Origin: Sinomonas cyclohexanicum
GTDB lineage: Bacteria > Actinomycetota > Actinomycetes > Actinomycetales > Micrococcaceae
Length of the DNA: 64,000 nt
Assembly: GCF_020886775.1 (NCBI RefSeq)
Contig: NZ_AP024525.1
Span: forward strand, 1,116,001 to 1,180,000
Direction: 5' to 3'
The notes beneath the pieces are model-generated. The model had not been told where the DNA came from, ran no database searches, and saw nothing but the letters and a program-made list of their open reading frames with translations. Made by a program: the position numbers and the translations under genes. This document shows, in pieces, positions 1-64,000 of this stretch (position 1 is its first letter; each line of letters begins with the position of its first letter).

Positions 1-606
1 GTGCGCCGGGCCGAGGGCACGGGCCAGCTTCGACTGCACCTCCGCGCGGTTCACACCGACGGCAGCCAGGAGGTCGTCGGCCGCCGTGAGGATGTCCTCA
101 GAGCCCCTGAGCAGCTCGATCTCCCATTCGCGCCAGAACTGCAGCAGGCCCTCGCCGATCGGTGCCTCTGATTCGACGCGGTCGTCGCAGAACTCCGCCA
201 GCACCACGTTGTCTGTGCCGAGCAGGGGGGTGGCGGTGCGCCGGGTCCTGAGCTGGGCGATGGGGAGGAGGTCCTTGTCCCGGACGTGGACGCGCACCAG
301 GGCGCGGAGCCGTTCCGGCACGGCGCCTCCGTCCGGGCCCAGAGGCTCCCTGATCTCACGGCGGGCGCTCGGGCCCGCGGGGAGCTTCAGATGCCACCCG
401 GCATCCGGGCCTCCCCTGCGTCGCCGCAGGGTAATCCCGTGGCCGGCCAGCGTGAAGTCATCCGTGTCGAAGTACACCGCCTCCAGATCAAGGCTCACGG
501 GCGGCCCCGTCCGCTCCACGTGCGGCAGGTCGGTCAGGGGCGGGACCGAGGTGTCCTGGCCGACGGTGTACTTCCGCTCCACCTCGACGGTGCTCAGAGC
601 AGCCAT
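1..606 (-). CDS. CYTH-domain protein (partial, C-terminus beyond the window edge)
   Basis: This reading frame has no stop down to position 1, so 202 codons are visible and the rest lies outside the window. The N-terminus carries the ExExK triphosphate/metal-binding signature of CYTH domains at E8, E10 and K12 (sequence VEVERKY). The fold's expected elements follow: VYFDTDDFTLAGHGITLRRR and a HLKLP strand. CYTH proteins (thiamine-triphosphatase, CyaB adenylate cyclase, inorganic triphosphatase) bind triphosphorylated substrates in a beta-barrel. In actinobacteria the domain is often followed by a CHAD domain, which could lie beyond the edge. The ATG at 606 is chosen because ExExK sits a few residues in, as usual for the family. 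The substrate cannot be told. Confidence 0.85.
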   Translation of the reverse strand, partial: MAALSTVEVERKYTVGQDTSVPPLTDLPHVERTGPPVSLDLEAVYFDTDDFTLAGHGITLRRRRGGPDAGWHLKLPAGPSARREIREPLGPDGGAVPERLRALVRVHVRDKDLLPIAQLRTRRTATPLLGTDNVVLAEFCDDRVESEAPIGEGLLQFWREWEIELLRGSEDILTAADDLLAAVGVNRAEVQSKLARALGPAH

Positions 607-673
607 GGCTCCACTGTACGGACCCCTCCGCACGCAGGGCATCGGGCGAAGGACCCTCGTTCTGGCGCCGTCC

Positions 674-1042
674 CTACTCGTCCCCCGCCAGATGCAGCGA
701 GGCGGCCTGGAGGATCGCTTCGACGTCGGCGTCCGGGTCGTCCGCCCGGTAGGAGTCGGCGACCGACTTGAACCCGATCGCCATCCCGAGCACCAGCCGC
801 GTGTAGCTGGGGGCGAGCGCCTCGATGACCTTGCGGATCACCTCGGGGAGGATCTCGCGGAGTGCCTCGGCCTGGTTGGCGGAGCCGCCGGAGAAGGTGA
901 CTGATACGTCGTCGTCCACCCGGGCGAGGGTCTTGAGTGACTCCTTGAACATCTCGGTCGCTGCAGGGTCGTCGGGCTCCCACGTGAGGGCCGCGGTCAG
1001 GATGCCGATGCCCCGCTGGATCATCTCCGTGTCATCGCTCAT
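674..1042 (-). CDS. Conserved-looking hypothetical protein, 122 aa
   Basis: I do not recognise the family. The frame encodes a 122-residue acidic, mostly helical protein starting MSDDTEMIQRG and ending LHLAGDE, with no signal peptide or membrane segment. The ATG at 1042 is preferred over one five codons upstream because the protein then begins with a typical acidic cytosolic N-terminus. It lies on the same strand as, and 67 bp upstream of, the CYTH gene start, so the two may be co-transcribed. Third-position GC is high and the opposite strand offers no better candidate, which supports a real gene. Confidence 0.6.
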   Translation of the reverse strand: MSDDTEMIQRGIGILTAALTWEPDDPAATEMFKESLKTLARVDDDVSVTFSGGSANQAEALREILPEVIRKVIEALAPSYTRLVLGMAIGFKSVADSYRADDPDADVEAILQAASLHLAGDE

Positions 1043-1247
1043 GACTCCATCGTGCACCGGGTCCGCTCAGTGCGCTCCGATCTCCTCCGGTGCGCACGAC
1101 GGCGCCCCTCGCCTCGCGCCCGAGCGCGGGCTCGCCGTCGCGTTGGCGGCCTTGGCCAGTGGAAAGCTATGGTGAGGGTCGGCGCCGCACTCGCGTCAAT
1201 GGGGACGCCCCTTCGCGGGGCATGGGGGAAGGGGGGGTGCCACTGCC

Positions 1248-2150
1248 ATGAGCAGGGCATCGAAGATCTGGATCATCGTGGGAAGCATCGTCGTGGGCCT
1301 CATCCTGCTCGGTGTGATCCCCGTCGTCGTGTCGGTCATTGCCGCGGTCGGCTTCGTCATCGGACTCGTCTGGCTATTCCGCCGCTCCAAGTACGTCCGC
1401 CGCGGTCCGGCCGTCGCACTGGTGGCGGGATCGCTCGTGGTGTTCGGCATGAGCACGGCCGTCGCCGGGAGCCGGTCCGCACCCACAGCGCCGACAACCC
1501 CGGCGAACTTCGCCGGATCAGGCGGGACGCTGACGCCGAGTCCGACGCCGACCGCTTCCGCGTGCGCGACGCCCACACCGACGGTCACCGTCACCGCGAC
1601 CGCAGTGTCCACCGCGTCGACGACTGCGTTGGCCTCGCCGAGCTCGACGCCGAGCTCGACCTTCTCGTCGGCGAGGCCTTCCGCGTCGTGGTCATCGTGC
1701 CCGACGTCCACATCGACCGTGTTCGTCGCGGCGCACCACGAGAACGACGTCTGCATCATCGACGCCGAACGCTACGCCGCGGCCGGTGTGGACCTGGTCT
1801 GCACCAAAGACGCCGCCGGCAGTCTCGTGTGGACCGACAAGGCGACCGCGGACAAGCGCGCAGCCGACGCCAAGGCGGCCCAGGACGCCGAAGCCGCGCG
1901 CCTTGCCGAACAGCAGCGACAGGCGGAGGCTGCACGCCAGCAGCAGGCGCAGCAGCCTGCGCCGGCACCTGTCGCCCCCGCGCCTGCAGCTCCGGCGCCG
2001 CCTGCCCCGCCCGCGCCGGTCCCCGGATCGGTTACCGCTGGTGCATTCTGCAGCTCCTCTCAGGCGGGGGCTGTCGGGCACACATCGACTGGCCTGACCG
2101 TCTACTGCACCAAGGATGCGGGCGGATCCCGCTATCGCTGGCGGCAGTAG
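1248..2150 (+). CDS. Membrane-anchored protein with two cysteine-pair repeats
   Basis: A 300-residue protein. Two or three hydrophobic segments lie between residues 7 and 70 (WIIVGSIVVGLILLGVIPVV, then a second before SRSAPT). A long Ser/Thr/Pro-rich low-complexity stretch (about 75-155) follows, then an Ala/Gln/Glu-rich likely coiled coil (about 200-235) and a Pro/Ala linker. Two short homologous units end in CTKDA: one near residues 165-200 (CIIDAERY...LVCTKDAAGS) and one at the C-terminus (GAFCSSSQ...VYCTKDAGGSRYRWRQ). They have the small extracellular Cys-pair appearance of excalibur-like modules. Role unknown; probably attached at the cell surface. The start follows a G-rich ribosome site in GGGGAAGGGGGGG. 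A hairpin terminator follows the stop. Confidence 0.7.
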   Translation: MSRASKIWIIVGSIVVGLILLGVIPVVVSVIAAVGFVIGLVWLFRRSKYVRRGPAVALVAGSLVVFGMSTAVAGSRSAPTAPTTPANFAGSGGTLTPSPTPTASACATPTPTVTVTATAVSTASTTALASPSSTPSSTFSSARPSASWSSCPTSTSTVFVAAHHENDVCIIDAERYAAAGVDLVCTKDAAGSLVWTDKATADKRAADAKAAQDAEAARLAEQQRQAEAARQQQAQQPAPAPVAPAPAAPAPPAPPAPVPGSVTAGAFCSSSQAGAVGHTSTGLTVYCTKDAGGSRYRWRQ

Positions 2151-2191
2151 CGGCGAATGCGCACTCGCAGCGGCCAGAACTCGCCCGTCGG

Positions 2192-2224
2192 GCACGACGG
2201 CGGGGCGCGCACCCGCCGTCGTGC
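2192..2224 (+). terminator. GC hairpin after the membrane protein gene
   Basis: Perfect 13-bp inverted repeat GCACGACGGCGGG / CCCGCCGTCGTGC with a 7-nt loop. It lies between the stop at 2150 and the next start at 2279, and has no U-tract. The same core recurs after many genes in this window. Confidence 0.6.
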
Positions 2225-2278
2225 GCTCGCCGACTGGCATCCACCCGAGGCGCTGAACCGAGGGGCATACTTGGGTCC

Positions 2279-4012
2279 ATGCCGACTCCGAGCAGCGCAG
2301 CCGACAGCCGCGGCCGAGACTGGTTCCACCGCGCCGTCGTGTACCAGGTCTACCCGCGCAGCTTCGCCGATTCGGATGGCGACGGGATCGGGGACCTGAA
2401 GGGGATCATCGGCAAGCTCGACTACCTTGCGCACCTCGGCGTCGACGCCGTGTGGCTCTCTCCGGTCTACCGTTCCCCGCAGGACGACAACGGATATGAC
2501 ATCAGCGACTACCAGGACGTCGACCCGCTCTTCGGCACGCTCGAGGACCTGGACGAGCTCATCGAGGGCCTCCATGCCCGCGGGATGAAGCTCGTCATGG
2601 ACCTCGTGGTCAACCACACGTCGGACGAGCACCCGTGGTTCGCCGAGTCGCGCTCCTCGCGGGATTCCTCCAAGCGCGACTGGTACTGGTGGCGCCCGCC
2701 CCGGCCGGGCCACGAGCCCGGGACCCCCGGCGCGGAGCCGAACAACTGGGCGTCGTTCTTCTCCGGTCCGGTTTGGGAGTACGACGAGCACACCGGCGAG
2801 TACTACCTCCACCTCTTCTCCCGGAAGCAGCCGGACCTGAACTGGGAGAACCCCGAAGTGCGCCGCGCGGTCTACGCGATGATGAACTGGTGGCTGGACC
2901 GCGGCGTGGACGGGTTCCGCATGGACGTGGTCAACTTCCTCTCCAAGGACCCCGCCCTGCCGGACAGGCCGCTCGCTGAGGGCGAGCTCTACAGCCACGA
3001 CCGCACCGGCTACGTGTGCGGCCCGCGCATCCACGAATACCTCCAGGAGATGCACCGCGAGGTGTTCGCCGCCCGCGGCCCCGGCCTGCTGACGGTGGGG
3101 GAGATGCCGGACGTCACGCTGGAAGAGGCGGTCCTGTTCACTGACCCCGCCCGGTCGGAGCTGGACATGGTCTTCCAGTTCGAGCACGTGAACCTGGACT
3201 GGGACGGCGGGAAGTGGCGGCGGAAGGAGCTCCGGCTCACCGACCTCAAGGCGTCCCTCGGCCGCTGGCAGGAGGGGCTCGGGGAGCGGGGGTGGAACAG
3301 CCTGTACTGGGGCAACCACGACCAGCCGCGCGCGGTCTCCCGCTTCGGCGACGACGGCGCCTACCGTGAGCTGTCGGCGAAGATGCTCGCCGGCGTCCTG
3401 CACCTCCACCGCGGCACGCCGTACGTCTACCAGGGTGACGAGCTCGGCATGACGAACATGCCCTTCGCCGCGATCGAGGACCACCGGGACATCGAGGTCC
3501 TCAACCACTACCGCGAGGCCACGGGCGCGCTGGGGCTCGATCCGGCCGAGGTCCTCGCCGCGATCGGGCCGCTCAACCGCGACAACGCCCGCACACCCGT
3601 CCAGTGGGACTCCGGCCCGAACGCGGGCTTCACCACGGGCACCCCGTGGATCGCGGTCAACCCGAACACCGCCGAGATCAATGCGGCCGAGCAGCTGGGC
3701 CGCCCGGACTCCGTGCTCACCTTCTACCGTGAGCTCATCCGGCTCCGCCACGACCTGCCCGTCATCGCCGACGGCGACTTCACGATGCTCCTGCCGGACC
3801 ATGAGGCGGTGTACGCGTTCGTCCGACGGCTCGGGGGCCACGAGCTGCTCGTCCTGGGCAACTTCTCCGGCGAGCAGCAGGCCGTGGACGTCGGCGACCC
3901 GAGCTGGGCCGGGGCCCGCATCCTGCTCGGGAACTACCCCGACGCGGCCGAAGCCCGCGGGCTGGACCTGCGCCCGTGGGAGTTCGCCTGCCGCCTCCGC
4001 CCTGTCGGCTGA
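2279..4012 (+). CDS. GH13 alpha-glucosidase (oligo-1,6-glucosidase type)
   Basis: A 577-residue cytosolic glycoside hydrolase of family 13 that hydrolyses alpha-glucosidic bonds in malto-/isomalto-oligosaccharides or sucrose-like sugars. The (beta/alpha)8 barrel begins at once (WFHRAVVYQVYPRSF; DGIGDLKGI). All catalytic residues are present: nucleophile D216 in GFRMDVVNF, acid/base E275 in TVGEMPD, and transition-state stabiliser D348 in GNHDQPR. DLVVNHTSDEHPWF is the family's region I. A small C-terminal beta-domain ends at RLRPVG. The frame is open far upstream (to 1052), but that part overlaps the previous gene. ATG 2279 starts just before the conserved domain. Family length (540-600 aa) fits. 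Exact sugar specificity is not readable. Confidence 0.93.
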   Translation: MPTPSSAADSRGRDWFHRAVVYQVYPRSFADSDGDGIGDLKGIIGKLDYLAHLGVDAVWLSPVYRSPQDDNGYDISDYQDVDPLFGTLEDLDELIEGLHARGMKLVMDLVVNHTSDEHPWFAESRSSRDSSKRDWYWWRPPRPGHEPGTPGAEPNNWASFFSGPVWEYDEHTGEYYLHLFSRKQPDLNWENPEVRRAVYAMMNWWLDRGVDGFRMDVVNFLSKDPALPDRPLAEGELYSHDRTGYVCGPRIHEYLQEMHREVFAARGPGLLTVGEMPDVTLEEAVLFTDPARSELDMVFQFEHVNLDWDGGKWRRKELRLTDLKASLGRWQEGLGERGWNSLYWGNHDQPRAVSRFGDDGAYRELSAKMLAGVLHLHRGTPYVYQGDELGMTNMPFAAIEDHRDIEVLNHYREATGALGLDPAEVLAAIGPLNRDNARTPVQWDSGPNAGFTTGTPWIAVNPNTAEINAAEQLGRPDSVLTFYRELIRLRHDLPVIADGDFTMLLPDHEAVYAFVRRLGGHELLVLGNFSGEQQAVDVGDPSWAGARILLGNYPDAAEARGLDLRPWEFACRLRPVG

Positions 4013-4034
4013 GCGCCCTGGGGTCGAAACCCGC

Positions 4035-4083
4035 GCACGACGCCGGTGAGGCGCCACGCGCGGGTGCGTCACCGGCGTCGTGC
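4035..4083 (+). terminator. Long GC hairpin between glucosidase and alcohol dehydrogenase
   Basis: Perfect 15-bp stem GCACGACGCCGGTGA / TCACCGGCGTCGTGC with a 19-nt loop, 22 bp after the glucosidase stop. No U-tract; a likely actinobacterial-type terminator. Confidence 0.65.
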
Positions 4084-4197
4084 GTGGGTATAGGCGGGAG
4101 GTGCCGCGGCGCCCTCCGGGTCGGCCCCAGCTGAGGCCGAGGCGCCCTTGCTAGGGTGTGCCGCGGTCAAGCAAGCCCTTCAACGAAAGGTGTCACC

Positions 4198-5199
4198 ATG
4201 CGAGCCATCCAGATCCCCGCCCCGGGCGAGGCCTTTGAAACCGTCGACCGCGACGTCCCCCACGTCCCGTTCGGCCACGTCCTCGTGCGCGTCTCCGCGT
4301 GCGGTGTCTGCCACAGCGACACGATGCCAGGTGCGGGCATGGCGTCGTCCTACCCGCGGATCCCCGGGCATGAGGTGGCCGGGACGGTCGAGACGCTCGG
4401 CGAGGGCGTCGAGCAGTGGGAGCCGGGCCGGCGGGTGGGCGTCGGCTGGTTCGGCGGCGCCTGCTTCGTGTGCGACGCGTGCCGCGACGGCGACTTCATC
4501 TCGTGCCGGGTCGGCAAGGTCACCGGCCTGACGTCCGACGGCGGGTACGCCGAATTCGTCGTCGCGCCTGCCGACGCCCTCGCTGCCATCCCGGACGCGC
4601 TCACCGACGAGGAGGCCGCGCCGCTCATGTGCGCCGGCGTGACCACGTTCAACGGGCTCCGCCAGAGCGGCGCCCGGCCCGGCGACGTCGTGGCCGTGCT
4701 CGGCCTCGGCGGCCTCGGCCACCTCGGCGTGCAGTTCGCGGCCCGGATGGGGTTCGAGACGGTCGCGATCGCCCGTGGGGCCGAGAAGGAGCAGTTCGCG
4801 CGCGAGCTCGGGGCCCACCACTACATCGACAGCACGGCGGACGACGTCGCCGCCTCCCTCACTGCCCTCGGTGGGGCGGACGTCGTCCTCGCCACGGTGA
4901 CCGACGCGGGCGCGATGACCGCGACCATCGGCGGCCTCGCCCCGCGGGGGAAGCTCGTGGTGCTCGGCGTCCCGCACGAGCCCCTGGCCGTGAACCCCGG
5001 GCAGATCATCGGCGGCAGCCAGTCGGTGGCCGGCCACGCGTCCGGGTCGGCGAAGGACTCGGAGGACACGCTCCGGTTCGCGGCCCTCACCGGCGTGCGC
5101 CCGCTCATCGAGACGTACCCGCTCGAGAAGGCCAGCGACGGGTTCGACCGCATGATGTCCGGCAGGGCCCGCTTCCGGGTGGTCCTCACCGCGGACTGA
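4198..5199 (+). CDS. Zinc-dependent alcohol dehydrogenase
   Basis: A 333-residue medium-chain dehydrogenase that interconverts alcohols and aldehydes with NAD(P). The catalytic zinc site is visible as CGVCHSD (about residues 36-42) and GHE in IPGHEVAG. Structural zinc cysteines lie in CFVCDACRDGDFISC. The Rossmann motif is GLGGLGHLG, followed by VQFAARMGF. It resembles the AdhA/AdhP class that takes small primary alcohols. The ATG at 4198 is preferred over an in-frame ATG at 4156 because it has an AAAGG ribosome site 7 nt upstream and starts at the usual beta-strand (MRAIQIPAPG). It stands alone between two hairpins, so it is probably monocistronic. Confidence 0.9.
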   Translation: MRAIQIPAPGEAFETVDRDVPHVPFGHVLVRVSACGVCHSDTMPGAGMASSYPRIPGHEVAGTVETLGEGVEQWEPGRRVGVGWFGGACFVCDACRDGDFISCRVGKVTGLTSDGGYAEFVVAPADALAAIPDALTDEEAAPLMCAGVTTFNGLRQSGARPGDVVAVLGLGGLGHLGVQFAARMGFETVAIARGAEKEQFARELGAHHYIDSTADDVAASLTALGGADVVLATVTDAGAMTATIGGLAPRGKLVVLGVPHEPLAVNPGQIIGGSQSVAGHASGSAKDSEDTLRFAALTGVRPLIETYPLEKASDGFDRMMSGRARFRVVLTAD

Positions 5200-5240
5200 G
5201 GCGTCCCGCCCGGCGCCACTCGCCCTCGCCCCGACGGGCG

Positions 5241-5286
5241 CACGACGCCGGCGTCTCGCCCCCGAAGGCGAGTCGCCGGCGTCGTG
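5241..5286 (+). terminator. Extended GC hairpin after alcohol dehydrogenase
   Basis: Outer 13-bp stem CACGACGCCGGCG / CGCCGGCGTCGTG continues, after single mismatched T residues, into an inner stem CTCGCC / GGCGAG around a 6-nt loop. No U-tract. Likely terminator. Confidence 0.65.
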
Positions 5287-5452
5287 GTTGAGTCCCTGGA
5301 GCGGCCCGCGCGCCCGATTCATCGGTAGAAGTGAACAGTATTGGCCCAGAAAAGTCGCTTTACCTCACGGGTGCGGTCTCCCGATACTTTTTCGGGGATT
5401 GATGTGGCCGGCGTCACGAGGGCGGTGGCCGGAGAACAGGCGGGAGTCGAGG

Positions 5453-6907
5453 ATGAGTCAGCAGGACACGCGGTCGGTGTGGCGCCGCAAGCCGCTGGAC
5501 GCGATCGAGGAAGAGAGCGGGAAGAGCGGCCTGCACAAGAGCCTTGGGCTGTGGCAGCTCACGGCCATCGGCGTGGGCGGGATCATCGGTGTCGGCATCT
5601 TCTCCCTCGCCGGCCTCGTGGCGCACGGCGACGCGGACAACCCCGGCGTCGGGCCCGCGGTGCTCATCTCGTTCCTCATCGCGGGGCTGGCCTCGGCCGC
5701 CGCGGCGCTCTCCTACGCCGAGTTCGCGGGCATGATCCCGCGCGCCGGGTCCGCGTATACGTACGGTTCGGTGGCGCTCGGGGAGCTCGCCGGCTGGTTC
5801 ATCGGCTGGGACCTGCTGCTCGAGTACATCGCGATCGTCGCGGTCGTGGCGATCGGCATCTCGGGTTACCTCGACGCGTTCCTGGGCGGCTTCGGCGTCC
5901 ACCTGCCGGTGTGGATGAGCTCGACCATGGACGAGGGCAAGGGCGGCGTCATCAACCTGCCGGCCATCATCATCTGCCTGCTCGTCACCCTGATCCTCAG
6001 CCGCGGGACGAAGACGTTCGGCCGGTTCGAGCTCGGCGTGGTGATCATCAAGGTGGTCCTGATCCTGTTCATCGTCGGCCTCGGCGTGTTCTACATCAAC
6101 ACGAACAACTACGTCCCGTTCATGCCCAGCGGGTTCGGGCCGGTGGCCGGCGGCGCCGCCACCGTCTTCTTCGCGGTCTTCGGGTATGACGCGATGAGTA
6201 CCGCCGCCGAGGAGGCGACCGACGGCAAGAAGCACATGCCGAAGGCGATCATCCTCTCGCTCATCATCGCGATGCTCCTCTACGTCGCGGCGACCCTCGT
6301 CCTGACCGGGATGCAGAACTACCACGACATCGACCCGAAGGCCGGGTTCGCCTCGGCATTCGCGGGCGTGGGCCTGCCGGTGATCGCGAGCATCATTTCC
6401 GTGTTCGCGGTGCTCTCCATCCTCACCGTGATGCTGACGTTCCTCCTCGGCGTCACCCGCGTGTGGTTCTCGATGAGCCGCGATGGGCTCCTGCCCAAGT
6501 GGTTCTCGAAGGTGGACCGCGGCGGCACGCCGCAGCGGGTGACGTGGATTGCCGGCGGCGGCTCCGCGTTCCTCGCCGGCGTCTTCCCGATCCGCGCCGT
6601 GGCGGACCTGACGAACATCGGCATCCTGGCCGCCTTCGTGGTGGTCTGCGTCTCGGTGATCGTGTTCCGCCGCACCAAGCCGCACGCCCCGCGCACGTTC
6701 CGCCTGCCGTGGATGCCCGTGGTCCCGGCGTTCGGCGTGCTCGCCTCGATCGCCCTCATCACCCAGCTCCACTGGGAGACGTGGCTGCGGTTCGTGGTCT
6801 GGCTCGCGATCGGGCTGGTCATCTACTTCGCGTACGGGCGCAAGCACTCGCTCTTGAACCCGGACAGCCCGCGGCACGAGCGGGAGCTCAGCACCCAGCC
6901 GGACTGA
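5453..6907 (+). CDS. APC-superfamily amino acid permease (cationic amino acid transporter type)
   Basis: A 484-residue integral membrane protein with about 12-14 hydrophobic segments. The substrate-binding TM1 loop GVGGIIGVGIFSLAG is the APC signature. The TM6 region FFAVFGYDAMSTAAEEATD is characteristic of the YfnA/CAT-like subgroup, which imports amino acids, often branched-chain or cationic, by proton symport. The ATG at 5453 (MSQQDTRSVWRRKPLD) follows GGGAG at 5442. An upstream in-frame start at 5288 would overlap the preceding terminator and add an unlikely charged extension. No partner gene is adjacent, so the substrate is unknown. Confidence 0.9.
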   Translation: MSQQDTRSVWRRKPLDAIEEESGKSGLHKSLGLWQLTAIGVGGIIGVGIFSLAGLVAHGDADNPGVGPAVLISFLIAGLASAAAALSYAEFAGMIPRAGSAYTYGSVALGELAGWFIGWDLLLEYIAIVAVVAIGISGYLDAFLGGFGVHLPVWMSSTMDEGKGGVINLPAIIICLLVTLILSRGTKTFGRFELGVVIIKVVLILFIVGLGVFYINTNNYVPFMPSGFGPVAGGAATVFFAVFGYDAMSTAAEEATDGKKHMPKAIILSLIIAMLLYVAATLVLTGMQNYHDIDPKAGFASAFAGVGLPVIASIISVFAVLSILTVMLTFLLGVTRVWFSMSRDGLLPKWFSKVDRGGTPQRVTWIAGGGSAFLAGVFPIRAVADLTNIGILAAFVVVCVSVIVFRRTKPHAPRTFRLPWMPVVPAFGVLASIALITQLHWETWLRFVVWLAIGLVIYFAYGRKHSLLNPDSPRHERELSTQPD

Positions 6908-6933
6908 TCCCGCGCTGGTGGTGCGCAGCCGCA

Positions 6934-6984
6934 ACCACGACGCCGGCCACTCGCCTTCCGGGGCGGGTGGCCGGCGTTTGTGGT
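6934..6984 (+). terminator. GC hairpin after the permease
   Basis: ACCACGACGCCGGCCAC pairs with GTGGCCGGCGTTTGTGGT (one mismatch), with an inner CGCC/GGCG extension, 26 bp after the stop at 6907. Same family as the hairpins at 4035 and 5241. Confidence 0.6.
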
Positions 6985-7139
6985 GCCCGTAGAGGCGCGC
7001 CGGTGTGCCGCGAACGAGCTACGCGAGTGACGCTCGGTTGTTCGCGTAGTCTTCGGTGCGTGGGGGCCATTCGGCGATGGACGCTCGAGGGCCGCCCGTG
7101 CTCGCAGTACTCCGCGAATCCAGGAGGGTGACCGTTCCG

Positions 7140-8711
7140 ATGCCGAGGTTCCACCGTTCCGGAGCGATCGTCGCTGTTGGGCTCACCGCGGCCCTTGCCG
7201 GCTGCACCTTCTCGACGGCGCCGGTCGCGACACCGAGCCCGTCGCCCATCCCGACATCGATCCAGCAGATCATGGACAAGCCCGACTACGCCGGCGGCAC
7301 GTGGGGCATGCAGGTCGTCGACCTCGACACGGGCAATGTCGTCTACGCGCGCAACGCGGGCGACCGGTTCATGACCGGCTCGGTCGCGAAGGTCTTCTCC
7401 GTCACGGCCGCACTCGACACACTGGGCCCCGATCACACGTTCAAGACGCCGGTCGTCACGACCGGGACCCTCGACGGCCCCACGCTGCGCGGCGATCTCG
7501 TGTTGCGCGCGGCCGGCGACCTCACCTTCGGTGACAGACGGAAGGCGGATGGCACGCTCGACGTGCCGATCTTCGACCATTACGACGCGAACGCGCTGCC
7601 CGGCCTCGCGACGCTGAGCACGGGCAACCCACTGCTCGGGCTCGACGAGCTCGCGCAGGAGGTCGCGGCGGCCGGTATCCACGATGTGAGCGGGAACGTG
7701 CTCATCGACGACCGGCTCTGGGACCCCGTGACGCTCGATGGCGTGCCGATCACGCCGATCTCCGTCAACGACAACCTCGTCGACTTCCTCGTCAGGCCGG
7801 GGGCGGCGGCCGGGGCGCCGGCGACTTTCAGCTGGCAGCCGATGACCGCGGCGTACGCGCCGTCCATCGAGGTGACGACCGGGGCCCCGGACAGCCCGAT
7901 AGACCTGACGGTCACCCCCGGTGCCGGCGGGAAGCTGGTGCTCGCCGGCAGCGTGCCGCTCGGCCACGACCCGATCGTCCACACGTACCAGGTGCCGGAT
8001 CCGGGGACCTGGGCCCGAACGCTCTTCATTGAGGCGCTGAGGCGGCACGGCGTGACCGTCAGCGCAGACCCGCTCGCGGCGAACGACCCGTCGGCACTGC
8101 CGACCCGGGCGACGCTCGATGCAGCGAAGGTCGTCGCCTCCTTCGACTCGGTGCCGTTCTCGGAGACCGCGCGGCTCATCAACAAGGTCAGCCACAATCT
8201 CGGCGCCAATCAGCTGCCGCTCATCCTCGCGGCGAACGCCGGCAAGCGGACCCTCGCCGACGGGCTGGTGATCGAACAGGCGGCCGTCGCCAAGGGCGGC
8301 GTCGCTGCCGACCAGATCACCCTCACCGACGGTCAGGGACTCCCCGGCAACACGGTCAGTCCGGAGGGCATCACCACGTACCTGCGTTCCCTCACCTCCA
8401 CGCCGACGTTCAAGACCTTCTACGACTCGACGCCGATTCTCGGGGTCGACGGCTCGCTCGCCTCGGTCCTCCCCGCCGGCGATCCCGCGATCGGTCACGC
8501 ACACGCCAAGACCGGCACGCTCGTCAGCGCCGAGGGCGACAAGCTCCTGTTGGAGACGAAAGCGCTCGCCGGGTACCTTGATGCCGCGAGCGGCAAGCGC
8601 TACGCCTTCGGCATCTTCGTCAACAACGTTCCGATCAGTGGTGTCAACGCCGTGCTCACCGCGAACAGCGACATCGGGGCGATCGCCTCGCAGCTCTATC
8701 GGATGCTCTGA
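7140..8711 (+). CDS. dacB: D-alanyl-D-alanine carboxypeptidase / endopeptidase (PBP4, peptidase S13)
   Basis: A 523-residue low-molecular-weight penicillin-binding protein that trims peptidoglycan stem peptides outside the membrane. The N-terminus is a lipoprotein signal with lipobox LAGC (C22). Active-site motifs are complete: SVAK (S81, K84), SHN (351-353) and KTG (457-459). The large insert between SxxK and SxN is the mark of family S13. ATG 7140 lies 12 nt after AGGAGG; the GTG at 7128 abuts that site and is less likely. The 3' end overlaps the convergent LysR gene by 16 bp. Most actinobacterial DacB proteins have a signal peptide rather than a lipobox, so this may be a lipid-anchored variant. 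Confidence 0.92.
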   Translation: MPRFHRSGAIVAVGLTAALAGCTFSTAPVATPSPSPIPTSIQQIMDKPDYAGGTWGMQVVDLDTGNVVYARNAGDRFMTGSVAKVFSVTAALDTLGPDHTFKTPVVTTGTLDGPTLRGDLVLRAAGDLTFGDRRKADGTLDVPIFDHYDANALPGLATLSTGNPLLGLDELAQEVAAAGIHDVSGNVLIDDRLWDPVTLDGVPITPISVNDNLVDFLVRPGAAAGAPATFSWQPMTAAYAPSIEVTTGAPDSPIDLTVTPGAGGKLVLAGSVPLGHDPIVHTYQVPDPGTWARTLFIEALRRHGVTVSADPLAANDPSALPTRATLDAAKVVASFDSVPFSETARLINKVSHNLGANQLPLILAANAGKRTLADGLVIEQAAVAKGGVAADQITLTDGQGLPGNTVSPEGITTYLRSLTSTPTFKTFYDSTPILGVDGSLASVLPAGDPAIGHAHAKTGTLVSAEGDKLLLETKALAGYLDAASGKRYAFGIFVNNVPISGVNAVLTANSDIGAIASQLYRML

Positions 8712-9664
8712 GACTCCCGGCCCGGCGGCCGCATCGGCACAGGGATCGGTCCGCCGCCGTTCCAGCTGCGCCCGGTTTCGAGGAGGATCTGGCCCATGGC
8801 AGCGCCGGAGGGCGAGAGCCGCTCGCCGCGGCGGCGCGCCAGCACGATGCGGCGGGCCGGCGGCGTGGGCGAGATGACCGTGATGACCTTGATGTCCTCC
8901 CGGAGGCTGTGGAGGGAGAGCTGCGGCACGAGCGCAATGCCCATGCCGACCGCAACCATGGCCTGCGCCTCCTGATAGCTGCGCGCCTCGAACGAGACGA
9001 CCGGGCTGAACCCCGCGGCCTCGCATGCGTCCTGGAGGAGCGCGAGGACGTTCGTGGAGGTGCGGATGATCCAGGGCTCGTGCCGGAGGTCTTCCATCCG
9101 CACGCTCGGCCGCTGCGCGAGTGGGTGGTTGGCGGGCACCAGGAGGACGCTTGGGTCGCGGCAGATGAGCTCGGTGCGCGTGCCTGACGGCTCCGAGGGC
9201 TCGTGCTCGTCGCGCGTCCACGTGATGGCGAGGTCGATCCCTCGGGACTCGAGGAGGTGCCCGATGTCCGCGCGCTGCGCGCTGTGGACGCGAAGGTCGA
9301 TCTGGGGGTGGCGATCACGGAACGCGGAGATCGCCGCGGGCAGGAAGGACTCGGTCACGGTAGGAATCGTGCCGAGCCGAAGCGTCCCGGTCCGCAGGCC
9401 GGCGATCTCCTCGAGCTCCTCGTGTGCGGCGAGGACGGCCCGCTCGATGTGCTCGGCATGGCGCACCACCGCCTCGCCGGCCTCCGTGAGGGTCACCCCG
9501 CGGGGCCGGCGCTCGATGAGCGGCTGGCCTGCCTCGTCCTCGAGCTGGCCGATCTGCTGCGAGACCGCCGAGACGGTGTAGTTGAGGCGCGCGGCGGCAG
9601 CCGTCAGCGATCCCGCGCGTGCGACTTCCACGAGCGCCAGCATCCGCCGGATGTCCATAGCCAT
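8696..9664 (-). CDS. LysR-family transcriptional regulator
   Basis: A 322-residue regulator. The N-terminal winged HTH (residues about 5-62) contains the hallmark AAAARLNYTVSAVSQQIGQL. A two-subdomain effector-binding region follows (TLRLGTIPTVTES...; VGMGIALVPQ). It is divergent from an MFS transporter and TcuA-like flavoprotein starting 174 bp away, the usual arrangement for a LysR that controls its neighbours in response to a substrate such as an organic acid; in Salmonella TcuR plays that role for tcuABC. Start: ATG 9664 (MAMDIRR) or 9658. The 3' end overlaps dacB by 16 bp, so the two transcripts are convergent and antisense at their tails. Confidence 0.9.
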   Translation of the reverse strand: MAMDIRRMLALVEVARAGSLTAAAARLNYTVSAVSQQIGQLEDEAGQPLIERRPRGVTLTEAGEAVVRHAEHIERAVLAAHEELEEIAGLRTGTLRLGTIPTVTESFLPAAISAFRDRHPQIDLRVHSAQRADIGHLLESRGIDLAITWTRDEHEPSEPSGTRTELICRDPSVLLVPANHPLAQRPSVRMEDLRHEPWIIRTSTNVLALLQDACEAAGFSPVVSFEARSYQEAQAMVAVGMGIALVPQLSLHSLREDIKVITVISPTPPARRIVLARRRGERLSPSGAAMGQILLETGRSWNGGGPIPVPMRPPGRESQSIR

Positions 9665-9838
9665 ACCTCGAGGCTACAGGAGTACTTAAGGCGGGTTCAG
9701 GAACTTTAGCTGGTGCGGAAGTTCGATCCGCTCCACGATGGTGTGCAGACGGGCAAACGGCCCGACCGATTCTCAGGGACGCATCAAGCCTCGCAGTCCC
9801 GGTTCGACAGCTGGACACTTCTATCGAGGAGGATAGAT
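9665..9838. promoter_or_regulatory. Divergent LysR / transporter control region
   Basis: 174 bp separate the LysR and MFS starts. The stretch 9680-9712 is less GC-rich and contains CTTAAG and CTTTAG about 13 nt apart, possibly part of a LysR (T-N11-A) site. No long perfect inverted repeat is visible. AGGAGG at 9827-9832 is the ribosome site of the transporter. Confidence 0.35.
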
Positions 9839-11239
9839 TTGCTCACCGCATCCCTGGCGGCGGCCCGTGTGGACCGTCTGCCCATCACGAGAGCGCACCG
9901 GATAGCGCTCGTTACCTTGGCGTTTGTGTTCCTGTTCGAGTTCGGGGACCTGAACACGTTCGCTTATGTTGCGCCCGCGCTGGTCAAGCAGCTCGCGTTC
10001 TCCGTCCCAGACGTCGCGATGGTCACCTCTGCTGCCTTCGTCGGCATGGCCGTCGGGGCGATCTTCGGTGGCCGCATCTCGGACCTGATCGGCCGCAGGC
10101 GGGCTCTGACCTACTCGACGCTGATGTTCTCCCTCTTCTCCCTCGTGAACGCGGCCGGCGTGAACGTGCCCACGTTCTTCCTGTTCCGCTTCCTCACCGG
10201 TGTGGGGCTCTCCGCGATGGTGGTCGCCGCGACGACGTACATCTCCGAGGTCATGCCGGCGGGGCGCCGGGGCCGCATGCAGTCCGCCGTCATGGCCGTG
10301 GGCCTGGCCGGCATCCCGGCCATGTCCTTCTCCGCCCGCGCTATCGTCCCCCTCGGCCAAGACACCTGGCGCTGGGTGTTCGTGCTCGGCAGCCTGGCCC
10401 TTTTCGCCGTGCCCGCGCTCCTCGTCCTGCCGGAGAGCCCGCGCTGGCTCGTCCACCGCAACCGGCTCGACGCCGCCGAGGCGTCGCTGGTCCGGTTCGA
10501 GGCCGGCGCGGGGCAGCTCCCGCCGCTCGCCCCCGTCCCGGAGCGGACGACGCCGGCCCCAGCCGGACGCTCGAGCAGTTACCGCGCGCTCTTCTCGGGG
10601 AAGACGGGCCGCACCACGCTCTTCCTCGCGGTCGTGTGGATCTTCCAGACCCTGGGCTTCTACGGCTTCGTGGCCTGGGTGCCCACGCTGCTCGCCCAGC
10701 ACGGGTTCAGCGTGGCCGAGTCCCTCGGGTTCTCCGCGCTGACTACCATCGGCGCAGTCCCCGGCGCGCTGCTTGCCTGGCCCGTGACGGACCGGTTCGG
10801 GCGGAAGCTGCCGATCGTCGTCGTGAGCCTCGCCACCGCCGCGAGCGGCCTCGCGTACGGCCTGACGTTCAACCCCGTGGCGATCGTGGTGTTCGGGTTC
10901 TGCGTCAACCTCCTGATACAGACCTTCGCGACCCTGCTCTACACGTACAGCCCCGAGCTGTTCCCCACAGGGCTGCGCAACGCCGGGCACGGCCTCGTGT
11001 ACGGCACCGGGAGGCTGGCGAACATCTTCGGCCCTATGATCGTCGCCACGATCTTCTCGGCCTTCGGCTACCAGGCCGTGTTCGTGTACATCGCCGCGTG
11101 CTGGCTCATTGTCGCGGCCACGGTGGCCGTGTTCGGCCCGCGCACCGGTCGCCGGCCGCTCGAGGACGTCGCCGACGAGGGCATCGGGCGCGCCGGCACT
11201 GGCCCGGCCCCCGCGCGGACCGATTCCTCGCGCGCTTAG
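9839..11239 (+). CDS. MFS transporter, probable organic-acid/proton symporter
   Basis: A 466-residue transporter with 12 predicted membrane segments. MFS motif A is GGRISDLIGRRRAL, with a second copy in WPVTDRFGRK. The internal PESPRWL belongs to the sugar-porter/aromatic-acid symporter group. A TTG start at 9839 is preferred because AGGAGG lies 6 nt upstream; the earlier in-frame ATG at 9713 lies inside the divergent promoter region and would add 42 uncharged-to-basic residues. The flavoprotein gene begins 54 bp downstream. Gene order regulator-transporter-dehydrogenase suggests uptake of the flavoprotein's substrate, possibly a tricarboxylate; this is inference. Confidence 0.85.
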   Translation: MLTASLAAARVDRLPITRAHRIALVTLAFVFLFEFGDLNTFAYVAPALVKQLAFSVPDVAMVTSAAFVGMAVGAIFGGRISDLIGRRRALTYSTLMFSLFSLVNAAGVNVPTFFLFRFLTGVGLSAMVVAATTYISEVMPAGRRGRMQSAVMAVGLAGIPAMSFSARAIVPLGQDTWRWVFVLGSLALFAVPALLVLPESPRWLVHRNRLDAAEASLVRFEAGAGQLPPLAPVPERTTPAPAGRSSSYRALFSGKTGRTTLFLAVVWIFQTLGFYGFVAWVPTLLAQHGFSVAESLGFSALTTIGAVPGALLAWPVTDRFGRKLPIVVVSLATAASGLAYGLTFNPVAIVVFGFCVNLLIQTFATLLYTYSPELFPTGLRNAGHGLVYGTGRLANIFGPMIVATIFSAFGYQAVFVYIAACWLIVAATVAVFGPRTGRRPLEDVADEGIGRAGTGPAPARTDSSRA

Positions 11240-11293
11240 CACGCCCTGAACCCCACCTGCCAGCACCACCACCAGAAAGAAACGGATACCCCT

Positions 11294-12781
11294 GTGCCTG
11301 AGTCGAACCACACCCCTGCCAACACCGCGGACGTGATCGTGGTCGGGGGCGGCAATGCCGCCTTCACCGCCGCACATGCCGCCGCCGTGCGGGGCCGCAA
11401 GGTCCTGCTGCTCGAGAAGGCGCCCCGCGAGCTCTTCGGGGGCAACAGCTACTACACCGCCGGCGCCACCCGGATCGCCCACAACGGTCTGGCCGACCTG
11501 GCCGACTTCATCGAGCCGGACGAGCGGCACGCCGTCACCGAGGTCCCCGCGTATAGCGTCGAGGACTACGTCAAGGACATGGAGAAGGTCACCGGCGGTC
11601 GCAACGATGCCGCCCTGACCGAGGTGCTGGCCGCCGAGTCCGCCGCCGGCCTGCGCTGGCTCCACTCCCTCGGCCTCAGGTACCGGCTGATGTACGAGCG
11701 CCAGGCCTATGAGCGCCCGGACGGCACCTACCTGTTCTGGGGCGGGCTGCATGTGGGCAACGTGGGCGGAGGCGAGGGCCTCATGCACGATCATCTCCGC
11801 GTCGCCGAGAGGCTCGGGGCCGAGGTCCGGTTCGGCCAGGACGTCGTCGGCCTCGTGGCGGAGGGCGGCGCCGTGGTGGGCGTGACCGTGCGGGAGGAGG
11901 GTGGCGCCGTCGTGCGTCTGCGCGCCGAATCGGTGATCCTGGCCGCCGGCGGATTCGAGGCGAGCCGGGAGCTGCGTGCCGAGCACCTCGGGCCGGGCTG
12001 GGAGAACGCCAAGGTGCGCGGCACGCCGTTCAACACGGGCCAGATGCTCACGGCGGCCCTCGGGCTCGGCGCCGCGCGCGGCGGGGACTGGTCCACGTGC
12101 CACTCCACGCAGTGGGACGCATTCACGCCGGGCAACGAGTCGAACCGGGAGCTGACCAACCGGCTCACGCGCCAGAGCTACCCGCTCGGGATCATCGTGA
12201 ACGCGCTCGGCGAGCGCTTCGTGGACGAGGGCGAGGACTTCCGCAACTACACGTATGCCAAGCTCGGGCGCGCGGTGCTCGAGCAGCCCGGCTCTATCGC
12301 GTACCAGATCTTCGACGCGACCCTGCGGCCCCTGCTCCGCAGCGAGGAGTACGACATGCCCGGCATCTCCGTGGAGACGGCGCCCACCCTCGAGGCCCTT
12401 GCCCGGAGGATCGGGGTGGACCCGGAGGCGCTCGTCAAGACCGTCAACGACTACAACACCTCCATCGACCTCTCCATCCCGTTCGACCCGAACATCAAGG
12501 ACGGCCGCGCGGCCCGCATGATCCCGGCCAAGAGCAACTGGGCCACGCCCCTGGCCACCGGCCCGTTCTACGCCTACCCGGTCACATGCGGCATCACCTT
12601 CACCTTCGGCGGCCTCAAGTCGGACACGCACGGCCGCGTCCTCGACACCGACGGGCGGGAGATCCCGGGCCTCTTCGTGTGCGGGGAGATGCTCGGCGGC
12701 CTGTTCGCGGACAACTACCCCGGCGGGTCCGGCCTCGCCGCCGGGGTCGTGTTCGGCCGGCGGGCTGGCTCGCTCGCCTGA
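11294..12781 (+). CDS. FAD-dependent dehydrogenase, TcuA/fumarate-reductase flavoprotein family
   Basis: A 495-residue flavoprotein of the FAD_binding_2 family. The N-terminal dinucleotide fold is DVIVVGGGNAAFTAAHAAAV with LLEKAP as the second strand. FAD contacts recur at NYPGGSGLAAGVVFGR near the C-terminus. GNAA in place of GxGxxG, FGGNSYYTAGATR, and the lack of a heme or Fe-S domain resemble TcuA, which oxidises tricarballylate to cis-aconitate. TcuA normally passes electrons to the membrane Fe-S/heme protein TcuB, and no TcuB gene is visible here. A GTG start at 11294 has only a weak ribosome site. Alternative: a generic enoate reductase or dehydrogenase of the same family. Confidence 0.85.
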   Translation: MPESNHTPANTADVIVVGGGNAAFTAAHAAAVRGRKVLLLEKAPRELFGGNSYYTAGATRIAHNGLADLADFIEPDERHAVTEVPAYSVEDYVKDMEKVTGGRNDAALTEVLAAESAAGLRWLHSLGLRYRLMYERQAYERPDGTYLFWGGLHVGNVGGGEGLMHDHLRVAERLGAEVRFGQDVVGLVAEGGAVVGVTVREEGGAVVRLRAESVILAAGGFEASRELRAEHLGPGWENAKVRGTPFNTGQMLTAALGLGAARGGDWSTCHSTQWDAFTPGNESNRELTNRLTRQSYPLGIIVNALGERFVDEGEDFRNYTYAKLGRAVLEQPGSIAYQIFDATLRPLLRSEEYDMPGISVETAPTLEALARRIGVDPEALVKTVNDYNTSIDLSIPFDPNIKDGRAARMIPAKSNWATPLATGPFYAYPVTCGITFTFGGLKSDTHGRVLDTDGREIPGLFVCGEMLGGLFADNYPGGSGLAAGVVFGRRAGSLA

Positions 12782-12804
12782 CCGGGGGCCCCAGCGCAAT
12801 GCGG

Positions 12805-12840
12805 GCGGACGACGGCGGGTGGGCCCCCGCCGTCGTCCGC
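12805..12840 (+). terminator. GC hairpin after the TcuA-like gene
   Basis: Perfect 15-bp stem GCGGACGACGGCGGG / CCCGCCGTCGTCCGC with a 6-nt loop, 24 bp after the stop at 12781. Confidence 0.65.
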
Positions 12841-12876
12841 CCCCCGCGGCGGGAAGGCCTCACGGCGCGACTTTAC

Positions 12877-12904
12877 GTTCTCCGAACATGGGCCGAACAC
12901 AGCT
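12877..12904 (+). promoter_or_regulatory. Candidate PhoP-type (PHO box) direct repeats
   Basis: GAAC occurs at 12884 and 12895, exactly 11 nt apart. Read on the other strand this gives GTTCGGCCCAT followed by GTTCGGAGAAC. Actinobacterial PHO boxes are 11-nt direct repeats with a GTTCA core. The site is about 120 bp before a secreted phosphoesterase gene, the kind of gene PhoP controls. Only two units are visible and neither carries a full GTTCACC, so this is tentative. Confidence 0.35.
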
Positions 12905-13023
12905 CTTTCCGAGGCGTCCTACCGTCGGAAGCAGCGCGCGATGGACAATCGCCGCGACGACCCGCGGCAGGCTGGCCCTGAAAGGGCAGCCTCCGGATCG
13001 GCGGACAGCAGGAGGAGGCGGCC

Positions 13024-14739
13024 GTGGCTGCACCATCTGACGCGGACCAGGTCCCAACGCCATCTGGTCCCGGTCAACGGCGGACGAGGCGCCAGCGCCT
13101 CGCACAGTGGGCGCGCCGGCATCGGGCCTTGGCCGCGCTCTCCGTGCTCGCCGTCGTGGTCCTCGTCCTCGGAGGCGGGTACGTCGCCGCGACGGTCAAT
13201 ACGGCAGGCACCGGGTCAGGGGCTGCGTCCGGGATCTCCAAGATCCAGCACGTGGTGATCATCATGCAGGAGAACCGGTCCTTCGACAGCTACTTCGGCA
13301 CGTTCCCCGGCGCGGACGGCATCTCCATGCAGAACGGCGTCCCGACGGTCTGCGTCCCTGATCCCGCCCACGGTGACTGCGTCAAGCCGTACTACGATTC
13401 GGCGGACAAGAACTCCGGTGGCCCGCACGGGCAGTCCAACGCGAGCGCGGACGTGGACGGCGGGAAGATGGACGGCTTCATCGCCCAGGCCGAGCATGCC
13501 GGCTCGAGCTGTGCCCCGAATGATCCGGCATGCGCGGGCGGGGCCACGACCGACGTCATGGGCTATCACGACGGGCGCGACATCCCGAACTACTGGACCT
13601 ACGCGAAGGACTTCACGCTCCAGGACCACATGTTCGAGCCGAACGCCTCCTGGAGTCTGCCCTCGCACCTGTACATGGTCTCGGAGTGGTCCGCGAAGTG
13701 CAGCACTGCCGGCGATCCGCAATCGTGCGTCAACGCGCTCCAGAGTCCGGGGAACCCGCCGGACTTCGGAGCCGGGCTCAGGAACACGATCATCGGTGCC
13801 TGCCGTGCGGGCCTGAAGGCGCCGGCCTGCCAGAAGACCCTCAACGCCGCGGGCATCACTCCCGACGTGGCCACGGAACTGCACACCCTCATCCAGCAGC
13901 ACTGCAAGGCCACGGACTCGTACACCGCCTGTGAGACGGCGATCGATCAGTCCCAGATCCCCGACGCGCTCAAGCAGAAGCTGCTCGCCATCGCCAAGAC
14001 CCTCGCACCCCCCGACTATGCGTGGACCGATCTGACCTATCTGCTGCACCAGCAGAACGTCCCGTGGGGCTACTACGTGTTCAACGGAACCGAGCCCGAC
14101 TGCCGGGATGACTCGGCCGTCACGTGCGCTCCCGTGGCGCAGAACGCCAAGACCCCGGGGATCTGGAACCCGCTGCCCTACTTCGACACCGTCAAGCAGG
14201 ACGGCCAGCTGGGCAACATCCAGTCGCTGACGAATTTCTACTCCGCGGCCAAGGACGGAACGCTCCCGGCCGTGAGCTGGATTGACCCGACCGGCGCGGT
14301 GAGCGAGCACCCGCCCGCGCTCGTCAGCTCTGGCCAGGCCTACGTCACGGGCCTCGTGAACGCGATCATGTCCGGTCCTGACTGGAACAGCACCGCGATC
14401 TTCCTGTCCTGGGACGACTGGGGCGGGTTCTACGATCACGTCACGCCGCCAACCGTGGACCAGAACGGGTACGGGCTCCGCGTGCCGGGGATCGTCATCA
14501 GCCCCTACGCGAAGAAGGGCTACATCGACCACCAGACGCTCAGCCACGACGCCTATGTGAAGTTCATCGAGGACGACTTCCTCCACGGCCAGCGCCTGGA
14601 CCCTGCCACGGACGGGCGGCCCGATCCGCGCCCGGACGTCAGGGAGAACAACCCGCAGCTCGGCAACGTGGTCGATGATTTCGACTTCAACCAGAATCCG
14701 TCCCCTCCCGTCATCCTGCCCAACGCCACAACGTACTGA
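13024..14739 (+). CDS. Membrane-anchored or secreted phosphoesterase (phospholipase C / acid phosphatase family)
   Basis: A 571-residue phosphoesterase (Pfam phosphoesterase, PF04185 type). A basic N-terminus precedes one hydrophobic segment at about residues 38-58 ([20 protein letters not shown]), an uncleaved anchor or signal, so the enzyme acts outside the cell. Family hallmarks are [17 protein letters not shown] just after the segment, [19 protein letters not shown], and the C-terminal metal-site region [13 protein letters not shown]...[16 protein letters not shown]. The likely substrates are phospholipids or other phosphate esters. Many Cys pairs fit an extracellular protein. The GTG start at 13024 follows AGGAGGAGG. 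Possibly induced by phosphate starvation (see the repeats at 12877). Confidence 0.88.
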
Positions 14740-14775
14740 CCACCGACCCGGGCTGGGGACTCTGGGACCTCTTGT

Positions 14776-14817
14776 GGGAATCGGTCCAAAGACCGCTCCC
14801 ACACGTGGTCGATTCCC
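14776..14817 (+). promoter_or_regulatory. Inverted repeat GGGAATCG / CGATTCCC
   Basis: GGGAATCG at 14776-14783 is matched by CGATTCCC at 14810-14817, with a small nested GGTC/GACC repeat inside. It lies between the phosphoesterase stop (14739) and the CHY gene start (14888). It could end the first transcript or act as an operator for the second. Confidence 0.4.
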
Positions 14818-14887
14818 TACAAAACGGTCGCGTGCGCTGCTTCCTAGCCTTCTTCCAAGACCCTTTCCTGGACCTTCTGGAGGAACC

Positions 14888-15241
14888 GTGAGCCACCCGA
14901 CGACGCCCGAAGTGAGCGGGGGAGCGCGGCCGGTGGAGGTCTTCGGGGCCACCGTGGACGACCAGACACGGTGCGTCCACTACCGCACCGAGGTGGACGT
15001 GGTCGCGATGAAGTTCAAGTGCTGCGGGCGGTACTACCCGTGCCACCTCTGCCACGCCGAGGAGGCCGACCACGAGGCGCAGACGTGGCCGCGGGCACAG
15101 TGGTCGGAGCCGGCGGTGCTGTGTGGGGTGTGCAAGGGCGAGATGACCGTCGACGCCTATCTCGCGACCACGTCCTGCCCGAACTGCAATGCCCGGTTCA
15201 ACGAGCGCTGCGCGGCTCACCGGCACCTGTACTTCGGCTGA
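14888..15241 (+). CDS. CHY-type zinc-finger protein
   Basis: A 117-residue protein of the CHY zinc-finger family. The signature is complete: CVHY, then KCC with YPCHLCH (about 45-56), a W within the sequence, LCGVC (about 78-82), and SCPNC...FNERCAAH at the end. In this family Cys and His residues bind three zinc ions; the bacterial role is unknown. The GTG at 14888 is chosen because GGAGGAA lies 4-10 nt upstream; the open frame reaches further up only through the preceding intergenic region. A strong hairpin follows the stop. A damaged copy of the last 23 codons plus this hairpin is found 5.4 kb downstream at 20632. Confidence 0.85.
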   Translation: MSHPTTPEVSGGARPVEVFGATVDDQTRCVHYRTEVDVVAMKFKCCGRYYPCHLCHAEEADHEAQTWPRAQWSEPAVLCGVCKGEMTVDAYLATTSCPNCNARFNERCAAHRHLYFG

Positions 15242-15247
15242 GGTGAC

Positions 15248-15283
15248 GCGGACGACGGCGGGCGCGCGCCCGCCGTCGTCCGC
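15248..15283 (+). terminator. GC hairpin between convergent CHY and alcohol dehydrogenase genes
   Basis: Perfect 17-bp stem beginning GCGGACGACGGCGGGCG with a 2-nt centre, so the effective loop is smaller-stemmed. It lies between convergent stops at 15241 and 15307 and can serve both strands. Nearly identical to the hairpin at 20707. Confidence 0.65.
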
Positions 15284-15306
15284 TCCCTGTTCGGCTCAGA
15301 TCGTCG

Positions 15307-16344
15307 TCACAGGCTGACCACGATCTTGACGATGTCAGGGTCCCGTGCGGCCATCCGCTCGTAGTACGACGGGACCTCGTCGAGCCCGATGTGGTGGCTG
15401 ATCATCGGCCGCGGGTCAATCCGGCCGAGGGCGGCCGCTTCCATGAGGTCGTCGATGAGAAGGACGTCTCCGAGTCCCGTCCAGACATCGATGGAGCGGA
15501 AGAGCAAGGTCCTGAAGTCGATGGTCATCGGACCATGACCGATCGCCGGCACCGCGATGCGGGCGCCCTGCCCCGCGACCCGTACGGCTGCGTCCAGGCT
15601 CGCCTGGGCACCGGCCGCGTCGATCACGCCGTCCGCGCCGTCGTGACGCGAGGGACGCACGAGCGCCTCCGCTTCCTCCACCGAGGCGACCGCCTCGTCC
15701 GCACCGAGGCTCCGCGCGACGTCGAGCCGGTGCTCCACCGGATCGACCGCGATGATCCTGTCGACCGCGGTGAGCCGGCGAGCGGCGTGGACGGCCGACA
15801 GGCCGATCGGGCCGCAGCCGAAGACCACGAGAGTGTCCGTCGGCTGCAGCCGCGTCGCGCGGACGCTGGTCAGGCCGGTCATCATGACGTCCGCCAGCAG
15901 CACCGCCGTCTCGTCCGGCACTGAGTCGGGAATCACGGCGAGCACCTGCTCCGCCCACGGGACGCGGATGGCCTCGGCCTGGCCTCCGTCGAGGGCGCCG
16001 AAGGACGGGCCGGAACCGTGGATGCCGCCCCGAGAGCAGAGCGCCACGAGTCCCCGGCGGCAGTTCTCGCATGCGCCGCAGTACGACGCCGGCGAGCCTG
16101 CGACGCGGTCGCCGACCTTGATCTTCGTGACGCCCTCGCCCACTGCCGTTACGACGCCGACGTACTCGTGGCCCAGAGTGAAGCCGGTGGCGGGGGTCAT
16201 GTGGCCGCCCACGATGGTCAGATCGCTTCCGCAGATCGCGGAGGTCGTGACGCGCACGACCGCGTCCGTGGGTCGAAGGATGACAGGCTCGTCGACCTCG
16301 GCGAGCAGGACCGTTCCCGAGCGTTCGTAGTAGGCCGCCTTCAC
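15307..16344 (-). CDS. Zinc-dependent alcohol dehydrogenase of the Baeyer-Villiger module
   Basis: A 345-residue medium-chain dehydrogenase. Zinc ligands are in AICGSD and GHEYVG. Structural-zinc cysteines lie in SYCGACENCRRGLVALCSRGG. The cofactor loop is VFGCGPIGLSAVHAARRL. ADHs of this class oxidise secondary or primary alcohols. It is the last gene of a minus-strand operon after the monooxygenase and esterase, and its ATG overlaps the esterase stop by 4 bp (16341-16344), so translation is probably coupled. In the inferred pathway it either makes the ketone substrate of the monooxygenase or oxidises the alcohol released by the esterase. Confidence 0.9.
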   Translation of the reverse strand: MKAAYYERSGTVLLAEVDEPVILRPTDAVVRVTTSAICGSDLTIVGGHMTPATGFTLGHEYVGVVTAVGEGVTKIKVGDRVAGSPASYCGACENCRRGLVALCSRGGIHGSGPSFGALDGGQAEAIRVPWAEQVLAVIPDSVPDETAVLLADVMMTGLTSVRATRLQPTDTLVVFGCGPIGLSAVHAARRLTAVDRIIAVDPVEHRLDVARSLGADEAVASVEEAEALVRPSRHDGADGVIDAAGAQASLDAAVRVAGQGARIAVPAIGHGPMTIDFRTLLFRSIDVWTGLGDVLLIDDLMEAAALGRIDPRPMISHHIGLDEVPSYYERMAARDPDIVKIVVSL

Positions 16345-17471
16345 CGGAGGCCCTCCTTCAGCTCCCGTGCCGCTGCCAGCAGAACAAGTGCCTGGTCTGA
16401 GACTCCGAGGGTCGCCCCGGCGTGGGTGGTGACGTAGGTGACGACGAGTCCGCTGTCGGGATCGGCGGCTGCGACCGAGCCGACTGCGCCCTGGTGACCG
16501 AAGGAGCGCCCGCCCAGAAGCGGGTTTGCCGCGCTCGGCAGCTCCACACCGGAGCCGAAGCGCGAGACGAGGTGGTTTGTCCGGTCCCAGCCATGGGTGC
16601 GCTCGGCGATCATCCCCTCGACCGCCTGGCGTGAGAGGGCGGCCGGCCCGGGGCCGTAGCCGAGCGCGTGCTCCAGGATCTGGGCGAGGTCGCTCGCCGT
16701 GCTCACTCCTGACATCGACGGCCAGCTCGCGGCGATGACGCGCGGGTCCGCGAAGAATCCCGGCGTGTCTGCAAGGATCGGCATGAAGGAGCCGTCCACG
16801 ATTGCACGTCCCTCCGTGATCGCTGCAGCTGTCGCCTCGGTCAGTACTGGTGGTGTGAAGCTGAGCGGGGCTACGGCGTCGGTGGTGCCGAAGTCGAAGC
16901 GAGCGTTGGCCGGACCCGTGAGGTGTGCGGCCACGTAGTGCTGCACGGTCTGTCCGATGGCGTGGTTGAAGACGCCCGCCATCAGTGCGCCGTAGGTGAA
17001 GGCGCCGTAGCCGTGGTCGGTGCCGGGTTCCCAGTACGGCTCCTGTCGGGCGATCTCCTCATCGAGGCGCCCAGCGAGGAGATCGTCCACGGTCAGTGGC
17101 GTGGCGACGGCGGGGATCCCGCAGCTGTGGTCGAGCACCATCCGGCCGGTGATCGATCGGGTGGAGGGCCGATCGAATGCCGGCCAGTATGCCGCGAGGG
17201 GTGCGTCGAGGTCGAGCAGCCCGCGATCGTGGGCATGGGCCGCAGCGAGGGCGACGAGGAGCTTGCTGACGGAGAACACCTGGACGGGTGTCGTGGTGGT
17301 CAGCGAGCCGCCCGCGAGGTCCACGACGCGCTCGCCGCGAACGGACACGGTGAGCTGGGCGCCGCCGGAGGACCGGGACAGCGAGCGTGAGAAGACCTCG
17401 CGCAGTTCCGCGCCGGCTTCGGTGTTGCTCCCGGTGACCGCGGCGACCGGGGGCAGGGTTTGAGTAGTCAT
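16341..17471 (-). CDS. Beta-lactamase-fold serine esterase
   Basis: A 376-residue member of the class C beta-lactamase/esterase (family VIII, EstB-like) group. The nucleophile motif is S67-V-S-K70 in VFSVSKLLV, and the second catalytic residue is likely Y155 in HGYGAFTYG. The third motif is HQGAVG in place of the KTG of true beta-lactamases, as in esterases of this family. No signal peptide, so cytosolic. It is sandwiched between a Baeyer-Villiger monooxygenase and an alcohol dehydrogenase, where hydrolysis of the lactone or ester formed by the monooxygenase is the obvious job. Start ATG 17471 (MTTQTLPPVA) follows GGAAGGG. Confidence 0.88.
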   Translation of the reverse strand: MTTQTLPPVAAVTGSNTEAGAELREVFSRSLSRSSGGAQLTVSVRGERVVDLAGGSLTTTTPVQVFSVSKLLVALAAAHAHDRGLLDLDAPLAAYWPAFDRPSTRSITGRMVLDHSCGIPAVATPLTVDDLLAGRLDEEIARQEPYWEPGTDHGYGAFTYGALMAGVFNHAIGQTVQHYVAAHLTGPANARFDFGTTDAVAPLSFTPPVLTEATAAAITEGRAIVDGSFMPILADTPGFFADPRVIAASWPSMSGVSTASDLAQILEHALGYGPGPAALSRQAVEGMIAERTHGWDRTNHLVSRFGSGVELPSAANPLLGGRSFGHQGAVGSVAAADPDSGLVVTYVTTHAGATLGVSDQALVLLAAARELKEGLR

Positions 17472-17541
17472 CGAGTACTTCCCTTCCTGTGGGCTGCGGG
17501 GCCCACATCTGTGCAGAGGAATGTGGCGTGCATGGTGGCGT

Positions 17542-19395
17542 CTAGGATGCTGAGAACTCTGCCTCGAGGCTGGCCAGGCGGAACTCGAGCCCGGAGAAGC
17601 GTCCGTCGGCTCGTGCCTCCTCGAGGATGTCGGCGTAGGTGGCCGTGCCCGGGACGAAGGCCTGCCCGGTGAAGACGCCCTGATCGAGGTTCCCGTATCC
17701 GTTGTAGTAGCCGGGGACGCAACGCTCGAAGTAGGGCCGGAACGGCAGCCCCGCTTCGGCTACTGTCTTCGACCACGCCTCGACCGCATCCTCCGTCGGC
17801 TCCACTTCCGCATAGCCGTTCGCGCGCGCGTGCCCGACGATCGCGGCAATGTGCCGGGCCTGCACGTCGAGCATCGAGGTGAAGTTGAGCGCGACCGCAG
17901 TCTGGTTGAGACCGCTGGTGAACAGGTTCGGGAACCGGTCCGTCATGATCCCGTGCTGGCTGCGCAGCCCCGGCGAGTTGTGCTCGCTGAGGGACCTCCC
18001 GTCGCGCCCCAGCACGGTGATCCCGGCTCGGGCCTCCGAGGAGGTCGAGGTATCGAAGCCGGTCGCGAACACGATGCAGTCCGCGTCGAAGCGCTCACCG
18101 GCTGCCGTGACTGTGCTGCCGTTGACGCTCTCGATGCCGACGACAGGAGCGTCGATGAGTGAGACGTTCGGTCGATTGAATGACTCGAGGAAGCCGTCGT
18201 TGTAGGTCATCCGCTTGCACAGCAGTCCGTACCAGGGCTTGAGCCGCTCGGCCGTCTCCGGATCCTGCACGACTGAATCGACCAGCTGTCGGAACCGATG
18301 CGAGAAGGCCAGGTCGGCGATCTCCATGACCTGGCCGACCTCGCGCGGGTCGATGCTCGAGACGTCGTCGACCACATTGTCGGCGGTGCCGAGCGCGCGG
18401 AACATCTCGACGAACTGGTCGCCGACGAGGTCATCGTCCTGATACCGGAAGGACGTATTGAGGTCGAAGTTCCGCATCCGGCGCTGCTGCCAGCCGGCCA
18501 CCTGGGAGGAATACCACTCGGGGTCGGTCGCCGTGTCGCGGCGGTATCCGAACACCGGCCCAGGGGTGCGCTGGACGACGAAGACCTGCCTCGCCTGGTC
18601 GGCCACGGCCTTCACCACTTGGACGGCGCTCGCCCCGCTTCCGACCACGACGACGGTCTTGTCGTGCAGGTTCGTCATCGGCTCGGTCGGTGAACCGCCG
18701 GTGTAGGCATAGTCCCATCGGCTGGAATGGAAGATCCTGCCCGGGAAGGTCTCGAGACCCTCGACCGCGGGAAGCGTCGGTGCGGCGCCGAGCGCGCCGT
18801 TGGAGCGCACGAGGAAGCGCGTCCTCAGCTCGTCTCCACGGTCGGTGGTCACCAGCCACCGCTGCGAGTCGCCGTCCCACACGGCGCGGGTCGCGGCCGT
18901 GTGGAAGAGCGCCCCCTCGTAGAGGCCGAAGTGCCGGCCGATCCTCTGAGAGTGCTCGAAGATCTCCTGCGCGAGGGGGTAACGCGTGCTCGGCATGTAC
19001 CCGGTCTCTTCGAGAAGCGGGAGGTAGATGTAGCCCTCGATGTCGCACTGCGAACCCGGGTAGCGATTCCAATACCAGGTGCCGCCGAAGTCGCCGCCGG
19101 CCTCGACGATGCGGAGGGAGTCCACGCCCTCCTCCTTCAGGCGCGCCGCCGCGAGCAGGCCACCGAAGCCCCCGCCGATGATGACCGCCTCCACCTCCTC
19201 GCTGACGGCAGGGCGTTCGACGTACGGCGTCCACGGGTCGGCCGCATCGAGCTGTACCGCCGGAGGCTTCCGATCCGCACGTGGCGCGCCGGTCGCGGCA
19301 CGCTTCACCAGTTCCGCTCCGTAGCGGGCCCGCACCTCCTCTGGATCGAAATCGATCCTTACCTCCACCTGGGACATTGGCAGCGTGTATGACAT
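17542..19395 (-). CDS. Baeyer-Villiger monooxygenase (flavin, NADPH-dependent)
   Basis: A 617-residue FAD monooxygenase that inserts one oxygen next to a ketone carbonyl to give an ester or lactone. The first Rossmann motif IIGGGFGG lies at 72-79. DFGGTWYWNRYPG (about 102-114) is the conserved FAD/active-site stretch. The Baeyer-Villiger fingerprint FxGxxxHxxxWD lies at F217, G219, H223, W227 and D228. A second nucleotide fold reads VVGSGASAVQVV. The 60-70 residue N-terminal extension and total length match the phenylacetone/cyclododecanone type rather than the shorter cyclohexanone type. ATG 19395 has GAGAGGAA 6 nt upstream. First gene of a three-gene operon, divergent from an AraC regulator. 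Confidence 0.93.
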   Translation of the reverse strand: MSYTLPMSQVEVRIDFDPEEVRARYGAELVKRAATGAPRADRKPPAVQLDAADPWTPYVERPAVSEEVEAVIIGGGFGGLLAAARLKEEGVDSLRIVEAGGDFGGTWYWNRYPGSQCDIEGYIYLPLLEETGYMPSTRYPLAQEIFEHSQRIGRHFGLYEGALFHTAATRAVWDGDSQRWLVTTDRGDELRTRFLVRSNGALGAAPTLPAVEGLETFPGRIFHSSRWDYAYTGGSPTEPMTNLHDKTVVVVGSGASAVQVVKAVADQARQVFVVQRTPGPVFGYRRDTATDPEWYSSQVAGWQQRRMRNFDLNTSFRYQDDDLVGDQFVEMFRALGTADNVVDDVSSIDPREVGQVMEIADLAFSHRFRQLVDSVVQDPETAERLKPWYGLLCKRMTYNDGFLESFNRPNVSLIDAPVVGIESVNGSTVTAAGERFDADCIVFATGFDTSTSSEARAGITVLGRDGRSLSEHNSPGLRSQHGIMTDRFPNLFTSGLNQTAVALNFTSMLDVQARHIAAIVGHARANGYAEVEPTEDAVEAWSKTVAEAGLPFRPYFERCVPGYYNGYGNLDQGVFTGQAFVPGTATYADILEEARADGRFSGLEFRLASLEAEFSAS

Positions 19396-19470
19396 GACAT
19401 TCCTCTCGACGCCCGGCAGTCCGCGGCGATCTGCGGACTGCGGCTAAGACCATCTGAGCGGGCGGGGAGA

Positions 19471-19486
19471 TGTGACGGAAGCCACA
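19471..19486. promoter_or_regulatory. Candidate operator in the BVMO/AraC intergenic region
   Basis: The 242-bp divergent region (19396-19637) contains TGTGACGGAAGCCACA, an imperfect palindrome with TGTG/CACA ends, and further down GTGATGGGGGTCAC near 19601-19616. Either could bind the AraC protein; neither is proven. Confidence 0.3.
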
Positions 19487-19637
19487 GGAGATCACCGGGC
19501 GTGGATGCAGAAGGGGCGTGCACGGATTCGGAAGGCCGACCTCCTCGGGCGATCCTGGCCCATCGGTCTGGAAGGATGGGATATCAAGCGTCGTAGTATG
19601 TGTGATGGGGGTCACGGCGTGCGCAAGGAGTGGTTGT

Positions 19638-20600
19638 ATGCGGACTGATGCCCGGACACGGAGGCCCGGCGAGCAGCCCTTCTCCGATCTTGAAGCCTGC
19701 CAGGCTCGCGTCTCAGCGGCATTCGCGACGGCTTCGATCGACAGCCTGCAGACGACCTTCTCCGGCGCCATGCGAACCCACAGCGGAGCAGGGGTGCGGG
19801 TCTCGCGGGTGGCGATCAGCCCGTCGCTCATGGAGCGGTCCCCCCGCCACATCGGCGCACGCGACACCAGCTACCTGGTCATGTGCCTCCTGCTCTCCGG
19901 GCGGGCGACCGTGGCCCAAGAGGGACGCCGGGCGGACCTGCTCCCGGGTGAGGTCTCGCTCTACGACACCGCACGTCCGTACTCGGTCCAGGTTGACAGT
20001 CCGATCGACTGCATCGGCGTGGTGGTGCCACGGGAGGCCCTGGCAGTCACGCCGCGGACGGTGGACGCGCTCATAGCCTCACGCATGAGGGGCAGCGACG
20101 CCGTCACGACGCTGGCGCGGCAGACCATCACCGGCGTCGAGGCGTCGCTGAGCAACATACCGACCGTTGCCGCCGAGCGGGCGATCAAGGGCTTGGTAGA
20201 CCTCTGTGAGATGCTCTACGTCCACCACGGCATGTCGAGCGGCCTACCTGGCGGACGTACTCACGTCGCTGACATGAACAGCATCCTCACGTACATCGAG
20301 GAGCATCTCGCGGACCCGGACCTCAGTCCGCACGCTGTAGCCAGCGCGCACTACATCTCCGTCCGCAAGCTGCACAAACTCGCGCAGGAGAGTGGGATCA
20401 GCATCGGCGGCTGGATCCGCCGCCGGCGCCTGGAGCGCTGCCGCGAGGATCTTGCCGATGCCGCCCTCGGCTCCCTCGCGGTCGGCGCGATAGGCGCACG
20501 CTGGGGTCTGGGCAACCCTACGCACTTCAGCACTATGTTCCGGGCCGAGTTCAAGGCCAGTCCGTCGGAGTGCCGCGCGGCGCATCTGCCGCGGCAATAG
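19638..20600 (+). CDS. AraC-family regulator with NahR/FeaR-like sensor domain
   Basis: A 320-residue activator. Residues about 20-200 form the AraC-binding-like-2 domain found in regulators of aromatic or ketone catabolism (SYLVMCLLLSGRATVAQEGR; LLPGEVSLYDTARPY). The last 100 residues are the double-HTH AraC domain (LSPHAVASAHYISVRKLHKL; GNPTHFSTMFRAEFKASPSE). It is divergent from the monooxygenase operon, which it likely activates in the presence of the ketone or alcohol. ATG 19638 follows AAGGAG. The frame is open 40 codons further upstream, but that part crosses the promoter region. After its stop comes a copied CHY-gene tail, a sign of rearrangement. Confidence 0.88.
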   Translation: MRTDARTRRPGEQPFSDLEACQARVSAAFATASIDSLQTTFSGAMRTHSGAGVRVSRVAISPSLMERSPRHIGARDTSYLVMCLLLSGRATVAQEGRRADLLPGEVSLYDTARPYSVQVDSPIDCIGVVVPREALAVTPRTVDALIASRMRGSDAVTTLARQTITGVEASLSNIPTVAAERAIKGLVDLCEMLYVHHGMSSGLPGGRTHVADMNSILTYIEEHLADPDLSPHAVASAHYISVRKLHKLAQESGISIGGWIRRRRLERCREDLADAALGSLAVGAIGARWGLGNPTHFSTMFRAEFKASPSECRAAHLPRQ

Positions 20601-20631
20601 TCCTTGCCGCCTTCCTCGTCTGACTATCCGT

Positions 20632-20700
20632 GTCCTGTCCTACCTGTGGTGCCCGGCTCAGCAAACGGTGTGCGTGCACTGGCACCTGTACATCGGCTGA
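20632..20700 (+). pseudogene. Broken copy of the CHY zinc-finger gene tail
   Basis: Aligned by eye, this segment matches 15172-15241, the last 23 codons of the CHY gene, with one base missing. Read in one frame it gives SCPTCGARLSKRCA (against SCPNCNARFNERCA), and after the 1-nt deletion it continues in another frame as WHLYIG and a stop (against RHLYFG and a stop). Similarity continues through the stop codon and the hairpin that follows. The rest of the gene is absent, since the AraC gene ends 31 bp upstream. It is therefore a fossil with no coding role. Confidence 0.8.
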
Positions 20701-20706
20701 GGCGAC

Positions 20707-20742
20707 GCGGACGACGGCGGGCGCACACCCGCCGTCGTCCGC
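20707..20742 (+). terminator. GC hairpin, second copy
   Basis: GCGGACGACGGCGGGCG / GCCGTCGTCCGC hairpin, almost identical to 15248-15283 including 12 bp of the left flank (GGCTGAGGYGAC). It separates the convergent AraC and MHS transporter genes. Confidence 0.6.
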
Positions 20743-20786
20743 CCGCTAGAAGTGCCGAGCCGGCACAACAGAGCCGGGGCCGCGCG

Positions 20787-22145
20787 CTACTGCGCGAGCC
20801 TGCCTGTGCCGAAGCTCTGCACCCCGCCCTCGAGGGTCCGGCCCTCCCGCATCGTGTAGGTGTTCACGAGGGCGGCGACGATGACCGCCGCCCAGAAGAC
20901 GATGACTGGCGTGGTGCCGAAGCCCAGTGAGGTCAGCCACGAGGCGATGAACGGCGCCGGGGCTGCGAAGAGGAGGGTAGAGCCGGTGAGCGCTAGTGCC
21001 GAGCCCGTATACCGGACCCGGGTGGGGAAGGCCTCGGCGAACAGGGCACCCTGGGCCGCGTTGCCGAACTGTGTTGCGGTCAGCGCCACGGCCACGACTG
21101 TCAGGACGAGCGGGAAGTTCCCGGTGTCTGCAGCGGGGAAGAAGGCGAGACCGGCCACAAGGGCAACCACCGAACCGATGAAGAGCACCCGACGGCGCCC
21201 GATCCGGTCCGCGATGTGGCCGCCCCACCAGATCGCGACGACGGAGAGCAGGTTCGAGACCATGATGATCGCGTACGTCTGGGACCGGTCAAATCCGTGG
21301 GATGTCAGATAGGCGATCCCGAAGACGCTCACGATGTAGAAGGTGAGGACGATCGGCGCATACGCGAGAATGAGCCGTGCAATCGTCCTCCAGTAGCCGC
21401 GGATGATCACGAGGGGAGCGGCTGACTCGGCCGCCAGTTCCTCGGCCTCGTGCTCGAAGAGGGGCGTCTCCTCGATGCGCAACCGGATGTAGATCCCTAC
21501 GATCACCAGAAGGATGCTCATCAGGAACGGGATGCGCCAGCCCCACGAGGTGAAGGCCTCCGCGGACAGTGCGGTCGAGAGCACGGTCAGGAGCAGCGTT
21601 GCGAGCACCTGGCTCAGCGGAGAGCCCATGCCCATCAGAGCGCCGTAGAGTGCTCGGCGGTTTCGCGGGGCGTGCTCCATTGTCAGGAGCTGGGCGCCGG
21701 TCGCCTCGCCCCCGAGTGCAAAGCCCTGGACGAAGCGCATGAGGACCAGCAGCAGCGGCGCCGTGAATCCGATCGCCTCGTAGGTGGGCAGGAGGCCGAT
21801 GATGAGGGACGCCGTTCCCATGGAGATGAATGTTGCCAGCAGGACCTGACGACGGCCGATCCTGTCGCCGAGCTGCCCGAACACCAGCCCGCCGAGCGGG
21901 CGTGCGAAGAAGCCGACGCCGAAGGTAACGAACGAGGCGAGGAGACCCATTGCTGGGTCGAGAGAGTGGAAGAACAGCGTGGGGAAGACGGTGGCCGAGA
22001 GAGCGCCGTACACCGCGAAGTCAAACCATTCGAGTGCGGACCCGGCGGCGCCGCTGAACACCGCTCTCCGTGCCTGCGCCGTGGGCCGTTCGGGGGATGC
22101 TGTTTGCGACACAGCGGTGACCGCCGGCGCGTCTTGGTGCTGCAT
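20787..22145 (-). CDS. MHS-family MFS transporter (metabolite:H+ symporter)
   Basis: A 452-residue transporter with 12 membrane segments. It begins with the MHS-typical ALEWFDFAVYGALS and carries motif A GQLGDRIGRRQVLL, then GFALGGEATGAQLLTMEHAP, the signature of the shikimate/alpha-ketoglutarate/proline-betaine symporters. Substrates of this family are mostly organic acids and compatible solutes. ATG 22145 is chosen because AAGGAG lies 7 nt upstream; the longer in-frame version from 22247 would run into the SDR gene. It is the last gene of the seven-gene minus-strand operon and convergent with AraC. Confidence 0.88.
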   Translation of the reverse strand: MQHQDAPAVTAVSQTASPERPTAQARRAVFSGAAGSALEWFDFAVYGALSATVFPTLFFHSLDPAMGLLASFVTFGVGFFARPLGGLVFGQLGDRIGRRQVLLATFISMGTASLIIGLLPTYEAIGFTAPLLLVLMRFVQGFALGGEATGAQLLTMEHAPRNRRALYGALMGMGSPLSQVLATLLLTVLSTALSAEAFTSWGWRIPFLMSILLVIVGIYIRLRIEETPLFEHEAEELAAESAAPLVIIRGYWRTIARLILAYAPIVLTFYIVSVFGIAYLTSHGFDRSQTYAIIMVSNLLSVVAIWWGGHIADRIGRRRVLFIGSVVALVAGLAFFPAADTGNFPLVLTVVAVALTATQFGNAAQGALFAEAFPTRVRYTGSALALTGSTLLFAAPAPFIASWLTSLGFGTTPVIVFWAAVIVAALVNTYTMREGRTLEGGVQSFGTGRLAQ

Positions 22146-22188
22146 TGCTGACTCCTTCGTCAGACGGAGGTGGGGTGGTGGGGGGAGG

Positions 22189-22977
22189 TCAGCAGGTCTG
22201 CCAGCCGCCATTGACTTCGAGGCTCGTTCCGTTGATGTACGAGGCACGGTCGCTTACGAGGAACTCGATAGCGTCTGTGATCTCATGGGGCTTCGCGAAG
22301 CGGCCGGCGGGGATCTGGGCGATCATGCGGTCCATATCAGGCATTCCACCGGTCATGGGTGTCTCGACGAACCCGGGAGCCACGCCGTTGACCCTGATAT
22401 TGAGTCCCGCGAGCTCGCGTGCGAGGGACGCGGTCATGTTCTGCAGTGCTGCTTTCGACGCCGCGTACGTGATCGATGACGGGAGGAATGGGCCGAATGT
22501 TGCGTCGGGCAGGCCGCCGGTGGCCATGCGCGACGTGATGGACAGGAGGTTGATGATGCTGGCCGTGCCGTCGGTCGACATGTGGCGGAATGCTTCGCGG
22601 ACGAGGATGAACGGCGCCTTGACGTTGACGGCCATCACGAGGTCCCACTCTTCGTCGGTGACGTCGTAGAACGGCTTCTTCCGACCGCCCTCCTTGGGGC
22701 TGATGCCCACCGCGTTGACGAGGAGCCCGATCGGCCCCAGCCGCACGGCGGCCTCGACTGCTTCGCGGTTGGCCGAGGTCGCGGTGAGGTCGCCGCCCAC
22801 GGCGGCGTGCATTTCCCCGGGGAGCGAGGCAGCGGTCGCCTGCGCCGCCTCGGCGTTGGCGTCGGCCACCACGACGGCGTAGCCGAGGTCCGCGAGGCGG
22901 CGGCACACCGCGGAGCCGATCCCGCCCGCGCCGCCGGTGACGATCGCGCTCTTGAGGGTGTTCTGTTCGGTGCTCAT
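22189..22977 (-). CDS. Short-chain dehydrogenase/reductase
   Basis: A 262-residue classical SDR using NAD(P)(H) on a hydroxyl/ketone. The cofactor motif is TGGAGGIG (about 15-22). Then come NAVG, and the catalytic Ser in LLSITSRM with YAASK as Tyr/Lys. The C-terminus GTSLEVNGGW is the usual ending. Of the two ATGs at 22983 and 22977, the second fits because GAAGGG lies 7 nt upstream of it and only 1 nt before the first. 43 bp separate it from the transporter and 23 bp from the preceding SDR, so it is in the operon. Confidence 0.88.
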   Translation of the reverse strand: MSTEQNTLKSAIVTGGAGGIGSAVCRRLADLGYAVVVADANAEAAQATAASLPGEMHAAVGGDLTATSANREAVEAAVRLGPIGLLVNAVGISPKEGGRKKPFYDVTDEEWDLVMAVNVKAPFILVREAFRHMSTDGTASIINLLSITSRMATGGLPDATFGPFLPSSITYAASKAALQNMTASLARELAGLNIRVNGVAPGFVETPMTGGMPDMDRMIAQIPAGRFAKPHEITDAIEFLVSDRASYINGTSLEVNGGWQTC

Positions 22978-23000
22978 GGTCATGCCCTTCGGTGAGAGGT

Positions 23001-23765
23001 TCAGTACGTTGCGCGGCCGCCGGAGGCGTCGAACACGAAGCCCGTGGTGAAGGAGGCCTCGGGGGAGACGATGAAGCGGATCAGGTGCGCGATCTCTTCC
23101 GCGGTGCCGAATCGCCGCGCGGGGATCAGCGACTTTTGCACCTCCCGGCGTTCCGGCGCCATGCCCTGGATGAGGGGGGTCTCGATCGATGCGGGGGCGA
23201 TGGCGTTCACGGTGACGCCGGTCGCCGCGTATTCCTTGCCCAGGGACTTGACCATGGCGATCATCCCGGCCTTCGACGCCGAGTAGCCGGTCATCTGCGG
23301 GTTGCCCTCCTTGCCGGCGATCGAGGCGACGTGCACGATCCGTCCATAGCCCTGTTCGATCATCTGAGGCAGAGCTTGGCGGGAGACCGCGAAGGCGCCG
23401 AGCAGGTTGATGTTCAGCAGGCGCTGGAGGTCCCCCACCGTCTCCTCCACGCCGGGGACCACGGCGCCAAGGATGCCCGCGCAGTTGACGACGGCGTCTA
23501 CACCGCCGAGTGCCTCCCTCGTCAGGGCGAAGGCGTCCTCGAGGGTCGTCTCATCCGTGACATCGACGACGCCGGTCAGCTCCGCGGCCTCGGTCACGGC
23601 TTCCGGCCACACTGTTGACCGGAGGTCGAAGGCGGCCACGCGGGCGCCTGCGGCGCGGAGCACGGGAACGGTTGCCGCACCCATGCCGCTCGAGGCGCCG
23701 ATCACGACGGCGCGGTGCCCCGTGAGGCCCAGGGCCGAGCGGGTTGCTTCGGTCGCGGCGGTCAC
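23001..23765 (-). CDS. Short-chain dehydrogenase/reductase (FabG-like)
   Basis: A 254-residue classical SDR: cofactor motif GASSGMGAA, NCAGILG, catalytic HVASIAGKEG and YSASK, and C-terminal TGFVFDASGG. The GTG start at 23765 overlaps the stop of the upstream flavoprotein gene as GTGA, with GGAGG 7 nt before it, so the two are translationally coupled. An alternative longer frame on this strand continues to 24305 but only by running inside the flavoprotein gene. Together with the neighbouring SDR it could oxidise two different hydroxyls or both isomers of a cyclic alcohol. Confidence 0.88.
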   Translation of the reverse strand: MTAATEATRSALGLTGHRAVVIGASSGMGAATVPVLRAAGARVAAFDLRSTVWPEAVTEAAELTGVVDVTDETTLEDAFALTREALGGVDAVVNCAGILGAVVPGVEETVGDLQRLLNINLLGAFAVSRQALPQMIEQGYGRIVHVASIAGKEGNPQMTGYSASKAGMIAMVKSLGKEYAATGVTVNAIAPASIETPLIQGMAPERREVQKSLIPARRFGTAEEIAHLIRFIVSPEASFTTGFVFDASGGRATY

Positions 23766-25333
23766 CGGATGACCTCCAGCTGTTCGAGCGGCAGCCCGAG
23801 CACGGAGGAGGTGTCCCCGGCCGGAGAGAGGTTCTCGCGGGGGGCGGCGTGGGCCACGTTGCGCCCAGCGATGCGCCCGGAGACCATGGCCCATCCGATG
23901 TGGAGTCCGTGGTTGAGAAGCTGGAGGCCTCCCTGCCCGGTGGAGCCCGCGGCCCACAGCCCCGGGATCGGCGCGCCGCCGTTGTCGGTGACGCGGAGGG
24001 AGGTGTCCACAGCGAGACCGCCGTCGGCAAGCGTAATGTAGGCATTCATGGGGCCGAGAGCGTAATAGGGGCCATCGCCGATGCCGGACCCGAAGCGCGT
24101 GCGCCCGAACTCGGGGTCCCTCCCAGTGGAGGTGTACCCGCGGAACGTCTCGACCGTGCGGGCGAGCCCTTGGGGGTCGATTCCGGTCTTCGCGGCGAGC
24201 TCCTCGAGGGTGGCGCCCTCGTGGTACATGTCGGGGCGGTAGGACTTGTAGTCCTGGACGTACGCGTACGCGACGCCGGGGAAGGTCGAGACGGGGTTCG
24301 GCCACGCTGAGAACTTCCGGGCGAGCGCCGAGTCGAACACCATGTAGGCCTGGTTAGTGCCCGCGGCGACCCCGCGGGCGAGGTCCTTGTCTGAGTCCTC
24401 GTTCGCCACGCGCTTGCCCGAGCGGTCCACGAGGATCGCGCCGGCAGCGTACATCGTGTTGTTGGGCCCGACCCAGCTGGTCAGCGCACCGCGCAGCACG
24501 ATGGCGAGCAGCCTCTGGGGCAGCCGTTCGACCACGAAACGCAGGGCACGGGATACTGCCGGGTGGGACGGTAGGAGCTTGATGGGGTCGGGCAGTGCGG
24601 CGGGTGCGAACCGCAGGCCCTCGTAGAGGCGGTCCATCTGAAGCATGACGCCGCCGGCGTCGCCGCCGAGGCGGAACCCGTCGCCGGTGTTGTTCGGGTT
24701 CACCGCTGGGACCTTGGCCGCCGCCTCACCGACGTAGGCGCGCTTCATGTCTGCCGCTGCCGAGTAGTCTCCCGTAGCGAGGATGACGCCGCGGCGGCCG
24801 AGGTAGTCGCTCCCGTTCGCCCTCGCGCCGATCACCTCGCCGGCGGAATTGCGCAGGAGCTTCTCGACACGGGCCGAGGTCACGATCTTGACCCCGCGCC
24901 TGCCGCACTCGCGGGCCAGGGCCGTCACGTAGGCCTTGGAGTTGGGCAGCACGTTGTGCATGCGGGGCTTCTCGTACGGCGGCTCCGGGGTCGGGCCGAG
25001 GAACTGGACGCCGATGCTCGAGAGCCACTCGATGGTGGGGCCCGCGTTCTCCGCCAGGACCCTGCGGAGTGCGTCGTTCTCGCGGGTCTCGTCTGCCCCG
25101 TTCGCCGTCTTCATGTCCTCGATGAAGAGGTCGATCGAGTCGTTGACCCCGGCGCGGTACTGGTACGAGGTGTTGGCTGCGGTGAAGGAGCCGACGGACA
25201 TGCCGGTGCTGCCGCCGACCTGCCCGCATTTCTCGAGCACGGTGACGGTGGCGCCGCTCGTCGCGGCGGAGATGGCAGCGGCGAGGCCCGAGCCGCCGCC
25301 ACCGATGATGAGGACGTCAGAGACGGTGTTCAT
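23762..25333 (-). CDS. FAD-binding dehydrogenase, flavoprotein 1 of 3
   Basis: A 523-residue flavoprotein of the fumarate reductase/3-ketosteroid dehydrogenase family. The FAD fold is DVLIIGGGGSGLAAAISAA with VLEKCGQVGGST. The C-terminal FAD-binding part is GLWAAGSTGQGGLQLLNHG. The active-site half contains NNTMYAAGAILVDRSGKR. No heme-binding CXXCH, signal peptide or Fe-S domain is seen, so electrons must go to an unknown acceptor. ATG 25333 follows GGAG by 7 nt; ATG 25351 overlaps the previous stop but has no ribosome site. It differs from its two neighbours by about 55 extra residues. Confidence 0.87.
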   Translation of the reverse strand: MNTVSDVLIIGGGGSGLAAAISAATSGATVTVLEKCGQVGGSTGMSVGSFTAANTSYQYRAGVNDSIDLFIEDMKTANGADETRENDALRRVLAENAGPTIEWLSSIGVQFLGPTPEPPYEKPRMHNVLPNSKAYVTALARECGRRGVKIVTSARVEKLLRNSAGEVIGARANGSDYLGRRGVILATGDYSAAADMKRAYVGEAAAKVPAVNPNNTGDGFRLGGDAGGVMLQMDRLYEGLRFAPAALPDPIKLLPSHPAVSRALRFVVERLPQRLLAIVLRGALTSWVGPNNTMYAAGAILVDRSGKRVANEDSDKDLARGVAAGTNQAYMVFDSALARKFSAWPNPVSTFPGVAYAYVQDYKSYRPDMYHEGATLEELAAKTGIDPQGLARTVETFRGYTSTGRDPEFGRTRFGSGIGDGPYYALGPMNAYITLADGGLAVDTSLRVTDNGGAPIPGLWAAGSTGQGGLQLLNHGLHIGWAMVSGRIAGRNVAHAAPRENLSPAGDTSSVLGLPLEQLEVIR

Positions 25334-25347
25334 AGGTGCTCCAGAGA

Positions 25348-26751
25348 TCATGAGGCAGGAGTGAGGGCCGCGGTGATGGCGTGGGCGGCGATGCGGCCGA
25401 AGACTGCGCCCTTGCCGAGACTGGTTCCGGTCATGTAGGCGGCGCCGTGGAATCCGCCGGTGACCTCGCCGACGGCGAACAGGCCCTCGATGACGTGTCC
25501 GGTGACATCCTTGACCTGCGCCTGCGGGGTGATGGTCAGGCCGCAGTACGTGGACGTCATGAGCGTCTTGGCGGGGTAGGCGTAGAACGGCGGGTGCAGC
25601 ACGGGCACGAGGTCTCCTGTGCCGTTGACGAGCCCCGTGCGGCCATACGCGTCCGGCTGTTCGCCGGCGACGGCCCGGTTGTACGCCTCGACGGTCTCGA
25701 CGAGTCCCACGGCGTTGATCCCGGCCGCGTCGGCGAGCCCCTCGAGCGTGTCGGCCTTGAACACGTGGCCGAGGTCTTCGAGGAACCCGATGTCGTTCAG
25801 TGGAACGCCCGCATGGGACCGTGCGCGGACGGTGGAGTCGAAGACCTCGAAGCCCAGGCCCCCCGGCTGGGAAAGGCATGCGGCGCCGAGGACCTTGTAC
25901 GAGACGGACTCGTCAATGAACCTCCGGCCGTCCTTGTTCACGATGATCGCGCCGAGATAGTTGGCGGTGAGCAGCTCATGGAACTCGATGCCCGTCTCCG
26001 GGTGCGAGCCATAGGTGCCGGAGACGAAGGACATGTCCGCGAGGCCGGCACCGAGCTTCCAGGCCATCTTGAGGCCGTCGCCAGTGTTCCCCAGGCCGCC
26101 GTACGGAATGCCGGCGAGCTGCTCCGGGGCGAAGACCTTCAGAAGATCCTCTCCGCGCGAAAACCCGCCCGAGGCGATGACGACGCCGCCGCGCGCCGCG
26201 AATTCGGTGGGGCCCTCTGGGCCGCTGGACCGGACGCCGACCACACGTCCGGTGGGGTCGGTCACGAGCTCGGTTGCGCGGTGGCGGGTGAAGAGCACGC
26301 CGCCATGCTCGACGACGGTGCGCGCGAGCTCGGCCAGGACGTCCTTGATCGGGGAGAGATGCGAGCGGGCATGGGACTGTCCCGAGGAGACCTCGAGGGC
26401 GCTGAAGGCCACGCCGTGCTCCTTGAGCCAGGCGTAGGTCGCGTCCTGGTTCTCGAGGTAGGCGTCGATGAGGCTGACGTCGGCGTGGCCGCCTCCGAGG
26501 CGGATGAGGTCGTCGCGGAAGTCCTCGGCGCTGTCGCCGATCGCGTCCGCCGCCTGCTCGGCGGTTCCGGAGAAGGCGAAGAATCCTCCGCTCATGGCCG
26601 AGGAGCCGCCGATCGAGTCGGTCTTCTCGAGGACGGCTACCGTGAGGCCAGCCTCGGCGGCCGCGGCCGCCGCGGAGAGTCCGGCGATGCCAGCGCCGAG
26701 GACGACGACGTCGTACCCCGCCATGGTGGATGAAATGCTATGGGTGCTCAT
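25348..26751 (-). CDS. FAD-binding dehydrogenase, flavoprotein 2 of 3
   Basis: A 467-residue FAD_binding_2 flavoprotein. The N-terminus reads VVVLGAGIAGLSAAAAAAEA with VLEKTDSIGGSSAMSGG. NKDGRRFIDESVSYK is the fumarate-reductase-like substrate region, and the C-terminus is GLFAVGEVTGGFHGAAYMTG followed by the last FAD helix. It is 26 bp from flavoprotein 3 and 14 bp from flavoprotein 1, so clearly co-transcribed. The start at ATG 26751 has only a weak purine stretch upstream. Family activity is transfer of hydride across a C-C double bond next to a carbonyl or carboxylate; direction and substrate are unknown. Confidence 0.87.
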   Translation of the reverse strand: MSTHSISSTMAGYDVVVLGAGIAGLSAAAAAAEAGLTVAVLEKTDSIGGSSAMSGGFFAFSGTAEQAADAIGDSAEDFRDDLIRLGGGHADVSLIDAYLENQDATYAWLKEHGVAFSALEVSSGQSHARSHLSPIKDVLAELARTVVEHGGVLFTRHRATELVTDPTGRVVGVRSSGPEGPTEFAARGGVVIASGGFSRGEDLLKVFAPEQLAGIPYGGLGNTGDGLKMAWKLGAGLADMSFVSGTYGSHPETGIEFHELLTANYLGAIIVNKDGRRFIDESVSYKVLGAACLSQPGGLGFEVFDSTVRARSHAGVPLNDIGFLEDLGHVFKADTLEGLADAAGINAVGLVETVEAYNRAVAGEQPDAYGRTGLVNGTGDLVPVLHPPFYAYPAKTLMTSTYCGLTITPQAQVKDVTGHVIEGLFAVGEVTGGFHGAAYMTGTSLGKGAVFGRIAAHAITAALTPAS

Positions 26752-26777
26752 GTCTGCGCTTTCGTGGTGTGGAAGGG

Positions 26778-28166
26778 TCAGGGGGCGACTGCATCCAGCA
26801 GGGCGGAATCGGTGCCGAGCGCGGCGTGGGCCGCGGCAGCGGCTCCCGCCCAGCGGCCGGTGATGTAGGCAGGGGCAAGGCCCCCGGCGTATCCGATGTT
26901 CGAGAGGCCGCCGGCATCGGCGCCCGCCGCGAACAGCCCGGGTACCGCCCTGCCGTCGGCGTCCAGGGCGCGGCCGTCGGAGTCGATCCGGATCCCGCCG
27001 AATGTGAACGTCACGGACGGCTGGACCTCGAGGGCGTAGAAGGGCGGGACGGCAGGCGCCGTGGCCGCCGGGGAGACGGCCGCGCCGCCCGCGTGTCCGC
27101 CACCTGCTGCGGTCGCCCTCGAGAACTCCTCGACCGTGCGGGCGAGCGTGTCGCGGGGGAGGCCCCACCTTGAGACCGCGTCGAGGAGTCCCTCGAGCGT
27201 GTCCGCCTGTACGTGCCGGGCGCCGGCGGCGACGGCACCCTTGTACCGGTCGAGGACGCCGAGCCCGGGGAACGGTTCGGCCGTGGCATGCTCCGTGCGG
27301 ACGCGGTCGTCGAAGATCAGGAAGCCCCGCGCCTCGGGCTGGAACACGAGCTCCTGATTGAGCAGTTCGTCCCCCTGGCGTTCGTCGATGAAGCGGCGGC
27401 CCGCGGTGTTCACGAGGATGCAGTAGTCCGAGTAGTACTGCGAGAGCGGGAGGAACTCCTCGGGCTCGAAGGAGGCGAGGGGGCTCGGCAGGAGGTGGCC
27501 GTAGAACGTCGACATGCCTCGGGAGGCCGCGGCGCCCAAGGCCTTGGCGTGGTCCAGCCCGTCTCCCACGCTGCCCTTGTTGGCACGGTGGACGAGCCGG
27601 TCGGCGTTGCGTCCGATCGCGCTGCCGAGTTTCTCTGCCGAGCCCGCGAAGCCGCCCGTCGCGAGGACGAGGGAGGCGCACGCGAAGTGCAGGGCGCCGT
27701 CGTCCGTCTCCACCGTGAGGTGGAAGCCATCGGGGGTGCGCCGAATCTCGGTCGCACGGGCTGAGGTGGCCACGCGTCCGCCGGCCGCCACGATATCGAC
27801 GGCGAGCCGCGGGAGGAGGTCGCGGATCGCGAGGCTGTAGCCGCGGCCGAATGTCATGATCCCCGTCAGCGGTTCCGCCGCAACGTCAATGCCAGTGCCG
27901 CGGATCTCGGCAAGGGCAGCCTCGTAGTCGTCGACGAGTCGCCGTCCAAGGACCCGGTCTCCGAGGGGGACGCGGGCTTGGTAGGCGCCGAAGTCCGGTG
28001 CCGTCCAGAACATCCCGGCCGAGAGCGCCGCAGATCCGCCGATCTCCGTCAGCTTCTCCAAGACGGCGACCCGTGCGCCGGACTGGGCGGCGGTCCATCC
28101 TGCGCTCAGGCCGGACATGCCGGAGCCGAGGACGACGACGTCGAAGGCCTGCTCCGTTTCATTCAT
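26778..28166 (-). CDS. FAD-binding dehydrogenase, flavoprotein 3 of 3
   Basis: A 462-residue paralogue of the next two genes. N-terminal FAD fold VVVLGSGMSGLSAGWTAAQS with VLEKLTEIGGSAALSAG; substrate region VNTAGRRFIDERQGDE; C-terminal GLFAAGADAGGLSNIGYAGG. ATG 28166 has GAGGAG at the ideal distance. It lies 71 bp after the transporter that heads the operon. Three different flavoproteins in a row suggest sequential or stereospecific desaturation/reduction steps, or subunits of a heteromer; no published system with this exact order comes to mind. Confidence 0.87.
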   Translation of the reverse strand: MNETEQAFDVVVLGSGMSGLSAGWTAAQSGARVAVLEKLTEIGGSAALSAGMFWTAPDFGAYQARVPLGDRVLGRRLVDDYEAALAEIRGTGIDVAAEPLTGIMTFGRGYSLAIRDLLPRLAVDIVAAGGRVATSARATEIRRTPDGFHLTVETDDGALHFACASLVLATGGFAGSAEKLGSAIGRNADRLVHRANKGSVGDGLDHAKALGAAASRGMSTFYGHLLPSPLASFEPEEFLPLSQYYSDYCILVNTAGRRFIDERQGDELLNQELVFQPEARGFLIFDDRVRTEHATAEPFPGLGVLDRYKGAVAAGARHVQADTLEGLLDAVSRWGLPRDTLARTVEEFSRATAAGGGHAGGAAVSPAATAPAVPPFYALEVQPSVTFTFGGIRIDSDGRALDADGRAVPGLFAAGADAGGLSNIGYAGGLAPAYITGRWAGAAAAAHAALGTDSALLDAVAP

Positions 28167-28237
28167 GGTGTTTCTCCTCGATGGTTCCCGCGGGCATGAG
28201 AGCCCGCCGTCGCGTGGTGGTTGGTGCTGGGTGCGGG

Positions 28238-29563
28238 TCAGTCCATGGGCCGTCCGAGCTGGTGGAGGGGCGTGCGGAAGGTCTCGCGGGCCGTCATTGC
28301 GGAGACCGCCGCGACGATGCAACAGGTTGCGGTGAGCCATGCCGCGGGCAGCCACGATCCGGCCTCGCTGACCCACAGGGTGACGAGCGCGGGAGCGAAG
28401 CCGGCGAGGACGATGCCGAGCTGGAGGCCGATGGCCATGCCGCTGAACCGCACCCGGACGTTGAACATCTCGGTGAAGAACACCGGGTAGATGGCGTTCG
28501 TGGCGCTGAAGAACAGGGAGATCGAGAGGAAGATCCCGAGCATCATCAGCCCCACGTCCTTCTGGGCCACGGCGTGGAAGAACAGGAAGCAGGAGGCCGC
28601 ACCACCGAGGTTGCCGAAGATGAACACCGGTTTGCGGCCGATCTTGTCCGAGAGCAGCGCGAACAGCGGTTGGAGGACCAGGGCCACGGCGTAGCCGAAG
28701 ATGACGACCCACATCATGGTGCTCGCGCTGATGCCGATCGTGTTGACGCCCCATGAGAGGCCCCAGACCGGCACCGTGCTCGAGCTGACGACGAGCAGCG
28801 AGGAGAAGACGACCCGCACGACGTCGGTCCCGTGCGTGCGGAGGAGTTCCTTGACGGGGAGCTTGCTCCGGGCGTTGCTCGACTTCTGCTCGGCGAACGC
28901 CTCGGGCTCCTCGAGGGTGCGCCGCACGAGGAAGCCGACAACGACGATGAGGAAGCTCGACCAGAACGGCACGCGCCAGCCCCAGGAGAGCAGCTGGTCG
29001 GCGGGCAGGCTCGCGACCCAGAGGAACATGAGGGAGGCGAGGATGTAGCCGAGCCAGATGCCATTCATCGTCCAGGACGTGAAGAATCCGCGCCTGTTGG
29101 CGGGAGCATGCTCAAGCGTCAGCGTCGATGCGCCTGCCGCCTCGCCGCCAACGGAGACGCCTTGGATCAGCCGCATGACGACGAGCAGGACCGGAGCCAG
29201 GAGCCCAGCCTGGGAGTACGTGGGCAGGCAGCCGATCGCGAACGTCGCGCCCCCCATCATCACGAGTGTGAACACGAGAACGTTGCGGCGGCCGAACGTG
29301 TCGCCGAAGTGTCCGAGGAGCAGCCCTCCGAGGGGCCGGGCGACGTAGGCGACGCCGAACGTGGCCAAGGAGAGCAGGAGCGCCGATTCTCCTGAGGCCG
29401 GGAAGAAGAGCTTGCTGAAGACGAGCGCGGAGGCCGATGCGTAGATCGACATGTCGTAGTACTCGAGCATGGCGCCGAGGAAACTGGCGATGGCCGACTT
29501 GGTGCTCTGCTTCATGGGCCGGCGGGCAGTCGTACGTGCTGCCGCGGACTGGGTTTGGACCAC
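28238..29563 (-). CDS. MHS-family MFS transporter
   Basis: A 441-residue transporter with 12 membrane segments, starting MKQSTKSAIASFLGAMLEYYDMSIYA. MFS motif A reads GHFGDTFGRRNVLV, and the MHS pattern is GVSVGGEAAGASTLTLEHAP. It is the first gene of the flavoprotein operon and divergent from an IclR regulator. GTG 29563 (VVQTQS) follows AGGGGACAGA; an internal ATG 16 codons later is the alternative. A second MHS transporter closes the same operon, so the operon may import substrate and export, or import, a second compound. Confidence 0.87.
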   Translation of the reverse strand: MVQTQSAAARTTARRPMKQSTKSAIASFLGAMLEYYDMSIYASASALVFSKLFFPASGESALLLSLATFGVAYVARPLGGLLLGHFGDTFGRRNVLVFTLVMMGGATFAIGCLPTYSQAGLLAPVLLVVMRLIQGVSVGGEAAGASTLTLEHAPANRRGFFTSWTMNGIWLGYILASLMFLWVASLPADQLLSWGWRVPFWSSFLIVVVGFLVRRTLEEPEAFAEQKSSNARSKLPVKELLRTHGTDVVRVVFSSLLVVSSSTVPVWGLSWGVNTIGISASTMMWVVIFGYAVALVLQPLFALLSDKIGRKPVFIFGNLGGAASCFLFFHAVAQKDVGLMMLGIFLSISLFFSATNAIYPVFFTEMFNVRVRFSGMAIGLQLGIVLAGFAPALVTLWVSEAGSWLPAAWLTATCCIVAAVSAMTARETFRTPLHQLGRPMD

Positions 29564-29588
29564 TCTGTCCCCTAGGGATCGTTGTGAA

Positions 29589-29611
29589 TAAATCCTGTAT
29601 TGCGGGATTTA
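29589..29611. promoter_or_regulatory. Inverted repeat TAAATCC-N9-GGATTTA, likely IclR operator
   Basis: Perfect 7-bp arms at 29589-29595 and 29605-29611 sit between the divergent MHS transporter (29563) and IclR (29699) genes, in the only A/T-rich patch nearby. Position and symmetry fit a dimeric IclR protein controlling both directions. Confidence 0.6.
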
Positions 29612-29698
29612 CTATGCACTATGATCGGAGTCACAGCAAGTGCCGCCCGGAACGCGTGTGGCAGAATCGGTGACTGGACTGCGGAGGGAGAGGGTGCA

Positions 29699-30442
29699 TT
29701 GGCCAACAGCCTTGAGAAGGCGCTGAGCATCTTGGACCTCATCTCCGAGGACAAGCCGACATGCACGCCCGAGGAGGTTGCCGAGGTGCTCGGCGTCTCG
29801 CGGACGTCGAGCTATCGATACCTCAAGGTGCTCTCAGATGCCGGGCTCTTGGCCGGTCGCTTGGACGGGGACTATGGACTCGGGAGCCGGATTCTCGAAC
29901 TGGACAGGACGATGCGGCTCACCGACCCGCTCTTCCTCCGTGCCCAGGCGGTGATGGGGGAGCTCTCAGACCGCTTCGGCGAGAATCTGCTGCTGAACAG
30001 CTACTACGGCCGGACGATGGTCTGCGTCGCGCAGTTCTGGGTGAACGCGCAGGCGACCAACTACAGCAGGGGCCAACGGCTCAGTTTGTACCGGGGCGCG
30101 GCGAGCAAGGCGATCCTTGCCCACTTCCCGGCGCACCGGCTGCGCGTGATGTACAGACGCGATGCGGCCGAGATCGAGGAATCTGGCATGGGAATGACGT
30201 GGGATCAGTTCCGCAGGTACCTCAAGCAGATCCGCGACGCGGGATTCGCCTCGTCTGCCTCCGAAGTCGACCCCGGGGTGGCGGGCATCGCCGCCCCCAT
30301 CTTCGACGGCGATGGCTCGGTGCTGGGCAGCCTCGCGTGGGCCGTGCCGACTTCGCGGGTGGAAGAGAAGCGTGCCGAGCTTACGGCAGAGGTTATCCAT
30401 GCGGCGCAGGCCATTTCCGCTGGGGGGAATGGCCCTCGGTGA
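29699..30442 (+). CDS. IclR-family regulator of the flavoprotein operon
   Basis: A 247-residue regulator: N-terminal winged HTH (SLEKALSILDLISEDKP; EEVAEVLGVSRTSSYRYLKVL) and a C-terminal IclR effector domain (SRGQRLSLYRGAASKAILAH; GVAGIAAPIFDGDGSVLGSL). TTG 29699 is chosen with GGAGAGGG just upstream. Starts at 29600 or 29621 are in frame but would begin on or beside the inverted repeat at 29589-29611 that looks like its operator, and would add residues unlike the family. It is divergent from the seven-gene operon; such regulators usually repress or activate in response to the pathway substrate. Confidence 0.85.
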   Translation: MANSLEKALSILDLISEDKPTCTPEEVAEVLGVSRTSSYRYLKVLSDAGLLAGRLDGDYGLGSRILELDRTMRLTDPLFLRAQAVMGELSDRFGENLLLNSYYGRTMVCVAQFWVNAQATNYSRGQRLSLYRGAASKAILAHFPAHRLRVMYRRDAAEIEESGMGMTWDQFRRYLKQIRDAGFASSASEVDPGVAGIAAPIFDGDGSVLGSLAWAVPTSRVEEKRAELTAEVIHAAQAISAGGNGPR

Positions 30443-30682
30443 ATGCCGCGGAGGGTCGCTCGGGTACGACGCCACACCGGATGTGGTGGATCAGGTCCGC
30501 ACGGTGGATCTTGGCCCAGAACCAGAGTGGGGACCGCCCGCGGGTCGGGAGCCGCAGGTTCATCTGATCCGGCGTCCACCGGTAAGCAGCCGCGTAATCC
30601 TTACGGGTGCGGTCCGGATGCGCCAAGTTCGTGGCACAGGGGCGAGTGCGCCAGGAAGGTCCGACAGTCCACGCTCCAGGTC
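30443..30682. other. Intergenic stretch, nothing recognised
   Basis: 240 bp between convergent IclR and metallo-beta-lactamase-fold genes. No convincing gene, hairpin or repeat is visible. Confidence 0.4.
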
Positions 30683-31489
30683 TCACGCCGAATTCTCCGC
30701 AAGCGCCTGCACCTGCCGCCGATGCACATCGGTCAGCCAAGCCAGCGGAGCGGAGGGGCCGAGCCTCGGATCGTCGACGCCGCTTCCATCGAGGAGGGCC
30801 CGCACATAGGCGCGGTCCAGGTCGAGCCGTGCCCGCAGCTCCTCGGCGCCGCCAACGGACCCATGGCCGGGGATCACGGTATCGACGTCGGCCGCTGCAC
30901 GTTCCAGGAGGTCAAGCGCGGCACGGTAGTCCTCGAGCGGGTCGCTGGCGTTCACATTGAGGAACGGCATGAGGATGTCAGAGAGCATGTCGCCGGCGAT
31001 CAGGACGCCCTGCTCTTCGACTACGAGGGCGGCGTGTCCCTGCGCATGGGCCTGATGCTCGAGAATCCGGACCGGGGGTCCGTCCCAGGGGACGTGCGCT
31101 GTGCCCGCGGGCAGGCCCGTCACGAGGCCCAGCAGGTCCATCGGAATGTCGTCGGCGAGCCCGGGCGGCATGACTCCTGCAACCCGGGCCTCCCAGCCCG
31201 GCTGGGACACCACTTCCCGGATCGAGTCCGCGCAGCGCGCCGTGCCGTAGCGGGCTGCGTCCCCGAAGGCCGTGTGCCAGAGGACGTGATCCCAGTGGGG
31301 GTGGGTGGAGAATCCGACGACGACGGGCTGGCCCTTTTCATGGAGATCCTGAGCGATGGCTGCCATCTCCTCCCGGGTGATGCCGGGGTCGACGAGCAGG
31401 ACGCCCTCCCGGCCCTGCACGATCACCGAATTGCTCTGGAGGAATTCGCTCGTGTGGACGAAGACGTCCTCAGCGACCTGCTGCAGCAC
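30683..31489 (-). CDS. Metallo-beta-lactamase-fold hydrolase
   Basis: A 268-residue MBL-fold protein. The metal motif HxHxDH is THPHWDH. Other ligands are the H of HAQGHAA, the D of IAGDMLSD and the H of VIPGHGS. It has no signal peptide, so it is a cytosolic hydrolase such as a lactonase, thioesterase or glyoxalase-II-like enzyme rather than an antibiotic beta-lactamase. It lies 105 bp downstream of the large metallopeptidase on the same strand. Substrate unknown. Confidence 0.85.
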   Translation of the reverse strand: MLQQVAEDVFVHTSEFLQSNSVIVQGREGVLLVDPGITREEMAAIAQDLHEKGQPVVVGFSTHPHWDHVLWHTAFGDAARYGTARCADSIREVVSQPGWEARVAGVMPPGLADDIPMDLLGLVTGLPAGTAHVPWDGPPVRILEHQAHAQGHAALVVEEQGVLIAGDMLSDILMPFLNVNASDPLEDYRAALDLLERAAADVDTVIPGHGSVGGAEELRARLDLDRAYVRALLDGSGVDDPRLGPSAPLAWLTDVHRRQVQALAENSA

Positions 31490-31594
31490 GGCAATGCCTC
31501 CGATCGGGTACGCAATCCATGGCGGACACGGTAGCCCGTCCCATCAGTGGAGACGACTCCTCGCACCGGATGTCTGCGACCCAGCGCCCGCGGT

Positions 31595-34500
31595 TCAGTA
31601 CTCGAAGCGCATCCACCCCGTCTCGCACGGCGCGAGGCCGTACCCGCCGAGGTAGTGCAGCGAGACGAGCATGCCGGGGCGCAGCTCGCGCAGGTAGACG
31701 AAGAACGTGCCGTCGGCGCGGACATCCGCGGTCGCCGTGAGCTGGTGCTCCACGTCGGCCTCGTCCCGCCGGGCGGTGAGGAGCACCGTGCCGTGGTCCG
31801 CCGTCGTCCCGTCGCTGCGCCGCACCACTCCCGAGGCGCCCGGCTCGGGGTAGAAGCGGATGCCGTCGAGCACCGTGCCGCGCCCCGAACGGACCTCGAG
31901 CGATGCGCCGCCGGTGCACTGGGCGACGCACACGCCGTGCATCCACCCCGATATCTCCAGCGTGTTGGCGACCTCCCACATGTGGCTGCGGTTGGCGTCC
32001 ACGAGCGAGGCCCACGAAGGGTCGCCGTCGAGCGACTCCGTCATGACCTCGATCTCCCGCGTCTGCTTCGCGGGCAGCCGCACCCAGCTGTGCTCCACGT
32101 ACGTGCGGTAGTAGGGCAGGGTCTGTCGCACGCGGGGGAAGATCACGGCGGTCGCGTCCGTGGGATTCTCGAGCTTGATGGTGAAGCGCTTGCGGGCCGA
32201 GGGCGAGCCGCTCTCGGACCAGAACTGGTCGTAGTTGGACTGGGCCCAGTTGTCCCGGTCGCTGCTCTCGTGGATCGCGGGATCGCCCGGCTCCTCGTAC
32301 AGCGGGATGTCCACCGTGATGCAGTAGTGCCCGGACGTCGGGGCGACCCACGGCACCTCGAGCTCGCGCACCTGCCCCGCAGGGATGGTCACGGGCTGCG
32401 AGAGGCCGAGCGGCTCGAGAGCGGCGGGCGGCTGGTCGTCGGCGTTCGTGGTGAGGTTCTTGATGGAGAATGTGGCCCGCACGTCCTTCGCGTCGAGGCC
32501 GCCGTGGTTGAGCACCTTGGCCACCACCCGGTTGGGATTCCCTCCCCACGGGACGTTGAGCCACTTCGAGTCCGCGTCGCTCTTGGCGTTGCGCACCTCG
32601 ATGTCGGGGCTCTGCCACTGCTTGTCCCCGTTGGGCCAGGTGCGGATGGAGAGTTCGGGCTTGGCCTCGGAGTTGTAGCGGATCTGCAGGTCCGCGCTCT
32701 CGGGCCGGACGGCCTGCACGGTTGCGACGAAGTCCTTCGGGGCACCCTCCGTGAAGTCCTTCTCGCGGTAGTCCTGGCCGACCCCGAGGAACGCGCCCTG
32801 GGTGAGGACGCCGTCGGAGTCGTCCACCCCGTCGGCGTCGTCGTTGAGCCGCATGACCATGGTGCGGCTGTCGTAGTTCTGGGCGCCCTCCGGCGAGACC
32901 ACGTCGGTCCCCACCACCACCTGCGCCTTCGGCAGCGAGCCGTCCCCGAGGGAGCCTGCCACGCGGCTGCGGTACTCGAAGTAGTAGTTGCGGCCCTGCG
33001 CGATGCGGATCTCGACGCCGCGCAGCGAGTTCGCGGGGATCGAGGCGCGTTCGAGCGCCTGGAGCGTCACGGGCGCGAGGACCGCGCCGCCCCCGTTCGC
33101 GGCGAAGTTGAACGAGCGCACCTCCTCGGGCCGGACCCAGCCCAGCGCCATCCGCAGCGGCAGGCTCAAGTGAGGCAGGCCGCGGTCGCGGTGCATGAGG
33201 TCCCAGTGGTTGAGCTGGTGCTGGGCGAGGCCCTGGTTCATCCAGTCGTAGAGGTACAGGTCCGGCAGGCTCAGGGTGTGGCCGAGCTCGTGGGCGAGGG
33301 TCTCGTAGATCTGGCGGCCGTCGATCGCGGTCCAGTCCTCGGGCATCATCAGCATCGGCAGCGTGCGGTCGCCGCTGCTGAGCGTGACGGTCGGGCTCAG
33401 CTGCTGTGGCCACACGTACCGGCCGATGCTCGTCGAGGTCGGCGGCATGACGGCCGGGTCGGGCCGGTTCACGGTGCGCACTACGAATGCGACGGCGTCG
33501 GTCTGGGCGAGGTCGACGACGGGTGGCCGGGGCGGCGTCGCGGCGGCGTTGGCCGCGTTCGCCTGCTCGAGGGCCGAGGCGAACGCGCGCCACGTGTCCG
33601 GCTTCGGGTTCCAGCGGCGGGGGAGCGTGCCGCCCGGGTTGGCCGGGTCGGGCTTCGTCTCGACCTCGAAGTAGTCGTCCCACGAGCCGCTCGCGCCCAC
33701 CACGCCCGCGATGTCGTTGCCGACGAGGCTCATGGTGAGCTTGCCGTAGGAGACCTCGCGGTAGAAGTCGACGACGGAGCGGGTCACTCCGCCCGCCGTC
33801 ACCCCAGCGGTCATCGCGTTGCGCCAGTCGTCGCGGACGGGCTGCTGCGCCGCCGCCCCTGCCGGGTACCGGTTGGTCGACGTGTCGAGGAGCACGATCG
33901 CCACGCGCCACGCGGCGGGCGCCTTGTAGACGTCCACGTTCTGGGGGCCGGCGCCGCCGCCTCCCCACGCCGGCCGCACCACGGGCGCGTCGCACGCGCC
34001 CGTGACGGAGAACGCGGGCCCCTCGGCCCGGCCGTCCCAGCGGTCCGTCACCGTGAACTCGGCACGGCCCACTGTCTCGCCCGTTGCGGCGGAGCGGGCG
34101 ACGACGGTGCCGCGTCCCGGGAGCCAGCCGCCGGTCATGAGCACGTGCGGCGCGGCCGGGTCGAACGTGTCGTCGCGCGACGGTGAGACAGCACCGAGGT
34201 CCCTGTTGTCCACGCTGAGCCGCAGGTCATCGAAGGCCAGTCCGCTGCCCGCCGTGTCGACGCGCACGGGCGCGTACCCACCGATGAACAGGGGCGCCTC
34301 GTCCATCGTCAGGAGCACCCGGTCAGCGATGCCGATCGGCAGCGCGGCCTCGAGGACCCTGTCCCCGGCCGCCAGCAGGAGCCTGGTGCCGCCGGCCGCC
34401 GTGGCCGCGCCGATCGGGGAAGGCGAGGGGCCGGCGTCGGGCGCGAGCCGCACCACGCCGTCGCCCACGATGGCGGGCTGCCCGCCCGGCGCCGTCACCA

Positions 34501-35125
34501 CCGCCCACCCGGGCGCGAGCGGCGCGATCGGGCCCGCGAAGGCCAGAGGCTGGGGCGTGAGCGTGCGCAGCGTGCCGAGCGCGAGGTCAGCGGCCTGCAC
34601 GGTGCTGCCGCCCGGCGCGCCCGCGAGGACGTGCACGGTGCCGCCGCCCGCGGCGGCGAGGCCGAGGCCCCCGGGGACGTCCGCCACTGCCGTGCGCACT
34701 GTCGTCCCGGGCGCTGCGCCCGGCGCCGCACCGAGCGAGTACACGTCCAGATGCGGCGAGGGGAGCGCGTCGAGCACGGCGAGGGCGCCCGCGCCGGCGT
34801 CCTGGACGATGGCGAGCCCCTTCACCGCGCGCGGGATGTTGGCGAACGCGGTCGCGGCGGACCGGTCGGCGTGGCTCAGCGGCGCGGACCACAGCCCGTC
34901 GTCGTCGGCCACGATGATCCGGGTTCCGTCGATGGCGAGGTGCGTGGGGCTCGCATAGCCGCTGCCGATCGTGCGGGTCTCGTAGAAGCCGTCGTCGTCC
35001 GGGCGCAGCAGGTCCAGGAGCGTGAGCTGCCCCGACCGCTCGGCCACGACGGCGACGTGCCGGGCCTCCGAGTAGGCGATGGCGGAGATGTTGGTGAATC
35101 CGGATGCGACAGTGGTGGCAGCCAT
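31595..35125 (-). CDS. Very large M6-like metallopeptidase (1176 aa) with N-terminal propeller-like region
   Basis: Residues about 1-350 contain repeated short beta motifs (AIAYSEARHVAVVAERSG; THLAIDGTRIIVADDDGLW; GLAIVQDAGAGALAVLDAL), likely a beta-propeller. The peptidase core follows, with zinc motif HELGH in TLAHELGHTLSLPDLYLYD, preceded by VTRSVVDFYREVSYGKLTM, typical of immune-inhibitor-A/M6 peptidases. The last 500 residues are CARDB-like and other beta-sandwich stretches. There is no signal peptide, unusual because M6 peptidases are normally secreted. ATG 35125 has GGAGGG 6 nt upstream. An in-frame ATG at 35386 with GGGGAG upstream would add 87 Arg/Pro-rich residues; it is a weaker choice. 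Confidence 0.8.
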   Translation of the reverse strand: MAATTVASGFTNISAIAYSEARHVAVVAERSGQLTLLDLLRPDDDGFYETRTIGSGYASPTHLAIDGTRIIVADDDGLWSAPLSHADRSAATAFANIPRAVKGLAIVQDAGAGALAVLDALPSPHLDVYSLGAAPGAAPGTTVRTAVADVPGGLGLAAAGGGTVHVLAGAPGGSTVQAADLALGTLRTLTPQPLAFAGPIAPLAPGWAVVTAPGGQPAIVGDGVVRLAPDAGPSPSPIGAATAAGGTRLLLAAGDRVLEAALPIGIADRVLLTMDEAPLFIGGYAPVRVDTAGSGLAFDDLRLSVDNRDLGAVSPSRDDTFDPAAPHVLMTGGWLPGRGTVVARSAATGETVGRAEFTVTDRWDGRAEGPAFSVTGACDAPVVRPAWGGGGAGPQNVDVYKAPAAWRVAIVLLDTSTNRYPAGAAAQQPVRDDWRNAMTAGVTAGGVTRSVVDFYREVSYGKLTMSLVGNDIAGVVGASGSWDDYFEVETKPDPANPGGTLPRRWNPKPDTWRAFASALEQANAANAAATPPRPPVVDLAQTDAVAFVVRTVNRPDPAVMPPTSTSIGRYVWPQQLSPTVTLSSGDRTLPMLMMPEDWTAIDGRQIYETLAHELGHTLSLPDLYLYDWMNQGLAQHQLNHWDLMHRDRGLPHLSLPLRMALGWVRPEEVRSFNFAANGGGAVLAPVTLQALERASIPANSLRGVEIRIAQGRNYYFEYRSRVAGSLGDGSLPKAQVVVGTDVVSPEGAQNYDSRTMVMRLNDDADGVDDSDGVLTQGAFLGVGQDYREKDFTEGAPKDFVATVQAVRPESADLQIRYNSEAKPELSIRTWPNGDKQWQSPDIEVRNAKSDADSKWLNVPWGGNPNRVVAKVLNHGGLDAKDVRATFSIKNLTTNADDQPPAALEPLGLSQPVTIPAGQVRELEVPWVAPTSGHYCITVDIPLYEEPGDPAIHESSDRDNWAQSNYDQFWSESGSPSARKRFTIKLENPTDATAVIFPRVRQTLPYYRTYVEHSWVRLPAKQTREIEVMTESLDGDPSWASLVDANRSHMWEVANTLEISGWMHGVCVAQCTGGASLEVRSGRGTVLDGIRFYPEPGASGVVRRSDGTTADHGTVLLTARRDEADVEHQLTATADVRADGTFFVYLRELRPGMLVSLHYLGGYGLAPCETGWMRFEY

Positions 35126-35705
35126 GGTGCCCTCCGAGCACTCGTGGGCGCCCCGCGGCCCGAGACCCCTGGCGCGTCCCCTTGACGCCAGTCCAGCGAG
35201 GCAGTCTGGACGTCTCATGAGTGTCCGCTGGAGCCGGCGTGGGTGTCTAGGCGCGGATGAGTCGTGTTGGCGGGGGTGGCGGCGCACGACGACGGGTGGG
35301 CGGGATGAAGCAGAATGCCGCCACGGCCCAACCTCCATCGGCGTGGTGTCCTTGGCGTCCTGGACGCTCAGGGTGCGCGCAGTCATCGTCGGCTCCCCAC
35401 TGGTGTGCGCACCGTGGACGACGGCGTCCCCCGGCCCGGTCTGCCTTGCGAGGCGATTCGCGGGGCTGGGTGGCTCCAATGTCTGTTGGGGGCGATTGAT
35501 AGGCGGATCCGGCAGTTCGAGTTTTGTCAGAGGGGCGGCGTACATCTTGTGTTGACGGCGAAGGCACCCGGCGCAGTGATGTCACTGATGCTTGCCACCT
35601 TCGACGTCAGGGCCGTCGGTCAGCGGTGTCGCCACCATGGGGCCGCCGGCCGGCGAGCGCTGCAAACACGGACACAATGACAAAGAAATTGGGGGACAAC
35701 CGCAT
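35126..35705. other. 580-bp gap without a clear gene
   Basis: Divergent promoter space between the metallopeptidase and the Ltp-like gene. On the minus strand a short reading frame begins at 35386 with a good ribosome site (GGGGAGCCGACG then ATG) and reads MTARTLSVQDAKDTTPMEVG, then becomes low-complexity and runs in frame into the metallopeptidase. It may be the true, longer start or a gene remnant. Nothing else is recognisable. Confidence 0.35.
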
Positions 35706-36329
35706 ATGAGCACCAACCAGATCCCGTCCCAGCCGGATCAGCCGTCGCAGCTGTCGGACCCGCTGGCCAAGCCGCGCAAGCGGCCGTTCTGGAAGAAGAA
35801 GCGCTTCATCATCCCGGCCGCGGCCGTGATCCTGATCGTGGCAGCATCCAGCGTCGGGAACAGCAAGGGCGGCGAGCCGACGGCGAACGTCACGACCGTC
35901 ACCAGCTCGCCCTCCTCAAAGGCCAGCACAGAGGCGGTCAAGGCGCCGTCCGTGTCTGCGCCGACGCCGGCGGCGACCAACACGGTCCCCCCGGCTCCGA
36001 CGCCGCCCCCTGCTCCCAAGGTCCCCGCCGAGTACAGCTCAGCGCTGAAGAAGGCGGCGTCCTATTCGCAGGTGATGCACATGAGCAAGGCCGGAATCTA
36101 CGATCAGCTCACCTCTGAGTACGGGGAGAAGTTCTCCGCAGAGGCTGCGCAGTACGCGGTCGACAACCTGAAGGCCGATTACAGCGCCAATGCTCTGGCG
36201 AAGGCCAAGAGCTACCAGACGACGATGAACATGTCGCCCGCCGGCATCTACGACCAGCTGGTCAGCCAGTACGGGGAGAAGTTCACCCCTGCGGAAGCGC
36301 AGTGGGCGGTCGATCACCTCGCTGGATAG
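35706..36329 (+). CDS. Ltp-type host-cell-surface protein with two PF07553-like repeats
   Basis: A 207-residue protein: basic N-terminus (KPRKRPFWKKKR), one membrane segment at about 34-48 (FIIPAAAVILIVAA), a Thr/Pro/Ser-rich spacer, then two tandem repeats of about 47 residues (AEYSSALKKAASYSQVMHMS... and ANALAKAKSYQTTMNMSPAG...), each with IYDQL and YGEKF. These are the repeats of phage TP-J34 Ltp, a surface protein that blocks phage DNA injection. Here there is no lipobox cysteine; the anchor is a transmembrane helix. ATG 35706 follows TTGGGGGA. A classic terminator follows. The repeats also occur in non-phage actinobacterial proteins, so a defence role is possible, not shown. Confidence 0.8.
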   Translation: MSTNQIPSQPDQPSQLSDPLAKPRKRPFWKKKRFIIPAAAVILIVAASSVGNSKGGEPTANVTTVTSSPSSKASTEAVKAPSVSAPTPAATNTVPPAPTPPPAPKVPAEYSSALKKAASYSQVMHMSKAGIYDQLTSEYGEKFSAEAAQYAVDNLKADYSANALAKAKSYQTTMNMSPAGIYDQLVSQYGEKFTPAEAQWAVDHLAG

Positions 36330-36361
36330 CGGCTTTGGCTCGATCCGGAGCCATTGACGAG

Positions 36362-36395
36362 GCCCCCGCCGACTCCATTGGCGGGGGCTTCTTCC
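36362..36395 (+). terminator. Rho-independent terminator after the Ltp-like gene
   Basis: Perfect 9-bp stem GCCCCCGCC / GGCGGGGGC with a 9-nt loop followed by TTCTTCC, the only hairpin in the window with a T-rich tail. Confidence 0.75.
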
Positions 36396-36423
36396 GTGTC
36401 GTGGTTAGGCCTCGTGTGGTTCT

Positions 36424-36576
36424 TCAGCTGGGAGACAACACTAGCCCGAGCTGTTCGCGCATGGCGGCAAGCTCGGCGTCGATTTCACGTTGGCGGGCCG
36501 CGGATCGGCGGCGTGTGCCAAGACGTAGAAGGCCATCACGAAGCTCTTTCCTGTCAAACCACCCTGTCAAGGGCAT
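36424..36576 (-). CDS. Possible small protein, 50 aa
   Basis: MPLTGWFDRKELRDGLLRLG followed by a charged helical end (RREIDAEL-like pattern, finishing LGLVLSPS). The composition looks coding: an amphipathic Arg/Glu/Leu helix of about 35 residues. No good ribosome site precedes ATG 36576, and a start further up (to about 36674) is possible. It lies opposite to the exonuclease gene that begins at 36685, so it could share a divergent promoter. Family unknown; may be chance. Confidence 0.3.
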   Translation of the reverse strand: MPLTGWFDRKELRDGLLRLGTRRRSAARQREIDAELAAMREQLGLVLSPS

Positions 36577-36684
36577 CGTGTCCACGGTGTTCGCCGCTAT
36601 CGCGCCAAAGGCCACCCGGTTCGAGAATCGTCGGTGCCATGAGGTAGAGATGAAGTTGATCGCATCGCAAAACATGGGGGACGC

Positions 36685-37911
36685 ATGTTCACTGACACCT
36701 TCTCCGTTCTCGACGTCGAGACCACGGGGCTCGGCCGCTACGACCGCATCGCAGAGATCGCCGTCGTGACCGTAGACCACACGGGCAAGCAGCTCGACCG
36801 GTGGGAGACCCTCGTCAATCCGGAGCGAGACCTTGGCCCGCAGCACATCCACGGGATCCGGGCGGAGGAGATCCGCAGGGCGCCGACGTTCTTCGAGATC
36901 GCCGACGAGCTCGAGTTCCGTCTCTCCGGTAACATCCTCGTGGCGCACAACCTCTCCTTCGACGGCCGGTTCCTGGTTCAGGAGTTCACGCGGCTCGGAC
37001 GCGGACTGCCACAGGCGTTCATTGACGGAGGCATGTGCACGATGTCCGCCGCGCGGGCGTACCTGCCGGGCTCCCGCCGCGGGTTGCGCGACTGCTGCGA
37101 CGCGTTCAGCATCGAGCTCCACGACGCGCACTGCGCCGGGGCTGACGCCGAGGCGACGGCGACCCTCCTTGGTCGGTACATCGAACTGGACGCACGGCCC
37201 TGGCATTCGGCGCTCGAGACCGCGGCCGCCGTCAATTGGTTCACCGTCCCTCCGCGCATCGCCCGTGTCGCGTACCGCAAGCCGGCCGGCTGGCAGGAGC
37301 CGCACTTCCTGGAGCGGCTCACGGCCGTCCTTCCGCCCTCGGCCGGTCCTGTGGAGCACGACCAGTACCTCGCCCTACTCGACCGGGCGCTTCTGGACCG
37401 GTACCTCTCTGCCAGCGAGAAGGATGAGCTCATCTCGCTCGCGGCCGATCTCGGCATCGACCGGTCCACGGCGCACCGCCTGCATGGCGACTACTTCGAC
37501 GCCGTCGTGGACGCGGCATGGGCGGACGGGGTCGTCACCGAGGCGGAGCGTGCGGACCTGACCCTCCTCGCGGGGCTGCTCGGGATGGACGACGGCGCGC
37601 TGGCGGCGGCGTTCGAGCCGCGCCTTCCGCGGCAGTCGCCCGGGCGGGTCGCGCCGACTCTGGCGCCCGCCGTCCGGCACGGGGACCTGGTGTGCCTGAC
37701 CGGAGACATGCGCTCGCCGCGGGAGGAGATCGCGGCCCGGCTCGAGCGCATGGGCATCCGGGTCCACCCTGGGGTGACCAAGAAGGTCAAGCTCCTCGTC
37801 GCGGCCGATGCGGACAGTCTGTCAGGCAAGGCCCGGAAGGCCCGGGACTACGGGATTCCTGTAGTGACCGAGGAGTACCTGTTCACCACGCTGCTCCAAG
37901 GCATGAACTAA
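36685..37911 (+). CDS. DEDD 3'-5' exonuclease fused to a TerB-like and a BRCT domain
   Basis: A 408-residue protein. Residues 5-165 are a DnaQ-like exonuclease: ExoI DxE motif VLDVETTGLG (D10, E12), ExoII HNLSFDGRF, ExoIII HCAGADAEATA. Residues about 260-310 (YFDAVVDAAWADGVVTEAER) resemble the helical TerB-like module. The last 85 residues (GDLVCLTGDMRSPREEIAAR...VTKKVKLLVAADADSLSGKA) are a BRCT domain. Such exonuclease-BRCT proteins occur in actinobacteria as DNA polymerase III epsilon-like proteins and probably act in DNA repair or processing. The HARE-HTH gene follows 16 bp later, so the two form an operon. Confidence 0.87.
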   Translation: MFTDTFSVLDVETTGLGRYDRIAEIAVVTVDHTGKQLDRWETLVNPERDLGPQHIHGIRAEEIRRAPTFFEIADELEFRLSGNILVAHNLSFDGRFLVQEFTRLGRGLPQAFIDGGMCTMSAARAYLPGSRRGLRDCCDAFSIELHDAHCAGADAEATATLLGRYIELDARPWHSALETAAAVNWFTVPPRIARVAYRKPAGWQEPHFLERLTAVLPPSAGPVEHDQYLALLDRALLDRYLSASEKDELISLAADLGIDRSTAHRLHGDYFDAVVDAAWADGVVTEAERADLTLLAGLLGMDDGALAAAFEPRLPRQSPGRVAPTLAPAVRHGDLVCLTGDMRSPREEIAARLERMGIRVHPGVTKKVKLLVAADADSLSGKARKARDYGIPVVTEEYLFTTLLQGMN

Positions 37912-37927
37912 GGAGGAAGGCGTCAAG

Positions 37928-38134
37928 ATGCTCCTGCACGACGCAATGACCGAGGTCCTCCAAGACGCCGGCAGACCGCTCACCACACGCGAGATCGCCG
38001 ACGCAATCAACGAGCTTGGCCTCTACACGCGAGGCGATCTCCAGCCCCTCCCTGCGAGTCAGGTCGGCGCCCGAGCTAAGAACTATCCGTGGCTATTCAC
38101 AAAGGCAGACGGCCGGATCTCTCTGGCTGGTTAG
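37928..38134 (+). CDS. Small HARE-HTH winged-helix protein, 68 aa
   Basis: A 68-residue single-domain protein: MTEVLQDAGRPLTTREIADA, then NELGLYTRGDLQPLP and KNYPWLFTKADGRISL. This matches the HARE-HTH domain (HB1/ASXL/restriction-endonuclease HTH), normally fused to restriction enzymes, Vsr nucleases or RNA polymerase delta. ATG 37928 has AGGAGGAAGG upstream (37911-37920), touching the stop of the exonuclease gene. A stand-alone copy right behind an exonuclease suggests a DNA-sensing partner for that enzyme (inference). Confidence 0.75.
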   Translation: MLLHDAMTEVLQDAGRPLTTREIADAINELGLYTRGDLQPLPASQVGARAKNYPWLFTKADGRISLAG

Positions 38135-38140
38135 GAGCGT

Positions 38141-38311
38141 CCTCGGCCCAAGCCCTCGATCGATCCGCAGGTCTCATGGCGGGTCATGAAGGCAACCCGC
38201 AATCTGGTCGCACACCGCTACGATCAGGCCGATCACGAAATCCTCTGGGCCGCCCGGGGCCGCCAGCCGCCGATTGAAGCAGAACGCGTCCTGACTTCGT
38301 TGGACGCGTAG
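38141..38311 (+). pseudogene. Remnant of a HepT-like (DUF86) ribonuclease toxin
   Basis: The in-frame tail reads DPQVSWRVMKATRNLVAHRY and then DQADHEILWAARG...PPIEAERVLTSLDA with a stop at 38309-38311. W..xxxxRN..xH.Y followed by D..ILW..xx..P is the C-terminal half of HepT/DUF86 toxins, including the catalytic RX4H (R-N-L-V-A-H). The N-terminal half and the nucleotidyltransferase antitoxin MntA are missing, and the sequence runs directly out of the HARE-HTH stop (38134). An ATG at 38186 could in principle give a 41-residue peptide, but a working toxin needs the full helical bundle. Confidence 0.65.
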
Positions 38312-38358
38312 AGGGACAGTGCCGCTCGAGCGCTCGAGTGGCTCCAGGTGACAGCGGC

Positions 38359-38386
38359 GCACGACGGCGAGCGGTCGCCGTCGTGC
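38359..38386 (+). terminator. GC hairpin between the HepT remnant and the 616-aa gene
   Basis: Perfect 12-bp stem GCACGACGGCGA / TCGCCGTCGTGC with a 4-nt loop. A near copy, with about 20 nt of similar right flank, is at 45242. Confidence 0.6.
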
Positions 38387-38421
38387 TTCACCCCACCGGC
38401 GGCGTGCCGCGGACTGGGGGT

Positions 38422-40272
38422 CTACCCGTCTTCGGGTCCGGTGAGGAGCGCCAGGGCGAGGAGAAGCCCGCGGGCAACAGCGGCACGCAGCCCGTCGGGG
38501 ACCTCAACGGAGCCCGAGGCGCCGAAGGTGACGAGGCCCGCACGCTCGAGGTTCCGCAGCGTCCATACGGGCCCTTGGCCGGGCAGTGCCGGCTCCTGGA
38601 TCTCGAGGTCTGCCGGAGCTAGAGCGTGCATCAGCTGGGCCAGGGACGGCTTGACGATGAACGAGCCATAACTGGCCTGCTTCATGGGCGCGGCGAGTGT
38701 GGCTCCCACGAAGATCGCGGCGACGGCCTCGGCCAGGTCGAGCGGCGGAAGCTCCTCGGCTATCCATTCGGCGGCTGCCGGGCCGCGCCGGACGCTGGAC
38801 GAGTTGGTCCGGATGACCTGCGCGGTGGAGAGCGCCTCCCACCACTGGGGGAGCACGGGGACGTCGGCCATCGAGAGCGCCTGCACGGGCGCTCCTTCGT
38901 CCCAGTAGTTCCCTACGCGCTTCGCGACGCCGACCGCTCGGACGCCCAGCATCTTCGCGACCTCCTTGATGTCCCCGCGGCGCACACCGCCGGACTGCGT
39001 CACCGGCCTGCCGGTGCCGACCCATTCGAGCAGGTCCTTGACCGCGGCGATCAGCGGCGTCTGCGCGAGGGCCTGCTGGCGTGCATCCGGGCTGACCTTC
39101 TCGGCGTCCTCCATGATCGCCCCCAGCGGTCCCGAGGCGCCGGCGTCGTCCATGGCATCCTCGACGGCCTCGTGCGCCTCCTCCCATCCGTCTAGGTCTC
39201 GGCCGTCGTCGAGGCGGAAGTGCACGTAGTCGTGCAGTGTCTCGAGCGCGGCCCCGAGTGCTTCGGGGCTCTCTGGGTCGTCGGTGTCCCAGAGCAGGTC
39301 GATGAGCGGCTCGACATCGGTGGCGCGGTGTAGATCCAGACGGTGGTCGCGTGCGATGTCCACCAGCGCCTGCATCATCTTCAGCTCGTCGGACACCGTG
39401 GGAGCGGCGATCGACGGCGCACGCTCGAGCCACGCGCCGAAGCCACGCTGAAGCGTGCGGTCGGCGGCCCGCGCGTTGCGGGCCCCGGGCCGTCCCGCGG
39501 CGGCCGGGCGCAGCCTGCTCGCGCCGCCGGCCCCCTGCGGGCGCATGAAGCTGCTTCCGGGGGCATGGGGTGAGGCCGCCGGAGTTGTCCTCGGCGCGCG
39601 GCGGTCCGAGCCGGCGTCCACGAGCACCCGCCCCGCGAGGTCTCGCACCGATGCCTTCTCGCTCGCGGCGCGCGCGCTGAGGGAGGCCGCGACGAGGAGT
39701 GCGGAGCCCTCGAACAGCGCCAGTCCGCCGTGCCGGTGCAGGCTCTTGAGCGAGGCGAACGCGCGCCCCTTGCGGGCGAGGGCGAGGATGTCGGTCGCCG
39801 CGGCGCGCGCTGCCCGGTTCCACCGCGGCACGCGCGTGGCCGCGAGCACTGCACGCAGCTCCGGGTCCGTGTGCCAGCTGTCGAGGAGGCCGAGGCCGAC
39901 GCCGATGAGATGCGAGATGGCTGGCGCATCGCCCGCCGGTTCGACCTCGACGCCTGCGAGCACGGCGGCGGCACGGTCTTGATCGCCCTCGGCCATCGAC
40001 TCGGCGAACAGCCGCAGGACCGCGAGGGCCCCGGCCCGCTGTGCGCCGACGGGCGTGAACAGCATGAGGTTGTGGCGCTCGGTCGCGCGGGCGAGCGCCG
40101 CGTTGACGTCCCCGAGGTCTGCGTCGCTATCCAGGTTGTCGAGGTCGATCCCCTCGGCGGCGAGCAGCGGCGCGAGATCCTCCATCATCCGGGCCGCCAT
40201 GCCAGGGGCGTGGACCACGCCCATCTGGGCCAGGCGCGCGGTGAACTCGGGGTCGTCGAATGGCGATGTCAC
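38422..40272 (-). CDS. Uncharacterised 616-aa protein
   Basis: I do not recognise the family. It begins MTSPFDDPEFTARLAQMGVV and is helical throughout. A low-complexity Arg/Ala/Pro stretch around residues 225-270 divides an N-terminal region (acidic, LLAAEGIDLDNLDSDADLGD) from a C-terminal one. The C-terminal 170 residues include GVRRGDIKEVAKMLGVRAVG and a final winged-helix-like segment (LERAGLVTFGASGSVEVPDG). No membrane segment or catalytic motif is evident. Both ends and codon bias are convincing. It is the first gene after the ParDE pair on this strand but 73 bp away from it. Similar large helical proteins are common in Arthrobacter relatives as unannotated genes. Confidence 0.75.
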   Translation of the reverse strand: MTSPFDDPEFTARLAQMGVVHAPGMAARMMEDLAPLLAAEGIDLDNLDSDADLGDVNAALARATERHNLMLFTPVGAQRAGALAVLRLFAESMAEGDQDRAAAVLAGVEVEPAGDAPAISHLIGVGLGLLDSWHTDPELRAVLAATRVPRWNRAARAAATDILALARKGRAFASLKSLHRHGGLALFEGSALLVAASLSARAASEKASVRDLAGRVLVDAGSDRRAPRTTPAASPHAPGSSFMRPQGAGGASRLRPAAAGRPGARNARAADRTLQRGFGAWLERAPSIAAPTVSDELKMMQALVDIARDHRLDLHRATDVEPLIDLLWDTDDPESPEALGAALETLHDYVHFRLDDGRDLDGWEEAHEAVEDAMDDAGASGPLGAIMEDAEKVSPDARQQALAQTPLIAAVKDLLEWVGTGRPVTQSGGVRRGDIKEVAKMLGVRAVGVAKRVGNYWDEGAPVQALSMADVPVLPQWWEALSTAQVIRTNSSSVRRGPAAAEWIAEELPPLDLAEAVAAIFVGATLAAPMKQASYGSFIVKPSLAQLMHALAPADLEIQEPALPGQGPVWTLRNLERAGLVTFGASGSVEVPDGLRAAVARGLLLALALLTGPEDG

Positions 40273-40345
40273 CCGGTCAAGGCTACGCGCGGCGGGGCCG
40301 GCCGCCCAACCGTACGACGAGATGATTGAGAGCAGAGAGCGGGAC

Positions 40346-40636
40346 CTAGAAGTGCCGGGTAGGGTCCATGCGCTGGTGCAGGATGCGGATCACGTCGACC
40401 GTTGTATCGGTCTCGAGGTAGAAGATCAGGTGGCTGCCGATCGCGTAGCGCCGGTACCCGGCACGGATTTCGTCGCAGGGGCGGCCACGATCGGGGCGGT
40501 CCGCGACCCGTTCGATCGCGTTGCGCAGCTCTCCCACGTACATCTCGGCCTGGCCGGGACCCCAGCGGTCGGCTGTGTAGTCCCAGATGGATGAGAGGTC
40601 CTGTACCGCGGCCGGCGTGAGCCGGTACTGCTTCAC
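40346..40636 (-). CDS. parE: RelE/ParE-superfamily toxin
   Basis: A 96-residue toxin of the ParE type. VKQYRLTPAAVQDLSSIWDY is the canonical N-terminus, then IRAGYRRYAIGSHLIFYLE and VDVIRILHQRMDP at the C-terminus. ParE proteins inhibit DNA gyrase; the RelE fold also occurs in mRNA interferases. The GTG start at 40636 overlaps the antitoxin stop as GTGA (40633-40636), so synthesis is coupled to, and follows, the antitoxin. A longer in-frame version from 40915 would overlap the antitoxin gene entirely and is rejected. Confidence 0.9.
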   Translation of the reverse strand: MKQYRLTPAAVQDLSSIWDYTADRWGPGQAEMYVGELRNAIERVADRPDRGRPCDEIRAGYRRYAIGSHLIFYLETDTTVDVIRILHQRMDPTRHF

Positions 40637-40866
40637 CGGCGCTTCTCGGCCACGAACGCGTCGAAGTCGAAGGGCTCCGGCTCGCCGCTGGCCTCGCCCG
40701 CACTCAGGGCTGAGCGCAGCGCGGAGAGCCGGGCCTCCTGATCCTCCAGAAGCCGGAGGCCGGCACGCACGACCTCGCTCGCGGACCCGTAGCGGCCCGT
40801 CGCGACCTCGCGGGCGAGGAAAGCGGAGAAGTGGGCATCCAGGCTGATCGACGTATTGCGCGCCAT
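40633..40866 (-). CDS. parD: ParD-like antitoxin
   Basis: A 77-residue ribbon-helix-helix antitoxin. N-terminus MARNTSISLDAHFSAFLARE, then GRYGSASEVVRAGLRLLEDQ, and a flexible acidic tail (GEPEPFDFDAFVAEKRR) that wraps the toxin. It represses its own operon with the toxin; the palindrome 10 bp upstream is the likely operator. ATG 40866 is preferred over one 15 codons upstream because the RHH strand must start at residue 3-8 and because the upstream start would cross the palindrome. Confidence 0.9.
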   Translation of the reverse strand: MARNTSISLDAHFSAFLAREVATGRYGSASEVVRAGLRLLEDQEARLSALRSALSAGEASGEPEPFDFDAFVAEKRR

Positions 40867-40875
40867 GGACCAACG

Positions 40876-40892
40876 ATACCAAAGCTTGGTAT
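40876..40892. promoter_or_regulatory. Palindrome ATACCAA-AGC-TTGGTAT, ParD operator
   Basis: Perfect 7-bp inverted repeat with a 3-nt centre, 10 bp upstream of the ParD start. Fits autoregulation by the ribbon-helix-helix antitoxin, possibly overlapping the -10 element. Confidence 0.65.
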
Positions 40893-41031
40893 TGGCGGCC
40901 CGGCGACTCAACCACAGACAGCGGGGGCGCGCGACGGCGGGCCGGGAGGCTGAGCTGTTGGCTTGGAGCCCCGTGACATCCAGCGCCGCCGGTTGCGGCG
41001 ATAGGCTCGGGGCGTACTCAGGGGGGTGGGC

Positions 41032-43837
41032 ATGATCGATCCGCGCGCCGAGGCGCTCCTCGTCCGGTCAGGGGACGGGGGCGACTGGCAGGACAAGACC
41101 GCCGAGGTCGACTCTTACCATTGGGAGGGCCGGCACCTTCTCGTCAGGTTCGTGAGCGGAACCAGGACGTACCGCTATGGCCCGCAGAAGGTCCTGGTTC
41201 TCGAGCGACCGGCCTCGATGAGCCTCGAGGGCGCGTGGGTAGAGGCTGTTGGCCGGGGCATCCCGGACCCCCGAGCGGCCTACCGCTTCAGCGGACCCTC
41301 AGGCGCCTGGGTGCGGATCTTCGAGCGGCGCGGGGAGACGGAGCTGCACCGCCTGTACCCCGAGCACGAGCTGCGCATTGAGGAAGGCGTCGAGCAGGCA
41401 CCACTGGCGGCGCGCGTTCTCGCCTACTGGCGGTCCATCGTCGCCGCCCTTCCCCCGGGGCCGCAGGGCCCCGACCCCCTCCAGCGCGAGTATGACCGCC
41501 TCACGACCGTGCATCCGGACAGCGTGCTCGCCCGGTATCTCACGGGGAAGCCGCTTGACCCTGTCGAGCTCGACGCCGTTCCGATCGCCCCGTTCTCCTC
41601 CAACCTCAGCCAACGGGCGGCCGTGGATAAGGCGCTGCGCTTCCCCATCTCGGTGATCGAGGGTCCGCCCGGGACCGGCAAGACGCAGACGATCCTGAAC
41701 CTCATCGCCACGCTGATCGCGAGTCCCGGCGCGTCGGTCGGTGTCGTCGCGTCCAACAACGCCGCCGTCGAGAACGTTCGGGACAAGCTGGCAGCGAGGG
41801 GCATCGGCTATGTCGTCGCGGATCTGGGGCGCGCCGAGAAGCGGGAGAAGTTCTTCAAGGGCCAGGCAGACCGCAACCATGCGATCGGCGAGATGCTCGC
41901 CGAATCGACGGACGACGCCGCGGACCCGGCAGAGATCCGGGCGCTCGCCGACCGGCTCACCACCGCGCAGCGGGCCGAATGGAACCTCGCGGCGCTCCGG
42001 CAGGAGCGCGACGCCTTCGGTCTGGAACGCGAGCATTTCCTCGAGTTCCTTCGGAGTCAGGACGTCGTCGACGGCGGTCCCGTGCCCCTGCTCGGCCGGT
42101 CCTCACAGACACTCGTCGACTTCCTCGTCGACGCGGCTCTCGAAGGCACGCGGCCCAAGCGGTTCCGTTGGCTGCGGAGCATCGCACGCCGGCTCAAGTA
42201 CGGGTCGCTGGGCGGTGCCGCGCTGGGGGACACCGACCTGACGCTGCGCGTCCAGGCGGCGTTCTACGACCGCCGCATCGCTGAACTGGACCGGGACATC
42301 GCGGACCACGAACGCCGGGTGGAGGACGGCGGCCTCGCCGGCATGCTCGCCGACCACCGGCTCCTATCGGAGCGCCTCCTACGCTCGGCCCTCCGCCGGC
42401 GCTACGGCTCGCGCGGGCGCGTCCACTACCGTCCCGACGCGATCCGGGCCGGCTTCCGCACTTTCACCGCCGACTACCCCGTCATCATGAGCACGTGCCA
42501 CTCCCTCCGCCGCAGCATCGGCGAGGACAACCTGCTCGACTGCCTGATCATCGACGAGGCCTCCCAGGCCGACCTGCTGACCTCGGCGCTCGCGATGGCC
42601 TCATGCCGCCGCCTCGTGGTCGTCGGCGATCAGCGTCAGCTGCCACCCATCGTCGGAGGGCGCCCCGGCGCAGACGAGGTGCCGCCAGCGCCGTCGTACG
42701 ACTACCGCACGCACAGCATCATGTCTTCGCTCCGGCAGCTCTACGGAGACGCCCTGCCAGTCACGATGCTCCGCGAGCATTACCGCTGCGATCCGGCCAT
42801 CATCGGGTTCTGCAACGGGAAGTTCTACGACGGCCAGCTCATCCCACTCACTCAGGGCCCGCGACGGCCGCGGCCGATGATGGTCGTGAGGACGGCCCAG
42901 GGGAACCACATGAGGCAGTTCCGCGACGGCGGCCGGGTCAACCGGCGAGAGGTTGACGCCATCATCGACGGAGGTGATCTCCACGCACTGCACCGGCATT
43001 CTCCCGGCGGAGATCGGGATCACGACGCCGTACCGGCGCCAGCTCACGGAGCTGCATGGCCGCCTGCGCTCGGCTGCAGACCTCATGGACATCGAGGCAG
43101 ACACGGTTCATCGGTACCAGGGCCGCGAGAAGCGCGCCGTCATCATGAGCGCCGTCCTCGACGACACAGCGGCCGGCCGAAGCGGCGTGAGGTTCGTCGA
43201 CGATGCCCGCCTGGTGAACGTGGCCGTTTCTCGCGCGAGGGAGCTCTTCATCCTCGTCACCGATCACCGGATGCTGCCGACCAGCAGGAACCTGCGCGAT
43301 CTCATGGGTTACATCCAGTATCAGGACCCGGCTCAGCTCGTTGACAGCCGCATCGTGTCTGTATTCGACCTGCTCTACAGCAGCTTCGCCGCGCGCCTCC
43401 GGCCGCTCGCGGCCCGGGTGGCAGGGCATCTCGGGCAACGGTCGGAGGACATCGCCTGGACGGTGCTGCACGGCATCCTCGAGGAGGAGCCGTACCGGGG
43501 ACTCAAGGCGGTTCCCCAGGTGCTCCTGCGCCACCTCGTACCCAGCGGCGCCGGGCTAAGCGCTGATCAGGCGGGATTCGTGCGCCGGGCGTCCTCGCTC
43601 GACATCGTGGTCTACAACCGGCTCACCCGTGCCCCGGTCCTGGCGATTGAGGTGGACGGTTTCGCGTTCCACGACGACAATCCCGTCCAGCTGGCGAGGG
43701 ACGGGCTCAAGGACGGGGTCCTGGCCGCGATCGGGCTGCCCCTGCTGCGGCTCTCCACGACCGGCAGCGGCGAGGAGGAACGGATCAGGAATGCGCTGGA
43801 TGCCGCGTTCGCCGTGATGCACGACGGCGCGCGGTAG
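41032..43837 (+). CDS. SF1 helicase with C-terminal DUF2726-like nuclease domain, interrupted by a frameshift
   Basis: Two overlapping frames together make one protein of about 934 residues. Frame 1 (from ATG 41032) has a small N-terminal domain (YRYGPQKVLVLE), Walker A EGPPGTGKT near residue 209, Walker B LIIDEASQAD near 506, GDQRQLPP and HYRCDPAI. It derails after VNRREVDAIID at about 42970. The other frame resumes with EVIS...EIGITTPYRRQ, DTVHRYQGREKRAVI and NVAVSRARE (helicase motifs V and VI), then a PD-(D/E)XK-like end, APVLAIEVDGFAFHDDN...KDGVLAAIGLPLLRL. Removing one G at 42970-42971 restores a single frame. Helicase-nuclease fusions of this kind are often defence proteins; here the gene may be inactive. 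Confidence 0.8.
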
Positions 43838-43930
43838 CCGGCTGCGGCGTCCGGTCGACGACGACAGCCTCGACGATGTGGCGTTTATAGACGGAACACT
43901 GAAAGCAGCGGATGTCCCAAGTGTGTGGAT

Positions 43931-43980
43931 AGTTGGAACAATAAAACAAATTCTGTTCCAACTATGCTTAGACTTGGAAC
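43931..43980. promoter_or_regulatory. Operator with three TTGGAAC half-sites upstream of the Fic gene
   Basis: AGTTGGAACA (43931-43940) and TGTTCCAACT (43954-43963) form a perfect 10-bp inverted repeat, and a third TTGGAAC is at 43974-43980. The spacer is A/T-rich and TATGCT at 43963-43968 could be a -10. The Fic protein has a C-terminal winged helix, so autoregulation is plausible. Confidence 0.65.
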
Positions 43981-44017
43981 GAGAGCCCCGATGATGCCCA
44001 CCTCGGAGGAGATCACC

Positions 44018-45220
44018 ATGAGACAGGACAGCGGCGTCACGGGATGGCCACCCGTCGGAGCCGAGACCCTTGAATGGACCCGCCGGTACGAGTACGGCCC
44101 GCGGGCTGCACTCGGAGAGCACGTGGAGCGGTACAGCGCCGCCGTCCCCGCCCTCATCGGAAGAGCGTCCTACACCCCGCCCGGTGACCTTGCCGCAGAG
44201 CTCGAGGATGCCGCGGTCGCGGTGCGGGAGTTCGACACCGAGCTCGGGGCTGGCTTGGCGCCGTTCGCGTCGGTGCTGCTGCGCACCGAGTCGGTGTCCT
44301 CGTCGATGATCGAGAACGTCTCCGCCAGCGCCCGCAGTGTTGCCATGGCCGAGCTCGGCGACACGTCCAAGCGCAACGCGATCTTGGTGGTGGACAATGT
44401 CTCGGCGATGAAGGCCGCCCTCGCCGCGGCCGAGGGCACCACCGCCGAGAGCATCTTGGAGATGCATCGGACCCTCATGGCCCACTCCGACCCGAGCGAG
44501 GCCGGGAAGTGGCGGCGCGAGCCGGTGTGGATCGGTACCAGTGCAACGAACCCGGTCGGTGCGGACTATGTTGCACCCCGGTTCGAGCGTGTGCCCGGCC
44601 TCATCGACGACCTCGTCCGCTTTGTGCGGCGCAATGACATTCAAGTGCTCGGACACGCCATGCTCGCGCACGCCCAGTTCGAGGCCATCCACCCGTTCGC
44701 CGACGGCAACGGCCGAACGGGGCGCGCCCTCCTGCAGGCGATTCTGCGTGGGAAGGGCCTGACGAGGAATGTGACCGTGCCGATCTCCGCGGGTCTGCTG
44801 GTCAATGTCCGCGCTTACCACCAGGCTTTGGACGCCTACCGCGCTGGCGCCCCGGACCTGATCGTGCGGATGGGTTCCGCGGCGGCGTTCCGGGCGATCG
44901 AGAACGGACGCCAGCTCGCGGCGGACATCGCCCGGGCGCGGGAGCGGTGGAGCGGGCTGGTCAGCGCGCGCTCGGACAACGCGGTGTGGAAGGTGATGGA
45001 CCTGCTGCAGCGCCAGCCTGTGCTGACCTCTCGGCTCGTCGAGGCCGAGCTCGGGCTTGCCCGCAATACCGTCTGGCGCATCATGGGCCTGCTGGAGGAA
45101 TCCGGTGTCGTCGCTGGCGTGGACAAGCACAAGATGGGGCGGAACTGGCGCTCCGAGGAGGTTCTCGGCGCTCTGGACGCGTTCGCTCAGCGCGCAGGTC
45201 GCCCCGGCCGCGCCGACTGA
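44018..45220 (+). CDS. Fic-domain AMPylase with N-terminal inhibitory motif and C-terminal winged helix
   Basis: A 400-residue Fic protein that would transfer AMP (or similar) to a target protein. The Fic motif is complete: HPFADGNGRTGR at 225-236. The inhibitory (S/T)xxxE(G/N) motif is S95-S-M-I-E99-N100, in front of the Fic core, so it is a class II, self-inhibited enzyme. The N-terminal Fic_N-like part and a C-terminal winged HTH (LLQRQPVLTSRLVEAELGLA) match the Arthrobacter-type Fic/DOC-HTH proteins. ATG 44018 has GGAGGAG 7 nt upstream; the earlier in-frame starts (43925, 43964) lie in the operator repeats. No separate antitoxin is needed for this class. Confidence 0.9.
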   Translation: MRQDSGVTGWPPVGAETLEWTRRYEYGPRAALGEHVERYSAAVPALIGRASYTPPGDLAAELEDAAVAVREFDTELGAGLAPFASVLLRTESVSSSMIENVSASARSVAMAELGDTSKRNAILVVDNVSAMKAALAAAEGTTAESILEMHRTLMAHSDPSEAGKWRREPVWIGTSATNPVGADYVAPRFERVPGLIDDLVRFVRRNDIQVLGHAMLAHAQFEAIHPFADGNGRTGRALLQAILRGKGLTRNVTVPISAGLLVNVRAYHQALDAYRAGAPDLIVRMGSAAAFRAIENGRQLAADIARARERWSGLVSARSDNAVWKVMDLLQRQPVLTSRLVEAELGLARNTVWRIMGLLEESGVVAGVDKHKMGRNWRSEEVLGALDAFAQRAGRPGRAD

Positions 45221-45241
45221 GCGGGCTGTGACGCAGGGAGC

Positions 45242-45269
45242 GCACGACGGCGAGTGGTCGCCGTCGTGC
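45242..45269 (+). terminator. GC hairpin between convergent Fic and IclR genes
   Basis: Perfect 12-bp stem GCACGACGGCGA / TCGCCGTCGTGC, 4-nt loop; near copy of the element at 38359. Confidence 0.6.
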
Positions 45270-45339
45270 TTGACCTCACCGGCGGCGCCGGGGTGAAAGC
45301 CATCGTCGTCGCCAGGCCGGAGATCTACGCCACCCAGCC

Positions 45340-46101
45340 CTACGCCGCCGTCGACGCCCCGAGCAGCCCCGACAGCGCAGCCGCGGAGGCCTTCAGATCG
45401 GTGATGTGCGGCCCGGCAGCCGAGGTGTCCAGGACCCCGACCGGGGCGACGAGGGCGAGCGTCGCGATGACGTTCCCGCCGGCGTCGAACACCGGCGCGG
45501 CGACCGCAGCAACACCGTCGATGACGGCCTCGCTCACGGAGAACCCGGCGCCAACAGCATCGGCAAGCTGCCGCTCCACCTCGCCGCGCGCGGCGCCGAG
45601 CTTGGCGAGGGCCCGCTCGCGCACGACGGGCGAGCCCCACGCGAGGAACGCGAGCCCCTGGGCGGACTGGGGGCCGAGCGGGGCCCCGATCCGCACCGTC
45701 ATGTTCACGGACTTCCCGGCCGGCTCCTTGGAGGCGACGGCCACGGCACTCGAGCCCGTCCAGAGCCCGAGCACCGCGGTCTGGCCGGTGCGCTCGGCGA
45801 GCGTGGCGAGGAGGGGCTCGGCGACGTCGACGATCTTGGGCCCGGTGAGCATCGAGGCGGCGATGCCCATGATGAGGGGCCCGGGCCGGTAGTCGTTGTC
45901 GTTGATCCGCTGCAGGAAGCCCTCGGAGGCGAGGGACTGGAGGTAGCGGTGGGCGGAGGTCCGCCCGATCCCCAGCTCCTCGGCGACGTCGTTGATGCGC
46001 ACCTCGGTGCGGTCGGAGCCGAACATCCGCAGGATCTGCGCGCTGCGGCTCACCACCTGCAGGCCGCCGGCCGGCGCGGCGTCGTCCCTCTCCGTTGGCA
46101 T
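45340..46101 (-). CDS. IclR-family transcriptional regulator
   Basis: A 253-residue regulator. N-terminal winged HTH (QVVSRSAQILRMFGSDRTEV; DVAEELGIGRTSAHRYLQSL) and the IclR effector domain (KSVNMTVRIGAPLGPQSAQG; AVAAPVFDAGGNVIATLALV). It is 44 bp downstream of the MFS gene on the same strand, so it may be the third gene of an MFS-containing operon and regulate its own cluster through the inverted repeat at 47938. The open frame extends far upstream through the MFS gene in a wrong frame; ATG 46101 (MPTERDDAAPAGG) is the natural start. Confidence 0.87.
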   Translation of the reverse strand: MPTERDDAAPAGGLQVVSRSAQILRMFGSDRTEVRINDVAEELGIGRTSAHRYLQSLASEGFLQRINDNDYRPGPLIMGIAASMLTGPKIVDVAEPLLATLAERTGQTAVLGLWTGSSAVAVASKEPAGKSVNMTVRIGAPLGPQSAQGLAFLAWGSPVVRERALAKLGAARGEVERQLADAVGAGFSVSEAVIDGVAAVAAPVFDAGGNVIATLALVAPVGVLDTSAAGPHITDLKASAAALSGLLGASTAA

Positions 46102-46145
46102 AGCCCACACTCTAGCCCGTGCGCCGGCCCGCACTGGCGCTGCCG

Positions 46146-47507
46146 TCACGGCTGACGACGCTCGACGGCGATCGTGTGCTCGGCGAGGTCGCGATCCTTG
46201 GTCTCGGGTCCCCACAGCGCGCCGACGATGAGGCAGATCCCGCCGACGGCGAGCAGCACGGTGGGCGTGAGCTTGAGCGGCATGAGCCCTGCGAGGGCGG
46301 CCATGTAGAAGGCGTAGAACGAGGGGATGATGAGGGCCAGGGAGTAGCCGACGCCGTAGCCGGTCGCCCGGATCTCCACGGGGAACCGCTCGGACATGTA
46401 CGCCCCGATCGCCCCGAAGGCCGGGATGCCGAGGAGCGCGATCGCCGTGACCGCGACGGTCGCGGCCCAGAAGCCCTTGACCGCGCCGGAGGCGAAGACC
46501 ACGAACAGCGGGATCGCCAGCAGCGAGCCGACCCCGCAGAGGACGAAGAACGTGCGGCGTCCGATCCGCTGCGAGAGCATCCCGAACAGCGGGTACGCCA
46601 CGGAGACGACGGCGAACGCGATGATCATCAGCGTCGAGGTCTGCACCGCGCTGAGGCCCGTGGTGGGGGCGATGGTCGGCGGGAGGATCACGATCGAGGC
46701 GTTGGAGGAGAACCAGACGCCGGTCATGAGCAGGAAGGCCTGCGCGAGCGGCTTCCAATTGTGCCCGGCCACGAGCTCCTTGAAGGGGTTGACCCGCTTG
46801 GCAGTGGTGTTCTCCCAGGCCGGGCTCTCCTCGACGCCGCGGGCGTAGGCGACCGCGAAGCCGATCGAGATGACGGCGCCGACGATGAACGCGATCCGCC
46901 AGCCCCACTGCGAGTAGGCCGACGCCGGGCTGCCGGCCGGTGCGAAGGTGAGCACGAGCAGCGTCAGCGCCGAGATGACCACGTAGGAGGACGGGAACCC
47001 GAGCGCGATGAGGCCCGCGTTGCGGCCGCGGTTGCGCTTGGCCGAGTGCTCCATCGCGAGCGGGACGGCGCCGGTGTACTCGCCGCCGAGGAACACCCCG
47101 CCGATGAACCGCAGCACGATCAGTGCTACCACGCCCGCGATCCCCACCGACTGGTAGCCCGGCAGGGCCGCGATGAGCCCGGTTGCCACGCCAGCGCCGG
47201 CGACGGCGGTGACCGTCGCCTTCTTGCGCCCCACCTTGTCCCCGAGCCAGCCGAAGATCACCGACCCGAGCGGGCGCGCCACGAGCGTGGAGGCGAAGAC
47301 GAGGCCGCCGAGGATCGCCGTCGTGCCCGCGTCGATCGAGCCGGGGGTGAAGAAGGCCATCGCCGGGGCGAGCGCGATCACCGGCAGGTAGATGTCGAAC
47401 ATGTCGATGAAGAAGCCGGCGCTCGCGCCGACCACCGCGCGGCGCTCGTGCCCGGATGCTGCAGTGCCCACAGTGCCAGTGTGGCGGTGCGTGGCGTGCG
47501 CGGTCAC
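46146..47507 (-). CDS. MFS transporter (MHS-like metabolite symporter)
   Basis: A 453-residue transporter, 12 membrane segments. It starts VTAHATHRHTG, followed by the first helix GASAGFFIDMFDIYLPVIAL. Motif A is GWLGDKVGRKKATVTA, and GGVFLGGEYTGAVPLAMEHS is the MHS signature. The GTG start at 47507 overlaps the cupin stop as GTGA, so translation is coupled. Likely imports the organic acid processed by the divergent hydrolase and aldolase. Next on this strand is the IclR gene. Confidence 0.87.
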   Translation of the reverse strand: MTAHATHRHTGTVGTAASGHERRAVVGASAGFFIDMFDIYLPVIALAPAMAFFTPGSIDAGTTAILGGLVFASTLVARPLGSVIFGWLGDKVGRKKATVTAVAGAGVATGLIAALPGYQSVGIAGVVALIVLRFIGGVFLGGEYTGAVPLAMEHSAKRNRGRNAGLIALGFPSSYVVISALTLLVLTFAPAGSPASAYSQWGWRIAFIVGAVISIGFAVAYARGVEESPAWENTTAKRVNPFKELVAGHNWKPLAQAFLLMTGVWFSSNASIVILPPTIAPTTGLSAVQTSTLMIIAFAVVSVAYPLFGMLSQRIGRRTFFVLCGVGSLLAIPLFVVFASGAVKGFWAATVAVTAIALLGIPAFGAIGAYMSERFPVEIRATGYGVGYSLALIIPSFYAFYMAALAGLMPLKLTPTVLLAVGGICLIVGALWGPETKDRDLAEHTIAVERRQP

Positions 47508-47917
47508 CGCTGGCCGCCCAGCGTGAGGGGCTCCTTGGCGCACAGGTTGGCCACCCACGCGGTGAGGTGGGCGTAGTCGGCGCGCGGCGGGACAAAGATG
47601 TCGATGTTTACGCACGGGCCGGAGGTCACGTCGATGTAGTGCTCCTTGCCGCGCTCGACGAGCATGAGGTCGCGCGGGCCCATGCGGTGGGCCACGCCGT
47701 CCACGTAGTAGTCGGCCTCGCCCTCGAGGATGAAGACGAGCTGGTCGAAGTCCTCGTGCGAGTGGGGGCGGAGCTCGAGGCCCTTCTCCACGGTGTTCCA
47801 CACGATCATGACCTCGTCCGTGGCGTAGGCCTTGCGGGTGATGCCCGGGCGGGCGACTTCGAGCGGGACGTCGTCGAAGCTGACGACCTCCGAGTAGAGC
47901 GATTCGTTGAGGGACAC
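47504..47917 (-). CDS. Single-domain cupin protein
   Basis: A 137-residue cupin. The first metal motif is LRPHSHEDFDQLVFILEGEA and the second is GPRDLMLVERGKEHYID. Small cupins next to transporters and aldolases act as isomerases, dioxygenases or sensors of the pathway intermediate. GTG 47917 has AAGGAG 8 nt upstream. The in-frame ATG at 47968 lies beyond the inverted repeat 47938-47956 and is unlikely. First gene of the minus-strand operon cupin-MFS-IclR. Confidence 0.82.
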   Translation of the reverse strand: MSLNESLYSEVVSFDDVPLEVARPGITRKAYATDEVMIVWNTVEKGLELRPHSHEDFDQLVFILEGEADYYVDGVAHRMGPRDLMLVERGKEHYIDVTSGPCVNIDIFVPPRADYAHLTAWVANLCAKEPLTLGGQR

Positions 47918-47937
47918 CGCGATCTCCTTTGACCTTG

Positions 47938-47956
47938 TGTTCCGTTTTTCGGAACA
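47938..47956. promoter_or_regulatory. Inverted repeat TGTTCCG-TTTTT-CGGAACA, likely IclR operator
   Basis: Perfect 7-bp arms around five T residues, in the 130-bp divergent region between the cupin (47917) and the DUF6282-type hydrolase (48048). A further GGAAC half-site is at 47972-47976. Suits control of both directions by the cluster's IclR protein. Confidence 0.65.
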
Positions 47957-48047
47957 GCTTGTGCGCAATGTGGAACGAGCGTAGCATCGTGATCACGGTC
48001 ACTGTCAATGCCCCCCAAGGGCAGAACCCCACGGAAGGACAGCAACG

Positions 48048-48977
48048 ATGCTGAAGCCCGCAGACCATGAGTCCGTCACCATCGACGACCCGGAGGTCGC
48101 CGCGATCCTGGACGGCGCAGTCGACCTCCACGTCCACCCCAGCCCCTCGCCGTTCCCGCGCCGGCTGCCCATCGCCGAGGCCGCGTGGCAGGCGCACGAG
48201 GCCGGGTTCCGGGCGATCCTGGTCAAGAGCCACCACCACTCGATGGTCACGGACATCCGCGCGGCGTCCGAGGCGCTCGGCGGGCTGCCGATCCCGGTGG
48301 TCTCCGGCGTGGCGCTGAACAACTACGTGGGCGGCCTCAACCCCTACGCGGCCGAGCTCGCGCTCGCCCAGGGCGGCCGGATGGTCTGGTTCCCCACCAT
48401 CTCCTCGCACGCCCACATCTGCGTGCACGAGGCCGAGGGCCAGAACATGCGCTTCCCCACCAACAACCTGGGACTGCGCCACACCACCGAGATCGGCATC
48501 CTCGACGCCGAGGGCGCGCTCAAGCCCGAGGTCCTCGACATCCTCGAGGTGATCAAGGCCCACGACGCGATCATGTCCTGCGGCCACCTCGACGCCGACC
48601 AGACCGAGCGGCTCATCGAGCAGGCCTCCTCCATGGGCATCAAGCGGATCCTCGTGAACCACCCGAACTTCGTGATCGGCGCCGAGCCCGAGCGGGTGCG
48701 CCGCTGGGTGGGCCTCGGGGCGCGGATCGAACACTCGATCTGCCAGTACGACGACCGCACCTCGTTCTACCAGTGGGGCCTCGACACCCTGCTGGGCTTC
48801 GTCAAGGCCGCCGGTGTGGAGAACACCCTCCTCGGCTCGGACCTGGGCCAGGCGAACAACCCGCTGCCGGTGGACGCCTACGCGCGCATGGTCCGCGGCC
48901 TGCTGGACGCGGGCGTGTCCAAGGAGGACGTGCGCCGGCTCATCGCGGACAACCCCGCCGACCTGCTGGGGATCTGA
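48048..48977 (+). CDS. DUF6282-type metal-dependent hydrolase (amidohydrolase-like)
   Basis: A 309-residue TIM-barrel hydrolase. Metal ligands are visible in order: DLHVHPSP (HxH), LVKSHHHSMV, SSHAHICVHE, MSCGHLDAD, VNHPNF and GSDLGQ. This pattern matches the DUF6282/amidohydrolase-2-like group, which probably opens rings or cleaves C-C bonds in acid metabolites. ATG 48048 follows AAGGA. It shares one base with the next gene (TGATG), so the two are coupled. Divergent from cupin-MFS-IclR. Confidence 0.83.
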   Translation: MLKPADHESVTIDDPEVAAILDGAVDLHVHPSPSPFPRRLPIAEAAWQAHEAGFRAILVKSHHHSMVTDIRAASEALGGLPIPVVSGVALNNYVGGLNPYAAELALAQGGRMVWFPTISSHAHICVHEAEGQNMRFPTNNLGLRHTTEIGILDAEGALKPEVLDILEVIKAHDAIMSCGHLDADQTERLIEQASSMGIKRILVNHPNFVIGAEPERVRRWVGLGARIEHSICQYDDRTSFYQWGLDTLLGFVKAAGVENTLLGSDLGQANNPLPVDAYARMVRGLLDAGVSKEDVRRLIADNPADLLGI

Positions 48978-49744
48978 TGTCCCTCCCAACCTCCCTGCGC
49001 GGCCTCATGGCCGAGCGCCCCGTCCTCGGCACGTTCCTGAAGATCCCGCGGTTCGAGATCGTGGACATCCTGGCCCTCTCCGGCTTCGACTTCCTGGTCT
49101 GCGACTACGAGCACTCGCAGATGTCGGTCGGGGAGGCATGCGACGTCGTGCGGGCCGGCCGGGCGCGCGGCCTTCCGGTCCTCGTCCGGGTCCCCGCGCT
49201 GGACCGGGGCGACATCAACCGCCTGCTCGAGGCCGGCGCCGCCGGGATCCAGCTCGCCCGCGGTTCGGGGCCGGCGGCGGGGGAGCTGCGGAAGCTCGTC
49301 TCGTACCCGCCGCTGGGGACCCGGTCCGTCTCACTCGCGCAGCCGGCGGCGGACTACGGGATGGGCGTGACCCTGGCCGGGCACTTCGAGCGGTCCAACT
49401 CCACGGTGCTGGCGGTGGGGCAGTTCGAGACCGCCGACTACGCCGACGGGATCGACGCCGCCATGGCCGCCCTGGACGTGGCGTTCATCGGGCCCGTGGA
49501 CCTCTCCGTGGACCTCGGCACTCCGGGGGAGCAAGACTCGGCGCCGATGCGGGCCGCCGCGGAGGCGATCGAGGCGGCCGCTGCGGCGCGCGGGGTTCCG
49601 ATGGGCATCTTCGCCGGCTCGGCGGAGGCCGCGGCCGACGCCGTGGCGCGCGGCTACCGCTACATCGTCGCCGGCTCGGACCTGACGATGCTCGCGGGCG
49701 GGGCGAGGCAGTTCAGCGGGTTGCTGCAGGCAGCCGGTGGTTGA
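48977..49744 (+). CDS. HpcH/HpaI-family aldolase
   Basis: A 255-residue class II aldolase of the 4-hydroxy-2-oxoheptanedioate aldolase family. Motifs: GTFLKIPRFEIVDILALSGF, DYEHSQM (conserved E-H), LVRVPALDRGDINRLLEAGA, QFETADYADGIDAAMA, and GPVDLSVDLG near the end. These enzymes split 4-hydroxy-2-oxoacids into pyruvate and an aldehyde. Start ATG 48977 overlaps the stop of the hydrolase by one base. In the cluster it probably releases pyruvate (or a related 2-oxoacid) after the upstream hydrolase has opened or hydrolysed the substrate. Confidence 0.88.
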   Translation: MSLPTSLRGLMAERPVLGTFLKIPRFEIVDILALSGFDFLVCDYEHSQMSVGEACDVVRAGRARGLPVLVRVPALDRGDINRLLEAGAAGIQLARGSGPAAGELRKLVSYPPLGTRSVSLAQPAADYGMGVTLAGHFERSNSTVLAVGQFETADYADGIDAAMAALDVAFIGPVDLSVDLGTPGEQDSAPMRAAAEAIEAAAAARGVPMGIFAGSAEAAADAVARGYRYIVAGSDLTMLAGGARQFSGLLQAAGG

Positions 49745-49771
49745 GCGAGGCCGAAATCTCGGACGACGGCG

Positions 49772-49799
49772 GGTGCCCGGCTCGTGCGGGCCGGGCACC
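49772..49799 (+). terminator. GC hairpin between convergent aldolase and DUF2075 genes
   Basis: Perfect 10-bp stem GGTGCCCGGC / GCCGGGCACC with an 8-nt loop, inside a GACGACGG context like the other hairpins. Confidence 0.6.
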
Positions 49800-49803
49800 G
49801 ACG

Positions 49804-51525
49804 TCACACGGCACGGGGGATGAACCGACTCAGATATGCGCGAAGCGTGGGGTCGCAGACATAGACGTACGTGCCGAGCATTCCGCGCGTGAGCAGAACG
49901 CCATAAATATTGACGATGTACTCCAGTAGTTGCTCGTCCGAATACACGATGCCGAGCCGGGGATTGTTCTCCTTGCCCTTCTTGTCGTGATAGTTGCTTC
50001 GGTCCGCCACGATACGCCGCAGTGCGGGGTCGTACGTCAGTTCCGGCCCGATGATGACGCCCGCGTAATTGAGGTCGTACCCCTGCACGGTGTGGATTGA
50101 TCCGACTTCGCTGACCGACTTCGGGGAGTTGATCCAGTCGCGGTCCGTCGAGTTCCAGCGGAGCCTGCAACCGTCGACCTCTATGTCGTACGCCTTCGGG
50201 TTCTTCTTGCTCACCCAGGGCCACGCATAACCGGCGACGAGTCTCGCCAGCTTGGACTCATGCTCCTTCTCACGGATCCTCGTGAGCATGGCCGTCAGGT
50301 CGTCGTAGAGCGCGAACTCGTACTCGCCGAACCCCTGAGGCTGGGGCGCAGAATCAGTGAGCATCGACCGGACGTAGGTTACGTAGTCCTCACCAGCCTG
50401 AAGGCGCATCTGGGTCAGCAGCGGGTACAGGCGGTGGTCGTCCTTCGCCTCTGAGAGCAGAGATTTCATGCGCTCTTTGGGCAGGTCGGCGGGACGAACA
50501 CTTTGGGCGGCATCGACCAGGAAGATCTGATGGTTGCTCTGCTTCTTGATCCAATCGAGCTGGGTCAGGGCATCGTCGTCCGACCCGAACAGGCGCTCGT
50601 TGATCGTCTGGAAATCCCTGTTGCGCACACCCGAGGACTGGTTCGCACGCTGCGAAAGTCTGTGAGCCTCGTCGACGATCAGCAGGTCGTATGGTGTTTC
50701 GCTGAAGCCGACGTCGAACTGCGAAAGGACCATGTCTTTCGTGAGGCCGGGCGTCTTGGCGAAGACGTTTTGGATCGATTGGCGCAGGGACTGCTGAGGG
50801 ACTACGAGCGCCACGCGGAAGTCGCGGAGCAGGTCCGGGTACCCTTCCAGAAAGTACTGGGCGAAGATCGAGTCACTCTCGACGACGTCTTCGTTGTGGT
50901 GAGATCGGATGTCGGTGAGCAGCTTCATGAGGTAGATCGCAACGATGGTTTTGCCCGTGCCCGGGTCACCTTGGATGACGATGGTGCTCGATCGACGGTT
51001 CTCGAGATCCTCGAAAAGGCCCTCCAAGATGTCGTTGACTGCCCCCGCCTGGTCTTGCGTCAGCGCCTTGAAGGGAGAGAGCTTGAAGAGGTCGCTGTTG
51101 ACGATCTGAGGAATCGTCTGGCTGAACATTCCCTCCTTGCGGAGGGTCTCGAAGACTTGGTCGAACGTCTGCTGGTACTGACCTCGGTCGTAGTAATCTG
51201 CATCGGTGATGCCTTCGTTGCGGTTCTCCACCGTGAATCTGCCGTCGCCGGCGAAGAACCGGATGAGGTATGACTCGAGATCGAGGCACGCCGACTTGTT
51301 GAAACGGTCATCTACAATCACTCGAACGGCATGCAGGCCGCCACGCCCGTTGGCGATGTGCTGGGTCATGCGAGTTGCTGCATTCAGCGACTCGCCGATG
51401 TATATGCTGCTGTCGTTGTTCAGCGTGTAGACCACCGGCCAGTTCCGATGGCGCGCGTCCCCATCTGCCCACACCTTGACCGACTCGCTGTCGAGCGCGA
51501 GGCGCTCGATCCTAAAGCTGGTCAT
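49804..51525 (-). CDS. GIY-YIG nuclease fused to a DUF2075 (Schlafen-like) helicase
   Basis: A 573-residue fusion. Residues about 30-90 are a GIY-YIG nuclease: PVVYTLNN, IYIGES, and E84 in LESYLIRFF. Residues about 155-560 are the DUF2075 NTPase: Walker A QGDPGTGKT (185-193), Walker B LLIVDEAHRL (281-290), SIHTVQGYDLNYAGVIIGPE and a C-terminal LLTRGMLGTYVYVCD, as in helicases. ATG 51525 (MTSFRIERLA) has GGAG 9 nt upstream. The first 14 bases overlap the end of the MazG-like gene. Third-position GC is lower than in the core genes. Such fusions often occur in defence islands; the function is inferred. Confidence 0.87.
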   Translation of the reverse strand: MTSFRIERLALDSESVKVWADGDARHRNWPVVYTLNNDSSIYIGESLNAATRMTQHIANGRGGLHAVRVIVDDRFNKSACLDLESYLIRFFAGDGRFTVENRNEGITDADYYDRGQYQQTFDQVFETLRKEGMFSQTIPQIVNSDLFKLSPFKALTQDQAGAVNDILEGLFEDLENRRSSTIVIQGDPGTGKTIVAIYLMKLLTDIRSHHNEDVVESDSIFAQYFLEGYPDLLRDFRVALVVPQQSLRQSIQNVFAKTPGLTKDMVLSQFDVGFSETPYDLLIVDEAHRLSQRANQSSGVRNRDFQTINERLFGSDDDALTQLDWIKKQSNHQIFLVDAAQSVRPADLPKERMKSLLSEAKDDHRLYPLLTQMRLQAGEDYVTYVRSMLTDSAPQPQGFGEYEFALYDDLTAMLTRIREKEHESKLARLVAGYAWPWVSKKNPKAYDIEVDGCRLRWNSTDRDWINSPKSVSEVGSIHTVQGYDLNYAGVIIGPELTYDPALRRIVADRSNYHDKKGKENNPRLGIVYSDEQLLEYIVNIYGVLLTRGMLGTYVYVCDPTLRAYLSRFIPRAV

Positions 51526-51841
51526 GCTTGGTACTCCGCCCCCGGGAACGTTCGACCGGGTACTTCGCCCGAGTGATCTCGAGCTTCTCCAGCACGATGT
51601 CATACGGATCAAGCTCCAGCCTATCGGCTAGGAGCAGGCAATAGGTCAGTACATCCGCCAGTTCGTGGCGAACGGCTGCGATGTCTTGCGGCTGGCCCCA
51701 CTGGAAGCACTCGAGTAGCTCACCGGCTTCGACGGATACACTCTTTGCGAGATTCTCAGGGGAGTGAAACTGGCCCCAATCTCGTTCACACACGAAATCT
51801 CGAAGAACCTGCAAGAGGCGCTCAAGCCGGTCGTTACGCAC
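51512..51841 (-). CDS. MazG-like nucleotide pyrophosphohydrolase
   Basis: A 109-residue all-helical NTP pyrophosphatase of the MazG/RS21-C6 dCTPase group. Motifs: DWGQFHSPENLAKSVSVEAG (EAGEL gives the first acidic metal ligands), ECFQWGQ, then HELADVLTYCLLLADRL, the second ExxxD helix. It hydrolyses non-canonical or damaged nucleoside triphosphates to monophosphates. GTG 51841 is the only start that includes the first helix; no good ribosome site is seen. It overlaps the helicase gene by 14 bp, so the two are made together. The pairing of MazG-like enzymes with DUF2075 helicases suggests one functional unit. Confidence 0.87.
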   Translation of the reverse strand: MRNDRLERLLQVLRDFVCERDWGQFHSPENLAKSVSVEAGELLECFQWGQPQDIAAVRHELADVLTYCLLLADRLELDPYDIVLEKLEITRAKYPVERSRGRSTKHDQL

Positions 51842-52316
51842 GCCGCTACGCTATCAGAGCGCTCCCGCAGACCCGCTTGGCAGCCCCGCTTACGCAACCC
51901 TTCCAAGGGACACTTTGGGGGAGCCGCACTGGGGCAGCTCCATTATCTCGCGATGAGCGGCGATTGCTGTCGAGCCGATTCAGGTCTGCGTGGGTGCAGC
52001 CTCGCCGGCAAGGGCGGATAACAGTTTATCACTCGGGATGAACTAGCCTCAGGGGAAACCGGTCGAGCCGAAACGCAGTGCCATCTTCCGCCTACTAGCC
52101 TGCGCATCAAGTCGTCGAGACTGCCGTCTGCGGCGTGTTGATGGACCGCGCAGTGCCTTATCGGTCGGCTGCCCCCAGGTCGGTGTACCGACTGCCGGGC
52201 GTGGGGTGGTCCGCGAAGCCTCTCACTGCTGCCTTAAGCTGGTGTCGTCGACCATGCATCGGAACGGCGATAACTAAGGTCTTGTGACCGTTCCGTGCCA
52301 ATTGGGGGGGGTATTG
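51842..52316. other. 475-bp gap, mostly unassigned, between MazG-like and cysteine-rich genes
   Basis: Divergent space with lower GC than the core. No gene is recognised. The right end holds an inverted repeat (52260-52295) and the ribosome site GGGGGGG of the next gene. The TTGGCAGCC and TTATCACTC stretches near 51880-52030 could be promoter parts, but I cannot assign them. Confidence 0.35.
52260..52295 (+). promoter_or_regulatory. Inverted repeat CGGAACGG / CCGTTCCG before the cysteine-rich gene
   Basis: Perfect 8-bp arms at 52260-52267 and 52288-52295, 20 nt apart, ending 21 bp before the ATG at 52317. It could be an operator or a leader hairpin next to the ribosome site. Confidence 0.5.
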
Positions 52317-53132
52317 ATGAAGACTGCGTTTTGCGAGGGCACCCTCGTTGATGCAACGCAACTAGTACAACTTAGCGCAGAGCAGCTCAGACTCATGCGA
52401 GATGCCGGATTTCAGTGCAGCTGCGGCGAACGGGCTGTTTTCGTTCAACCGAGCCGGCACGGCCGCAGCGCCTGCTTCCGAAGCAAGCATCGAAACGCAT
52501 GTGATCGCCGGTCACGCGATGGCGAAATCGATGCTCCTTCGACAGGTGCACATTCATCTGAACTGAACCTAGCGGAATCTATCACTATCAAGCTCGGTCT
52601 CCCCCAACACGCCGGTGGCACGCGATCTGCGCTGAGTAGCCCCGGAAACCCGGGGACGGCAGATAGGGCGGCTAAGGCGGCCTCCATGCGCTTGAGTGAT
52701 ATCCATCAACTTCTCTTGAACGCCAACCTGTCAGAAAGTTCTCGGCTGGTGGGCGGCGAGAAGGAGAGCGCGAAGATCGAAGCAAAACGATACTTCCGTC
52801 GCTTCGCAACTCTCGGACTAAATGAGAAGAATACGGCGATCGCCTACTTCGGCGACATCTCGAGCTTCGGTGGGGCTCAGACTGATGATGTAACGTTTGT
52901 GCGGCTCGTCCACGCGGAACTTCCGCACCCTCCGTATGTTCTCATTAGAGGAGCCGGGATCCATCAAGAGGTGAGCGCACGGTTCGGCCCCTGGGCGGAT
53001 TTGGCCGGCGGCAGCGTGCTTGTCGTTGGAGTGCTTCAGAACGATCGTCGAGGAATCCCATTCATTGTTCCCGTCGATATCGACCATATTCATTTTCTCA
53101 ACAAACAGCAGGTTGACCCTATAGCCAAATAG
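52317..53132 (+). CDS. Uncharacterised 271-aa protein with Cys/His cluster, paired with the reverse transcriptase
   Basis: No family recognised. The N-terminal 65 residues hold a cluster C34-S-C36, H48, C53, H58 and C62, which could bind zinc. A Ser/Gly-rich linker (about 85-125) follows, then a folded part of about 140 residues (LRLSDIHQLLLNANLSESSR-like helix, AIAYFGDISSFGGAQ, VSARFGPWADLAGGS, IPFIVPVDIDHIHFL). Base composition is less GC-rich than the core. ATG 52317 follows seven G residues. It is convergent with the reverse transcriptase gene, 150 bp away. Could be a defence effector, but this is only position-based inference. Confidence 0.65.
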   Translation: MKTAFCEGTLVDATQLVQLSAEQLRLMRDAGFQCSCGERAVFVQPSRHGRSACFRSKHRNACDRRSRDGEIDAPSTGAHSSELNLAESITIKLGLPQHAGGTRSALSSPGNPGTADRAAKAASMRLSDIHQLLLNANLSESSRLVGGEKESAKIEAKRYFRRFATLGLNEKNTAIAYFGDISSFGGAQTDDVTFVRLVHAELPHPPYVLIRGAGIHQEVSARFGPWADLAGGSVLVVGVLQNDRRGIPFIVPVDIDHIHFLNKQQVDPIAK

Positions 53133-53282
53133 GCAAACGACAATACAGCTGCCAAACACCGAGTCAGAATGCATGGGTGAGCATCCACCAAGAATTCGTT
53201 CCACGCCTGACGAATCAAGATTGGCCTTTGATGGGCGGCCCAGACCGCTGTAAGCGTGGTCGCACAATCACCAAAACTCAAG
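53133..53282. other. 150-bp convergent gap, nothing recognised
   Basis: Moderately A/T-rich spacer between the 3' ends of the cysteine-rich gene and the reverse transcriptase. No clear hairpin or gene. Confidence 0.35.
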
Positions 53283-54845
53283 CTATCGAACGTTGCGCTC
53301 GAAGGCATACTGATATTCCTCTGTGCCGGCTCCGCGCCCGATAGAATTTGGTCCAAATTCCTTTGCGGCGCGATTCATCACTCCAGCAAAACGAGTGATG
53401 GAAGGCAACCGAAGGTCGATTCGTTCGCCGTCGCTTGTGCGCCCCTCCGCAGAGAGGAGCTCGGATCGAGTTAGTCCGTGGGGATTGGGCAGGCACATAA
53501 CTCCTCCCGAGCGTATATATACAGCGCGCTTCGAGAGGGCTCGATGGACGGTCGAGGCCAGCCAGCCATCGAACGCCTTCAGCTGCTCCTGATCGTCTGC
53601 TAAAGGGAAGTAGGACATGATTCCAGGAAAGCGAACTCTTTTAACTTCCCCGCGCTCAAGTTCGCGAACGCGATCCTCGGTCAAGTTGCCGTAGAGATAC
53701 CGTCGTAGCTGCATGATTAAGACCACGTAGTCCCGGTCGACCGACGGCGCGACGCGGACATCGCGCAACGTCCCCGCGCGGGCATCCCTTAGGAGATTCA
53801 TCCAAATGAGGTCTTGGACGCGGTTCTTCATTCGGGCGATCACCCCATCGCGGAGACCTACCTTGCCCCTAGAAAAACGGTATCCAACAAAATTGATTGA
53901 CTCGGTGCTCTGAATTTCGGAGCGTTCTCCGCTTGGTACAAATAGTCGGATTCCGGGTGACTTCTTGGGGTTCAGGGCAGACCCCATTTGTTCACTGGAA
54001 TTTTTGAGTGCGTTCACCGCTTCGCATATTTGACTGTAGTCCCGAGACCAGATGAGGGTGTCGTCCGCGTAGCGAGCAAATCCGACGCCTAGCCGCTCGA
54101 GGGCGCGGTCCAAGTCGAATGCCGCAGCGTTCGCCAAGAAAAGCGAAGCTGCAGTTCCTTGGGGCAGTCCTCTCCGTGGTTTCGATGGATCGATCTGCGC
54201 CTGACTTTCGTATCGGCCTGTAGGCTGGAGTGGGGCGGCAAGAAGGCTCTCAAGGATTCTTTTCTCATGCACACTTACTAAGAAGGGATGCGAGTCAAGT
54301 ACCCTCCAGATGTGATCATGCGAAATTGAATCGAAGAACTTCTTGAAGTCGTATTCTGCAACGAAAATCCGTTCGGAAGTCGAGAACTCGCCGCAAATAT
54401 ACTGGATGGCATCGTGAGTGCTGAGATCACCGCGATAAGCGTACGAGCGGGAGCTCATTAGCGCGCGGTTTTTTTGTAGGAGGCTTGCATACACCTCGCG
54501 CGAAATTAGAGTGTCGGCTATTTGGAAGACGGACACGGTCCTAAATTCCCCATCGGCCTTCGGGATGCGGTGAGCAATCGGTGGTTTCGGGTGGTAGTCG
54601 TCCTTCCGAATCGCGAGGTTCACCGCGCGCACGATGGTCTTCGCCCGCGAGCGCACAACGTACGGGTTGAAGCCGTCGTCGGCGCTCCAGTAGTCGGGGC
54701 GCCTGATGGTGCCTAAGGATTTTGTGGTCGAGCGGCGGTTGCGCCGGACGTCCTCACTTCTGAGCTCTCGGCAATAGCGCTCATGTTTCTGGATGAGGCG
54801 ACGGCACTCCGCTTCCAGCACCTCGACTGTTAGTTCCGGGCGCAT
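53283..54845 (-). CDS. Stand-alone reverse transcriptase, candidate defence RT
   Basis: A 520-residue RNA-directed DNA polymerase. Fingers: RIPKADGEFRTVSVFQIADT (93-112). Catalytic palm: AEYDFKKFFDSI (163-174), SKPRRGLPQGTAASLFLANA (221-240) and FARYADDTLIWS (257-266, with Y259-A-D-D). A C-terminal region of about 230 residues has no maturase or endonuclease signature, and there is no group II intron or retron-like msr/msd seen by eye. It thus belongs to the free-standing RTs, many of which protect against phage (DRT/UG groups). ATG 54845 has AGGAGG at 10 nt, inside a stable hairpin. GC content is clearly lower than the rest of the window. Which UG group it is cannot be told here. Confidence 0.9.
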   Translation of the reverse strand: MRPELTVEVLEAECRRLIQKHERYCRELRSEDVRRNRRSTTKSLGTIRRPDYWSADDGFNPYVVRSRAKTIVRAVNLAIRKDDYHPKPPIAHRIPKADGEFRTVSVFQIADTLISREVYASLLQKNRALMSSRSYAYRGDLSTHDAIQYICGEFSTSERIFVAEYDFKKFFDSISHDHIWRVLDSHPFLVSVHEKRILESLLAAPLQPTGRYESQAQIDPSKPRRGLPQGTAASLFLANAAAFDLDRALERLGVGFARYADDTLIWSRDYSQICEAVNALKNSSEQMGSALNPKKSPGIRLFVPSGERSEIQSTESINFVGYRFSRGKVGLRDGVIARMKNRVQDLIWMNLLRDARAGTLRDVRVAPSVDRDYVVLIMQLRRYLYGNLTEDRVRELERGEVKRVRFPGIMSYFPLADDQEQLKAFDGWLASTVHRALSKRAVYIRSGGVMCLPNPHGLTRSELLSAEGRTSDGERIDLRLPSITRFAGVMNRAAKEFGPNSIGRGAGTEEYQYAFERNVR

Positions 54846-55098
54846 GGGCCAGCCTCCTGTCCGTGTGGAGGCGGCTGGGCCAGGAAAGAAAATACGCTAC
54901 CCGCAGCGAAACTGTTCGGCAGTATCGCCCCAAGCGCTCAACGCGCCAAACCTGGCACCAAGCCTCCCCAGCCCTGCTGGGCCCTGTTATCGTACTACGT
55001 CAGAAGCGAATAGATGGACGTTGTAAAAGCCGGGCCGTGCGCAGGGCAACACGGTGTTGCCGATGGTGCGGACCGCGGCCAGCTGGCAAGGGCCCACT
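54846..55098 (-). ncRNA. Structured leader of the reverse transcriptase, candidate ncRNA
   Basis: Between the RT start and the aldehyde dehydrogenase end there is no reading frame but several hairpins: GCCTCC/GGAGGC (54852-54872, extended by GGGCCA/TGGGCC), which would bury the RT ribosome site; CCCAGC/GCTGGG (54967-54981); and GGCAACAC/GTGTTGCC (55045-55061). Defence RTs such as DRT2 and DRT9 use an ncRNA directly upstream of the RT as template. The structure seen here is compatible with that, but could also be only a translational leader. Confidence 0.4.
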
Positions 55099-56586
55099 CT
55101 AAACCCCCAGATAAACCGTCTTACCCCACGTGTAGAACTCCACCGCACTCCGCCCCTGCTCACGGAACGTGTTCGTCGAGGAGTCCTTCACCCCGCCGAA
55201 CGGGACATTGAGGTCCAGTCCGGACGTGGGGCGGTTGACCTTCACCACACCGGCCTGGGCCCGCGCCGCGAAGTCCGTCGCCAGCGCCAGCGAGTCGGTG
55301 CAGATCCCGGCCGTGAGCCCGTACCGCGACGCGTTCACGGCCGCGAGCCCGGCCCCGTAGTCCGCCACCTCGAGCACGGCGACCACCGGCCCGAACACCT
55401 CCTCGGTCACGATCGGGTCGTCCGCCGCCATCCCGGCCAGCACGGCCGGCGGGAAGAAGAGCCCGCCGACGGGGTCGGCGTCATGCGTCCCGGCCAGCAA
55501 GACAGCGCCACGCGAGACGGCGCCGCGCACGGCGTCGGCGTCCTGCGCGAACTGCGCCTCGCTCACCACGGCACCCATCCGCGCCCCGTCGAGCCCGTCC
55601 CCGGGCGCGTACCCGCCGGCGAGCCGCACGAGCGCGGCGGTGAACGCCTCCCGCACCCCCGGGGTGGCGTACACGCGCGAGGTCGCCGTGCACGCCTGCC
55701 CGGTGAGCCCGAACGCCCCGGCCGCGACCACCGCGGCGGCCGCCTCCGGGTCCGCGTCGTCGAGCACGAGCACGGCGTTCTTCCCGCCCATCTCGAGCTG
55801 CACCCGGGCCCGGCGCCCGTCCAGGATGCCCTTGAGGTGCAGGCCCACGGCCGTGGACCCGGTGAAGGACAGCCCGGCCACGCGCTCGTCGCGGGCCAGC
55901 GCCTCGCCCACTACCCGGCCGCGGCCGTGGACCACGTTGAACACCCCGTCCGGCAGCCCGGCGTCCGTGAGGGCCCGGGCCAGGTGCGTCGCGGACAGCG
56001 GGGTGAGCTCGGCCGGCTTGAGCACCACGGCGTTGCCGGAGATGAGGGCGGGCGCGGCCTTCCACGCCGGGATCGCGATGGGGAAGTTCCACGGGGTGAT
56101 GAGCGCGAAGACTCCCATCGGCTCCCGCCGGGTGGTGATCGTGGTGCCCGGGGTGCCGGAGGGCAGCACGTCCCCGGACGGGGCCCAGCCGAGCGAGCCG
56201 AAGAAGCGCAGCACGTCCGCGGCGCGCTTGACCTCGCCGCCGGCCTCGGCCAGGGTCTTGCCCTCCTCGCGCACGAGGTCCGCGGCCACCTCCCCGGCGC
56301 GCTCCTCGAGCAGGGTCGCGGCCTTGAGCAGGATCGCGCCGCGGGCCGGGGCGGGCAGCGCCGCCCAGGCGGGCTGGGCGCGCACGGCCGCGGCGACGGC
56401 GGCGTCCGCGTCGTCGGCGGTGCCGGCGGGGGAGAGGGCCACCACCTGGCCGGGGCGGGCGGGGTTGGTGCGCTCTGTGGTCGGGGTGCCGGTCCAGGCG
56501 CCGTCTATGAGGTGGCGGGCGACGCCGGGCTCGCGGCCCGCGCTCTCGGCTTCGGTGGCGCTGTGGTCTGTGGCGAGGGTGGTCAT
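55099..56586 (-). CDS. Aldehyde dehydrogenase (NAD(P)-dependent, alpha-ketoglutarate-semialdehyde type)
   Basis: A 495-residue ALDH that oxidises an aldehyde to an acid. Key motifs: FALITPWNFPIAIPAWKAAP, KPAELTP, FTGSTAVG, catalytic Glu in LEMGGKN and Cys in GLTGQACTATSR, and FGPVVAV. The C-terminus ends GKTVYLGV. It resembles the 2,5-dioxovalerate/succinate-semialdehyde group. Last gene of the minus-strand operon; the intergenic gap to the SDR is 28 bp. ATG 56586 follows GGAG. In the pathway it would oxidise the aldehyde released by the aldolase two genes upstream. Confidence 0.92.
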   Translation of the reverse strand: MTTLATDHSATEAESAGREPGVARHLIDGAWTGTPTTERTNPARPGQVVALSPAGTADDADAAVAAAVRAQPAWAALPAPARGAILLKAATLLEERAGEVAADLVREEGKTLAEAGGEVKRAADVLRFFGSLGWAPSGDVLPSGTPGTTITTRREPMGVFALITPWNFPIAIPAWKAAPALISGNAVVLKPAELTPLSATHLARALTDAGLPDGVFNVVHGRGRVVGEALARDERVAGLSFTGSTAVGLHLKGILDGRRARVQLEMGGKNAVLVLDDADPEAAAAVVAAGAFGLTGQACTATSRVYATPGVREAFTAALVRLAGGYAPGDGLDGARMGAVVSEAQFAQDADAVRGAVSRGAVLLAGTHDADPVGGLFFPPAVLAGMAADDPIVTEEVFGPVVAVLEVADYGAGLAAVNASRYGLTAGICTDSLALATDFAARAQAGVVKVNRPTSGLDLNVPFGGVKDSSTNTFREQGRSAVEFYTWGKTVYLGV

Positions 56587-56614
56587 GGGGGCTCCTTCGG
56601 GGAGGGAAGTCAGG

Positions 56615-57391
56615 TCAGAGGCTGCGGATAAGGCCGCCGTCGCACCGCAGCGCGACGCCGGTGATGTACGAGGCGGGCGCGCCGCACAGGAACGCGGCGG
56701 CGGCGCCGAACTCCTCGGGCGTGCCGTAGCGGCGCGCGGGGATGGTCTTGCGCGACTCGAGCTGCACGTCCTCGACGGCGAGGCCGCGGCGCTTGGCCGC
56801 GGCCGCGTCCAGCTCGGCCACGCGGTCCGTGGCGATGCGCCCGGGCAGCAGGAGGTTCACGGTCACGGCGTCCAGCGCCACCTCGGCCGCGAGCGTCTTG
56901 AGGTACCCGGCGAGGGCGGCCCGGCCGGTGTTGGAGACGGCGAGGTTGGGCAGGGGAGCGGTCACGCCGCTGGACCCGACGGCCAGGACCCGGCCCCAGC
57001 GGCGCTTGCGCATGCCGGGCAGCACCCGGGTCACGAGGGCGTGCTGCGGGCGGACCAGGAGGTCGAACGCGCTCGCGAGCTCGTCCGCGCCCATCGCCGC
57101 CGCGGCGCCGGGCTTGGGCCCTGGGCCGTTGAGCACCGCGATGTCCACCGGCGCCCCGAGCGCCTCCTCGGCCCGGTCCACGGCCGAGACCGCGCCCTCG
57201 GGGCACGTGAAGTCGGCGGCGACGGCGACGGCGCCGGGCAGCTCCGCGGCGATCCGCTCGGCCCGGTCCCTGCGCCGGCCGGTGATGGCCACGCGCACGC
57301 CCTCGGCGGCGAGGGCCCGCGCGACCGCGAGGCCGAGCCCGCCCGTGGACGCCGCGACGAACGCGGTGCGGTCCGAGATTCCGAGGTCCAT
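56615..57391 (-). CDS. Atypical short-chain dehydrogenase (SNxxR instead of YxxxK)
   Basis: A 258-residue SDR. The cofactor-binding part is AASTGGLGLAVARALAAEGV, then TGRRRDRA and LNGPGP. At the expected active site the sequence is NLAVSNTGRAALAGYLKTLA: the Tyr and Lys of the YxxxK motif are replaced by N and R (SNTGR). Some actinobacterial SDRs of the FabG-like subgroup have the same SNxxR variant. ATG 57391 overlaps the DapA-like stop by one base, so the genes are coupled. Either a non-classical mechanism or a binding role. Confidence 0.85.
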   Translation of the reverse strand: MDLGISDRTAFVAASTGGLGLAVARALAAEGVRVAITGRRRDRAERIAAELPGAVAVAADFTCPEGAVSAVDRAEEALGAPVDIAVLNGPGPKPGAAAAMGADELASAFDLLVRPQHALVTRVLPGMRKRRWGRVLAVGSSGVTAPLPNLAVSNTGRAALAGYLKTLAAEVALDAVTVNLLLPGRIATDRVAELDAAAAKRRGLAVEDVQLESRKTIPARRYGTPEEFGAAAAFLCGAPASYITGVALRCDGGLIRSL

Positions 57392-58332
57392 CAGCGTCCT
57401 TCCGTCGAGGCCGTGCCGGCAGTCGAAACAGTGGCCATCAAACGCCCGAGCTCCCCAAGCGCGGCGGCGAGCTCGCCGGCCAGCACACCGGCGAGCTCGG
57501 CCGGGAACGGCGCGGCGGGCGGGCGCACCGAGGCGTCCGCGATGAGGCCGCGCCGCCGGAACAGCTCCTTGCGCAGCGCGAGCGCGATCCGGGGCTGCTG
57601 CTCGAAGTTCACGAGCGGCAGGAACGGCGCGAAGACGGCGCGGGCCGCCTCCGGCCCGCCGCGCTCCGCGGCCCGGACGGCGGCGACGAGCGCCTCCGGC
57701 ACCGAGAACCCGGTCATGGCCCCGGCGGCGCCGGCGGCGAGCTCGTCCAGCAGCCCCTGCCCGCCGAGCCCGCCGAACACGGGCACCGCGGCACCGGAGA
57801 GCCGGGCGATGTTCAGCGCCGTGGGCGGCGCCTCCGCCTTCACCGCCGCGATGAACGGGCACCGGCGCACCACGTCGGCTATCGCCGCCGCGGGCACGCT
57901 CACCCCGCTCGCGGCCGGGTAGTCCTGCAGCACGATCGCGGCCCCGGTGGCGCGGTGGATGCCCTCGAGGTGTGCGGCGAGCACGCCCGGGCTGGCCGTG
58001 TTGGCCTGCACCATGACCGCCGCGAGCCGGCCCCCGAGGGCCGCCTGGGCGGCGAGGACCTCGTCGATCGCCGGGCGCGTGCCCAGGGCCGTGACGCCGG
58101 CGACGATCGGCAGGGACGTCACCTCCGCGGCGGTCTCGAGCACGAGGGCCTTCTCCGCGATGCCGAGCGAGGCGGCCTCGCCGAAGACGCCGAGCAGGGT
58201 CAGGCCCACGGCGCCCACGGCCTCGTAGTGCTCCGCGAGCTGGGCGAGGCTGTCCGCGTCCACGTCCAGGGCGCTGCCGGCGAACGGCGTGGGGACCACG
58301 CCCCACACGCCGCGCTCGAGATGCTGCGTCAT
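57391..58332 (-). CDS. DapA-family aldolase/hydratase (dihydrodipicolinate synthase superfamily)
   Basis: A 313-residue class I aldolase. The Schiff-base Lys is in AAVKAEAPP, the Tyr of the catalytic triad in LQDYPAASG, and the N-terminal GVVPTPF is the usual first strand. Members cleave or form 2-oxoacids with pyruvate; here it is not a lysine-pathway enzyme, being inside a CoA-dependent catabolic operon. GVFGEAASL stands where the DapA GTTGE motif is expected, so the substrate is different. ATG 58332 is 9 bp after the enoyl-CoA hydratase stop. Confidence 0.87.
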   Translation of the reverse strand: MTQHLERGVWGVVPTPFAGSALDVDADSLAQLAEHYEAVGAVGLTLLGVFGEAASLGIAEKALVLETAAEVTSLPIVAGVTALGTRPAIDEVLAAQAALGGRLAAVMVQANTASPGVLAAHLEGIHRATGAAIVLQDYPAASGVSVPAAAIADVVRRCPFIAAVKAEAPPTALNIARLSGAAVPVFGGLGGQGLLDELAAGAAGAMTGFSVPEALVAAVRAAERGGPEAARAVFAPFLPLVNFEQQPRIALALRKELFRRRGLIADASVRPPAAPFPAELAGVLAGELAAALGELGRLMATVSTAGTASTEGR

Positions 58333-58341
58333 GCTCTTCTC

Positions 58342-59178
58342 CTAGTTCCCCGGCCACACGGGCGCGCGCTTCTCCTGGAAGGCGAGCACCCCCTCGGCCG
58401 AATCCTTGCTGTCCAGGGCCTCCATGAGGGCCGGCAGGCGCATGGCCCGGGCCTCGGCCGCGCTCAGGTGCGCGGTGCGGGAGACCATCTGCTTCACGGC
58501 CCGCACCGAGGTGGGGGCGCAGGCGCGGATCATGTCCAGCCACCGCTCCACCGCGGCGTCCAGCTCGGCGGCCGGGACCACCTCGTTCACGAGCCCCATC
58601 GCGGCCATCTCCGCGGCCTTGGCCTTGCGCCCGGTGAGCAGGAGGGACATGGCCTGCGTGTACGGGACGCGGCGCACGAGCTGGTGGATGCCGCCGTCCA
58701 GGGCGAGGCGGCCCACGCGCGGCTCGGTGAGCCCGAACTGCGCGCCCTCTGCGGCGACGACGATGTCCGCGCCCAGGACCATCTCCATCCCGCCGCCGAG
58801 CGCGTACCCGTTGACGCGGGCGATCACCGGGATGTCCAGCGTGGCGCGCAGGCTCAGCCCGCCGAACCCGTTCGGGTCCAGGTCCGCCCAGTACTCGAGC
58901 CCGGTCTTGTCCACGCCGGCGGCGGACATGTCCGCCCCGACGCAGAACGCGCGCTCGCCGGCGCCGGTGATGACCACGGCGCGCAGCGACCGGTCGGCCT
59001 CGATCTGCGCCCAGATCTCGTTCAGCCGGGCGGTGGTGGGGCCGTCCACGGCGTTGAGCACGTGCGGGCGGTCGATCACCACCCAGGCGACGCCGTCGCG
59101 CACAGCCAGCCGCGCGCCGTCGTGCGCCGCCTCGCTGACCTCGGGGGCCGGAGCCTCGGGAGCCGGAGCCGCGCTCAT
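58342..59178 (-). CDS. Enoyl-CoA hydratase/isomerase family protein
   Basis: A 278-residue crotonase. Oxyanion-hole residues lie in AFCVGADM and GYALGGGMEMVLGADIVVAA. The E/D pair of hydratases is in LTEPRVG and ALDGGIHQLVRRVP, though the exact catalytic pair cannot be fixed by eye. The N-terminal 25 residues are Ala/Pro/Glu-rich. The ATG at 59178 overlaps the CoA-transferase stop as ATGA, so coupled translation is expected. Probably hydrates the alpha,beta-unsaturated CoA ester made from the transferase product. Confidence 0.9.
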   Translation of the reverse strand: MSAAPAPEAPAPEVSEAAHDGARLAVRDGVAWVVIDRPHVLNAVDGPTTARLNEIWAQIEADRSLRAVVITGAGERAFCVGADMSAAGVDKTGLEYWADLDPNGFGGLSLRATLDIPVIARVNGYALGGGMEMVLGADIVVAAEGAQFGLTEPRVGRLALDGGIHQLVRRVPYTQAMSLLLTGRKAKAAEMAAMGLVNEVVPAAELDAAVERWLDMIRACAPTSVRAVKQMVSRTAHLSAAEARAMRLPALMEALDSKDSAEGVLAFQEKRAPVWPGN

Positions 59179-60443
59179 CGCAGCACCCCCAGCTCGGCCA
59201 GGCGCCCGATGGTCTCCTCGTCGAAGCCGTTCTCGCGCAGCACCTCGGCGTTGTGCTCGCCGAGCCGCGGGGCGGCGCGGCGCACGGTCGCGGGGGTCTC
59301 CGAGAGGCGGATGGGGGCGTTGAGCATGCGCACGGTGCCGGCGGTGGGGTGCTCGGCCTCGACGATCATGCCGTTGACCCGGGTCTGCTCGTCCGCGAGG
59401 GTCTGCTCGAGCGTGAACACGGGGGCGTTGAGCAGCCCCTCCTCCTCGAGCCGGTCCGTCCAGTACGCGGTGGGCCGGGTCGCGAAGCGCTCGCGGAAGA
59501 TCGCCTGCAGCGCGGGCTTGTTCTCGAACTGCCGGGGCAGGTCCGTGAACTCGGGCCGCTGCGTGAGGTCCTCGTCCAGGCCCAGGGCGCGGGAGATGTG
59601 CAGGAGCGGGTCCTTCGTGAAGCCGCCCACTAGGCACACCGCCCCGTCCGTGGTCTCGAAGACTCCGCTGAGCGGCATGGCGCCCCAGTTGACCTCGTAG
59701 CCGCGGTTGAGCTGCATGCACGCCTCCTGCATCTGCAGGTGCAGCATCGAGTCGTACATCGTCACCTCGACCTTCTGTCCGGTGCCGGTGGCCTCGCGGG
59801 TGCGCAGGGCGAGCAGGATGCCCTGGAGCAGGTGCATGCCGGTGATGTAGTCGCACAGCGTGGTCGGGTAGATCGAGGGCGGCAGGTCCTCGCGGTCGCG
59901 CCGCCACATCACGCCCGAGTAGGCCTGTGCGATCGCGTCCTGGCCGCCCTTGTGCGAGTATGGTCCCTCGGTACCGAAGCCCGTGCCGGAGGCCCAGATC
60001 AGGCCCGGGTTGGTGCGGCGCAGCTCCTCGTAGCCGAACCCCATGCGCTCCATGACGCCGGCGCGGAAGTTGCTGACCACCACGTCCGCGTCCGCGATCA
60101 GCCGGCCGATCACCGCCCGGCCCTCCTCGGTGCGGGTGTCCACGCTGATGCTGCGCTTGTTGCGGTTGATCGCCAGGAAGATCGGGTTGTCTTGGCCGTC
60201 CGGGTCCGGGAACGAGTTGCGGGAGATGTCCCCGGCGCCCGGCCGCTCGATCTTGATCACGTCCGCGCCGTAGTCGCCCAGCAGCTGGGTGGCGCTGGGG
60301 CCCATGAACACCTGGGTGAAGTCCACCACCTTGATCCCGTGCAGGGGAGGCACGACGCCGGTGCCCGCCTCGGGCGCCTCGGCTGCGGCAGGGCTGTGGG
60401 TCGCGGCCAGCGCCTCGGCGAGCTTCTCGGCCACGGCGCTCAT
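59175..60443 (-). CDS. CaiB/BaiF-family (family III) CoA-transferase
   Basis: A 422-residue enzyme that moves CoA between carboxylic acids. Family pattern: GIKVVDFTQVFMGPSATQLL, GADVIKIERPGAGD, NRNKRSISVD, SNFRAGVMERMG, and LCDYITGMHLLQG with the catalytic Asp. Its first 30 residues are a low-complexity Ala/Glu extension, and C-terminal LRENGFDEETI matches the family end. ATG 60443 overlaps the FAD gene stop as ATGA. It activates the pathway acid as CoA thioester. Confidence 0.92.
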   Translation of the reverse strand: MSAVAEKLAEALAATHSPAAAEAPEAGTGVVPPLHGIKVVDFTQVFMGPSATQLLGDYGADVIKIERPGAGDISRNSFPDPDGQDNPIFLAINRNKRSISVDTRTEEGRAVIGRLIADADVVVSNFRAGVMERMGFGYEELRRTNPGLIWASGTGFGTEGPYSHKGGQDAIAQAYSGVMWRRDREDLPPSIYPTTLCDYITGMHLLQGILLALRTREATGTGQKVEVTMYDSMLHLQMQEACMQLNRGYEVNWGAMPLSGVFETTDGAVCLVGGFTKDPLLHISRALGLDEDLTQRPEFTDLPRQFENKPALQAIFRERFATRPTAYWTDRLEEEGLLNAPVFTLEQTLADEQTRVNGMIVEAEHPTAGTVRMLNAPIRLSETPATVRRAAPRLGEHNAEVLRENGFDEETIGRLAELGVLR

Positions 60444-61834
60444 GCTCCGACCCCCGCGAGAGCCGCGGCGGACGCGGGGGTGAGGGAGCCGGCGTCGACC
60501 GTCGCGTTCGCGGCGGGGACGTCGCCCGGGTCGGCGCCGTGGCGGCGCATCCCGGCCTGGATGTCCGCCGCGTCCACGTCGCGGACGAGGAGGCCGTTCT
60601 CGGCGGCGAGGGCCGCGGCGACGCCTACGGCCTGGCCCATGGCCATGCACGGCGGGATCTCGCGGGACATCTTCTGCGCCTCCGGGGTGGCCGAGTAGTG
60701 CCGGCCGGCGACGAGGAGCTGGTCCACCTCGCGGGGGAGGAGGGATCGGTAGGGGTAGTAGTAGTCGCGGCCGCGGGCCACCGAGTCCTGGAAGTGGCGG
60801 CGGGAGACCACGTCCTCCTTGGTCATGACGTACTCGCCCTGGAGCAGGCGGGTCTGGCGGACGCCCATCTGCGGGGCGGCGTCCAGGATGTAGGCGCCGG
60901 CGAAGCCGGGGAGGTGCTCCTTGACGTAGGCCACGGCCTCGGTGATGCGGTCGCGGGCGGCGAACTCGGCCTCGGTGAGGTCGGCCGGGTTGACGCCGTC
61001 GTAACCGGACATGTGCGGGGCGTTGCACCACACCACGCCCTCGAGCGGGGTCTTGAGCCACCACAGCTCCCACGCGCCGCCGAGGAGGCGCTTGATCTTG
61101 CGGTTGATGGCGCGGGCCTCCTTGGGGTTCTCCTGCTCGAAGCGCTCGGCCTCCGCGGTGTCCACGCCGCCGAGGCGGAACACGAGGGTGGTGATGTAGG
61201 AGTCGTGGGCGTGGGCGGCGCCGGCGCGGGAGGCCACGTCGATGTCCCCGGTCGTGTCGATGACGATGTCCGCGAGGTAGGCCTGGGGGCCGGACTTGGT
61301 CTCGGCGACCACGCCCTTCATGACGCCGTCCTCGACGATGGGGCGGGAGAACCAGGAGTGGAGGCGCAGGGTCACGCCGGCCTCGCGGACCAGGTCGTTG
61401 GAGACGCGCTTCCAGCCGTCGGGATCGAACGCTGCGGCGTAGCAGATGGGCTTGGGGGTCGCGTGGGAGTGGAAGTCGAAGGTGCCGAAGCGGCCCCACC
61501 GGTTCCACAGCTCCTGCGAGGCCTTCCGGTCCTCGGCCGGCGGGACCACGGCGAGGCCCAGGGCCTGCAGGCGCTCGACGTACTCGGAGACGATGCCGGT
61601 GACGGTGATCTCGGAGCCGTTGATCATGTCGTCCAGGACGAGGACCATGCCGCCGGAGGCCAGGCCGCCGAGGTAGGAGTAGCGCTCGAGGAGGGTGACG
61701 GAGGCGCCGGAGCGGGCGGCGGTGACGGCCGCGGCGACGCCGGCGGGGCCGCCGCCGACCACGAGGACCTGGGAGCGGTTGACCACGGGGGCCGTGAGCT
61801 CGGTGGGATGGACGCGCAGATCGTGGGGGTGCAT
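60440..61834 (-). CDS. FAD-dependent oxidoreductase (PF12831 type)
   Basis: A 464-residue flavoprotein. N-terminal FAD fold VLVVGGGPAGVAAAVTAARS with LLERYSYLGGLASGG, followed by the PF12831-like region VIDTTGDIDVASRAGA and MGVRQTRLLQGEYVMT. The C-terminus is CMAMGQAVGVAAALAAENG. These proteins oxidise or reduce organic acids; many act as a first step of catabolism. ATG 61834 has AAGGAA 4-9 nt upstream, just after the transporter stop (61843). First complete enzyme of the operon, coupled to CaiB by an ATGA overlap. Confidence 0.87.
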   Translation of the reverse strand: MHPHDLRVHPTELTAPVVNRSQVLVVGGGPAGVAAAVTAARSGASVTLLERYSYLGGLASGGMVLVLDDMINGSEITVTGIVSEYVERLQALGLAVVPPAEDRKASQELWNRWGRFGTFDFHSHATPKPICYAAAFDPDGWKRVSNDLVREAGVTLRLHSWFSRPIVEDGVMKGVVAETKSGPQAYLADIVIDTTGDIDVASRAGAAHAHDSYITTLVFRLGGVDTAEAERFEQENPKEARAINRKIKRLLGGAWELWWLKTPLEGVVWCNAPHMSGYDGVNPADLTEAEFAARDRITEAVAYVKEHLPGFAGAYILDAAPQMGVRQTRLLQGEYVMTKEDVVSRRHFQDSVARGRDYYYPYRSLLPREVDQLLVAGRHYSATPEAQKMSREIPPCMAMGQAVGVAAALAAENGLLVRDVDAADIQAGMRRHGADPGDVPAANATVDAGSLTPASAAALAGVGA

Positions 61835-61842
61835 GGGGTTCC

Positions 61843-63247
61843 TTACTTGCCGACGTAGAGGCCGGAGGAGCGGCGGGCGAGGACGTAGAAGAGGACGCTG
61901 AGGGCCGAGAGGACGGCCACGTATGTGGGGAAGATCCAGTCGGCATGCAGGGACTGGAACCAGACGAGCAGGTAGGAGGCGGTGCGCGAAGAGGGCCACG
62001 CCGATGCGTAGCCGAGGGCCACGCCGGTGCGCGGATGCCTTGGGCATCAGGGAGGTGCTGACCACGTGTAGATGGTCAGCAGGGACGAGCGAGGAGCGGG
62101 CGAGGCCGAGGCCGGCGGACGTAGAGCGCAGAGGACCGAGGATCGCGAGCAGGCGGTGACCAGACCACGCGGGACATGCGCCTTGCACAGTGCCCGGTAG
62201 ATGTCATGTCAGCACCAGACGATCGAGCGCCCAGGAGCACGCGGAAGCGCGAGGCCGGCTGGACGAGGCGCATGAGGAAGACGAGGGATCGCGAGCAGGC
62301 GGTGACCACGAACCAGCGGACATCGCCTTGCCGTCCGTCAGCTTGCCCACGACCCAGCTGCCGATCACGAGGATGGCGCCGAGCGCCGTCGTGAGCGCGA
62401 AGACCGCGGTGGGGTCCTCCTTGAAGTTGCTGCGGGCGGCGGTGGGCAGGCCGGTGTTCCAGGCGTAGTTGTAGGCCTGGGCGGCGCCGACCACGAAGAT
62501 GATGGCGAGGACGGCGAGCCAGTGCTTGCGGATTCCGGTCCAGACGCCGGCGGTGGAACTGGTGGCCATCTCCTCGGGCTGCAGGGTCTCGGGCAGGGAG
62601 CGGCGGAGGTAGAGGACCACGAGGCCGAACAGCGCGCCGATGACGAACGGGACGCGCCAGCCCCAGGTGCTCATCGCGGCGCCGCCGATCGTGAGGCTGC
62701 ACAGGAAGCTCACGAGGGAGGCCATGAGGATGCCGAGGTTGACGTAGAAGCTCATGAGGCCGGCGACCATGCCCTCGCGGCCCTCGGGAGCCAGCTCCAC
62801 CGCGTGGGAGGTGGACAGCGGGGCCTCGATGCCTGTGGAGATGCCCTGGATGATGCGGGAGGCGACGAGGATGATGCCGGACCACTGGCCGATCACCGCG
62901 TAGCTCGGGGTCACCGCGACGAGCAGCGTCGTGGCGGCCATGAGCATGATCGAGAGGAGCATGATCCGGCGGCGCCCGATCCGGTCCGCGAACGTGCCCA
63001 GGAGCACGCCGCCGAGGGGGCGGAACGCGAAGCCGACGGCGAAGACCGCGAGGGTGTTCAGCGTCGCCGAGAGCGGATCGTGGGAGGGGAAGAAGCTGGG
63101 CCCGATATAGGCCGAGAGGAGGCCGAAGACCATCCAGTCGTACCATTCCAGGGCGTTGCCGAGGCCGAGTCCGAGGAGTCCTCGGCGGACTTCGGGGGTG
63201 AAGCGGCGGGAGGTCGAGGGGTCGGCGGTGACCACATTGTCGATCAT
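61843..63247 (-). pseudogene. MFS transporter (MHS-like), 3' third disrupted by duplication and frameshifts
   Basis: The first 310 codons are intact: MIDNVVTADPSTSRRF, GLGNALEWYDWMVFGLLSAY, motif A GTFADRIGRRRIML and GIEAPLSTSHAVELAP, up to VVGKLTDGKAM. Beyond that the frame is lost. By eye, the rest of a normal transporter can still be read in changing frames: LLTIYT, STSLMPK, then ALGY, VALF, and ASYLLVWFQSLHADWIFPTY ending ARRSSGLYVGK and TAA at 61843. At least three 1-2 base deletions and a tandem duplication of about 146 bp (see 62135-62331) separate the pieces. It should not transport. Alternatively the assembly is wrong here. Confidence 0.75.
62135..62331. repeat. Imperfect tandem repeat in the broken transporter
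   Basis: 62135-62186 and 62281-62331 are near copies about 146 bp apart; their shared core runs GGATCGCGAGCAGGCGGTGA and a further CCA, and both end CCTTGC. Weaker similarity extends to the left of both copies. This indicates a tandem duplication inside the transporter gene, followed by small indels. Confidence 0.65.
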
Positions 63248-63378
63248 GGGGGGTCCTTTGCTGCGCCGCTACAGGGCGCGCGAGGGTATGACGCATCGCG
63301 GGGCGGTGCGAAAGACAGGTGTGGAAGGGGGTCAGCCTGCCGGCGGCGTGCCCGGCTGTGCCGAGGGCGCCTGAGGGG

Positions 63379-63984
63379 CTACCACGCGCGGGGGGCGCTG
63401 ACCCAGATCGCTACGCAGGGCTCTTCGTAGCTGTTGGCGTACCAGTGGGGGATCTCGGAGTTGTAGGTGATGGAGTCGCCCTCACTGAGGCTGTAGCGGA
63501 CTCCGTCGAGGTAGACGTCCTTCCGGCCCGAGATGACGAGGCAGAACTCCTCGCCGCTGTGGTGGAAGGGGGTGGCGCTCGTATCGTGGCCCGGCGGGGT
63601 GACGATCCACTGCACCTCGAGGGCGCCGTTGAGGCTCGGGGTGAGCAGTTCATGGACTGCCTCGCCCACGGACTCGCGGGTGACTCCCTTGAGGTTCCGC
63701 CGCTCGGACTTCCTGACCACGGGGGACACGCCGTCGGCCTGTCCTGCGAAGAACCGCCCGACGGGGATGTCGAGCCCGTGCGCCAGCTGCGCCAGGGTGG
63801 TGAAGGAGGGGTTGGCCAGACCGCGCTCGATCTGGCTGACGATCGCCTGGCTGAGGCCGGTGGCGTCGGAGAGCTGCGCGAGGGTCATGCCGAGCTCCTT
63901 GCGGCGGGAGCGGACCTTGGTGCCGACGGATGCCAGCAGTGCGCTCGTGGCCGCAGGGGCGCCGGGGATGCTCTCGGTGGTCAT
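63379..63984 (-). CDS. XRE-family regulator with C-terminal cupin sensor domain
   Basis: A 201-residue regulator. HTH at about 20-75: VRSRRKELGMTLAQLSDATG and SQAIVSQIERGLANPS. Cupin at about 125-195: HHSGEEFCLVISGRKDVYLD and LSEGDSITYNSEIPHWYAN. This domain pair (like PuuR/SutR-type regulators) senses small organic ligands. It lies 131 bp upstream of the broken MFS transporter on the same strand and most likely controls the operon that follows. ATG 63984 with AGGAGAGG upstream at the window's right edge. Confidence 0.9.
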   Translation of the reverse strand: MTTESIPGAPAATSALLASVGTKVRSRRKELGMTLAQLSDATGLSQAIVSQIERGLANPSFTTLAQLAHGLDIPVGRFFAGQADGVSPVVRKSERRNLKGVTRESVGEAVHELLTPSLNGALEVQWIVTPPGHDTSATPFHHSGEEFCLVISGRKDVYLDGVRYSLSEGDSITYNSEIPHWYANSYEEPCVAIWVSAPRAW

Positions 63985-64000
63985 CTCTGCCTCTCCTGTG

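Follow-up and report, generated by a model that had tools for sequence, protein, structure and literature searches.

The 64,000-nucleotide stretch of Sinomonas cyclohexanicum DNA analysed here (contig NZ_AP024525.1, positions 1,116,001 to 1,180,000; hereafter, the window) very probably carries a two-component DRT9 system, made up of a reverse transcriptase (RT) and a non-coding RNA (ncRNA) that lies immediately in front of it and has a promoter of its own, with the adjoining cysteine-rich ORF as a passenger. Judged by its sequence, the RT is a divergent member of DRT9/UG28, a known anti-virus system. The novelty lies in a DRT9 branch that stands apart and counts two members, characterised by a predicted compact ncRNA and a short putative SL6 hairpin that holds the Shine-Dalgarno (SD) sequence. 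The locus places a two-part DRT9, its RNA included, in a high-GC actinobacterium. Comparison with relatives yields a covariation-supported ncRNA model for an actinobacterial set of DRT9 leaders, and the compact, divergent pair formed by the window and its closest relative, locus L049, would be useful for asking about the minimal poly-dA template RNA.

The RT gene (53283..54845, reverse strand) encodes 520 aa and was assigned to DRT9 (UG28) on profile, structure and motif evidence. The PADLOC Drt9 model matched it with 572 bits (E=2.6e-172), covering residues 8-506, against 98.6 bits for the second-best PADLOC model. In a sequence search of the PDB, a DRT9 chain ranked first (E=3.4e-96), with the next RT at E=8.8e-18. 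NCBIfam returned seven RT models, none of them Drt9 and all seven below cut-off. A preliminary description of this DNA had reported a complete RT devoid of intron maturase or retron identity, and both points hold. The ORF carries the catalytic motif YADD at residues 259-262, as described and in keeping with the YxDD expected of DRT9; the group II RT/maturase equivalog gave 117.3 bits against a cut-off of 300 and the retron St85 model 54.1 bits against 235, with msr/msd looked for via Rfam only. Rfam had no match at gathering score in the whole window or in loci L005, L009, L018 and L049, and none up to E=1 in 54800-55100. DRT2, which PMC12483538 and PMC12489045 describe as an RT with a structured ncRNA upstream, resembles the window in that arrangement but not in RT family, and DRT2 membership was rejected (Drt2 model, 58.2 bits against a cut-off of 390; TM 0.44).

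An AF2 model of the RT, built from 18 aligned RTs (pLDDT 87.2; uncertain at residues 211-221 and in the tail, 505-520), has its N-terminal helix at residues 7-38. When this model was searched against solved structures, the best six were DRT9 chains (TM 0.80-0.85 by query length), while the best non-DRT9 structure, a group II RT, reached 0.57 on the same measure. The window RT shares with the E. coli and Salmonella DRT9 systems (SenDRT9; PDB 9ioa, 9nlv, 9vma) the RT domain layout, YADD, a tyrosine in the N-terminal helix and a C-terminal Y-x-Y. It differs from them in overall sequence (~35% identity) and in the loop ahead of the G-x-PQGT motif, which is longer by 18 residues; a long loop at this place is also found in most aligned relatives (A8 consensus). 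In E. coli DRT9, Y25 stacks on the ncRNA (PMC12489045), and phmmer aligned this residue with Y24 of the window RT, in the N-terminal helix. The priming tyrosines of DRT9 are given as Y496 and Y498 in PMC12483538 and PMC12489045. The C-terminus of the window RT contains Y511-Q-Y513, matching these two in place and spacing, a correspondence of motif and position in a tail that phmmer left unaligned. Across 25 RTs, a C-terminal Y-x-Y was found in 19, YY in one (L017) and neither in five. These five are all from Acidimicrobiia (L002, L003, L007, L011 and L014, two of them near copies), and the U run is still present in the leaders of these Acidimicrobiia systems that have no priming motif.

In the RT tree, the window and L049 (genome G965, same order; 57-58% RT identity) are sisters on a separate deep branch (100/99 support), against which the other actinobacterial DRT9 RTs are grouped (89/86). 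DRT9 is sparse in the family, order and phylum samples at E 1e-60: it was found in 2 out of 394 other family genomes, in 4 out of 395 other order genomes, L049 being one of the four, and in 0 out of 395 phylum genomes, these three draws overlapping. No relatives of the RT were found in phage records at E 1e-20, and one viral contig contained one. The search against plasmids matched 823 records, three of them over 80% of the RT; among the matches listed, most are annotated group II RTs. A Thioclava plasmid (NZ_CP149928.1, 423209-424702, hit H2) encodes a DRT9-like RT that aligns with 98% of the query at 29.9% identity, and a SLATT-domain gene is annotated under the same match too.

The leader comprises the 253 bp that separate the RT start from the stop codon of ALDH (55099), and the preliminary description had presented it as geneless, structured and possibly a template ncRNA. 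The ORF list, with its 80-aa limit, contains no ORF of at least 80 aa wholly within it; a mechanical forward-strand ORF opposite ALDH (55054-56631) overlaps its far end. The leader most likely holds a DRT9-type ncRNA, a candidate RNA at about 54852..54985 of the reverse strand, whose 5' end was set from a -10-like box and SL1. All on that strand, the box, TACGAT, is the proposed ncRNA promoter (54989..54994) and rests on a TANNNT count in leaders. It is followed by SL1 (54970..54983), recognised by the layout shared with relatives and the match to covariance model R2 (see below), and by the 5' strand of the long-range helix P1 (54951..54964), which forms 12 pairs with 54873-54884 in the core fold. 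The inner stems comprise an SL2-like hairpin (54934..54946), placed by eye where the core minimum-energy fold differs, and an SL5-like hairpin of the core fold (54906..54928). A mini hairpin, GC-N5-GC (54896..54904), lies just 5' of the U tract; it was placed by comparison with relatives and the R2 alignment, and both of its pairs are kept in 15/15 relatives (helix 7 of alignment A7). The U tract itself, UAUUUUCUUU (54885..54894), is located by the R2 alignment and compares with U123-126 of SenDRT9, as numbered in PMC12483538; within it, flanked by the inner stems on one side and the P1 3' strand on the other, lies UUUU (54889..54892), the proposed poly-dA template. The 3' strand of P1 (54873..54884) is supported by the core fold and by relatives, and SL6 (54852..54872), seen on inspection of the leader, has 6 bp, its 3' arm GGAGGC being the SD of the RT.

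The order of -10 box, SL1, 5' strand of P1, inner stems, mini hairpin, U tract, 3' strand of P1, SL6 and ribosome-binding site can be traced in the leaders of relatives, with SL1, P1 and gene-start positions chosen by eye. In 23/24 leaders, a TANNNT precedes SL1 by 2-12 nt, against 12/144 equal-width control blocks further upstream, a tally made after the box had been spotted by eye and leaving aside L019 (partial RT) and L003 and L004 (near copies of L002, with the SL1 region replaced in L004). In L004:1-330, this near copy of the L002/L003 DRT9 has its upstream SL1 region swapped for other sequence. As a positive control, we used the E. coli record L057, whose RT aligns end to end with a PDB DRT9 chain (499 residues, 1122 bits). 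The published U numbering (U123-126 or U124-127) puts nucleotide 1 of L057 at 2-3 nt before SL1, which means that the layout also accommodates the studied system at its 5' end and U tract. In L057:1620-1718 and L058:1620-1718, the RefSeq E. coli DRT9 RT has a 33-residue N-terminal extension running through the ncRNA (532 aa, versus 499 aa in the PDB). The window and the E. coli/Salmonella systems have in common a leader directly upstream of the RT, in which SL1 is followed by the U4 tract and then by SL6, a putative one in the window. The predicted window ncRNA is more compact, its U4 lying at about nucleotide 94 counted from 54985, versus the published 123-126 in SenDRT9, and its SL6 differs in having only 6 bp, abutting P1 and containing the SD.

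A first covariance model, R1, built from five leaders, was searched in 22 sources. It matched the leader in 8 other loci (E<=3.4e-4; two are near copies), and at default filters the leaders of L004, L007, L011, L014, L016, L017, L018, L024 and the window went unlisted. Among four further loci, three were matched and L049 was missed, and the window leader scored 8.2 bits with R1 (E=0.017 in 401 nt). Alignment A7 comprises the 15 leaders matched by R1 (L002, L005, L006, L008-L010, L012, L013, L015, L020, L022, L023 and L050-L052), with L003, L004, L007, L011, L014, L016-L018, L024, L049 and the window absent. Both-side changes occur in 26/37 pairs of A7 and 89.0% of cells pair, counts inflated in its favour by A7 having been fitted to the structure. 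None of 500 shuffles reached any of five measures; the covariation score was 0.527, against at most 0.129 in slid versions, whose pairing was at most 45.3%. A subset of 12 leaders (A6) has such changes in 22/37 pairs. Conservation and covariation of the leader at homologous loci, on which the preliminary description had staked its reading beforehand, were thus both found (R1 matches, A7). RNAalifold, which it had proposed as a check, recovered SL1 only, with 6 pairs, on a plain MAFFT alignment of 16 leaders (A1). The MAFFT alignments A1-A3 misplaced P1 and were kept out of the covariation count.

A second model, R2, was made from the 15 leaders of A7, without the window or L049. Its best site over 150 kb was the window leader at 54873-54983 on the reverse strand (17.7 bits, E=0.0078), a stretch inside the candidate ncRNA, and the next site had 8.5 bits; unfiltered over 6 kb, the window leader was matched with E=0.00031. 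At default filters, the leaders of all eight others searched (L049, L007, L011, L014, L016, L017, L018 and L024) were unlisted; in an unfiltered search, the L049 leader ranked first in its own locus (9.8 bits, E=0.03). The match score of the window ncRNA is modest. Together with the A7 covariation, the R2 match bears out the earlier suggestion of a template ncRNA in so far as the leader looks DRT9-like. L049 adds to this picture. Its leader shares with that of the window a 27-nt identical run across SL1 and the beginning of P1, and in P1, 10 pairs are unchanged, 2 are changed on both sides and 0 are broken. Both have a compact leader with an SD-holding SL6; L049 differs in having no adjoining Cys-rich ORF and in that its long-range helix persists in folds extended to the start codon.

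By energy alone, the hairpins of the leader are only modestly better than chance, and their significance comes from the relatives. The 253-nt leader has z=-1.8 (7/200 shuffles as good) and its last 146 nt z=-2.0 (5/200). Of the earlier picture of a structured, geneless leader, the hairpins, including the one holding the SD, and the lack of genes stood, whereas the folding energy lent little to it. The predicted state of P1 depends on the RNA folded. In RNAs ending at 54873 or 54852, 12/12 pairs form with a mean pair probability of 0.93-0.95; in the 253-nt leader, 8/12 pairs are kept (0.84); and P1 is predicted to be lost both in an RNA that begins at 54991 and stops at the start codon (0.11) and in one that begins at 54985 and enters the gene (0.10). 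The L049 helix survives folding to the start codon (0.86), as do those of most relatives, while L006 and L013 lose theirs; for 3/21 cores, the best fold is without the long-range helix. Because P1 varies with RNA length and the relatives differ, single-sequence folding is an unsteady witness, and the case for the ncRNA rests on the family, not on single-sequence folds.

SL6 sets the window and L049 apart. In 22/23 other leaders it has 8-17 bp and lies 13-33 nt before the start codon, the remaining one being L017 (4 bp, 8 nt). The hairpin of the window and L049 has 6 bp, lies 6 and 3 nt before the start codon, respectively, and contains the SD within its 3' arm. A U run directly follows SL6 in 8/25 leaders, the window and L049 not among them. 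PMC12483538 describes the mature SenDRT9 ncRNA without SL6. It could be proposed that, in this branch with its compact ncRNA, a short SD-holding hairpin has replaced the long SL6, so that template RNA and RT mRNA are one transcript and RT synthesis is tuned by ncRNA folding or by RT binding. We consider such autoregulation a tentative and rather unlikely reading. For window RNAs that start at SL1 and extend into the gene, P1 is predicted to give way to another fold, which speaks for it; ordinary SD pairing and the lack of a swap in L049 speak against it. Predicted SD pairing is 0.82 in the window (rank 7/25) and 0.73 in L049 (rank 10/25), in folds starting 140 nt upstream for the window, 142 for L049 and 190 for the others. 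SD masking as a special trait was rejected on this unremarkable rank, and the fold swap as a pair-wide trait was rejected on its absence in L049.

Beyond the sequence anatomy, we infer the mechanism entirely from family membership. PMC12483538 and PMC12489045 describe DRT9 as an oligomeric RT-ncRNA complex that reads the U tract repeatedly and uses a tyrosine of its own as primer; upon infection it produces poly-dA, leading to abortive infection. By analogy with the E. coli and Salmonella systems, the window RT and its ncRNA would form an oligomer, with UUUU held at the active site and read over and over, and a C-terminal tyrosine would serve as primer. Upon phage infection, long protein-linked poly-dA would accumulate and the cell would be halted.

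Three other readings of the RT and its leader were weighed against the two-component DRT9. The preliminary description had raised the possibility of a new defence type outside the UG/DRT groups. The separate deep branch of the window and L049 (100/99) is in favour of a new UG/DRT type, but the DRT9 profile (PADLOC, 572 bits), the DRT9 structures and the diagnostic residues all fit UG28/DRT9, which refutes the idea at the family level, and the window RT almost certainly does not represent one. An ordinary regulatory 5' UTR (attenuator or ribosome-binding-site hairpin) in place of a template ncRNA is likewise a highly improbable reading of the leader. Such a UTR would suit the location of the SD within a hairpin, the folding z of only about -2 and the predicted loss of P1 in RNAs that begin at SL1 and reach or pass the start codon; however, the U tract, P1, mini hairpin and SL1 can be ordered as in the relatives and the E. 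coli system, and the SD pairing (0.82, rank 7/25) is unremarkable. A decayed DRT9, with an intact RT and a degenerate, inactive ncRNA, seems quite improbable as well. The weak covariance-model score, the compact leader, the short SL6 and the alternative fold of the full leader speak for decay, but L049 has the same layout with compensatory changes in P1, and the RT ORF is intact with its diagnostic residues.

As had been described, 150 bp separate the end of a convergent 271-aa ORF, P0002 (52317..53132, forward strand; from the ORF list), from the RT stop, and both genes are GC-poorer (RT 0.562, ORF 0.564) than the window (0.69). P0002 is an orphan with a Cys/His cluster, and near its N-terminus a C-x-C...H...C pattern is reminiscent of a zinc site. 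SLATT proteins are occasional companions of DRT9, and P0002 might similarly be an extra protein of the system, acting as effector or regulator. In favour of this are the proximity, convergence and RT-like low GC of P0002, its location within an apparent defence slot and the sister genome G104, in which P0002 and the RT are both missing. Against it, no homologue adjoins the other DRT9 loci examined, L049 included, which leaves the proposed partnership very unlikely. A tblastn search of L001-L024 with E up to 1 retrieved only the window's own copies and L011 (E=0.15, 60 residues); in L049-L052 the best E was 1.2. In a phmmer search of the ORFs lying up to 3.5 kb away at 23 other DRT9 loci, some on shorter contigs, the best foreign E was 0.32. 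Homologues were likewise lacking in 389 other genomes of the family (E 1e-4), in plasmids at 1e-5 and in viral contigs, and 378 other class genomes gave one weak partial match (21 bits, 85 residues, internal stop). P0002 had no match in PADLOC or NCBIfam, none in Pfam up to E=10 and none in the PDB up to E=1; its one PHROG match was a family of unknown function (E=0.072), and its AF2 model was unusable (pLDDT 32). We therefore read P0002 as a probable passenger, with no sign in these searches of its belonging to DRT9.

The region around the DRT9 segment (~51.8-55.08 kb of the window) looks like a defence slot. Its flank, with a MazG-like gene and a GIY-YIG/Schlafen-type helicase (49804-51841), is 88-91% identical in three sister genomes, and the content beyond it differs; the slot loci compared with the window were L046, L064 and L065. 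In G104, the sequence resumes at 55085 and the slot contains a nuclease/lipoprotein-like cassette, read by eye. G162 carries Lamassu LmuA, B and C, followed by an ALDH fragment, and in G197 a C5 methylase is accompanied by NaeI and a DrmB-like gene. One genomic slot seems to swap DRT9, Lamassu and restriction-modification among sister genomes. In three sister genomes, the aldolase-region DNA (window ~48.8-49.8 kb) recurs as a partial second copy on the left border of the slot (L046:6608-7166, L064:3465-4209 and L065:8400-9064); such a copy was looked for in the window and not found. At the DRT9 locus of L050, a distant relative of the Schlafen-type helicase (L054:2702-4606; 23% identity over the helicase part) starts 477 bp after the RT match.
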